Source: Candidatus Krumholzibacteriia bacterium
GTDB lineage: Bacteria > Krumholzibacteriota > Krumholzibacteriia > LZORAL124-64-63
Direction of reading: 5' to 3'
Assembly: GCA_023270185.1 (NCBI GenBank)
Contig: JAGLCY010000290.1
Location: forward strand, 1 to 33,440
Length of the DNA stretch: 33,440 nt
Of this stretch, positions 1 to 33,440 are shown one piece after another. The notes under the pieces are model-generated. The model saw only the letters and a program-made list of their open reading frames with translations, made no database searches and was not told the DNA's origin. How positions within the stretch are numbered: position 1 is the first letter of the stretch; each line of letters starts with the position of its first letter. The translations under genes were made by a program, and so were the position numbers.

Positions 1-291
1 TTGGCGGAAGACAAGGAAGCAGTCCAGAGCGCTGTCGGCGAACTGCTGGCCCTGGGCCGGACCGTGACTGGGTTGCTGGTCAAGAACGGCGGCCGCCAGA
101 ATGATCTGGATTGGGCCGAAAAAATTCTTTTGCACCGGGACGAGAGGTTGCAAAACAACCTTTCCCTGGAACGTGATGTTGATGTGGCCCGGGTGGCCGC
201 GGACTTGAGCAGGGCGGAAGCCAGTTATCAGGCCAGTTTGCTCGTAACGAGCAAGCTGTTTGAAAACAACCTGATCCAGTACCTGCGTTAA
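1..291 (+). CDS. flgL: Flagellar hook-filament junction protein FlgL, C-terminal part (partial)
   Basis: This is the last 96 codons of a gene entering from the left edge, so the first codon in the window is not its start. The tail has the flagellin-like C-terminal helix seen in FlgL/HAP3: a heptad-rich stretch, a D-V-D-V-A-R-V-A-A-D-L-S-R-A-E segment, then YQASLLVTSKLFENNLIQYL and stop. In the family this helix packs into the D0 core of the hook-filament junction and carries export information. It is followed 50 bp later by fliW on the same strand, a common neighbour. FlgK would be expected just to the left, outside the window. A flagellin C-terminus is the main alternative, but the L-x-x-Y-L ending favours FlgL. 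Confidence 0.85.
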   Translation: MAEDKEAVQSAVGELLALGRTVTGLLVKNGGRQNDLDWAEKILLHRDERLQNNLSLERDVDVARVAADLSRAEASYQASLLVTSKLFENNLIQYLR

Positions 292-341
292 CAATTGGGA
301 TGAGCCGGCGGGAGCCGGGCCCGACCAACAAGGAGCAAACG

Positions 342-935
342 ATGCCTAAGATCCAGACCGTGCGTTTCGGGGAACTCGAATACAAGGGCGAGGACGTTGT
401 CCATCTGCCGGAGGGCCTCGTGGGTATGCCCGATCTCCGCAACTGGCTGGTCCTTGAAATGGGCGATGATCTCCCCATGAAATGGTTCCAGTCCCTGGAC
501 AGGGGCGATTTTGGTTTTCCTGTCAGCCAGCCGGCCTTTTTCGCCGACACCTACGATATTTCCATCCCGGCTTCCTCGGAATCACTCCTGAAAGGAAGAC
601 AAGGGGAATGGTTGGCGATTCTCATTATCACCACAGTTCATGCCGGTGGAACCCGAATAACTGGTAACCTGTTGGCGCCGTTAGTGATAAACGTTGACAC
701 CCGTCTTGGCGTACAAATGGTCCAGGATAACCCGGACTGGGGTGTGCAGCAGGAAATGAATTACTTGAAATTTGGGCTTGCCGTAGATGGTCAGCCAATG
801 GAGAATGAACCAGTGATCGATGAAGGACGGGATCTCGTTGAGGCTTTTACTCAGGAAGTTCTTGATTCCCCGTCCGAAAGTGATCAGTCTGAGGTCCGAC
901 CCGAGGTGGAAACGCCCGAACCCGCTGGGGTCTAG
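342..935 (+). CDS. fliW: Flagellar assembly factor FliW, with an acidic C-terminal extension
   Basis: FliW binds cytoplasmic flagellin and, when released by flagellin export, binds CsrA and relieves its repression of flagellin translation. The first ~145 residues look like the whole family domain: a [22 protein letters not shown] start, then a D-R-G-D-F-G-F-P-V block, [25 protein letters not shown] and a TRLGVQMV segment. The remaining ~50 residues are unusual: rich in Glu, Asp, Pro and Ser, with no obvious fold. The ATG at 342 is preceded by AAGGAG at a good distance. An in-frame GTG-like start at 300 would add 14 residues unlike the family, so I reject it. Total 197 residues, longer than the usual ~130-150. 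csrA follows after 53 bp, so the two are probably co-transcribed, perhaps with flgL. Confidence 0.93.
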
Positions 936-988
936 CCCATACCCGGTTTTCGCCGTGCGGCATTCCGGAGACAGGACAGGGAGGTCCC

Positions 989-1264
989 GTGCTCATACTC
1001 AGCCGAAAGCGCAATGAAAAGATCATGATCGGAGATGACATCTCCATCATGATTGTGGACATCCGTGGTGACCAGGTCCAGATAGGCATTGACGCCCCGC
1101 GTTCCATTCCTGTTCACAGACATGAGATATACGAGGAAATAAAAAACTCGATCATGAACGCCGCTGAATCCGAGAAAGTGGACATGGATGGTATCCGAAA
1201 GAAAATCAATAAAGATGGTGATGGTAAAGATCAGGTCAAGGGTAGGGGAGAAGGCAGTGGTTGA
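989..1264 (+). CDS. csrA: RNA-binding translational regulator CsrA
   Basis: CsrA is a small homodimeric RNA-binding protein that recognises GGA in hairpin loops near ribosome binding sites. The sequence starts [18 protein letters not shown] and has the second signature [20 protein letters not shown]. The conserved Arg falls at residue 44, as in known CsrA proteins, and Arg6 is also present. The start is GTG, preceded by AGGGAGG. At 91 residues it is longer than the usual 60-75; the extra ~30 C-terminal residues are charged and glycine-rich. In the Bacillus-type system the C-terminal extension is where FliW acts. The likely target is the flagellin leader at 4753-4871. The stop codon touches the convergent gene at 1265 with no spacer and no terminator hairpin. 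Confidence 0.95.
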
Positions 1265-1609
1265 TCAGGCCTTCCTGTCCAGACAAGCCTGAAGAGGATC
1301 CCGGCCGGCGGGAGGTTGACCATTCGTCGGCAAACCCAACTGCTCCCTGAATTCCGAAGCTACCCTCGCCAGGATATCCTCCGACTGTTTCAGTAATTCC
1401 CCATCCGCGGTATGAAGCTCTGCCATTTTCCTCTGGTGTTTTTCGCGTTCCTGGTCGGAAGCCGCCCGGTGTGCGCATTCGAAATCCACCATGGCCTGAT
1501 ACCGGAACTCCAGGAGATCACGACACGTCTGCATGTCCTGGGTTTCCAGGGCATCCTGCAGGCGCCGGGTGAGCTCGCGGGCCACATCGATTGTCATCAA
1601 TAATTCCAT
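1265..1609 (-). CDS. Small helical protein after fliS, FliT-like position
   Basis: A 114-residue mainly helical, charged protein (M-E-L-L-M-T-I-D-V-A-R-E-L start) with no membrane segment or signal peptide. It begins one base after the fliS stop. A second in-frame ATG at 1597 has a better upstream GGAA, so the protein may be four residues shorter. It ends flush against csrA, which runs the opposite way. I do not recognise its sequence with certainty. Its position last in fliD-fliS-x, its length and its helical nature match FliT-type export chaperones, which bind FliD, but no diagnostic motif is visible. A general flagellar helical protein of unknown role is the alternative. Confidence 0.7.
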   Translation of the reverse strand: MELLMTIDVARELTRRLQDALETQDMQTCRDLLEFRYQAMVDFECAHRAASDQEREKHQRKMAELHTADGELLKQSEDILARVASEFREQLGLPTNGQPPAGRDPLQACLDRKA

Positions 1610-1610
1610 A

Positions 1611-2030
1611 TCAGGCCGATACCGAAAACAGGGATGATGGTTGGGTCTTCCGTGCCTGTTCCTCATCCGCCGTTCCCGGGGGGATCTCTCGCCACGCGGC
1701 CAGCAGGGGGGACATGACAGCAAGACAATTGTCAATGTGACTCGGGTCCTGATCCACCAGGATTTCCAGATGCTCCACGAACATGAAATCATACAGGGCT
1801 TCAAGGTTGCGGGAAATTTCGCCGCCGATGTCATGATCGAGGGCGTTGTGCAGTTCGGTGATGATCTGCTGGGAGTGGGTGATGCGGTCAGCCATCCGGA
1901 TTCGGTTGTTCGCAGCGATGGCCATTCGCGCGTCCAGCAGGTCATTGGCCATCTTCTCGTAAAGAAGCACCAGCAGCTTTTCGCGTGACAATGACTTGAT
2001 ATCCGCTTCGATGTAACGCTGGACTTCCAT
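1611..2030 (-). CDS. fliS: Flagellin export chaperone FliS
   Basis: FliS binds the disordered C-terminus of flagellin in the cytoplasm, prevents its polymerisation and delivers it to the FlhA export gate. The 139-residue protein has the family pattern: an N-terminal M-E-V-Q-R-Y-I-E-A-D-I segment, KLLVLLYEKMANDLLDAR, then helices with NLEALYDFM and VEHLEILVDQDPSHI. It lacks the frequent Y-Q-x-N-x-V start, so residues just before the first helix differ from the norm. Its ATG overlaps the fliD stop by one base (TAATG), a sign of translational coupling. It is transcribed away from csrA as part of the fliC-flaG-fliD-fliS unit. Confidence 0.93.
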   Translation of the reverse strand: MEVQRYIEADIKSLSREKLLVLLYEKMANDLLDARMAIAANNRIRMADRITHSQQIITELHNALDHDIGGEISRNLEALYDFMFVEHLEILVDQDPSHIDNCLAVMSPLLAAWREIPPGTADEEQARKTQPSSLFSVSA

Positions 2031-3349
2031 TATAGGTAGAGACTTCCGAGGTAACTGCCCTGGGCCTGTAATTGCGCCACCATGCGTTCCATGGCCGTGA
2101 ACCGGATTTCAAGATTCATCCGGTAGGATTCTATGCCCCGCTCATAACGTTCGATGGTCTGATCCGTGGAGCGGATCTTGTTGTTAAGGGCGTCGGTGGA
2201 AATCTTGAACAGGCCGGACACGCTGTCGGTCATGTTGTTGATGGCCGCGTTGATCAGATATCCCTTGCCGAGATTTCCCTCCCGTTCGATGAACAGGTCG
2301 CGCACGCCGCTGAAATCAGCCTGAAGCGCGGTTTGGAATTTTGATGAATCCCAGAGCAGCTGTCGATCTTCCCCCATGGTGATGCCCACTTCCCACAACA
2401 TGGAAAGGGAACCCAGCCCGCCTTCCAAAGGTGAAGTGAAAATGTTTTCCAGGCGGTTGGCGACTGAGCGCAGGGTCGGATGTCCATGCAGGTCACCATC
2501 GGGTCCCGCTTGTTCCTGGATGAAGCTGAAAAGGTCGTTATAGGTATCCACCAGGGCTTTGATGGATTCCTCGACCTCCGTGCCGTCCATGTCCACCTGG
2601 ATTCTGACGGTGGTGCCGGGATCAGCATCGAGAAGATTCAGGGTCAGCCCACTGATGACATCGTCGGGCTGGTTGCTTCCGGCGGTGACGGCGATGCCGT
2701 CGATGGTGAGCTGAGCATCAGTGGCAGCCTGGGTATTGGTCAGAACCGGAGGAGTGCCACCGTTAAGGGCCGAGGCGTTTACGTTGAAATCTCCCGCGGT
2801 CCCTTCATTTTCCCCTCTCAAAACGAGATAGTAGGAATCCCCGTCCGAACCATCGTTGATAAGGGAAGCGCTTACCCCGTCCACGCTGTTGTTGATAAGA
2901 TCCTTGAATTCCGCCAGGGTTGTTCCCGCTTCAATCATCAAGGGTGTGGAACCGCCCCCGACCGAAAACCAGACGGTGCCTTCACCGATCGTATCGTCAG
3001 GGGATGAATAGCCCTGGGATATGTCCTTGCGCGCGGTGGCCAGGCTTTGCACGATGATATCGTAACTTCCGGGCGCTGCCGTGGGCCCCGCGGTTGCGGT
3101 AAGGATTCCGTCGTTGGTTGAAGTTGCCGCCAGAGCATTGAATTCCCTCACCGTATCCAGGCGTGAACCAGCCTCCTGGAGTGCCAACAATTTGGTCTTG
3201 AGGGTGGATAGGGCGGTCAACTGTTTCTGGAAATCCGCCAAACGGTTTTCCAGGCGGTAGACGGGTCGTCGTCTTATCTCAACCAATTGGGCGACGATGC
3301 TGGCGGTATCCAGGCCGGTGGCCAGGCCGCTGAATGAGACCGAGCTCAT
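2030..3349 (-). CDS. fliD: Flagellar filament cap protein FliD
   Basis: FliD forms the cap under which flagellin monomers fold at the filament tip. The N-terminus SSVSFSGLATGLDTASIVAQLVEI is the classic FliD N-terminal signature, followed by a coiled-coil segment R-R-P-V-Y-R-L-E-N-R-L. The middle holds the variable D2-D3 region with a flagellin-IN-like stretch, and the C-terminal part has LVDTYNDLFSFI and a final coiled coil (I-R-S-T-D-Q-T-I-E-R-Y-E) typical of the FliD C domain. At 440 residues it is of usual size. I chose the ATG at 3349 because GGAG sits six bases upstream; the TTG at 3361 overlaps that ribosome binding site. It is coupled to fliS by a one-base overlap. Confidence 0.95.
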   Translation of the reverse strand: MSSVSFSGLATGLDTASIVAQLVEIRRRPVYRLENRLADFQKQLTALSTLKTKLLALQEAGSRLDTVREFNALAATSTNDGILTATAGPTAAPGSYDIIVQSLATARKDISQGYSSPDDTIGEGTVWFSVGGGSTPLMIEAGTTLAEFKDLINNSVDGVSASLINDGSDGDSYYLVLRGENEGTAGDFNVNASALNGGTPPVLTNTQAATDAQLTIDGIAVTAGSNQPDDVISGLTLNLLDADPGTTVRIQVDMDGTEVEESIKALVDTYNDLFSFIQEQAGPDGDLHGHPTLRSVANRLENIFTSPLEGGLGSLSMLWEVGITMGEDRQLLWDSSKFQTALQADFSGVRDLFIEREGNLGKGYLINAAINNMTDSVSGLFKISTDALNNKIRSTDQTIERYERGIESYRMNLEIRFTAMERMVAQLQAQGSYLGSLYL

Positions 3350-3405
3350 GATGTACTCCAAGGGTTCCGTCCAACCTGGTGCAATCCCGCGGGATGCGGT
3401 TTTGA

Positions 3406-3831
3406 TCAGGTTTTGAGGTCAATGACCATACCTGAGAGATCGTCCATATTCCCGTGAAGGTTGAGAACTTTCTCCGGCGCGAAGCTGGTGACAAGGGTGC
3501 CATCCGGCTTCCGGATCTCGATGAGGTAACCCCTGCTGTCCGGGTCGGGTTTGAAACCCACCAGATGCGGTTCAACCGAAGCTTTGCGAATGGCTTCGGA
3601 TACCTTGGTCACGAATTCACGCATCTGCTCCGGATCCAGGTACTGTTTGCCGTCACTGGGTGCCGGCGTTTTCACCTGAACCCCCGAATCCCGCAGGGCA
3701 TCCCTGGCCGGTGACTCTTCAGTCGTCGTGATGGGCTTCCCGGTATCCGGTTGCAGGTGGGGCTTCTGTTCCTGGACCTGAACCCCCGGCCCTGTAGGCT
3801 GGATGCCTTGGTTTTGTCCAATAGTATTCAT
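3406..3831 (-). CDS. flaG: FlaG family protein
   Basis: FlaG proteins are small soluble proteins found beside flagellin genes. Loss of FlaG changes filament length in some bacteria, but the mechanism is not settled. The last ~75 residues form the domain: MREFVTKVSEAIRKASVEPHL, then F-K-P-D-P-D-S-R-G-Y-L-I-E-I-R-K and TLVTSFAPEKVLNLH. The first ~60 residues are low-complexity, rich in Gln, Pro and Thr. The start is uncertain: ATG at 3831 has only a weak ribosome binding site, while an upstream GTG at 3849 has GAGGG at a suitable distance and would add six residues. It lies between fliC and fliD, with a strong hairpin between it and fliC. Confidence 0.88.
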   Translation of the reverse strand: MNTIGQNQGIQPTGPGVQVQEQKPHLQPDTGKPITTTEESPARDALRDSGVQVKTPAPSDGKQYLDPEQMREFVTKVSEAIRKASVEPHLVGFKPDPDSRGYLIEIRKPDGTLVTSFAPEKVLNLHGNMDDLSGMVIDLKT

Positions 3832-3872
3832 GGCTTTCACCCACTCCACCGACCCTCAGGTCGGGTTTTCGC

Positions 3873-3907
3873 GCCCCGCCCCACGTCATTTCACGTGGGG
3901 GCGGGGC
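3873..3907 (-). terminator. GC-rich hairpin between flagellin and flaG
   Basis: A 14-bp stem (GCCCCGCCCCACGT on the plus strand at 3873-3886 pairing with 3893-3907) with a single bulged G and a six-base loop. It begins about 18 bases after the flagellin stop in the direction of transcription. No run of U follows on the minus strand, so it is not a canonical intrinsic terminator. It could be a partial terminator or a 3' stabiliser that lets the flagellin mRNA accumulate above flaG-fliD-fliS, which is what the protein needs would require. Confidence 0.6.
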
Positions 3908-3924
3908 CGATTTAGATTGCCCGT

Positions 3925-4752
3925 TTAGCTTACGAGCAAGCTCAACGCCAGGCCGGGGACCAGATTGGCCTGGGATAACATGGAAATCCCCGCCTGCTGC
4001 AGGATCTGATATGACGTCATCTTGGAGGTCTCGTAGGCGACATCCACGTCACGGATCCGGCTGTTGGCGGCCGACAGGTTTTCCGCGGTCATGCTGATGT
4101 TCCTGATGGTGGATTCCAGCCGGTTCTGCACAGCGCCCCAGCCCGCTCTGGCACGGACCACGTTCTGGATGGCCACGTCGATTTCACCCATGGCATTCTG
4201 GGCTTCTGCCACGGTGAGGACGGAGTTGACGATCCCCAGGTCGCTGGCGGTGTGGGATTGGCTCAGGTCAACGGCGATTCGGTCATCAGGAAGGTTGGTT
4301 ATTCCGACCTGAATTCCAACGATTCCGCCGGAACCGTCCAGCATCTTGACCCCGTTGAAGTCGGTCGTGGCCGCGATTCGATCCATTTCTTCCACCAGAG
4401 CGCTGTATTCCAGGTCAAGGTACTCCCGTTCGGAATCACCCAGCGTACCGTTGAGCGACTGCTGTGCGAGTTCCTTCATCCTCTGCAGGATATTGGAGAC
4501 CTCGTCCATGGCGCCTTCGGCGGTCTGGAGCATGCTGATGCCGTCCGAAGCGTTTCGGCTGGCCTGGTTCAGGGCTCGGATGTCGGCCTTCAGGCTTTCG
4601 CTGATGGCCAGACCGGCCGCGTCGTCCCCGGCCCTGGTGATGCGCAGTCCTGAACTGAGTTTCTCCATGGACTTGGCAAAGGCCTGCGTGGCATTCAGCA
4701 GATGCCGCTGTGTGTTGATGGAAGCGATGTTGGTGTTGATGCGGATTCCCAT
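3925..4752 (-). CDS. fliC: Flagellin (short, D0-D1 type)
   Basis: The filament subunit. The N-terminus MGIRINTNIASINTQRHL and the C-terminal helix with R-I-R-D-V-D-V-A-Y-E-T-S-K and Q-A-G-I-S-M-L-S-Q-A-N are standard flagellin. At 275 residues it has the conserved D0 and D1 helices and only a short linker (V-K-M-L-D-G-S-G-G-I-V), so the variable D2/D3 domains are absent. The segment LQRMKELAQQSLNGT is the D1 helix that in other flagellins meets TLR5. The ATG at 4752 has a perfect AAGGAGG seven bases upstream at 4760-4766; longer readings upstream cross the leader and promoter. It is first in the minus-strand filament operon. Regulation is likely by sigma-28 and by CsrA/FliW acting on the leader. 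Confidence 0.97.
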   Translation of the reverse strand: MGIRINTNIASINTQRHLLNATQAFAKSMEKLSSGLRITRAGDDAAGLAISESLKADIRALNQASRNASDGISMLQTAEGAMDEVSNILQRMKELAQQSLNGTLGDSEREYLDLEYSALVEEMDRIAATTDFNGVKMLDGSGGIVGIQVGITNLPDDRIAVDLSQSHTASDLGIVNSVLTVAEAQNAMGEIDVAIQNVVRARAGWGAVQNRLESTIRNISMTAENLSAANSRIRDVDVAYETSKMTSYQILQQAGISMLSQANLVPGLALSLLVS

Positions 4753-4871
4753 GTGCTTTCCTCCTTGAAAACCATGTGGGTACCGGTAGGACCGGTTGGG
4801 ATGTTCGGGGCCGTTTTGGCCCGTATTGGGGAAAAGCGTTTCCATCCTGGATCGGCATTTTCCCTGTCTCC
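4753..4871 (-). promoter_or_regulatory. Flagellin mRNA leader with GGA motifs, candidate CsrA target
   Basis: If transcription starts near 4871, the leader is about 119 nt and holds six GGA trinucleotides in three pairs. These are GGAGACAGGGA at 4861-4871 (with ACAGGGA matching the CsrA consensus ACANGGA), TCCAGGATGGA at 4841-4851, and TCAAGGAGGAA around 4757-4768, which is the ribosome binding site itself. Between the last two pairs lie two small hairpins: GGGCC-GGCCC (4808-4822) and ACCGGT-N3-ACCGGT (4782-4796). A GGA pair on the ribosome binding site plus upstream pairs is the arrangement of known CsrA-repressed leaders. fliW and csrA lie 3.5-4 kb away in the same cluster. Confidence 0.6.
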
Positions 4872-4877
4872 CATTCA

Positions 4878-4905
4878 TCATCGTCCTTGTTTGGTTAAAA
4901 CTTGA
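4878..4905 (-). promoter_or_regulatory. Sigma-28-like promoter for flagellin
   Basis: Read on the minus strand: TCAAGTTT, 12-nt spacer, GACGATGA. Against the sigma-28 consensus TAAAGTTT-N11-GCCGATAA this matches 7/8 and 6/8, with a spacer one base longer. The same geometry (TCAAGTTC-N12-GCCGATCC) occurs before flgM at 5994-6021, which supports both. The start would fall about 119 bases before the flagellin ATG. Confidence 0.55.
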
Positions 4906-4940
4906 GGAAAATATGATTTTTGGTAACACGCGAACCAACT

Positions 4941-4962
4941 TGCCAATGGGGCCCATTGGGCA
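4941..4962. promoter_or_regulatory. Dyad in the flagellin/acetyltransferase divergent region
   Basis: CCAATGGG-G-CCCATTGG (4943-4959) is a perfect inverted repeat of 8-bp arms around one base; with flanking TGC/GCA the symmetry extends further, apart from one extra G. It lies about 40-60 bp upstream of the flagellin -35 element and about 40 bp before the acetyltransferase ATG. The near-absence of a central loop suggests a protein-binding operator more than an RNA hairpin. The bound factor is unknown. Confidence 0.45.
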
Positions 4963-5002
4963 TAAGATTCGCGAAATAGGGCAATTCCTACTGGGAGAAT
5001 TC

Positions 5003-5989
5003 ATGGAAATCATTTCTTTTTCACCCAAACAATTCTCGGAGTTCCTGGCCCTGGTGGATGATCAGATCCGTCCGCCGGGTTCGTCCACCCACGCCTGGGA
5101 AGACTTCCCCCTGATTTTAGGCAGGGAAAACAGTTCCATGATCTTCGGTATTTGCGAAGGCGAAAGCGTTGCGGCGGGGATCGCGTGTCTGGTTCGGCAG
5201 TTCCAGACCAGTTGTGGCCCGATCCCGGTGGCCGGAATCGGCAGCGTGGTTACCAGGCCCGAATCACGCGGTCTGGGTTACAGCCGAGCACTTCAAAACG
5301 CTTTGATCGAACGTTTGGCCTCGGCCAATGTACCACTGGCGGTTCTCTGGACGGACCAACCGGAATTCTACATCAGTCGTGGGTTCGTCCCCGCCGGTTG
5401 GGAATTCCATGTCGACATGATTGGCGTGAGGCCGACCGATGGCTTCCCTGATGGCTTTTCCTTTCGAACCTTCAATCCTGAAGATTCCGCCGGCGTGGCC
5501 GCTCTGTACGATCATCATCCCTACAGGACTATTCGTCCTCCGGGGGACGATGCTTGTCTCTACACAATGCCGGGGACCAAGGGTCTCGTCGCCACGGGGA
5601 AAGGGGATAAGGTCGTCGCTGCCGTGTTCTGCGGGAAAGGGGCGGATTTCAAAGATTATGTTACCGAATGGGACGGGCCATTGGGCCTTGTGGTCCCTCT
5701 CCTGATTGAATGCAGGAATCGCGGTTGGGCCCGGCATCTCCTTGTTCCGGCTGGTGCAGAGGGGTTGGCCGAACAGCTTGTCCGGTTGGGCGGAACCGTG
5801 GCGGCCCAGCCTTCGGGCCACTGGCTCATTATCCAGCCGGAAAAACTTTCCAGGTATATGCAGGGAGCCGGACACGGAATTCCTCAGGATCGGAATGATC
5901 CTGTTGCGTTACTGGGTTCAGTGGGATCGGACGGGATAGTCATTCCCGGTGCCCTGACCGTTGCTGTCTGGGGTTTCGATTCCGTCTGA
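5003..5989 (+). CDS. GNAT-family acetyltransferase, divergent from flagellin
   Basis: A 328-residue soluble protein. Residues ~40-140 look like a GNAT acetyl-CoA-binding domain: a hydrophobic strand VAGIGSVVTRPESRGLGYSRAL contains the V-x-P-x-x-R-G-x-G-Y type pyrophosphate-binding loop, followed by a helix and then VLWTDQPEFYISRGFVPAG, the typical Y-x-x-x-G-F end of the fold. The second half (from ~150) has no clear signature; it may be a second, degenerate GNAT-like half. The ATG at 5003 has GGGAG six bases upstream, and upstream extensions run into the flagellin promoter. It sits alone on the plus strand between flagellin and flgM. The substrate is unknown; modification of flagellin, of a filament glycan, or an unrelated small molecule are all possible. 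Confidence 0.8.
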   Translation: MEIISFSPKQFSEFLALVDDQIRPPGSSTHAWEDFPLILGRENSSMIFGICEGESVAAGIACLVRQFQTSCGPIPVAGIGSVVTRPESRGLGYSRALQNALIERLASANVPLAVLWTDQPEFYISRGFVPAGWEFHVDMIGVRPTDGFPDGFSFRTFNPEDSAGVAALYDHHPYRTIRPPGDDACLYTMPGTKGLVATGKGDKVVAAVFCGKGADFKDYVTEWDGPLGLVVPLLIECRNRGWARHLLVPAGAEGLAEQLVRLGGTVAAQPSGHWLIIQPEKLSRYMQGAGHGIPQDRNDPVALLGSVGSDGIVIPGALTVAVWGFDSV

Positions 5990-5993
5990 TATC

Positions 5994-6021
5994 TCAAGTT
6001 CGGGGGACCACCTGCCGATCC
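5994..6021 (+). promoter_or_regulatory. Sigma-28-like promoter upstream of flgM
   Basis: TCAAGTTC, 12-nt spacer, GCCGATCC, starting five bases after the acetyltransferase stop. The -35 octamer differs from that of flagellin by one base, the spacer is the same length, and GCCGAT matches the consensus core exactly. Autoregulation of flgM by sigma-28 is well known in other bacteria. Confidence 0.55.
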
Positions 6022-6054
6022 CGGGTCTGACATCACCACAGGCACCCCGGGGAC

Positions 6055-6070
6055 AGGCATCAATATTGCA
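6055..6070 (+). promoter_or_regulatory. Sigma-54-like -24/-12 promoter for flgM
   Basis: AGGCAT-CAATA-TTGCA has the invariant GG-N10-GC spacing (GG 6056-6057, GC 6068-6069) and the TTGCA -12 element; the -24 element differs from TGGCAC at its first and last bases. Initiation would be near 6082, after the first ATG of the frame (6074), which favours the flgM start at 6125. Confidence 0.55.
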
Positions 6071-6124
6071 ATCATGAAAAATACCGAAACTGGAAAAGAC
6101 GCGGCCTTCAGAGGTAGGCTTGTC

Positions 6125-6490
6125 ATGGTCATGGACAAAATCAATGGTTTCACAAACCTGGGCAAAGGGCTCCTGGAACGGTTCCAGGGTTCCGGCCGCA
6201 CTGATTACAAGACCGATGAACAACGCTTGAAAATTAATACGACCGGCAGCGACCGTGGGTCGGTTCGAGGGGACACGGCTGAAATTTCTCCCAAAGCCCA
6301 TCGCCTCATCGCTTTGCGGCACGCCATCGATTCAGGGCACAAGGCCCTTGAGGAACTTCCTGAAGTACGTCAGGACAGGATGGATCAGGTTCGCGCCCGC
6401 CTCAGCAAGGGTTATTATAATTCCGTTGAAGTTCGAACCCTGGTTATCGAACGACTCGAAGAAGTCGCCCGCAAAATGGAGGATCTCTGA
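6125..6490 (+). CDS. flgM: Anti-sigma-28 factor FlgM
   Basis: FlgM binds sigma-28 (FliA) until the hook is complete, then is secreted, freeing sigma-28 for flagellin transcription. The C-terminal half has the family pattern: DTAEISPKAHRLIALRHAI, a linker, then VRQDRMDQVRARLSKGYYN, where R-V/R-x-x-x-x-G-x-Y is the recognisable core, and a final helix. I chose ATG 6125 (121 residues) because GAGGTAGG lies just upstream at 6111-6118 and because the sigma-54-like site would start RNA downstream of the other candidate, ATG 6074, which has no ribosome binding site. The N-terminal ~40 residues are polar and probably disordered, as in the family. The gene is monocistronic: a terminator-like hairpin follows. 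Confidence 0.85.
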   Translation: MVMDKINGFTNLGKGLLERFQGSGRTDYKTDEQRLKINTTGSDRGSVRGDTAEISPKAHRLIALRHAIDSGHKALEELPEVRQDRMDQVRARLSKGYYNSVEVRTLVIERLEEVARKMEDL

Positions 6491-6535
6491 GGAAGAAGAT
6501 CCACCGCCAATTCAATCCCATCCCATTTGAATCAA

Positions 6536-6567
6536 TTTTCCCTCAAACTGGGAAAACTGCTTTTTTT
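6536..6567 (+). terminator. Intrinsic terminator-like hairpin after flgM
   Basis: TTTTCCC (6536-6542), loop of seven, GGGAAAA (6550-6556), then four bases and a run of seven T. The stem is short and half AT, so strength is moderate, but position 46 bp after the flgM stop and the T run fit a terminator that isolates flgM from the kinase gene. Confidence 0.5.
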
Positions 6568-6649
6568 GTTTGCATATACTGGTAAATAACTTTACAGTTT
6601 TTCCAGCGATGGAGCGCACTACATCCTTTGATGATGTCAGGATTTTCTG

Positions 6650-8926
6650 ATGGAAGACAACCTTTTCCGTCTCCCGCCACCCATTCCCCATGGTGCGATT
6701 TTTGTCGGCCCCAAAAACTGGCTGACTGAGCCGGCCCTTGCGGACCGGGATTGCCGGCATTTTTCCCACGCTGACCAGGCTTTACAGTGGCTGCAGGCGG
6801 CCTTCACCAGGGACAACGCCGGCATATCTCGACTGGTTTTTCTTCATCAGGACGCTTTTGCAGGTGAGGAAGGAGCTGACGATCTCGTCAACTGGCTGGA
6901 AAAACTGGCTGTCCTTCGCGCTCCCTTTCTCCCCGTTTTTTTGCACGGTGACTTGCCGGCCGAGCCCTTGGTACGGTTTTTCCGGGCCGGCTTGTTCGAC
7001 GCCCTGATCGTACCTCTGGACAAATCACGATGGGTGAACATGCTCATCAGGGCGGAAAGACGTTTCGAGATTAGGCAACAGGGGCGTCTCATTCTCGCCT
7101 CGTCGGGGCAAACCCAGGATCTCCTGCGGAATCTGCGCCGTCAACTGGGGAACCAGACCGCCCGCTCGGCCAGTGAGATGCTCAAGGCCCAGGAATCCCT
7201 GGAGGATGTCAACCGCCAGTTGAATGAAACCATGGCGGAACTTTCCCTGCTCTACAGTTTCGGTCGTGAATTGAGCACCGCTGGAAACTGGGACGCCGTA
7301 CTGCGGGATATCCTGAAAAGTCTCGCGGGTTTTATCGGTGCCCGCGGATCCTCTCTCATCCTGAGATCCGCGCCCGGTGGCGCCTATTCGCCCCGGCAGA
7401 CCTGGCAATGGGACGAGTCGGCCTGGGACAAGGTCATCGTCGAGCTCAAGGACCAGGTGGACACCCCGGTCACCGATGGGATTCCGGCTCCAGGCGTATT
7501 CAAGCTCGATCCCGACAGCCGCTCGGATGGAACTCCAGGCCGCCGTATCATCGCCCTGCCTTTGGAGCATCAAAATATCCGGCTGGGATTTTTGCTGCTT
7601 TTGCTTTCCGATCCCGCCGAACGTGACCGGGTCTATGAACGCTTTCTTCCTTTTCTCCAGGCTGTGCAGGTCGTTCTGTCCGAAGAAGTCGCCAGTGCCC
7701 AGTTGCTCGATCGCGTCAGGGACATCGGGGCCTTCAACGCCAGGGTTTTGGAGACCGTCAGCAGCGCAATCTGGGTGATCGATGAAAATGGCCGGACGGT
7801 TTTCTGCAACCGCGCCGGACAGGAACTGTTGACCGGGAAAATGGCGACCGGCATGGCGTCTGAAAATATCATCTTCCAGATCGGGCGTGGCCGCGGTGAC
7901 CTTCCTCTTGTGGGGCCCGTAGCCGACCTGCCGGAACTTTTTCTCGACGGAAGGCTGAGCCTGGATGATGCCGACGGTCTGCTGCTGCCCTTCCTTCGTG
8001 ACCTGCCGGACAGTGTGTTCCGGGGTGAAGGTCAGGTGACCCGGTCTGATGGAGCCGGTATTCCAATCCTGCTGCAGACATCCCGGATGCCTGGGAGCAT
8101 TCCCGATCAGACCTGGTTGGTGGTTGTGGCCGAGGATCTTCGCCAGACAAGGAAACTCGACGCCGAGAGGTTGAGATCGGAACAACTGGAGGGTTTGGTG
8201 GAGATGTCCGCCACACTGGCTCATGAAATCCGCAATCCCCTGATGGGTCTCAGTGCCCAGGCCGAGTTGTTGGCCGACCAGCTGCCTTCCGGCGACAAGC
8301 GGTCCCGCTACATCGAAGTGATCACCGGTGAAGTGGATCGCATCAACGGCACCATCACGCGAATGTTGAATTTCGTGCGGCCCTACGAACCTACCCTCGC
8401 TTCGGTTGTGCTGGATGAACTCGGAAGCGATGCCATCTCTCTTGTCCAGGCCAGGGCGCAAACCAAAAACGTGACCCTCGATTTGATTGTCGAAGAGCCG
8501 GGATGTGAAGTCGGTGACCTGGAAATCACCGTGGACGCCGGCCAGATCAAACAGGTTCTGCTGAACCTGTTGATCAACGGGGTTGACGCCGCGCCGGAAA
8601 ACGGCCACGTGCAGCTGCTGATTGCCGGGACCGACAGCCTTGAGTTGAATGACCCGTCCAGCGGTATCCGTCGGGCCTGCCCTGGCGTCGTTATCGAAAT
8701 CCGGGATGACGGTCCCGGTTTCAAGGATGGGGATCTGGCTCGGATTTTCAGACCGTTCTACACCACCAAGAGCTCGGGAACCGGGCTCGGACTTGCCATC
8801 TGTCACAAGATCGTGGCGGCCCATGACGGACAGATCAGGGCCTCCCGCGAAAACGAACATACCTTTTTCCGTGTCCTGCTGCCCCGTGAAACGGAGCGTC
8901 CCGCACAACTCGAGGAGAAGAAATGA
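6650..8926 (+). CDS. Soluble sensor histidine kinase, receiver-like/GAF/PAS, flagellar regulator
   Basis: A 758-residue kinase with no membrane segment, so it senses a cytoplasmic cue. Order: receiver-like fold (1-135) that seems to lack the phospho-acceptor Asp and the active Lys; coiled coil (~155-205); GAF-like domain (~205-350); PAS domain (~355-490, AIWVIDENGRTVFCNRAG); HisKA with phospho-accepting His525 in LAHEIRNPLMG; HATPase with N box QVLLNLLINGVDAA, G1 DDGPGF and G2 GTGLGLAI. AGGA seven bases upstream supports ATG 6650. The stop overlaps the next start by four bases (ATGA), so it is translated with the NtrC-type regulator. It resembles FlgS/FlrB/FleS kinases by context. No sigma-54 or sigma-28 site precedes it; an AT-rich stretch (6530-6600) probably holds a housekeeping promoter, consistent with an early role. 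Confidence 0.9.
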   Translation: MEDNLFRLPPPIPHGAIFVGPKNWLTEPALADRDCRHFSHADQALQWLQAAFTRDNAGISRLVFLHQDAFAGEEGADDLVNWLEKLAVLRAPFLPVFLHGDLPAEPLVRFFRAGLFDALIVPLDKSRWVNMLIRAERRFEIRQQGRLILASSGQTQDLLRNLRRQLGNQTARSASEMLKAQESLEDVNRQLNETMAELSLLYSFGRELSTAGNWDAVLRDILKSLAGFIGARGSSLILRSAPGGAYSPRQTWQWDESAWDKVIVELKDQVDTPVTDGIPAPGVFKLDPDSRSDGTPGRRIIALPLEHQNIRLGFLLLLLSDPAERDRVYERFLPFLQAVQVVLSEEVASAQLLDRVRDIGAFNARVLETVSSAIWVIDENGRTVFCNRAGQELLTGKMATGMASENIIFQIGRGRGDLPLVGPVADLPELFLDGRLSLDDADGLLLPFLRDLPDSVFRGEGQVTRSDGAGIPILLQTSRMPGSIPDQTWLVVVAEDLRQTRKLDAERLRSEQLEGLVEMSATLAHEIRNPLMGLSAQAELLADQLPSGDKRSRYIEVITGEVDRINGTITRMLNFVRPYEPTLASVVLDELGSDAISLVQARAQTKNVTLDLIVEEPGCEVGDLEITVDAGQIKQVLLNLLINGVDAAPENGHVQLLIAGTDSLELNDPSSGIRRACPGVVIEIRDDGPGFKDGDLARIFRPFYTTKSSGTGLGLAICHKIVAAHDGQIRASRENEHTFFRVLLPRETERPAQLEEKK

Positions 8927-10383
8927 AACCGAGGATCCTGATTGTCGATGATGAAGCATCCATCCGTTCTTCATTGCTGGAGTCCCTGACGTCCGAAGGT
9001 TACAACGCCGAAATCGCCGAGTCTGGCGAAGAGGCCCTGGCTCGATGCCATGGCACCGTGTTCGATCTGGTTGTCACCGATCTGCGTCTTCCGGGGGTCA
9101 GTGGTCTGGAAATCCTGCAGGCACTGCGCAACCAGGGCAACGCCACGCCCGTCATCATGATGACCGCCTACGGAGACGTCGACACGGCCGTCAGCGCGAT
9201 GCGGTCCGGTGCCTACGACTTCATTCCCAAACCCTTCAAACTCAGCGCCATCAAGAAACAGGTGAGGGCCGCGTTGCGCGCCACTGCCGAACCGAGGGCC
9301 AACCAGGGAGATTCGATGGTCGCCGGGAACGTCGATGAAACCGCTTCGGACCTGCCGGCCCGCGACCTCGATGGTTTGTACATGGGGTTGATCAAGGCCT
9401 GTCCCGGATTGGAAAAGGTCGCCAGGGTCCTGGAAAAGATAGGCGCCAGCCGCGCCGGCAACGACACGTCGATCCTTATTCAGGGCGAGTCGGGTTCCGG
9501 CAAGGAAATCGTGGCCAGGGCTGTTCATGAGGTGAGCCTCGGACACACGGATCGTTTCATGGAGATCAACTGCGCCGCGGTCCCCGAAACCTTGTTGGAA
9601 AGCGAGTTGTTCGGTTACGAAAAGGGGGCCTTCACCGATGCCAAGGGCCGCAAGGAAGGCTTGTTCGAACTGGCCGGCGGAGGCACTATCTTCCTGGATG
9701 AAATCGGGGAGATGGGAGTCCTGTTGCAGAGTCGGCTGTTGCGTGTTTTGGAGAACCGTCGCTACCGCCGTGTAGGCGGGAAGGACGACCTGGAGGTTGA
9801 AGCCCGGATCGTGGCCGCCACCAACCGTCGCCTGAGTGAAGCCATCGAGGACGGATCCTTCCGCAACGATCTCTATTATCGGCTCCAGGTGGTGGAAATC
9901 GAAGTGCCTCCGCTGCGTGAGCGGCCCCAGGATCTGGAAATCCTGATCAATGGTTTCCTGCGTGAGTTCAATTCCAAACTCGGATTGAATACTGAACCGA
10001 TTGATGGCCGACTGCTTGAAACTCTCCAGAAATATCCCTGGCCCGGCAATGTCAGGGAGTTGAAAAACGTTCTGAAGCGGATCGTCATTCTCGAAGAGCC
10101 GGTCAAACTGGTGGAAAACCATTTTCCGCCCCACATCCTGAACGGGCGTAATCCTCGTGGTTCGTCCCGACAGCAGGTCCTGGGGCAGGCCACGGGATTG
10201 ATGCCTCTGTCCGAGGTGGAAAAGCTCCAGATTCTGTACACGCTGGAAATGACGGAGAACAACAAATCCAAAGCCGCCAGGATCCTTGGAATCAGTCGTC
10301 AGACGCTCCGGGAAAAGCTGAGGATCTATGAACAAAGTATTGCCGAAGACGATGACCTGAAATCGGATCTCGCCGAAGCCTGA
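8923..10383 (+). CDS. NtrC-type sigma-54 activator 1 (receiver/AAA+/Fis), GAFTDA variant
   Basis: A 486-residue response regulator that, when phosphorylated by its partner kinase, should activate sigma-54 RNA polymerase. The receiver has Asp9-Asp10, acceptor Asp53, T-A and Lys-Pro-Phe. The AAA+ domain has Walker A GESGSGKE at 188-195, the sigma-54 contact loop GAFTDA at 235-240 (the usual is GAFTGA), Walker B GGTIFLDEIGEM and the LYYRL and PWPGNVREL motifs. The C-terminus carries a Fis-type helix-turn-helix (NKSKAARILGISRQTLREKL). It overlaps the kinase gene by four bases. Likely targets are the sigma-54 sites at 10637, 20377 and 28995, perhaps also 6055. It ends before a GC-rich hairpin. Confidence 0.93.
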   Translation: MKPRILIVDDEASIRSSLLESLTSEGYNAEIAESGEEALARCHGTVFDLVVTDLRLPGVSGLEILQALRNQGNATPVIMMTAYGDVDTAVSAMRSGAYDFIPKPFKLSAIKKQVRAALRATAEPRANQGDSMVAGNVDETASDLPARDLDGLYMGLIKACPGLEKVARVLEKIGASRAGNDTSILIQGESGSGKEIVARAVHEVSLGHTDRFMEINCAAVPETLLESELFGYEKGAFTDAKGRKEGLFELAGGGTIFLDEIGEMGVLLQSRLLRVLENRRYRRVGGKDDLEVEARIVAATNRRLSEAIEDGSFRNDLYYRLQVVEIEVPPLRERPQDLEILINGFLREFNSKLGLNTEPIDGRLLETLQKYPWPGNVRELKNVLKRIVILEEPVKLVENHFPPHILNGRNPRGSSRQQVLGQATGLMPLSEVEKLQILYTLEMTENNKSKAARILGISRQTLREKLRIYEQSIAEDDDLKSDLAEA

Positions 10384-10395
10384 TTTTGCCGCTTT

Positions 10396-10419
10396 CGGGG
10401 CCGGTTTCGGCCGGCCCCG
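10396..10419 (+). terminator. GC-rich hairpin after NtrC1
   Basis: CGGGGCCGG (10396-10404), loop TTTCGG, CCGGCCCCG (10411-10419): a perfect nine-base stem 13 bp after the stop codon. No T run follows, so it may be a Rho-independent terminator of reduced strength or a 3' end stabiliser. Confidence 0.55.
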
Positions 10420-10636
10420 GGACTGACCATAAATTGACCATGCGGGGTTGATTCCCATGGGATTACCCGGGGTTTTCGCCATCCCTCGAAGATCCATCAG
10501 ATCTGCTCCATCTCTTATATGGTTTTCTTGGAAAGTTTGCTAACCCATTGATATATAAAATAATGTAGATTTACTTGCCCCGTAATATTTTCCAGCCCCA
10601 CCCAGTGTTCCTGATTTCCTGTAACAAGCCACGAAA

Positions 10637-10651
10637 AGGCATGCCCTTTGC
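10637..10651 (+). promoter_or_regulatory. Sigma-54-like -24/-12 promoter of the flgN/kinase 2/NtrC2 operon
   Basis: AGGCAT-GCCCT-TTGC with GG at 10638-10639 and GC at 10650-10651 (spacing N10). It has the same AGGCAT form as the site before flgM. The start site would be near 10663, leaving a leader of about 37 nt before ATG 10700. Confidence 0.55.
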
Positions 10652-10699
10652 CCTTTATGGCCGAATCGTCCTTCGTGCCTGAACAGGAAATTGTGTGTC

Positions 10700-11467
10700 A
10701 TGCCCTTTGAATTTAGAAAAACGATGATCATTTTGGCCACCCTGGGCTGCGCACTGGTTGGAATAGGGGAAGCCATTGCCGTTGACGAGCCGGTTGACGA
10801 ATCCAGCAGTGTGATGGCCGCCTTCGATGCCTGGGCCGAGGGGCTTGAATCCGAAAGCGGAAAGGATTCCTCCTGGGAATACCCCTTCGGCGTGCCCCGC
10901 CCGGCGGACCTCAGTTCCCAGGAATTGAAAATTATCCTCTCTTTGCGCCGTCTCGCCTGGAACAGGAACAACGTGGAACTGGAATCACTGGCTGATCAGG
11001 TGAACCGACGCCAGGGTGAATTACCCGTCCAATTACTGTTCTGGTTGGCTTACGCGCAGAACGCCCTCCAGCAGAATGAGGCGTGCCTGGCAAATCTCCA
11101 ACGCCTTCTGCTTTTCCAGGAAGGTTGGAGGAACCTTGAAAATGGTCAGAAGGCCTGGGTATTGACCAGCACTCCGGATCTTTTCTTTCTAATCGGAAAC
11201 CGGGAACTCGCGGCTTCTCTCTACGAACGCTTGGCCGTTTCTCCCGTTGAACAATTGAATCTCTGGGGAAAATACCAGTTGGCCGGAATGAACTTTCTGG
11301 CACGCGAATTCGTCAAAGCCAGCGAGAGGTACAGCATGGTCTGTGAGGCGGAATTACCCGGTACGTGGCGTGAACATGCCTGTTCGATGGCCGAAATTGC
11401 CGGACGGTTGAGCCAACTCGGTATTAAGGAGGAGACCCATGGCGCGGTTGCCATCTCCAATCCTTGA
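10700..11467 (+). CDS. Secreted TPR-like protein upstream of flgN, function unknown
   Basis: A 255-residue protein with a clear signal peptide: basic FRK, a hydrophobic core TMIILATLGCALVGIG and a likely cleavage after A-I-A (about residue 28). The mature part is helical, with repeated pairs such as LPVQLLFWLAYAQNALQQNEACLANLQRLL and NRELAASLYERLA that look like tetratricopeptide repeats, suggesting a periplasmic scaffold. I do not recognise a specific family. ATG 10700 is chosen over a TTG at 10691 that would overlap its ribosome binding site; the site before 10700 is itself weak and distant. Its end overlaps flgN by 29 bp, and flgN's ribosome binding site lies inside it, so the two are probably made together. 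It is the first gene after a sigma-54-like promoter. Confidence 0.75.
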   Translation: MPFEFRKTMIILATLGCALVGIGEAIAVDEPVDESSSVMAAFDAWAEGLESESGKDSSWEYPFGVPRPADLSSQELKIILSLRRLAWNRNNVELESLADQVNRRQGELPVQLLFWLAYAQNALQQNEACLANLQRLLLFQEGWRNLENGQKAWVLTSTPDLFFLIGNRELAASLYERLAVSPVEQLNLWGKYQLAGMNFLAREFVKASERYSMVCEAELPGTWREHACSMAEIAGRLSQLGIKEETHGAVAISNP

Positions 11468-11834
11468 GGCCCGAAGAAGCGAACGGGAACTGCTGGACCG
11501 CCTTTTGGGCCTGTATGAAGAAGAAAGGCAGCTTTACGCCAGGGTCCTGGAACTTTCCCGGGAGCAGGGTGAGACAGTAAGGCGGGGCGGATCCCTGGCG
11601 AGCGTGCGAAGGATACTCGAACAAAAGAAACAATGTCTGGACCTGATCGGACGCCTGGAACTGACCGAACACAGGGCCAAAGTGGAATGGGAAAAAGGCC
11701 GCCAGGGTTGGTCCACTTCGGGTCGGCGGAATCTGCATGAAGCTGTCCAGGATGTCACCAGGTTGATCGAGGAAATTCTCATTTGCGAAGAGAAGAACGA
11801 TCTCATCCTCATCGAGCAGACAAGGGTGGTGTGA
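11439..11834 (+). CDS. flgN: FlgN-like chaperone for hook-filament junction proteins
   Basis: FlgN binds FlgK and FlgL in the cytoplasm and takes them to the export gate. This 131-residue protein is entirely helical with heptads: LLDRLLGLYEEERQLYARVLELSREQ at the start is the usual FlgN N-terminal helix, followed by a segment (VRRILEQKKQCLDLIGRLE) typical of the family. The C-terminal helix is acidic. ATG 11439 has a full AAGGAGG seven bases upstream. It overlaps the secreted protein gene by 29 bp and shares one base with the next kinase gene (TGATG). The identification rests on pattern and place; sequence conservation in this family is low. Confidence 0.75.
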   Translation: MARLPSPILEARRSERELLDRLLGLYEEERQLYARVLELSREQGETVRRGGSLASVRRILEQKKQCLDLIGRLELTEHRAKVEWEKGRQGWSTSGRRNLHEAVQDVTRLIEEILICEEKNDLILIEQTRVV

Positions 11835-12550
11835 TGACAACGATCCTTGCACGTGAAATTGCCTTGAGACCCGGTGGGACGAAGGGTTCCGACAATCGTC
11901 CGGACCGGCGTCTCCTGAAAGGTTATCTGCACAAGACCAGCAACACCCTTTGCGGAATCAAAGGGTACGCAAGTCTGATAGCCGATCGGGAAAACGATTC
12001 GGGAGAGGCGGGCCAATGGGCTCGCAAGATCATTCTGGAAGTGGAGCGGATGGAAGACATTTTCCGTTCGGTAGGAGATCTGACCCGTGGTCGAGGACAC
12101 CCTGATGCGGGCGTGGATCTTTCCCTGTTCGTGGAGGAAACAGCTTCGGCCTTCGCGACACAACATGACGAACTTGATCTGGGAATTGAAGCTATTCCGC
12201 CCGGGGAACTGAAACTCCCGGTGGCTGATCTGGTGCTCATTCTGAAGGAGATCCTGAAAAATTGCGCGGAAAGCGTCGGTCAGTCCTCGCGGAATGTGAA
12301 AGTTGAAATTTCCGGGGTGTTACTGCCGGGGGGACGGGTCTTTTTGGAAATACGGGATAATGGTCGAGGAATGGAACCGGAACTCCTTGGCCAGGCATCC
12401 AGTCCGTTCATCACAACCAAGGAAGGGCACCACGGTGTGGGCCTTACCAGGGTGGACACGTTGATGGACATGTACGGACTTGCCTGGAGTCTGGAGAGCG
12501 AAGAGGAGCAGGGCACCAGGGTGCTTCTGGAAGTGGCTGAAACGGTCTGA
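11834..12550 (+). CDS. Minimal soluble histidine kinase 2
   Basis: A 238-residue kinase with no sensor domain and no membrane segment. After ~26 polar residues comes the dimerisation/phospho-acceptor helix with His33 in LHKTSNTLCGIKGYASLI, then the ATPase domain: N box LILKEILKNCAESV, G1 IRDNGRGM and G2 GHHGVGLTRV. The H box differs from the common H-E-x-x-N-P-L; the Pro is replaced. The start shares one base with the flgN stop and NtrC2 follows 25 bp later, so FlgN, kinase and regulator are likely a unit. With no sensor of its own it probably reads a protein partner, as the FlgS and FlrB types are thought to do with the flagellar export machinery. What it binds here is not shown. Confidence 0.87.
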   Translation: MTTILAREIALRPGGTKGSDNRPDRRLLKGYLHKTSNTLCGIKGYASLIADRENDSGEAGQWARKIILEVERMEDIFRSVGDLTRGRGHPDAGVDLSLFVEETASAFATQHDELDLGIEAIPPGELKLPVADLVLILKEILKNCAESVGQSSRNVKVEISGVLLPGGRVFLEIRDNGRGMEPELLGQASSPFITTKEGHHGVGLTRVDTLMDMYGLAWSLESEEEQGTRVLLEVAETV

Positions 12551-12575
12551 GAGCGAAGTCTTGAAGGAAAGAGAC

Positions 12576-13949
12576 ATGATGTCCGACAAACCGAACATAC
12601 TGGTGGTGGATGATGAGCCCACAATGCGGGATTTCCTGAAATCCTCCCTTGCGGATCGTTACCACGTGCGTACGGCAACCGGCGGTACCGAAGCTCTTGC
12701 TCTTCTACAGGAGGGAAAGTCGGACCTTGTCCTGTCGGATGTCCAGATGCCCGGCGGCGGTGGATTGGAGTTGCTGCGCGCCATCAGGGAACGTCTGGAC
12801 TATCACCCATGCGTGATCCTGATGACGGCATTCGCCACCGTGGAACAAGCCGTCAAAGCTACCCGGAACGGAGCTGAGGATTACATCTGCAAACCCTTCG
12901 GACTTGACCAGCTCGATCATGTCCTGGAGCGGGCCTTCACCTTCAGACAGTTGCACAGGGAAAACTCCAACCTGCGTGCCAATCTGGTTGATCGGGCCGA
13001 TAAAAACGGTCTGTTGGGAAACAATCCCGCCATGGATCTGCTCCGGGAAAAAATCGACATGATTGCCGATTCGCGCGGCACTGTCCTGCTTCAAGGTGAA
13101 AGCGGCACAGGCAAGGAAGTCGTGGCGCGGGCAATCCACGAATCGGGTTCACGCAAGGACGGCCCGTTCATTCGCATCAATTGCGCGGCTATTCCCGAAA
13201 CTCTTCTCGAAGCGGAACTTTTCGGGTATGAACGTGGCGCTTTCACCGGAGCGGTGCAGTCGCGCAAGGGCAAATTCGAACTGGCTGACGGCGGCACCCT
13301 GCTCCTGGACGAGATAAGTGAGATGCCCTTCGCCATGCAGGCCAAACTCCTGCGTGTTCTGCAGGAAAGGGAATTCATGCGTCTGGGCGCGAGATACGCG
13401 ACCAGGTCGGATGTTCGCATCATCGCCACGACAAATCGGAATCTGCGGGAAGAGATCAAGTCGCGCAATTTCCGGGAAGATCTGTTTTTCCGTCTCAACG
13501 TCATCCCCCTGACGATCGTCCCACTGAGAGGACGCATGGATGATGTTCCCCTTCTGGCTCGGCATTTCTGTCAGAATTTCTGCGCGGAAAACCACAAGCC
13601 CCTCATGGAACTTACCGAAGGCGCCATGCGCTGCCTGATGGGGATGGGGTGGCCGGGGAACGTCCGACAATTGCAGAACGTCATCGAAAGGGCAGTCATC
13701 CTTTCAACCAGCGGCTGTCTGGATGAGAAGGTGCTCGGATTGTCCGATGAAATGGATTCCACTGATACATCCGGTGGAATTTCCACTGACATGACCCTCA
13801 AGGACATGGAACGGGAACTCATTCTCCGAAAACTTGCCAACACCCGCGGCAACAGGACGAGGGCCGCCCATGAACTGGGCATCAGCGTCCGAACGCTGCG
13901 CAACAAATTGAATCTCTATACCGACATGGGCATGGAGATTCCGGGATGA
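12576..13949 (+). CDS. NtrC-type sigma-54 activator 2 (receiver/AAA+/Fis)
   Basis: A 457-residue response regulator. The receiver has Asp12-Asp13, acceptor Asp55 (LVLSDVQMPG), M-T-A and Cys-Lys-Pro-Phe. AAA+: Walker A GESGTGKE at 174-181, canonical GAFTGA at 221-226, Walker B GGTLLLDEISEM, then FFRLNV and WPGNVRQL motifs. The C-terminal helix-turn-helix is of Fis type (NRTRAAHELGISVRTLRNKL). ATG 12576 follows AAGGAAA at a suitable distance; longer readings overlap the kinase gene. It lies between kinase 2 and flgB, four bases before the flgB start, the FlrC/FleR/FlgR position. With NtrC1 this makes two sigma-54 activators in one cluster. Confidence 0.93.
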   Translation: MMSDKPNILVVDDEPTMRDFLKSSLADRYHVRTATGGTEALALLQEGKSDLVLSDVQMPGGGGLELLRAIRERLDYHPCVILMTAFATVEQAVKATRNGAEDYICKPFGLDQLDHVLERAFTFRQLHRENSNLRANLVDRADKNGLLGNNPAMDLLREKIDMIADSRGTVLLQGESGTGKEVVARAIHESGSRKDGPFIRINCAAIPETLLEAELFGYERGAFTGAVQSRKGKFELADGGTLLLDEISEMPFAMQAKLLRVLQEREFMRLGARYATRSDVRIIATTNRNLREEIKSRNFREDLFFRLNVIPLTIVPLRGRMDDVPLLARHFCQNFCAENHKPLMELTEGAMRCLMGMGWPGNVRQLQNVIERAVILSTSGCLDEKVLGLSDEMDSTDTSGGISTDMTLKDMERELILRKLANTRGNRTRAAHELGISVRTLRNKLNLYTDMGMEIPG

Positions 13950-13953
13950 ACCG

Positions 13954-14364
13954 ATGATCAAGACGGGATTGTTCGACCAGTCGCATTTGGCGATTCTGAA
14001 AAAGGCCGTCGACGTCTACGGACGCCGGCACATGGTCACCGCCCAGAATATCAGCAACGTTGAGACTCCGGGTTATCAGGCCCAGCGGTTGAAATTCGAG
14101 GAGTTGTTGACCAACGAGCAGATGCGGCTCAAGGGGTACACCACTCACCGGAATCACTTGCCAATCGGCGGTCAGGATTTCGGATCGGCCAGGGACGAAA
14201 TTGTCGACGCCGATGGAAATTTCGACAACGGGGTGAACAACGTCGACATCGACAATGAAATGACGAACCTTGCGACCAACGATCTCAGCTACCGTATGGC
14301 CACCAGGCTGTTGAGCATGCGTTACAACGTGCTGCGGGGCGCCATCAAGGGCCAGATTCGGTAA
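13954..14364 (+). CDS. flgB: Flagellar proximal rod protein FlgB
   Basis: FlgB is the rod subunit nearest to the MS ring and FliE. The 136-residue protein has the rod-family N-terminal motif VTAQNISNVETPGYQAQRLKFEELL and a C-terminal helix LSYRMATRLLSMRYNVLRGAIKG. Length matches the family. It starts four bases after NtrC2 stops, with no strong ribosome binding site (GGGATG), and is followed by flgC after 15 bp. FlgB, FlgC and FliE together form the canonical start of the basal-body run. Confidence 0.95.
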   Translation: MIKTGLFDQSHLAILKKAVDVYGRRHMVTAQNISNVETPGYQAQRLKFEELLTNEQMRLKGYTTHRNHLPIGGQDFGSARDEIVDADGNFDNGVNNVDIDNEMTNLATNDLSYRMATRLLSMRYNVLRGAIKGQIR

Positions 14365-14379
14365 ACAGGGAGACGGAAC

Positions 14380-14883
14380 ATGAGTGACGGATTGTTCAGC
14401 GCCATAAAAATCAGTTCCTCGGGACTTCGGGGACAGCGCACCAAGATGGATGTGGTGGCTCGAAACCTGGCCAACGCCGAAACCACCCGCACGGCGGACG
14501 GAACACCGTACCGCCGTCAAAGAGCCATTTTCGAACAGGTTCTGGGCGATAAGCTGAAAAGGCACTCGGTGAACATGGGATACGCAGTTGAAAATCGACT
14601 CGCCCGGACGCATCCCGCGCATATGGGCGAAAGGGGCCGCTCTTCCGTCCTTGGCGGGGGCGGCGTCACCAGTGAGGTCGCCGTGGCCTACGATTCATCT
14701 GAATTCAGGGTTGTTCATGATCCTGGGCACCCTGACGCCGACGAGCAGGGTTATGTGCTGATGCCCAACGTCAACCCGATTACCGAAATGGTTGACATGA
14801 TCACCGCCAGCCGAGCCTACGAAGCGAACGTGAGCGCGGTCCAGACAGCCAAGGACATGTTCAACGACGCTCTCAAGATCTGA
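14380..14883 (+). CDS. flgC: Flagellar proximal rod protein FlgC
   Basis: A rod protein above FlgB. The N-terminal motif is LFSAIKISSSGLRGQRTKMD followed by VVARNLANAETTRTADGTPYRRQ, and the C-terminus has YVLMPNVNPITEMVDMITASRAYEANV, the FlgC/FlgG-type rod helix. At 167 residues it is a little longer than the usual 130-150; the extra residues are in the middle (KRHSVNMGYAVENRLARTHPAHM). GGGAGACGG precedes ATG 14380. Confidence 0.96.
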   Translation: MSDGLFSAIKISSSGLRGQRTKMDVVARNLANAETTRTADGTPYRRQRAIFEQVLGDKLKRHSVNMGYAVENRLARTHPAHMGERGRSSVLGGGGVTSEVAVAYDSSEFRVVHDPGHPDADEQGYVLMPNVNPITEMVDMITASRAYEANVSAVQTAKDMFNDALKI

Positions 14884-14940
14884 TGAGGATCGCAGCAGGA
14901 TCGGGATTAACCGATCTCTTGACCGAAATGAGGAACTGAA

Positions 14941-15243
14941 ATGGCCATCGGCAGCATCAAATCCCTGGGATCCGTTGATCCACGCGCGGTCTACGGTGGG
15001 ATGAACAAGGTCCAGGATCCCAAGGCATCCTTCGTTGACCAGCTGAAAAACGCGATGACTGAGGTCAACGACCTTCAGGCCCGGCGGGAAACCATGGTTG
15101 AGCAGGTGGTTACAGGGGAGGCCACCGAGGTCCATGACGTCATGATCGCGGCCAAGGAATCCCAACTGGCCTTCGAGTTGCTACTGGAGGTAAGGAACAA
15201 ATTGCTGGAGTCCTACCAGGAAATCATGCGAATGCAGGTTTAG
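14941..15243 (+). CDS. fliE: Flagellar hook-basal body protein FliE
   Basis: FliE joins the MS ring to the rod and is among the first exported proteins. The 100-residue sequence has the typical middle and end: SFVDQLKNAMTEVNDLQ, then VVTGEATEVHDVMIAAKESQLAFELLLEVRNKLLESYQEIMRM, which is the FliE signature. GAGGAAC precedes ATG 14941. A 57-bp gap separates it from flgC and 33 bp from fliF. Confidence 0.96.
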   Translation: MAIGSIKSLGSVDPRAVYGGMNKVQDPKASFVDQLKNAMTEVNDLQARRETMVEQVVTGEATEVHDVMIAAKESQLAFELLLEVRNKLLESYQEIMRMQV

Positions 15244-15276
15244 CCGTTTCCGAAAAGAAGGATATGAGGTAGCGCA

Positions 15277-16809
15277 GTGGATGGATTCAGGAACGTTACG
15301 GACAACATCAAGGCTCGCGTCGGGGGACTTTCTTTTAATCAGAAGGTCCTCTTGGGAGCAATGACAACGGCCAGCGTGATCAGCATCGCGGTGTTTACCC
15401 TTTGGCTGCAAAAGGAAGAAACAGCCGTTTTGTTCACGAATTTAACCCCTGAGGACGCCGCGGTGGCCATCGAGGAACTGGCCAAACAGGATGTCAGCGC
15501 TGAATTGACCAATGGGGGAACAACCATCCTGGTTCCCAGGAAATCCGTCCACAGGATGCGGGTGGACCTGGCCGGCAAGGGTGTTCCATCAAGTGGGGTA
15601 GTAGGTTTTGAGATCTTCGACGGCAAGCAGTACGGGCTGACGGAATTCCTGCAAAACGTCAATTTCAAGCGGGCGCTCGAAGGTGAACTGACCAAATCCA
15701 TTGAATCACTGCAAGGAATCCAGTCAGCGCGTGTCCACCTCGTGCTTCCAAAACCTTCGATATTCAAGAAGTTGGATTCTCCGGCCACCGCCAGCGTCAT
15801 CCTTCAGTTGGGACGCGGGGCGCGGCTGGAGAATGGCCGGATCCACGGCATCCAGAGCCTGGTGGCCGGCAGCGTGGAAAACCTGGCCATGGAGCAGGTC
15901 ACGGTGATCGACCAGTACGGGAAGGTCTTGTCACAGGAAATCAAGGACGGCGAAACCGGCCGGTCTGAAAGTCAGCTGGCGCTGCGCAAGGAAGTGGAGG
16001 GTCACCTCGCCCAGAAGGCCGGAACCATGCTCGACGGTGTGCTCGGGCTGGGACGGTCCATCGTCCAGGTGGACGCCACCCTGAATTTCGAGAAAATCGA
16101 TCGGGAGCGGGAACTCTACGATCCCCAGAACACCGTGGTGCGCAGTGAGGTCAGGAATGAAACAACTGACCCTCAAACCGGGGGAACCGACGAGAACAAT
16201 ACCACCAACTACGAAATCAACCGCACGGTAGAGCACATCGTGGGGGAGATCGGCGCCGTCAAACGCCTCTCGGTGGCTGTTTTTGTTGATGGCCACTACG
16301 AAACGGACCAGAACGGTGCGGCTCCACTGTACCTCCCGTTGACCGAAGACGAGGTTACCAAGCTGAAGCGCATCGTGCAGACCGCGGTGGGACTGAATGT
16401 CGCGCGCGGGGATCAGATCGAAATGGTCAACATGCAGTTCCGTAAGCCGGAAATTTCGGAGCCCGAGCCTTTTTCAACCAATTGGATTCCCATGGTTACA
16501 AGGTACGGAGGAAAGGCCCTCATCCTCCTGGTTTTCGTTATCGTGCTGCTGAGTTTGCGCAAGGGCATTGGCGGAATCCTGGCCATGAGTGTTCCCAGGA
16601 CCCGGACTCGGGTACCTACAGCAGGGGAAGCAAGCGAATCCGAACATTTCGAGGGCATTCCCGACATGGACGACCAGGTCATCAACGACATCCAGGATTA
16701 CGCGTCGGAAAATCCGGAGAGGGTGGCCGATGTCGTTCAATCCTGGATCCATGAAATGAACCTCGGCAATGCGCCGAAGGAAAAGGTGGGGGATTCCAGT
16801 GAACGATAA
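15277..16809 (+). CDS. fliF: MS-ring protein FliF
   Basis: FliF forms the membrane and supramembrane ring on which the flagellum is built and houses the export gate. The 510-residue protein has an N-terminal membrane segment (about 24-43), the YscJ/FliF ring motifs (LFTNLTPEDAAVAIEEL, VGFEIFDGKQYGLTEF, LKRALEGELTKSIESLQGIQSARVHLVLP), a second membrane segment (about 411-430, KALILLVFVIVLLSL) and a cytoplasmic tail VINDIQDYASENPERVADVVQSW, the FliG-binding end. It starts with GTG, preceded by GAGG. Its end overlaps fliG by 11 bp. Confidence 0.97.
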   Translation: MDGFRNVTDNIKARVGGLSFNQKVLLGAMTTASVISIAVFTLWLQKEETAVLFTNLTPEDAAVAIEELAKQDVSAELTNGGTTILVPRKSVHRMRVDLAGKGVPSSGVVGFEIFDGKQYGLTEFLQNVNFKRALEGELTKSIESLQGIQSARVHLVLPKPSIFKKLDSPATASVILQLGRGARLENGRIHGIQSLVAGSVENLAMEQVTVIDQYGKVLSQEIKDGETGRSESQLALRKEVEGHLAQKAGTMLDGVLGLGRSIVQVDATLNFEKIDRERELYDPQNTVVRSEVRNETTDPQTGGTDENNTTNYEINRTVEHIVGEIGAVKRLSVAVFVDGHYETDQNGAAPLYLPLTEDEVTKLKRIVQTAVGLNVARGDQIEMVNMQFRKPEISEPEPFSTNWIPMVTRYGGKALILLVFVIVLLSLRKGIGGILAMSVPRTRTRVPTAGEASESEHFEGIPDMDDQVINDIQDYASENPERVADVVQSWIHEMNLGNAPKEKVGDSSER

Positions 16810-17800
16810 CGCCGTACGCAAGGCCGCCGTTTTTCTGATGACCCTCGGCCCGGACGCTGGCGGCAAGGTCCTGTCGCGACTCCCCGAGAAGATGGTGGAG
16901 GAACTGACACACTCCATTTCGGGCATGGGCCCGGTAGGCTTCAACGAGAAGAAAAAAACACTCAACGATTTCATTTCCAGCAGCGGGCAGATATCCGGAA
17001 TCGCCACGGGCGGCGAAGAGATGGCCAAGCAACTCCTGGAGGCGGGATTCGGCGCGCGGCGCGCGACTTCCATGCTCAGTCGCGTCACCAGCTACAGCGA
17101 AATAAAAAGTTTCGAGCATCTGAAGGACGTGGATCCGTTGACCATCGCCAACTACCTGAGGAACGAACATCCCCAGACGGCGGCCGTGGTTCTGGCACAT
17201 ATGGATCCCCGGGCCAGCGGCCCTATCCTGGCTTTGATGCCGGCGGACATGCAGGGCGACATCGCGCATCGCATGGCCGTCCTGGAAGCCCCCAACACCG
17301 AAACCCTCCTGGCCGTGGAAAAAGTCCTTGCAGGGCAGCTCCAGGGAGAACTGTCGGCCAAGGAAGCCAAATACGGGGGACGCAAACAGGTTGCGGATAT
17401 TCTCAACGAGGTGGATCGCGACGTCTGGCAGGAGATCCTCGATGAAATGCGGGAGATCGACGATGAGGTTGCCAATGAAGTCAACAACCTCATGTTCGTG
17501 TTCGAGGACATTGTCCTGCTGAATGACAGTCACATCCAGGAGATCCTCAAGGAAATCGACGGCAAGGAATTGACCCTCGCCCTCAAGGGTGCCACCGACG
17601 AGATACGCGACAAGATTTTCGGCAATATGTCCAAACGGGCAGCCCAGGGAATCATGGAGGACATGGACTACATGGGACCCATTCGACTTGCTGATGTCGA
17701 AGAAGCCCAGAAACGGATAGTGGAAGTCATCCGGAATCTGGAGGAAAGCGGCACCGTTACCATCGGAAAGGGAAGCAAGGATGCGGAAATGGTGCCCTGA
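16799..17800 (+). CDS. fliG: Rotor switch protein FliG
   Basis: FliG is the torque-generating part of the C ring that meets MotA. The 333-residue protein has the N domain (VRKAAVFLMTLGPDAGGKVL) that binds FliF, a middle domain with NEHPQTAAVVLAHMDPRASGPIL (the EHPQ motif) and the C domain with LMFVFEDIVLLNDSHIQEIL and TDEIRDKIFGNMSKRAAQ, the charged torque helix. GTG 16799, preceded by GGGGGA, gives the family N-terminus; it lies inside the end of fliF. It overlaps fliH by 20 bp. Confidence 0.97.
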   Translation: MNDNAVRKAAVFLMTLGPDAGGKVLSRLPEKMVEELTHSISGMGPVGFNEKKKTLNDFISSSGQISGIATGGEEMAKQLLEAGFGARRATSMLSRVTSYSEIKSFEHLKDVDPLTIANYLRNEHPQTAAVVLAHMDPRASGPILALMPADMQGDIAHRMAVLEAPNTETLLAVEKVLAGQLQGELSAKEAKYGGRKQVADILNEVDRDVWQEILDEMREIDDEVANEVNNLMFVFEDIVLLNDSHIQEILKEIDGKELTLALKGATDEIRDKIFGNMSKRAAQGIMEDMDYMGPIRLADVEEAQKRIVEVIRNLEESGTVTIGKGSKDAEMVP

Positions 17801-18479
17801 ACCCTTTGAATCCGGAACTGTCGTTTCAACGACGATTCCGGATCAGGATGTGGACAATCCAAGGTTCGAAATGGACCCCCGCCTGACGGGCGGGAATTCG
17901 ATCTGGGACCTGATGAACCAGTCCGAAAAAGACCTGTTGCTGGAAAGAGCCCGGGATCTCCTGATAACGGAATTCGAAACTCGGGAAAACGAGTTCCTTC
18001 AGCGGCATCGGATGGAACTGGCCGAAACCAGGAAGGAATTCTCCAGCAGATTCGACAACTGGAGTCGGGAATTTACCGCGGGACAAGACCTCGGAAGGCA
18101 GGATGTCGCAGTGGAAGCGGCCGGACTGGCCCTGGCCATGGCGCGTAAGATCATTCGGGACACCGTCAGGGTGGATCCCGAATTCGTGACTCGCACCCTC
18201 GAAACCACCCTGTTCAAGGTTCGTGATGCAACCCCGCTGACAGTGACTCTCCATCCCGATGATGCCCACCTTCTGGAAAGCAACCCGGATCTGATGGCCC
18301 GACTCCGCATCGGGAATGTGGTGCCGGATCCCCGGGTGGGGAAGGGCGGTTGCATGGTCAGGGCCGGTGCACGGGAGTGGGATGCGACTCTTTCGCGGCA
18401 AATTGATTCCCTGGCTGAGATCGTGGAGGAGACCTTGGCCGTCGGTGAAACCCTGGTTCCTTCAAACCCTGGAGCATGA
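17781..18479 (+). CDS. fliH: Flagellar export regulator FliH
   Basis: FliH is the stator-like partner that holds FliI near the export gate. The 232-residue protein has a polar N-terminus, a long charged helix (about 45-105) and the C-terminal FliH/HrpE-like domain with VEAAGLALAMARKIIRDTV and LTVTLHPDDAHLL, ending VGKGGCMVRAGAREWDATLSRQIDSL, a pattern shared with V/F-type ATPase peripheral stalks. GGGAAGCAAGG precedes ATG 17781. It lies between fliG and fliI with overlaps on both sides. Confidence 0.92.
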   Translation: MRKWCPEPFESGTVVSTTIPDQDVDNPRFEMDPRLTGGNSIWDLMNQSEKDLLLERARDLLITEFETRENEFLQRHRMELAETRKEFSSRFDNWSREFTAGQDLGRQDVAVEAAGLALAMARKIIRDTVRVDPEFVTRTLETTLFKVRDATPLTVTLHPDDAHLLESNPDLMARLRIGNVVPDPRVGKGGCMVRAGAREWDATLSRQIDSLAEIVEETLAVGETLVPSNPGA

Positions 18480-19795
18480 TGAACCCGGCCTGGAATAAAC
18501 TCACGGAAACCATTCGTAAGGCGGACACCATTCGGCCCCTGGGACGGGTCAGGAATCTCGTCGGCATGGTCATCGAAGTCCAAGGGCTGTCGGCTCCCAT
18601 CGGGTCAATTTGCCGCATCAATGCCGGTCGTAATGAACCAGACGTTCTCAGCGAAGTCATCGGCTTTCGTGACGACACGTTATTGGTCATGCCCTACCAG
18701 CACACCCGGGGTGTGGCAACAGGCAGGCGCGTGGATCTGGTTTCAAGGAAGATGACCGTTCCTGTCGGACCGGGTTTGCTCGGACGGGTGATCGATGGCC
18801 TTGGCCGCCCATTGGACGGTGGACCGCCATTGGCCGGCCTGCCGCGAAAAGCCCTGGGTGGCACACCCCCGGCGCCCTTGAAACGGAAACGTTCCGCGGA
18901 AATCCTCGGCACCGGAATTCGTTCCATCGACAGCATGATCACCACCGTTCGAGGCCAGCGAATGGGAATATTTTCCGGAAGCGGCGTGGGGAAATCCATC
19001 CTGCTTGGAATGTTGGCCCGGAACGCCGAATCCCAGATAAACGTCCTGGCCCTGATCGGGGAGCGCGGACGTGAGGTGAAGGAATTCCTGGAAAGGGACC
19101 TGGGCCCGGAAGGATTGGCCCGGAGCGTGGTTGTGGTTGTCACTTCCGATGAAAGCGCGGTCATGCGCGCCAAAGGGGCCGACACGGCCATGACGATCGC
19201 CGAATCATTTCGCGAGGCTGACCAATCGGTCCTGTTCATGATGGATTCGGCCACCAGATACGCCATGGCTTTGCGCGAAATCGGACTGGCCGCGGGAGAA
19301 CCCCCCACCACCAAGGGTTACCCGCCATCTGTTTTCGCCGCCCTGCCACGTTTGTGTGAACGCGCGGGCTGGTCCGACATCAATTCAATGACCGCGTTTT
19401 TCTCGGTCCTGATCGAAGGGGACGATATCCAGGATCCGGTGGGTGACGCCATGCGTTCGATCCTGGATGGGCACATCATGCTCAGTCGAGACCTCGCCCG
19501 GCGCCATCACTATCCCGCTGTGGATATTCTGGGCAGCGTAAGCCGGCTGCGCAACGACGCCGTACAGGTGAACGATATCGAAGCCGGCGCCAAACTCATG
19601 GCCTGGCTCAAGGCCCTTGAAGACAACCGTGACCTCATCAATATCGGAGCATATGTAGCGGGGTCCGATCCAATACTTGATGAAGCGATGGACAAGGAAA
19701 ACGAGATAAAGTCGTTTCTCACTCAGGATATGGTGCATGGATACGCGGCCCCTGACACCTTGTCCGGTCTGCGCCAATTGACGGGGGTCGTATGA
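18479..19795 (+). CDS. fliI: Flagellar export ATPase FliI
   Basis: FliI is the F1-beta-like ATPase of the flagellar type III export system. It has Walker A GSGVGKS (about 167-173), ALIGERGREVKEF, VVVVTSDESAVMRAKGADTAMTIAE, Walker B-like VLFMMDSATRYAMALREIGLAAGEPP, and GYPPSVFAALPRLCERAG, all typical. The protein has 438 residues from ATG 18479, which shares one base with the fliH stop; ATG 18476 is also possible and would add one Met. Neither has a strong ribosome binding site, so coupling to fliH is likely. Confidence 0.97.
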   Translation: MNPAWNKLTETIRKADTIRPLGRVRNLVGMVIEVQGLSAPIGSICRINAGRNEPDVLSEVIGFRDDTLLVMPYQHTRGVATGRRVDLVSRKMTVPVGPGLLGRVIDGLGRPLDGGPPLAGLPRKALGGTPPAPLKRKRSAEILGTGIRSIDSMITTVRGQRMGIFSGSGVGKSILLGMLARNAESQINVLALIGERGREVKEFLERDLGPEGLARSVVVVVTSDESAVMRAKGADTAMTIAESFREADQSVLFMMDSATRYAMALREIGLAAGEPPTTKGYPPSVFAALPRLCERAGWSDINSMTAFFSVLIEGDDIQDPVGDAMRSILDGHIMLSRDLARRHHYPAVDILGSVSRLRNDAVQVNDIEAGAKLMAWLKALEDNRDLINIGAYVAGSDPILDEAMDKENEIKSFLTQDMVHGYAAPDTLSGLRQLTGVV

Positions 19796-20256
19796 TGGCG
19801 ACATTCAAATTCCGTCTGGAAAAGGTTTGGCGACACAGGCGTAAAATCGTTGACCAAAACTCAATCGCCTTGGCGGGCGCCGACAAACGGGTGGCGACAT
19901 TGTCCAGGCAGATCGTTGAACTCGACCGGAATATTGATCGGTACTCGCGAAGCATGGTATCGCCCGGGGGTCAGGCTCTTCAGGTGCCCGACCTCATCGC
20001 GGGAGCCACCTGGCTTGAACATCTTCATGACTTGAACGAGGACCTGGACAGCAGGTTGCAGATCGCGGTCAAGGATCTGGACCGACATCGATCGCGGTTG
20101 ACCGAGTCCTGGCGGGATTTGGAAGTCCTTTCCAGGCTTCGGGATCGCCAGTCGGAAAACTGGCAATTGGATCAGGATCGAAAAGAAAGAAAGGAAATGG
20201 ATGAAATCGGCCAGTATCGCGCTTTCCGGCATGATGGGGCCAAGTTTTCCCCGTGA
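19795..20256 (+). CDS. fliJ: Flagellar export protein FliJ
   Basis: FliJ is a coiled-coil stalk protein in the FliI ring, linking it to FlhA. The 153-residue protein starts MATFKFRLEKVWRHRR, the FliJ signature, and the rest is charged coiled coil. I used ATG 19795, which shares one base with the fliI stop and lies seven bases from GGGGG; ATG 19792 is nearly as good. It is the last gene before the intergenic region with a strong sigma-54 site. Confidence 0.9.
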   Translation: MATFKFRLEKVWRHRRKIVDQNSIALAGADKRVATLSRQIVELDRNIDRYSRSMVSPGGQALQVPDLIAGATWLEHLHDLNEDLDSRLQIAVKDLDRHRSRLTESWRDLEVLSRLRDRQSENWQLDQDRKERKEMDEIGQYRAFRHDGAKFSP

Positions 20257-20376
20257 CCGGAACATATTGCCGGGTCCATACCGGAAAGCTGAGAAACCGG
20301 TTTTATCGAATATCCTAAATGTCCGTCCCTAAACAAGATGGATCCATGCGCATTGGGCTGGGGCAGAGATTGGTTC

Positions 20377-20392
20377 TGGCACCTGCGTTGCA
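20377..20392 (+). promoter_or_regulatory. Sigma-54 promoter for the motE-fliK-flgD-flgE unit
   Basis: TGGCAC-CTGCG-TTGCA is a full match to the -24/-12 consensus (GG 20378-20379, GC 20390-20391, spacing N10). Expected start near 20404, giving a leader of about 48 nt before motE. It lies in the 195-bp gap after fliJ, outside coding sequence. An activator site should lie upstream, but no convincing dyad is visible. Confidence 0.85.
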
Positions 20393-20451
20393 CGTAAATC
20401 CAATGCCGGGAAGAATTGTTTTCCGGTGTTCCGAATCAAAGGGTAACTCGC

Positions 20452-20973
20452 ATGAAAAGCGTCCTGATCATATCGGTAGTGACATTTTTCCTGATCTTTG
20501 GGGGTCTGGCCATTTTGAGCAGCCACCTGGGCGGAGGTTCCAACGTTGCTCAACAGTTGCTGGATCCAGTGAAAACCCTTGATACCGAACTTGTTTTGAA
20601 AGGCCTGGATGCCGAGAGGGCACTGATCAGACGGGAAAAAGAGGAACTGGTGACCTTGCGCCAGGCGGTCGCTGTCCAGGAGCAGGTGCTGAATGAAGGG
20701 CGCCGGGAACTGTCCGCCATGGTCCGGGAGATCGAAGCCAAACAGCGCATTCTCGGTGAAGGCCGTGAGCGCTCCGCAGTTCGTCTGGCCAAGATGTACG
20801 AAAGCATGAAACCCGCACAGGCCGCTCCGATCCTGAGCGCTTTGGAAATGGATATCATACTGGACATCATGGCGCGCATGAAGGAACGGGAGGCAGCCAG
20901 GATCCTTGCCAATATGGATGCCTCACTTGCCGCCAGGATCAGTACGGAATTGAGTATGGAAGGGGCCGGTTGA
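20452..20973 (+). CDS. motE: MotE/YlxF-like flagellar protein with MgtE_N-like domain
   Basis: A 173-residue protein with an N-terminal membrane segment (about 4-22, VLIISVVTFFLIFGGLAIL), a long coiled coil (about 50-105) and a C-terminal MgtE_N/FliG-like motif: LAKMYESMKPAQAAPILSALEMDIILDIMARMKEREAARILANMDASLAARIS. This is the pattern of MotE/YlxF proteins found between fliJ and fliK. Depending on species they act as a periplasmic chaperone for stator function or have no defined role. AAAGGG eight bases before ATG 20452 fits. It is first in a sigma-54-driven unit and shares one base with the fliK start. Confidence 0.85.
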   Translation: MKSVLIISVVTFFLIFGGLAILSSHLGGGSNVAQQLLDPVKTLDTELVLKGLDAERALIRREKEELVTLRQAVAVQEQVLNEGRRELSAMVREIEAKQRILGEGRERSAVRLAKMYESMKPAQAAPILSALEMDIILDIMARMKEREAARILANMDASLAARISTELSMEGAG

Positions 20974-21845
20974 TGCACCTGCTTTTGAACAGCAAAGCCG
21001 GGTTGCCCGCCGGGCAAATCCCATCGCGTGTGTCAAACCGCGGCGGGTCTCCGGTGTCAACCTTTTCCCTGCTGTTGGCAGGCAAACTTGCCGTGCCGGG
21101 GGAGGCCGAATCCGAGGTCCCAAAAGGGTCCGCCCAGAGTGGTTCGCCCGGCAAGGTAAACGATACCGAGCCGGAAAATTCGATTACGGGTAGATCCGAA
21201 GTCCAGGGCAATCACGACCATGATCAGGGTTCCAGTTCGGGCAAACCGGTGCAGGATGGTGGAACACCTCCCATCGCTGACGGCGAGGGGACTTTAGCGG
21301 GCAGTCTCGGATCCCTGGGTTTATTGACCGGTTTACTCCAGGGTGCCGACCCGATGGGAATAACGAATGGGACCGCACCGCATTTTGACATGACGGAGGG
21401 GCTACCCGCGGATTTCCGGGCCCGGCTTGCAGGGGATATTGCCGCAGGTTTCTCGAATCGAAACGGAATCCAGAATCTTGTCCTGAAGCTCGATTCCGAC
21501 CATCTCGGGCAGGTCGACGTCAGGTTGCAGGCGAAAGGCGACCATCTGTCGGTCAGGCTAATGGCGGCCGACAGGGAGTCGGAGGCAGCCCTGCGGGGAA
21601 ACATCAAGGAACTGAGCGAGGCCATCCAAAAGCGGACAGGCAGGTTCCAACATATAGAAGTGAGGGTGGACCTCAAAGACAACCAAGAGACCGGCAAGGA
21701 GCCCGCGGAGGAAGAGGGATCTCATTCTTCGAAACGGGACTCGCAAGAGGATAACAGGGAGGATTCGGGTCCCCGCGGGGAGCCGGAAAATCCAAACACG
21801 GCGGAGTTTGAACCGGAGCCCGACGTACGGGTGCAGGGAGGATAG
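20973..21845 (+). CDS. fliK: Hook-length control protein FliK
   Basis: FliK measures hook length and switches export specificity through FlhB. The 290-residue protein has a disordered Ser/Gly/Asp-rich N-terminal half, as usual for the ruler part, and a C-terminal Flg_hook domain: IQNLVLKLDSDHLGQVDVRL, then HLSVRLMAADRESEAALRGNIKELSEAI. It is shorter than many FliK proteins (about 400). After the domain comes a very acidic, Glu/Ser/Pro-rich tail of about 60 residues, which is unusual. ATG 20973 shares one base with the motE stop. Confidence 0.88.
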   Translation: MHLLLNSKAGLPAGQIPSRVSNRGGSPVSTFSLLLAGKLAVPGEAESEVPKGSAQSGSPGKVNDTEPENSITGRSEVQGNHDHDQGSSSGKPVQDGGTPPIADGEGTLAGSLGSLGLLTGLLQGADPMGITNGTAPHFDMTEGLPADFRARLAGDIAAGFSNRNGIQNLVLKLDSDHLGQVDVRLQAKGDHLSVRLMAADRESEAALRGNIKELSEAIQKRTGRFQHIEVRVDLKDNQETGKEPAEEEGSHSSKRDSQEDNREDSGPRGEPENPNTAEFEPEPDVRVQGG

Positions 21846-21848
21846 ATC

Positions 21849-22496
21849 ATGCCTGTCACAGGAATCACTGATGGTTACGGGCCCGTGGTGGGGCAACCCA
21901 CGCGTGATTACGCGGCGGTCGACAAGATGGATTTCATGACCCTTCTGGTGGCACAGATCAAGAACCAGGACCCCATGAGCCCCATGGACAACGCGGAGTT
22001 CACGTCGCAGATCACCCAGTTCACGATGCTGGACGAGATGAAGTCCATGAACGCCAGGCTGGAGGAAAACCTTCTGGTGGGGCAGACCATCAACAACACC
22101 GCGATGCTCGGTCTTGTCGGCAAGAGCGTCACCGTGGAAGGCAACAAGGTCTGGATGACCGACGGCGTTCCGTCGGAAAGTGTCTTGGCCGCTGACGGGC
22201 CCGGAACGGTGGTTGTCGAAGTCACCGATGACACGGGCCATGTCGTGGCGACCTTCCGGAAGTCCATCGAACGAGGCCTCAATGACGTGACCTGGGACGG
22301 CAAGCTGGAGAACGGCGAACTGGCGGGCGATGGGACCTATTCCATTTCCGTTACACCTGGCGACGGCAGTGAAGATGTTTCCTTCACCACCCTCATGACC
22401 GGTCCGGTTGAAGGTTTGCGTTATGAAAACAACACGGCAGTAGTCATCATCGGTGGCGTGGAATTCTACGTGTCCGACATCTACAAGGTGAGTTAG
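21849..22496 (+). CDS. flgD: Hook cap protein FlgD
   Basis: FlgD forms the transient scaffold at the hook tip. The N-terminal part carries the family motif DFMTLLVAQIKNQDPMSPMDNAEFTSQITQF, followed by SMNARLEENLLVGQT. The C-terminal part is an Ig-like FlgD domain (TWDGKLENGELAGDGTYSISV). The 215-residue length is usual. It starts three bases after the fliK stop, with GGGAGG upstream, and flgE follows after 43 bp. Confidence 0.96.
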   Translation: MPVTGITDGYGPVVGQPTRDYAAVDKMDFMTLLVAQIKNQDPMSPMDNAEFTSQITQFTMLDEMKSMNARLEENLLVGQTINNTAMLGLVGKSVTVEGNKVWMTDGVPSESVLAADGPGTVVVEVTDDTGHVVATFRKSIERGLNDVTWDGKLENGELAGDGTYSISVTPGDGSEDVSFTTLMTGPVEGLRYENNTAVVIIGGVEFYVSDIYKVS

Positions 22497-22539
22497 ACGG
22501 GCGGCCAGGATGGCGCGCCCTTGAAAGCGGGAGGATCCC

Positions 22540-24582
22540 ATGTTCAGGTCACTATACTCAGGCGTTTCGGGAATGTCGGCCCAGATTACCAATCTCGACG
22601 TCATCGGCAACAATATCGCGAACAGCAGCACCGTGGGGTTCAAGGCGGGACGCGTGACCTTCAGCGAAATGCTGACCCAGACCATTCGGGGGGCCACCCG
22701 GCCTGTCAGCGGGGGGATGGGGGGGACAAATCCCCAACAGATAGGATTGGGCACCCGCGTCGGCAGTATCGACACGATCTTCAATCAGGGAAATTTCCAG
22801 ACGACCGGGATGAAGACCGACCTGGCCATCCAGGGCAATGGTTTCTTTATCCTCAATGACGGGACAAGCTCGTTGTACAGCAGGGCCGGCGTCTTCGGCC
22901 TGGACAGCCAAAGCATTCTGGTGAATCCCGCCACCGGTTGGCGCGTGCAAGGTGTCATGGCGGACTCGATGGGGAATATCGGGACCGGACCATTGACGGA
23001 CATCTTCATAGACCCCGGTCTCGTCATGCCGGCCAGCGCTTCCACGGATGTCCAGCTTATGGGCAACCTGGATTCCAGCAGCGATTCCACCGGTTCCATA
23101 ACTGAAAGCCGGATTTTCATGGCCTCGGCCGATGGGACCGATCGCTTGACCGCCATGAGTGGGATGGGCAACGGGCCATTGGGACTGTCAGCGGGAGATG
23201 TCATCCAACTCAACGGGACGGGCGGAGGTCTGCCTTTGGGTGTCAGCACCTTCACCGTGGCCGACGACTCCACTCTTCAGGACCTGGTTTCATGGCTGAA
23301 CAGATCCATGACCACGGCGAGACAGAATGTGGCTTTCGCCATCGACTCCGACGGCGCCGTCCAGATCACAAACAACACCGGGCAGGATTTGATCGGGGTT
23401 TCCCTTTCATCGGGCGGCCTCGCCGCTTTCAATTCCAATTTCCTGTTCGAACCCACCATCACGGCGGGACAAACGGCGCGGACAAATGAACTCCGCAGTT
23501 ACGCGGCGGAGTCGGATCTTCTTTCAAACCTCTACGATTCCAACGGCAGGCCCCTGGATATAGACACGAGCAACCCGGCTGCGTCCCTGACCCTGGGGGG
23601 GGCTGTGGGTGGAACACCGGTCACGGACCACACCATGGCCATAAATGCGGCCTCGACCCTGGGTGACGTCATGCGAGATCTCCAATTCACCCTGGGCATC
23701 AATTCCAATCCTGTTGTGCTCAATGACACGGGACAGATCATCGTGACAGGCGAGGTCGGAGGCGATTTCGCTCTCAGTGGATTATCCGTCAGAGAAACCG
23801 GGGTCAGCAATCCTGTTCTGGAAGGGGCATTCAGCTTCACCCAGACCCAGGCTGCCACGGACGCCCAGGTGTTTTCACTTGCCACCACCGTATACGATTC
23901 CCTGGGGGCGGAGCACACTGTGGCCTTCTCCTTTGAGAAGATTCCCGACCAGAATGAATGGACCTGGACAGCGACCATGGAGGGCGGGGAAACCATTCTT
24001 TCGGGCGGATCGGGCAGGGTTGCCTTTGCCGATAACGGTGCCCTGACCAGTTACACCTTCGACGACGGTTCCGGCGCCCTGACCTTTCAGCCCCAGGCCA
24101 ATGGAACCGAAGGTGCGGCGAACGTGGTCCTGAATCTGGATTTCGGGGAAGCGGGAACCTTGACGGGCCTGACCCAATTCGAGGGAACCGGGGCCATGCA
24201 GTCCATTGCCGACGGTTATGGCGCCGGCAACCTGTTGGATTTCAGCATCGACCGGAACGGCGTGATCATCGGGATATTTTCAAACGACACGACCCAGGAT
24301 CTCGCCCGCATCGGGTTGGCCCAATTCACCAATCAGGAGGGCCTGTCCCGTGTGGCCAACAACACGTATCGGATCAGCGGTAACTCCGGTCTTCCCTTGG
24401 AAACCTTCGCGGGCGAGGGCAACGCTGTTGCCTTCCTTTCCGGCGCATTGGAAAACAGCAACGTGGACCTGGCCAAGGAATTCACCGACCTGATCGTGGC
24501 ACAGCGCGCGTTCCAGGCCAACAGCCGGGTGATTTCGACTGCCGACCAGATGATGCAGGAACTGGTCAATATGGTGGGATAA
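22540..24582 (+). CDS. flgE: Flagellar hook protein FlgE (large)
   Basis: The hook subunit. The N-terminus MFRSLYSGVSGMSAQITNLDVIGNNIANSSTVGFKAGRVTFSEM and the C-terminus ENSNVDLAKEFTDLIVAQRAFQANSRVISTADQMMQELVNMVG are standard. At 680 residues it is well above the enteric 400: an insert between roughly 170 and 480 is Ser/Thr/Gly-rich and beta-like, probably additional surface domains. GGGAGG precedes ATG 22540. It is likely driven by the sigma-54 promoter at 20377 with motE, fliK and flgD. Confidence 0.96.
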   Translation: MFRSLYSGVSGMSAQITNLDVIGNNIANSSTVGFKAGRVTFSEMLTQTIRGATRPVSGGMGGTNPQQIGLGTRVGSIDTIFNQGNFQTTGMKTDLAIQGNGFFILNDGTSSLYSRAGVFGLDSQSILVNPATGWRVQGVMADSMGNIGTGPLTDIFIDPGLVMPASASTDVQLMGNLDSSSDSTGSITESRIFMASADGTDRLTAMSGMGNGPLGLSAGDVIQLNGTGGGLPLGVSTFTVADDSTLQDLVSWLNRSMTTARQNVAFAIDSDGAVQITNNTGQDLIGVSLSSGGLAAFNSNFLFEPTITAGQTARTNELRSYAAESDLLSNLYDSNGRPLDIDTSNPAASLTLGGAVGGTPVTDHTMAINAASTLGDVMRDLQFTLGINSNPVVLNDTGQIIVTGEVGGDFALSGLSVRETGVSNPVLEGAFSFTQTQAATDAQVFSLATTVYDSLGAEHTVAFSFEKIPDQNEWTWTATMEGGETILSGGSGRVAFADNGALTSYTFDDGSGALTFQPQANGTEGAANVVLNLDFGEAGTLTGLTQFEGTGAMQSIADGYGAGNLLDFSIDRNGVIIGIFSNDTTQDLARIGLAQFTNQEGLSRVANNTYRISGNSGLPLETFAGEGNAVAFLSGALENSNVDLAKEFTDLIVAQRAFQANSRVISTADQMMQELVNMVG

Positions 24583-24626
24583 AGCGGAGATGACCGAGGG
24601 GACATCACCTCAAGGAGCTAAAGTTC

Positions 24627-24851
24627 ATGATTAAAGTCACGAAACTAAATGGGAACGAACTTGTGGTGAATGCGGACCTTATCGAATTCATCGAGAGGAC
24701 GCCGGATACCCTGATCAGTCTGACCACAGGTCGCAAGATCATGGTTCTGGAGGAACTTGATGACGTGATCCGCATGGCCGTCGGTTACCGGGCCAAGGCG
24801 AGAATCTACCCGGTGCCGACCGGCGGGTCCGGATCGGTGTTCGAGGGATGA
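24627..24851 (+). CDS. flbD: FlbD/SwrD family small flagellar protein
   Basis: A 74-residue protein matching the FlbD (SwrD) family, which is unrelated to the Caulobacter regulator of the same name. The pattern is MIKVTKLNGNELVVNADLIEFIERTPDTLISLTTGRKIMVLEELDDVI. In Bacillus, SwrD raises stator-dependent torque. Its place right before motA fits that role. AAGGAG lies nine bases before ATG 24627. Confidence 0.93.
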   Translation: MIKVTKLNGNELVVNADLIEFIERTPDTLISLTTGRKIMVLEELDDVIRMAVGYRAKARIYPVPTGGSGSVFEG

Positions 24852-24867
24852 ACCTGGGAGACAGGCA

Positions 24868-25650
24868 GTGGACATAGCAACCATCATCGGTCTCGCGGCA
24901 GCCTTCGGTCTGGTGGGGTGGTCCATCCAGTCGGGGGGAAACCTGAGCGCGTTCCTTAATCTCACTGCCGCCGCCATTGTTCTGGGGGGAACATTCGGTT
25001 CACTGCTGGTCCACTTTCCCATGTCGCGGATCGTCGGACTTTTCGGCATCCTGAGGAAGACACTCGTCTACGCTCAACCCGAACCTGACGCAGTCATCAG
25101 CAAGATGGTGAAGTACGCCGAACGGGCCAGGCGAGAAGGCATGTTGGCCCTTGAGGATGATTCGGAAACCGAAACGGACGAGTTTCTCCGGAAAGGCCTC
25201 CGTCTGGCCGTGGACGGAACCGATCCCCAACTCCTGGAAAAAATCCTGCAAACCGATGTCCACCAGATCGAACTTCGTCATTTCGAAGGAGCCAGAATCC
25301 TGGCGGCCGGAGGTACTTTTGCCCCGGCTTTCGGCATGATAGGAACACTTATCGGGCTTGTCAGCATGTTGTCGACACTTTCAGATCCCGCTCAGATAGG
25401 CGTGGGGATGGCCACGGCACTTGTCACAACTTTCTATGGGGCGGTGTTAGCCAACGCCCTCTTCCTGCCTTTGGCCGGCAAACTGGAGACCCGCTCTCGT
25501 GAAGAGATATTGAACAAGGAGATGGTCATCGACGGAATCATGGCCATCCAGAGCGGAGATTCACCGAGGATCGTCGAGGAGAAACTCAAATCCTTCCTTT
25601 CCCCGGCCCTTCGCCGGAAAGTGGAAACCGCCAAGAAGAGGGCCGCCTGA
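24868..25650 (+). CDS. motA: Stator protein MotA
   Basis: The inner-membrane proton (or sodium) channel subunit that pushes on FliG. The 260-residue protein has four predicted membrane segments: two near the N-terminus (IIGLAAAFGLVGWSI; FLNLTAAAIVLGGTFG), then a cytoplasmic loop, then TFAPAFGMIGTLIGLVSML and GMATALVTTFYGAVLANALFLPL, the MotA signature. It starts with GTG, preceded by GGGAG. It lies two bases before motB. Ion specificity cannot be read from this sequence. Confidence 0.95.
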   Translation: MDIATIIGLAAAFGLVGWSIQSGGNLSAFLNLTAAAIVLGGTFGSLLVHFPMSRIVGLFGILRKTLVYAQPEPDAVISKMVKYAERARREGMLALEDDSETETDEFLRKGLRLAVDGTDPQLLEKILQTDVHQIELRHFEGARILAAGGTFAPAFGMIGTLIGLVSMLSTLSDPAQIGVGMATALVTTFYGAVLANALFLPLAGKLETRSREEILNKEMVIDGIMAIQSGDSPRIVEEKLKSFLSPALRRKVETAKKRAA

Positions 25651-25651
25651 C

Positions 25652-26413
25652 ATGAGATCCAGGAGAAGGGACCTCATCATTCGCGGAAAGGTCGACGGGT
25701 GGGTCATGACCTACGCGGACATGATGAGTCTTCTGCTGACTTTCTTTATCCTGATTGTTTCCTTTTCCTCCTTGCAGCAGGCCAAATTCAAGCAGGCCGC
25801 CCAATCACTGCAGGAGGCTTTCGGCATTCTTCAGCACCCCGAATCGATGATCGAATTCAGAAATCCGGTTTACCCGGATATTCGCGATAATTCCGCGGAC
25901 GCCGAAGTTTTCTACGAGATGAAGGAGCTTGAACAGGTCATCAAGGAAAACGGCCTGGATCAGGAAGTCGAGGTCCAACTCCAGGACAACGGAGTGTTGT
26001 TCCGCATCCAGGCCCCGTTCCTGTTTTCGTCCGGTCAGGCCGTACTTTTGGACGAACCCAGGAAGGTTCTGGGCGAACTTTCCCTCCTGTTCATAAAATT
26101 TCCCTACCAGATCCGGGTTGAGGGTCATACGGACAGTTTACCAATCAATTCCATCCGATTCCCCTCCAACTGGGAGCTTTCCGCGGCGCGCGCGGTGACA
26201 GTGGCACGATATTTTCAAGGGTTGGGATTGCCGCCTGAAAGAATCGCGGCCACAGGATACGGGGAATACAACCCCATTGCCGACAACGGCACCGTCCAGG
26301 GGCGGGAAAAGAACCGACGAGTGGAGATATTCCTGCAATTGGACAAGCGGGAACTGCCAAGAGGCTCTGAATTGCCTTTTGCCGTTCCTCTTTTCAAGGG
26401 AAAGGAATCCTAA
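25652..26413 (+). CDS. motB: Stator protein MotB
   Basis: MotB anchors the stator to peptidoglycan and carries the essential ion-binding Asp. A single membrane segment follows VDGWVMTYADMMSLLLTFFILIV, where Asp23 is the channel residue. The C-terminal OmpA-like domain has VEGHTDSLPIN, SNWELSAARAVTVARYF and REKNRRVEI, the peptidoglycan-binding motifs. The 253-residue length fits. An 82-bp gap with no obvious feature separates it from fliL. Confidence 0.96.
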   Translation: MRSRRRDLIIRGKVDGWVMTYADMMSLLLTFFILIVSFSSLQQAKFKQAAQSLQEAFGILQHPESMIEFRNPVYPDIRDNSADAEVFYEMKELEQVIKENGLDQEVEVQLQDNGVLFRIQAPFLFSSGQAVLLDEPRKVLGELSLLFIKFPYQIRVEGHTDSLPINSIRFPSNWELSAARAVTVARYFQGLGLPPERIAATGYGEYNPIADNGTVQGREKNRRVEIFLQLDKRELPRGSELPFAVPLFKGKES

Positions 26414-26495
26414 GCCCGAACCCGGGCAAGCGGATGAAAATCCGCCGGTGCGGCCGGATAATCGCCGCTATCGCGAACCGACAAGGAGCAGAGGA

Positions 26496-27017
26496 ATGGC
26501 GGACAAATCAAACACGTCTCCGGATGAAGCCGGTCGGACACACAGGAAGGGATGGCTGGAGAACAAGGCAATCCTGCTGGGGGTGATCGTCATCGTTCAG
26601 GCCCTGGTGGCCATCGGTCTGACCCAGTACGTCCTGGTCCCCAAACTGACGATTCATCAGGCGGCGGTTGGGAACGAGTCCATTGCCGAAATCGCGGCGG
26701 ATGTTCCACAACGTGGGATCATGGTCGGTCTGGAAGACATCATCGTCACCTTGGCGGGAGACGCCCCACGGCCCCATTACCTTCGCATCAATATCAACCT
26801 CGAGGTGAAGGACAAGGCCACCGCGGAAGCCGTCAAAATCAGGCTTCCCCAGATGCGTGACGTTGTGATCATGACCCTTTCCGACAAATCGATGGATGAT
26901 CTCAGCAAGCCGGGTGGGAAAATGAACCTGCGGGCGGAAATTTTCCGACGTCTGGATGAAAGCATTTCAGGTGGAAAATTGATGAACGTCTACTTTTCGG
27001 ATCTGGTCATCCAGTAA
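26496..27017 (+). CDS. fliL: Flagellar basal body protein FliL
   Basis: FliL forms a ring around the stator and supports motor load. The 173-residue protein has a short cytoplasmic N-terminus, one membrane segment (about 25-45) and a periplasmic domain ending in RAEIFRRLDESISGGKLMNVYFSDLVIQ, the FliL C-terminal pattern. ATG 26496 has AAGGAG seven bases upstream; the frame opens further upstream over motB, which I reject. It lies 18 bp before fliM. Confidence 0.93.
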   Translation: MADKSNTSPDEAGRTHRKGWLENKAILLGVIVIVQALVAIGLTQYVLVPKLTIHQAAVGNESIAEIAADVPQRGIMVGLEDIIVTLAGDAPRPHYLRININLEVKDKATAEAVKIRLPQMRDVVIMTLSDKSMDDLSKPGGKMNLRAEIFRRLDESISGGKLMNVYFSDLVIQ

Positions 27018-27035
27018 CCGGGCAAAGGGGATACC

Positions 27036-28088
27036 GTGACGTCCGTCGATCTTGAACAACCAACCAGCGACATCAGCCTGGAACACGACCTGGATCTGGA
27101 CGCCGCCATCGACGCGGCCGAAGATCTTGCCGGCAATGTTGACGGCGGGCTGGGAATTGATCTCGATGATGTTCTCAACGCCTCTTCCGAGGAAGAGGAT
27201 CACGGGGATGTTCCGGAAAAATATGATTTTCACCGACCTCACCACATATCCCGTCCTTTCCAGAAGAACCTCCAGGCGGTGGCCGAGTATTTCGCCAAGA
27301 ACGGAACCATCGATTTCACCAGCCGTCTGCGCATGGCAACCGATGTCGAATATCAGGGGCTGCGCCAGTGCACCTATGCTGAATTTCTCCGGGAACTTCC
27401 GAAACCGACCTGCGCCGCCATGGTCGACTTCGCGCCCCTGAAAGGCCCGTCCCTTCTGAACCTGGATCTCGGACTCTGTTTCGTATTCATGAAAAAGCTT
27501 CTCGGGGGCAAGCCCGAACCTGAAATGATGATTCGTGATTTTACCGAGATCGAACGCGCCATCGCCACCGATCTGGTGGGGCGTTTCGTGGAGATGTTCG
27601 GGAAAGCGATATCCAAGATCGTTGCCGTCGAGTCCGGTTTGTCAGGCCTTGAAAACAATCCCCATTACCTGAGCGGCATTTCCGAAGGGTCTTCGCTGGT
27701 TGTGCTTGAGTTCAAGATCAAACTTGACGCTGTCGAGGGCCCCATCCAATGGGCCATGCCCTTGTCGTCTTTTGGCCCCGTGCGGGAAATCTTCGATCCC
27801 AGTGACGTCAAGGAAACCAGGAACTCCGCCGAGTTGAAGGGGGACCGGCGCAAGATCCTGAATATGGTCCAGGGCAGCGGGAGTGAACTTGTTGTCCAAC
27901 TGGGGCAATTCGAAACCAATCTCGAGAACATTCTCAATCTTTCCACCGGAGACCTTCTGGATCTGCCCCAGGCCGTCGAAGCGCCCCTGAAGATTCAGAT
28001 TGCCGGCCGGGATGCCTGGCTCGGTGAAGCGGGTCGCGTCGGAAACCTGAGGGCCATCAGTTTGATCCAGCAGTTGAACAAGGAGTGA
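27036..28088 (+). CDS. fliM: Switch protein FliM with an atypical N-terminus
   Basis: FliM links CheY to the C ring. The 350-residue protein has a middle domain with the family pattern (FQKNLQAVAEYFAKNGTIDFTSRL, LLNLDLGLCFVFMKKLLGG, FTEIERAIATDLV) and a C-terminal SpoA-like domain (VVQLGQFETNLENILNLSTGDLLDL). The first ~60 residues are acidic and lack a clear LSQ-x-E-I-D-A-L-L motif, the usual CheY-binding element; only a vague A-I-D-A-A remains. It starts with GTG, preceded by AAAGGGG. Confidence 0.95.
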   Translation: MTSVDLEQPTSDISLEHDLDLDAAIDAAEDLAGNVDGGLGIDLDDVLNASSEEEDHGDVPEKYDFHRPHHISRPFQKNLQAVAEYFAKNGTIDFTSRLRMATDVEYQGLRQCTYAEFLRELPKPTCAAMVDFAPLKGPSLLNLDLGLCFVFMKKLLGGKPEPEMMIRDFTEIERAIATDLVGRFVEMFGKAISKIVAVESGLSGLENNPHYLSGISEGSSLVVLEFKIKLDAVEGPIQWAMPLSSFGPVREIFDPSDVKETRNSAELKGDRRKILNMVQGSGSELVVQLGQFETNLENILNLSTGDLLDLPQAVEAPLKIQIAGRDAWLGEAGRVGNLRAISLIQQLNKE

Positions 28089-28093
28089 GCGGC

Positions 28094-28501
28094 ATGAACA
28101 CCGACGACACCTATCTGAACAATCAGGAACCCGACGAAACCGCGGGCGTGACCTCTGACGGGTCTTTCTCCACCGGCACGGCGGTTTTGGAAGATGAATC
28201 CTCTTCCCTCATCGGGGATCTGAAAGACGATGTCTCGGATACGGCAAATCTCGACCTGCTCCTGGACGTCAATCTTCAGGTGACGGTGGAGTTGGGCAGG
28301 GCTGGTCTGAAATTCCGGGAAGTGCTCAACCTGGCTCCAGGTTCAGTTGTCGAACTTGACCGGCAGACCAGTGAACCGGTGGACATACTGGTCAACGGTT
28401 CTCTTTTGGCCACGGGTGAAGTCGTGGTGGTGGATGACCATTTCGCGGTTCGCATCACCAAACTCCTGAATCGTGTCGAGAGGTTGAAAAAGGTCCTGTG
28501 A
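28094..28501 (+). CDS. fliN: Switch protein FliN
   Basis: A 135-residue C-ring component. The last ~75 residues are the SpoA fold: LLLDVNLQVTVELGRAGLKFREVLNLAPGSVVELDRQTSEPVDILVNGSLLATGEVVVVDDHFAVRIT, a full FliN pattern. The N-terminal ~60 residues are polar and acidic, likely disordered. I chose ATG 28094, eight bases after AGGAG; a GTG at 28085 would overlap that site. It shares one base with the fliO start. Confidence 0.96.
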   Translation: MNTDDTYLNNQEPDETAGVTSDGSFSTGTAVLEDESSSLIGDLKDDVSDTANLDLLLDVNLQVTVELGRAGLKFREVLNLAPGSVVELDRQTSEPVDILVNGSLLATGEVVVVDDHFAVRITKLLNRVERLKKVL

Positions 28502-28836
28502 TGGCACTTCCAGCTGCATTTTTGGGGACCCTCAACGAAGGCGCTTTCGCGGCCGGCAGCGGCATGTCCTGGTGGCAGACCGTGGGCGGCCTGGTGGCGG
28601 TGTTCGGTCTCCTGATGGTGAGCCTGAAACTATTGGGAAAATGGAATCGAAGGTCCGGGGGATCCGATTCTTCCCTGTTGACTGTCTGGCACCTCGGGCC
28701 AAAACGGGAAATCCAGGTTCTGAAGCTGGGGGACCAGGTTCACTACATCTACCGCCATGACGGGTCCATGGTTGTCCTGCAGACCGAACCTTTGGTGAAT
28801 TTTGAAAATAAACGAGCCGACGCGGCATCCGCCTGA
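28501..28836 (+). CDS. fliO: Flagellar export-gate assembly protein FliO
   Basis: FliO helps assemble the FliP ring. The 111-residue protein has one membrane segment (about 24-44) and a cytoplasmic domain with SLLTVWHLGPKREIQVLKLGDQVHYI, the FliO pattern. ATG 28501 shares one base with the fliN stop (TGATG). A hairpin follows at 28846-28860, and the next gene has its own sigma-54 promoter. Confidence 0.9.
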   Translation: MALPAAFLGTLNEGAFAAGSGMSWWQTVGGLVAVFGLLMVSLKLLGKWNRRSGGSDSSLLTVWHLGPKREIQVLKLGDQVHYIYRHDGSMVVLQTEPLVNFENKRADAASA

Positions 28837-28845
28837 TCCGGACCT

Positions 28846-28860
28846 GGCCAGTTTCTGGCC
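28846..28860 (+). terminator. Small hairpin after fliO
   Basis: GGCCAG-TTT-CTGGCC, a perfect 6-bp stem with a three-base loop, ten bases after the fliO stop. No T run follows, so at most a weak terminator or 3' end element. Confidence 0.35.
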
Positions 28861-28994
28861 GAATCCCTTCCAAATATTCGAAAATCTGTGCCATATGCCT
28901 CCAATGACAATCCCACCATTCTGGGAAATATTTTTATTCCGTTAAAACCAAATAACTTACACAATTAGCCAATCCCGGGTTCACACGCCGCTCA

Positions 28995-29009
28995 TGGCAC
29001 GTCCATTGC
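28995..29009 (+). promoter_or_regulatory. Sigma-54 promoter for fliP-fliQ-fliR-flhB-flhA
   Basis: TGGCAC-GTCCA-TTGC is a full match to the -24/-12 consensus (GG 28996-28997, GC 29008-29009, spacing N10). An AT-rich block (28920-28966) lies just upstream. It overlaps an ATG at 28994 that would otherwise be read as the fliP start. Initiation near 29020 leaves a leader of about 50 nt before ATG 29072. Confidence 0.85.
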
Positions 29010-29071
29010 CTTTCCTGAAAAGAAGCGTTTCACGCCGAATTGACGTCTTTGCACCCATCAGGAAGCCGGGC

Positions 29072-29902
29072 ATGCTCATTAAGTCAAAAAACATCCTAAC
29101 CGGTAAAATGCTGGCGACCATTGTTGTCGTTTACCTGGTCGTTGTGTGTTTTGCGGCAGAATCGGCCCAGGCACAGGAAACCGCTGGCGGGGATTCCACA
29201 AAATCCCAGGCGAGCGACATCGAACCTGTTGCGCCGGTGATGACCCTGACCCTTGAGGGGGCCAATGGACCCCAATCCATGGACTCGGCCCTGAAAATCG
29301 TTCTGCTGATGACCGTTTTGTCCCTGGCGCCGGCTATTCTGGTGTTGTTGACCAGTTTTACCCGCATCGTGATCGTTCTGGGTTTTCTGAGGCAGGCCAT
29401 CGGCGCCAATCAGGCTCCCAACAACCAGATCATCATCGGTCTGGCGCTTTTCCTGACCCTGGTGGTCATGTCCCCGACCCTGCAACAAATGAACGTGGAA
29501 GCCATCCAACCCTTCATGAACGAAGAGATTGGGCAGGGGGAGGCCTTCGCCAAGGTCCAGGTGCCGCTGAAGGCTTTCATGCTCAGCCAGGTTCGGGAAA
29601 AGGACGTAGCTCTTTTCCTGGACCTGACAAGTTCTGAAATTCCCGACAGCCCGGAAGACCTGCCCATGCTGGTGGTCGTCCCCAGTTTTGTCCTGAGTGA
29701 ATTGAAGACCGCGTTCCAGATGGGGTTCGTGCTCTTCATCCCCTTCCTGATCATCGACATGGTGGTTGCTTCGGTCCTGATGTCCATGGGCATGATGATG
29801 TTGCCGCCTGTGCTTATCAGTCTGCCCTTCAAGATCCTCCTCTTCGTGCTCGTCGACGGATGGTTTCTGGTGGTCAAGTCATTGGTCCAGGCGTTCCAGT
29901 AG
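29072..29902 (+). CDS. fliP: Flagellar export-gate protein FliP
   Basis: The core of the export gate. The 276-residue protein starts with a cleavable signal peptide (MLIKSKNILTGK, a hydrophobic core, then A-Q-A), common in FliP. The family motifs follow: LLTSFTRIVIVLGFLRQAIG, NNQIIIGLALFLTLVVMSP, VVPSFVLSELKTAFQMGFVLFIPFLIIDMVVASVLMSMGMMMLPP. I chose ATG 29072, with AGGA upstream, because the ATG at 28994 forms part of the sigma-54 -24 element. fliQ follows after 19 bp. Confidence 0.95.
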   Translation: MLIKSKNILTGKMLATIVVVYLVVVCFAAESAQAQETAGGDSTKSQASDIEPVAPVMTLTLEGANGPQSMDSALKIVLLMTVLSLAPAILVLLTSFTRIVIVLGFLRQAIGANQAPNNQIIIGLALFLTLVVMSPTLQQMNVEAIQPFMNEEIGQGEAFAKVQVPLKAFMLSQVREKDVALFLDLTSSEIPDSPEDLPMLVVVPSFVLSELKTAFQMGFVLFIPFLIIDMVVASVLMSMGMMMLPPVLISLPFKILLFVLVDGWFLVVKSLVQAFQ

Positions 29903-29921
29903 GCCGGAAAGGTAAAGAGTC

Positions 29922-30185
29922 ATGACACCTGAAACAGTGATCGAAATCGGACAGTATGCCATGCGGACGGCAATTTTCGTTGCCGGTCCGATGCTGGTCG
30001 CCGGCATGATCGTGGGCCTGGCAATCAGCATCTTCCAGGCAGCCACACAGATCAACGAGATGACCATGACCTTCGTACCCAAGATCCTGACCGTTTTCCT
30101 CGTTCTGATCCTGACCCTGCCCTGGGCAATCAATCAGATGACCGGGTTCACTGAAGCAATGTTCAACCGTATAGCGGGAATGTAG
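29922..30185 (+). CDS. fliQ: Flagellar export-gate protein FliQ
   Basis: An 87-residue inner-membrane protein with two membrane segments: VAGPMLVAGMIVGLAISIFQAATQINEMTMTFVPKI and a second hydrophobic stretch FLVLILTLPWAI. The Q-A-A-T-Q-I-N-E-M-T-M-T-F-V-P-K-I core is the FliQ/SpaQ signature. It follows fliP after 19 bp and precedes fliR by eight bases. Confidence 0.96.
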   Translation: MTPETVIEIGQYAMRTAIFVAGPMLVAGMIVGLAISIFQAATQINEMTMTFVPKILTVFLVLILTLPWAINQMTGFTEAMFNRIAGM

Positions 30186-30193
30186 GGGATCAG

Positions 30194-30976
30194 GTGCAGT
30201 TCGAAATCGACATCACCCTTTTGGCGATAACGGCGGCCCTGGCGGTCCGTTTCGGGGTTCTGGCGGCAACGCTTCCGGTCCTGGACATGCGCAGCGTCCC
30301 CCCCCTGTGGCGCGTTGCGCTTGCTTTCAGTTTCGCCGCGGCGCTGGCGCCTGGGATCGCCAAGACATTGCCTGCGGGATCGGTTTCCCTGGCCTGGCCT
30401 GTCCTGGTGATGGAGTGCGTCAGGTCCCTGGTAGTGGGGGCCTTGTTGGGTTTCACCATCAACCTCGTTTTCACCGCGGTTCGTTACGCCGGTTCGATCG
30501 TCGGTATGCAGATCGGCTTTGCCATCGTCAATTCCTATGACCCCATGAGCAATTCCCAGGTTTCGGTCATTTCGCAGCTCTATTACCTCCTGGCCGTACT
30601 TCTCTTTTTCGCGACCGGGGCCCATCAGATCCTGGTGGGGGCCATGTTCCAGTCCTGCATAGCGGTCCCTCCGTTTGTTTCCGGTGATCCCCTGGGTGGC
30701 GCATGGTATCTGATGCGGGAATTCGGAACGGTATTCAGCCTGGGACTTAAAATCGCCGCTCCCGTCGTGATCGTCCTGCTGCTGGTCAGCGCGTCAATGG
30801 GTGTCATCGTGAAAACGGTTCCCCAGCTCAATGTTCTGGTGGTCGGGTTCCCGATCAAGATCGGTGTTGGCCTTATCACCGTGGGATTGTCACTCGTGTA
30901 TTTCCGGCAGGTCACCACCGTGGTGATGTCCGGAATGCAGTACCAGTTGTCCGAGTTGCTTATGGCCATGAAATAG
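30194..30976 (+). CDS. fliR: Flagellar export-gate protein FliR
   Basis: A 260-residue membrane protein of the export gate, which together with FliP and FliQ makes the helical pore. It has several membrane segments and the family motifs VVGALLGFTINLVFTAVRYAGSIVGMQIGFAIVNSYDP and QLYYLLAVLLFFATGAHQILV. It starts with GTG, preceded by AGGGGA. flhB follows after 12 bp. Confidence 0.95.
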   Translation: MQFEIDITLLAITAALAVRFGVLAATLPVLDMRSVPPLWRVALAFSFAAALAPGIAKTLPAGSVSLAWPVLVMECVRSLVVGALLGFTINLVFTAVRYAGSIVGMQIGFAIVNSYDPMSNSQVSVISQLYYLLAVLLFFATGAHQILVGAMFQSCIAVPPFVSGDPLGGAWYLMREFGTVFSLGLKIAAPVVIVLLLVSASMGVIVKTVPQLNVLVVGFPIKIGVGLITVGLSLVYFRQVTTVVMSGMQYQLSELLMAMK

Positions 30977-30988
30977 GGGAGGTGAATA

Positions 30989-32050
30989 ATGTCCGAAGAA
31001 AACGGCGCGGAAAGAACTGAAAAAGCAACAGTCAAACGGCGTGAACAAGCTCGTGATCGCGGCCAGGTGGCCCGCAGCAATGAGGTCACCAGCGCTGTGC
31101 TCCTGGTGGCAGGCACCACCGTGCTGGTTGCCGGCTCCGGTCATTTCACCAGGGTCCTCGGACGAAACACCTCCTATCTGCTTTCCCAGGCCCATGACCT
31201 GGGTCCCGACAACCAATTCGCCATCAGGGAGTTGGTGTCCGGCAACCTTGAAGTCCTGCTGCTCTCACTGGCTCCTTTGTTGTTGGTTGTCCTTCTGGCC
31301 GCCGTGGGAGCCAACGTGATGCAGGTGGGGTTCCACGTCAGTTCCAAATCCATCTCTTTCCGCACTGAAAAGCTCAATCCGTTCACGGGCATGAAACGCT
31401 TCTTCCAGAAGACGACCTACTTCGAAATGGTCAAACACTTCCTGAAAATCCTGGTCATCGGACTATTGGCCTGGGTGACAATCCGGGGAATGATGGGACA
31501 TCTGGCCGCTTCGGCCGTCCTGCCCCTGCCCGAGATCGTGACCATGGCCAGGACCGACTTCACCCAACTCATGATCAAGCTCCTTCTGTTCATGGTCGCC
31601 CTGGGAGTGATCGACTGGTTCTGGCAGAAAAACCGCCACGAAGAGAACCTGAAGATGACCAGGCAGGAAGTGAAAAAGGAAAACAAGGACATTGAAGGAG
31701 ATCCCCAGATCAAGGCCAGGATCCGCGGGCTCCAGTTCGAAATGGCCCGAAAACGGATGCTGGCCGATGTGCCGACGGCCGATGTCGTGGTGACCAATCC
31801 CACGCATTTTGCCGTCGCCTTGAAATACGCTCCCGGGGCCGCGGCGCCCATGGTGGTGGCCAAAGGCCAGGATCACATGGCGATGATGATCAGGAAAGTG
31901 GCTCGCAAGGCTCGGATTCCGATCATCGAAAACAAACCTCTGGCCCGCTCACTGCATAAGCAGGTCGACGTGGGGGCCGGAATTCCGGAAAGCCTTTTCC
32001 AGGCTGTGGCCGAAGTTCTGGCCTATGTGTACCGCCTCAGGAAAGCCTGA
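30989..32050 (+). CDS. flhB: Export specificity switch protein FlhB
   Basis: FlhB sets whether rod/hook or filament proteins are exported. The 353-residue protein has four membrane segments (about 30-220) and a cytoplasmic domain with NPTH at 270-273 (VVVTNPTHFAVALKY), where autocleavage happens after Asn270. The N-terminus (EENGAERTEKATVKRREQARDRGQVARS) is standard. A GGGGAGG precedes ATG 30989. The NPTH motif is intact. Confidence 0.97.
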   Translation: MSEENGAERTEKATVKRREQARDRGQVARSNEVTSAVLLVAGTTVLVAGSGHFTRVLGRNTSYLLSQAHDLGPDNQFAIRELVSGNLEVLLLSLAPLLLVVLLAAVGANVMQVGFHVSSKSISFRTEKLNPFTGMKRFFQKTTYFEMVKHFLKILVIGLLAWVTIRGMMGHLAASAVLPLPEIVTMARTDFTQLMIKLLLFMVALGVIDWFWQKNRHEENLKMTRQEVKKENKDIEGDPQIKARIRGLQFEMARKRMLADVPTADVVVTNPTHFAVALKYAPGAAAPMVVAKGQDHMAMMIRKVARKARIPIIENKPLARSLHKQVDVGAGIPESLFQAVAEVLAYVYRLRKA

Positions 32051-32051
32051 C

Positions 32052-32081
32052 CACTTGAAGTTCGATCACTTGAAGTCCGAC
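32052..32081 (+). repeat. Two 15-bp tandem copies before flhA
   Basis: CACTTGAAGTTCGAT (32052-32066) and CACTTGAAGTCCGAC (32067-32081), 13 of 15 bases identical, in the 45-bp gap between flhB and flhA. It ends right at the flhA ribosome binding site. It looks like a local duplication; no role is evident. Confidence 0.7.
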
Positions 32082-32095
32082 AAGGAGACTGAAGT

Positions 32096-33440
32096 TTGAA
32101 ACAGGATCAAGTCATCAACAGGGATCTGGTGCTGGCCAACAGTAATGTGCTGAGCGCGGGCGCCGTCCTTGTCATCCTGGGGCTGATGGTTGTTCCGGTG
32201 CCGCCAATCCTTCTGGACCTCATGCTGACCTTCAGCATCGCGTTCTCCGTGACGGTTCTTCTGGTGTCCCTCTACATAAAACAACCACTGCAGTTCAACG
32301 CCTTCCCTTCACTATTGTTGATCCTCACCCTGATGCGGTTGTCCCTGAACGTCGCTTCGACACGATTGATCCTGAGTAAGGGCTCTGCAGGCCAGGTGAT
32401 TCAGAGTTTCGGGGATTTCGTGGTAGGCGGAAACTACGTCATCGGGGTGATCGTGTTCACCATTCTGGTCATTATCAATTTCATGGTCATCACGAAAGGC
32501 TCCGGTCGCATCGCCGAGGTGGCGGCCCGATTCACCCTGGATGCCATGCCTGGTAAACAGATGGCTATCGACGCGGATCTCAATGCCGGCCTGATCAACG
32601 AAAGGCAGGCCAGGCTCCGGCGTCAGGAAATTGCCCAGGAAGCGGAATTCTTCGGCGCCATGGACGGCGCGAGCAAGTTCGTCAAAGGCGATGCCATTGC
32701 AAGCATCATCATCACCGTGGTCAACATCGCCGCGGGTTTCGTTATCGGGATGATCCAGATGGGACTTCCCGCGGGCGAAGCCCTCAGCCGTTTCACCGTC
32801 CTGACCGTCGGCGACGGTCTTGTCAGCCAGATTCCCGCCCTGCTGGTGTCCACAAGCGCGGGTCTGGTTGTCACCCGTTCCAGCAGCAACCTGAACCTGG
32901 GCCAAACATTGACGCTGCAGATATTTCGTCAGCGGAAACCGTTGTTTCTTTCCGCGGGGGCGATGCTTGTCATGGGTCTGATCCCCGGATTGCCCACGGG
33001 GCCATTCCTGTTCCTGGCCTTTGCAACGGCCCTTGCGGGATTTTTCATGGGCCGCAAGGTCGCCCAATACGATGAAAATCAAACTCTGTCCGAGGAACAG
33101 GAACAGATGGTTCAGGAACAACCTGAGGAACAACCCGAAGGTATCCGTTCGGAAGACCTGTTCATCATGGATCGTCTTGAACTGGAAATAGGCTACGGTT
33201 TGATTCCCCTGGTCGACGATTCGCGAGGGGGGGATCTGTTGCACCGGGTCGGAAACATCCGGCGCCAGGTGGGGTCGGAACTCGGCATCTTTATACACCC
33301 CATCCGCGTGCGGGACAATCTTCAGTTGGGTGCCCAGCAATACGTCATACGCCTCAAGGGTGTGGAAATTGCCAGGTCCGAACTGATGCCCGACCGCCTT
33401 CTGGCCATGAACACGGGCCCCGAAACCGGTGAAATCGAGG
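32096..33440 (+). CDS. flhA: Flagellar export-gate protein FlhA (partial, 5' part)
   Basis: FlhA is the largest export-gate protein and the chaperone docking site. The frame runs past the right edge, giving 448 codons here. It starts with TTG, preceded by AAGGAG eight bases upstream. The membrane part has VVPVPPILLDLMLTFSIAFSVTVLLVSLYI, FPSLLLILTLMRLSLNVASTRLIL and the FHIPEP-like segment RFTLDAMPGKQMAIDADLNAGLI, FFGAMDGASKFVKGDAIASI. The cytoplasmic part begins near 340 with DRLELEIGYGLIPLVD. Motifs are intact. The stop lies outside the window. Confidence 0.96.
   Translation, partial: MKQDQVINRDLVLANSNVLSAGAVLVILGLMVVPVPPILLDLMLTFSIAFSVTVLLVSLYIKQPLQFNAFPSLLLILTLMRLSLNVASTRLILSKGSAGQVIQSFGDFVVGGNYVIGVIVFTILVIINFMVITKGSGRIAEVAARFTLDAMPGKQMAIDADLNAGLINERQARLRRQEIAQEAEFFGAMDGASKFVKGDAIASIIITVVNIAAGFVIGMIQMGLPAGEALSRFTVLTVGDGLVSQIPALLVSTSAGLVVTRSSSNLNLGQTLTLQIFRQRKPLFLSAGAMLVMGLIPGLPTGPFLFLAFATALAGFFMGRKVAQYDENQTLSEEQEQMVQEQPEEQPEGIRSEDLFIMDRLELEIGYGLIPLVDDSRGGDLLHRVGNIRRQVGSELGIFIHPIRVRDNLQLGAQQYVIRLKGVEIARSELMPDRLLAMNTGPETGEIE

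Follow-up and report, generated by a model that had tools for sequence, protein, structure and literature searches.

Predicted CsrA-type hairpins at the flagellin and csrA ribosome-binding sites of an uncultured Krumholzibacteriota bacterium

The flagellar gene cluster and the flagellin leader

The window (the whole stretch of 33,440 nt analysed here) is contig 213 within a 3.2 Mb assembly of an uncultured bacterium of the Krumholzibacteriota. A cluster of fliW (342-935), csrA (989-1264), fliS, fliD, a FlaG-like gene and one flagellin gene (3925-4752, minus strand) was found there, with fliW and csrA orthologues both present and adjacent. The gene neighbours (FliW, CsrA, FliS, FliD, flagellin) agree with the original prediction, with Pfam matches for FliW (2.2e-26) and CsrA (3.2e-25); FliW also matched the solved FliW structure 5DMB (E 3.6e-13). 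The flagellin is 93% identical to its counterpart in the nearest named genus mate, Candidatus Krumholzibacteriia isolate CSMAG_424, and a csrA-adjacent fliW is retained in most flagellated relatives. The features of the locus are as follows.

342..935, plus strand: fliW, 197 aa, ending 53 nt 5' of csrA
974..987, plus strand: hairpin over the csrA Shine-Dalgarno sequence (SD), GGAC[AGGGAG]GUCC, predicted CsrA autorepression site
989..1264, plus strand: csrA, 91 aa, residue 55 Ile, not Asn
3925..4752, minus strand: flagellin, 275 aa, sole copy in the assembly, codon 2 GGA
4753..4871, minus strand: predicted 5' leader of the flagellin mRNA, 119 nt, from sequence and promoter position
4755..4772, minus strand: hairpin over the flagellin ribosome-binding site (RBS), GUUUUC[AAGGAG]GAAAGC, with the SD in the loop; fits (A/U)CANGGANG(U/A)
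4782..4796, minus strand: spacer hairpin ACCGGU-CCU-ACCGGU, without GGA, from the fold and genus comparison
4808..4822, minus strand: spacer hairpin GGGCC-AAAAC-GGCCC, loop without GGA, from the fold and genus comparison
4829..4864, minus strand: 5' hairpin with the tip UCC[AGGAU]GGA (4851-4841), probable weaker upstream CsrA site (predicted)
4878..4905, minus strand: sigma-28-like promoter TCAA-N16-GACGATGA, expected transcription start at about 4871 (inferred)

The predicted leader length of 119 nt is supported by the sigma-28-like promoter at 4905-4878, from which transcription would begin near 4871. Relatives share the promoter position: the genus mates carry TCAA-N16-GCCGATGA and TCAA-N16-GACGATAA there, and 41 of 91 family leaders reach a sigma-28 score of at least 10, against 1.6 in base-shuffled leaders. 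Close to the flagellin gene, positions 6074-6490 encode a weakly FlgM-like protein (E 2.9e-4, under the curated cut-off), possibly an anti-sigma-28 factor. Among relatives, a single genome may hold as many as nine flagellin-like genes, and most of the leaders have a predicted site of their own. Tandem flagellin arrays occur in some of them (L086, L100, L129 and others, up to nine matches per genome), and downstream flagellin copies without a clear sigma-28 promoter frequently carry a hairpin near -38.

The six GGA motifs on which the original prediction was built are present on the minus strand of 4753-4871, at -119, -111, -95, -91, -12 and -9; they form three pairs, of which the third falls on the SD, and codon 2 of flagellin adds a seventh GGA. 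Their number was rejected as evidence, because six or more occur in 5% (minus) and 12% (plus) of the 119-nt stretches of the window, an ordinary density for this sequence. The leader with the first codons folds into four hairpins at about -47 kcal/mol and is strongly structured (z = -3.0), and this layout is common to both genus mates, in which the stem sequences differ yet pair. Between pair 2 and pair 3 there are indeed two hairpins without GGA, in line with the original prediction. The expectation that the GGA lie in loops held for -95 and for -12 on the SD, which are exposed, while the other four (the first pair and the second members of pairs 2 and 3) are mostly base-paired by pairing probability. 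The first pair was discarded as a CsrA site, being base-paired and not conserved within the genus, and the ACAGGGA motif, put forward for its fit to the CsrA consensus, failed on the same two counts. An Rfam scan of the window gave no family match.

Hairpins at the ribosome-binding sites and upstream

The flagellin and csrA mRNAs both carry, by sequence and predicted fold, their RBS inside a CsrA-type hairpin. On flagellin, the AAGGAG hexaloop over the SD matches the high-affinity CsrA/RsmE site; this hairpin, absent from the original prediction, is the best predicted CsrA site of the leader. Of 92 flagellin leaders drawn from the family of the window and one sister family, all but one (91) place CANGGA at the RBS. 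An RBS stem of at least 4 bp is present on 60/97 flagellin and 28/35 csrA genes and is rare on their neighbours (fliW 0/31, fliD 0/33, fliS 1/34). Stems of at least 5 bp are formed by 43% of the leaders with their own arms against 18% when arms are swapped between leaders (0/5000 permutations, a procedure that takes no account of relatedness among leaders). The count of covariation in a fixed register gave a weak signal (61% paired, 58% in shuffles; 22/500), owing at least in part to the pooling of hexaloop with pentaloop registers, and one group of flagellin paralogues has little or no RBS stem.

It should be noted that another, divergent family of flagellins (about 42-46% identity) also has GGA in an SD loop, for example ACAA[AAGGA]UUGU or ACA[AAGGAY]UGU; the regions concerned, upstream of such flagellin-like genes, are L123, L102, L131, L085, L074 and L093. 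The RBS of fliW (320-341 in the window, and in relatives) often reads ACAAGGAGC, a CANGGA without a stem (22/31), which could be a weak CsrA site.

Further upstream (-130 to -20), an ANGGAN hexaloop on a stem of at least 4 bp was found in 46 of 91 leaders, compared with 1.05 in dinucleotide shuffles, 1 in the reverse complement and 3/90 in the region beyond; the background in 1.2 Mb of one relative was 0.05-0.07 sites per kb per strand. These hairpins cluster at -35 to -45 and near -95 and have unrelated stem sequences that are still paired. Among the unique upstream hexaloops carried by stems of 6 bp or more, half are ANGGAN, a pattern matched by 1.2% of the hexamers in that region. Comparison of the leaders of relatives, on which the original prediction could have fallen, showed the RBS and upstream ANGGAN hairpins to be kept, at frequencies well beyond those in shuffles, in the genomic background and at neighbouring genes.

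The hairpin at 4829-4864 of the window sits where relatives have ANGGAN hairpins, and its -95 GGA is unpaired with a probability of 0.99. The tip is UCC[AGGAU]GGA here and GUUCC[AGGAU]GGAAU and UCC[AGGAA]GGA in the genus mates; the outer stems around it vary in sequence, yet are paired in each of the three species. Taken alone, the tip of the window is no more stable than shuffles, and its loop AGGAU is without the N of ANGGAN. RsmE binds an ANGGAX hexaloop placed directly on a stem with high affinity, and omission of the N weakens the site (PMC4005645). Since the RsmE structures favour ANGGAX, the leader of the window is predicted to have one strong site, on the SD, and one weaker site.

The csrA SD hairpin is kept, with 3 bp or more in its stem, by each of the 35 csrA genes that belong to families f1 and f5, and its outer pairs covary in f5 (CGAC..GUCG, ACGAC..GUCGU). 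Families f3 and f7 lack it, and f4 has a short form. In the csrA leader of the window an alternative fold, GGG[AGGU]CCC, competes with it. The preservation of this hairpin in every f1/f5 csrA gene suggests that CsrA limits its own synthesis through it. In some other phyla (L298, L301) 4-bp versions were observed, TGCC[AAGGAG]GGCA and GGCC[AAGGAG]GGCT, with CsrA Asn55 retained; because of them, csrA autorepression may be widespread. A literature search turned up no FliW-bearing species with reported csrA autorepression.

CsrA residue 55 and the role of FliW

CsrA of the window is longer than usual, as had been supposed (91 aa against 61 in E. coli and 75 in C. jejuni (PMC7829508)), and C-terminal extensions beyond the E. 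coli length are found in the family, whose members have 78-96 aa. The original prediction missed both the csrA SD hairpin and the replacement of CsrA Asn55. FliW binding depends on this residue in B. subtilis and C. jejuni, and the residue was invariant in all FliW-bearing species examined in that study (PMC7829508). The window has Ile at this position and its genus mates have Met and Thr, with Thr elsewhere in f1/f5, except in G021, which has Asn. Altogether, 34 of the 35 f1/f5 csrA genes, including that of the window, are without Asn55, Thr or Met standing in 33 of the 34 others, and Asn55 is kept in f3, f4, f7 and the other phyla sampled. FliW antagonism is therefore changed or uncertain, since Asn55 is replaced in nearly the whole clade. 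For the proposal that the FliW-CsrA-flagellin circuit operates here, this means that the RNA half is strongly supported by comparison and the FliW half is less certain.

We suggest, as the probable reading of these comparisons, that CsrA represses flagellin and itself and that FliW still antagonises it through a contact other than Asn55. A less likely explanation is that CsrA represses both genes while FliW acts as a flagellin chaperone only, the antagonism having gone, so that autorepression and titration by flagellin leaders set CsrA activity. Besides the clade-wide change to Thr, Ile or Met, the abolition of complex formation by the C. jejuni N55A substitution (PMC7829508) and the fliW-csrA gap, 43-83 nt in f1 against 8-14 nt in f3/f7, speak for such a loss. 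However, fliW stays beside csrA in almost all flagellated relatives, and the C. jejuni N55A protein still bound at about 93 nM (PMC7829508). In addition, FliW carries clade-specific changes, such as E/D to R at position 54 in f1, which fit compensation for residue 55 and may merely mark the clade. The FliW tree is unrooted, and its row L099, wrongly extracted, is to be disregarded.

Readings in which CsrA plays no part are far weaker. That the hairpins simply stabilise the leader or tune SD accessibility would agree with its strong structure and with the GGA-less spacer hairpins, likewise kept in the genus. But the loop is held to ANGGAN and not just to any loop, the SD is exposed in it and not buried, and the same loop recurs on csrA yet not on fliW, fliD or fliS, which makes this explanation very improbable. 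Chance can practically be set aside: although GGA density is ordinary, AAGGAG is a normal SD and stemless CANGGA is common at fliW RBSs too, loops of this kind on a stem hardly occur at neighbouring genes and are rare across the genome, and the upstream sites stand about 45-fold above shuffles.

Comparison with known systems and the proposed circuit

The RNA end of the system resembles B. subtilis hag and C. jejuni flaA, judging from its predicted structure, and represents a variant of the known circuit. In C. jejuni flaA, a two-hairpin layout with GGA as codon 2 was proven by footprint and mutation (PMC4894983). The window shares with it two ANGGA-type stem-loops, the second on the RBS, the GGA codon 2, a sigma-28 promoter and compensatory stem changes in relatives (PMC4894983). 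It differs in its leader of 119 nt instead of 45 nt, the two GGA-less spacer hairpins, the upstream loop without N, the several flagellin genes of relatives and residue 55 of CsrA. As in the hag-FliW-CsrA system of B. subtilis, the leader has two CsrA sites (here predicted, the upstream one as the weaker), one of them on the SD, and fliW and csrA are adjacent (PMC7652899, PMC6529632). In B. subtilis, csrA is translationally coupled to fliW (PMC6529632), unlike in the window, where 53 nt lie between them, csrA has an SD hairpin of its own and Asn55 is replaced.

A CsrA-type site overlapping the csrA SD is also known from the autoregulation of E. coli csrA (PMC7652899), with four sites in place of one hairpin; here FliW is present, and no CsrB-like RNA was seen in the parts searched. 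Specifically, no CsrB/RsmZ-type RNA (at least three ANGGAN hairpins in 250 nt) was found in 1.2 Mb of the relative G014 and 197 kb of the organism's own genome. In the same 1.2 Mb of G014, a search for further CsrA targets by RBS hairpin returned mostly doubtful ORFs and no clear set. The ANGGAX hexaloop directly on a stem is shared with the hcnA RBS bound by Pseudomonas RsmE and with the RsmZ stem-loops (PMC4005645), though on another gene, in another phylum and, here, as a prediction.

From the conservation, specificity and pairing of the hairpins, the gene order and the change at residue 55, all of them observed, we infer the following scheme of CsrA binding, repression, autorepression and FliW action. 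CsrA probably represses flagellin and csrA, because the hairpin is conserved across the family. A CsrA dimer on the flagellin SD hairpin, aided by the upstream site, would block ribosome binding and so lower flagellin synthesis. On the matching hairpin over its own SD, CsrA would limit its own production. FliW, when it has no flagellin bound, would probably still free the mRNA of CsrA via a contact other than Asn55. Because the Asn55 signature is lost, membership in a FliW-antagonised circuit is not claimed as proven. More tentatively, the circuit in f1/f5 may have been rewired as a whole, with Asn55 lost, csrA uncoupled from fliW and the SD hairpin type shared by both mRNAs; autorepression would then set the CsrA level, and FliW would act by a new contact or by none.

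A literature search found no description of such a CsrA-flagellin switch in Krumholzibacteriota. The comparative RNA evidence extends probable CsrA control of flagellin to this uncultured phylum and exposes a break in the rule that CsrA Asn55 is the FliW contact. The csrA hairpin could stand in for the translational coupling by which FliW and CsrA are balanced in Bacillus, and the lineages with and without Asn55 provide a matched set for the evolution of FliW-CsrA recognition.
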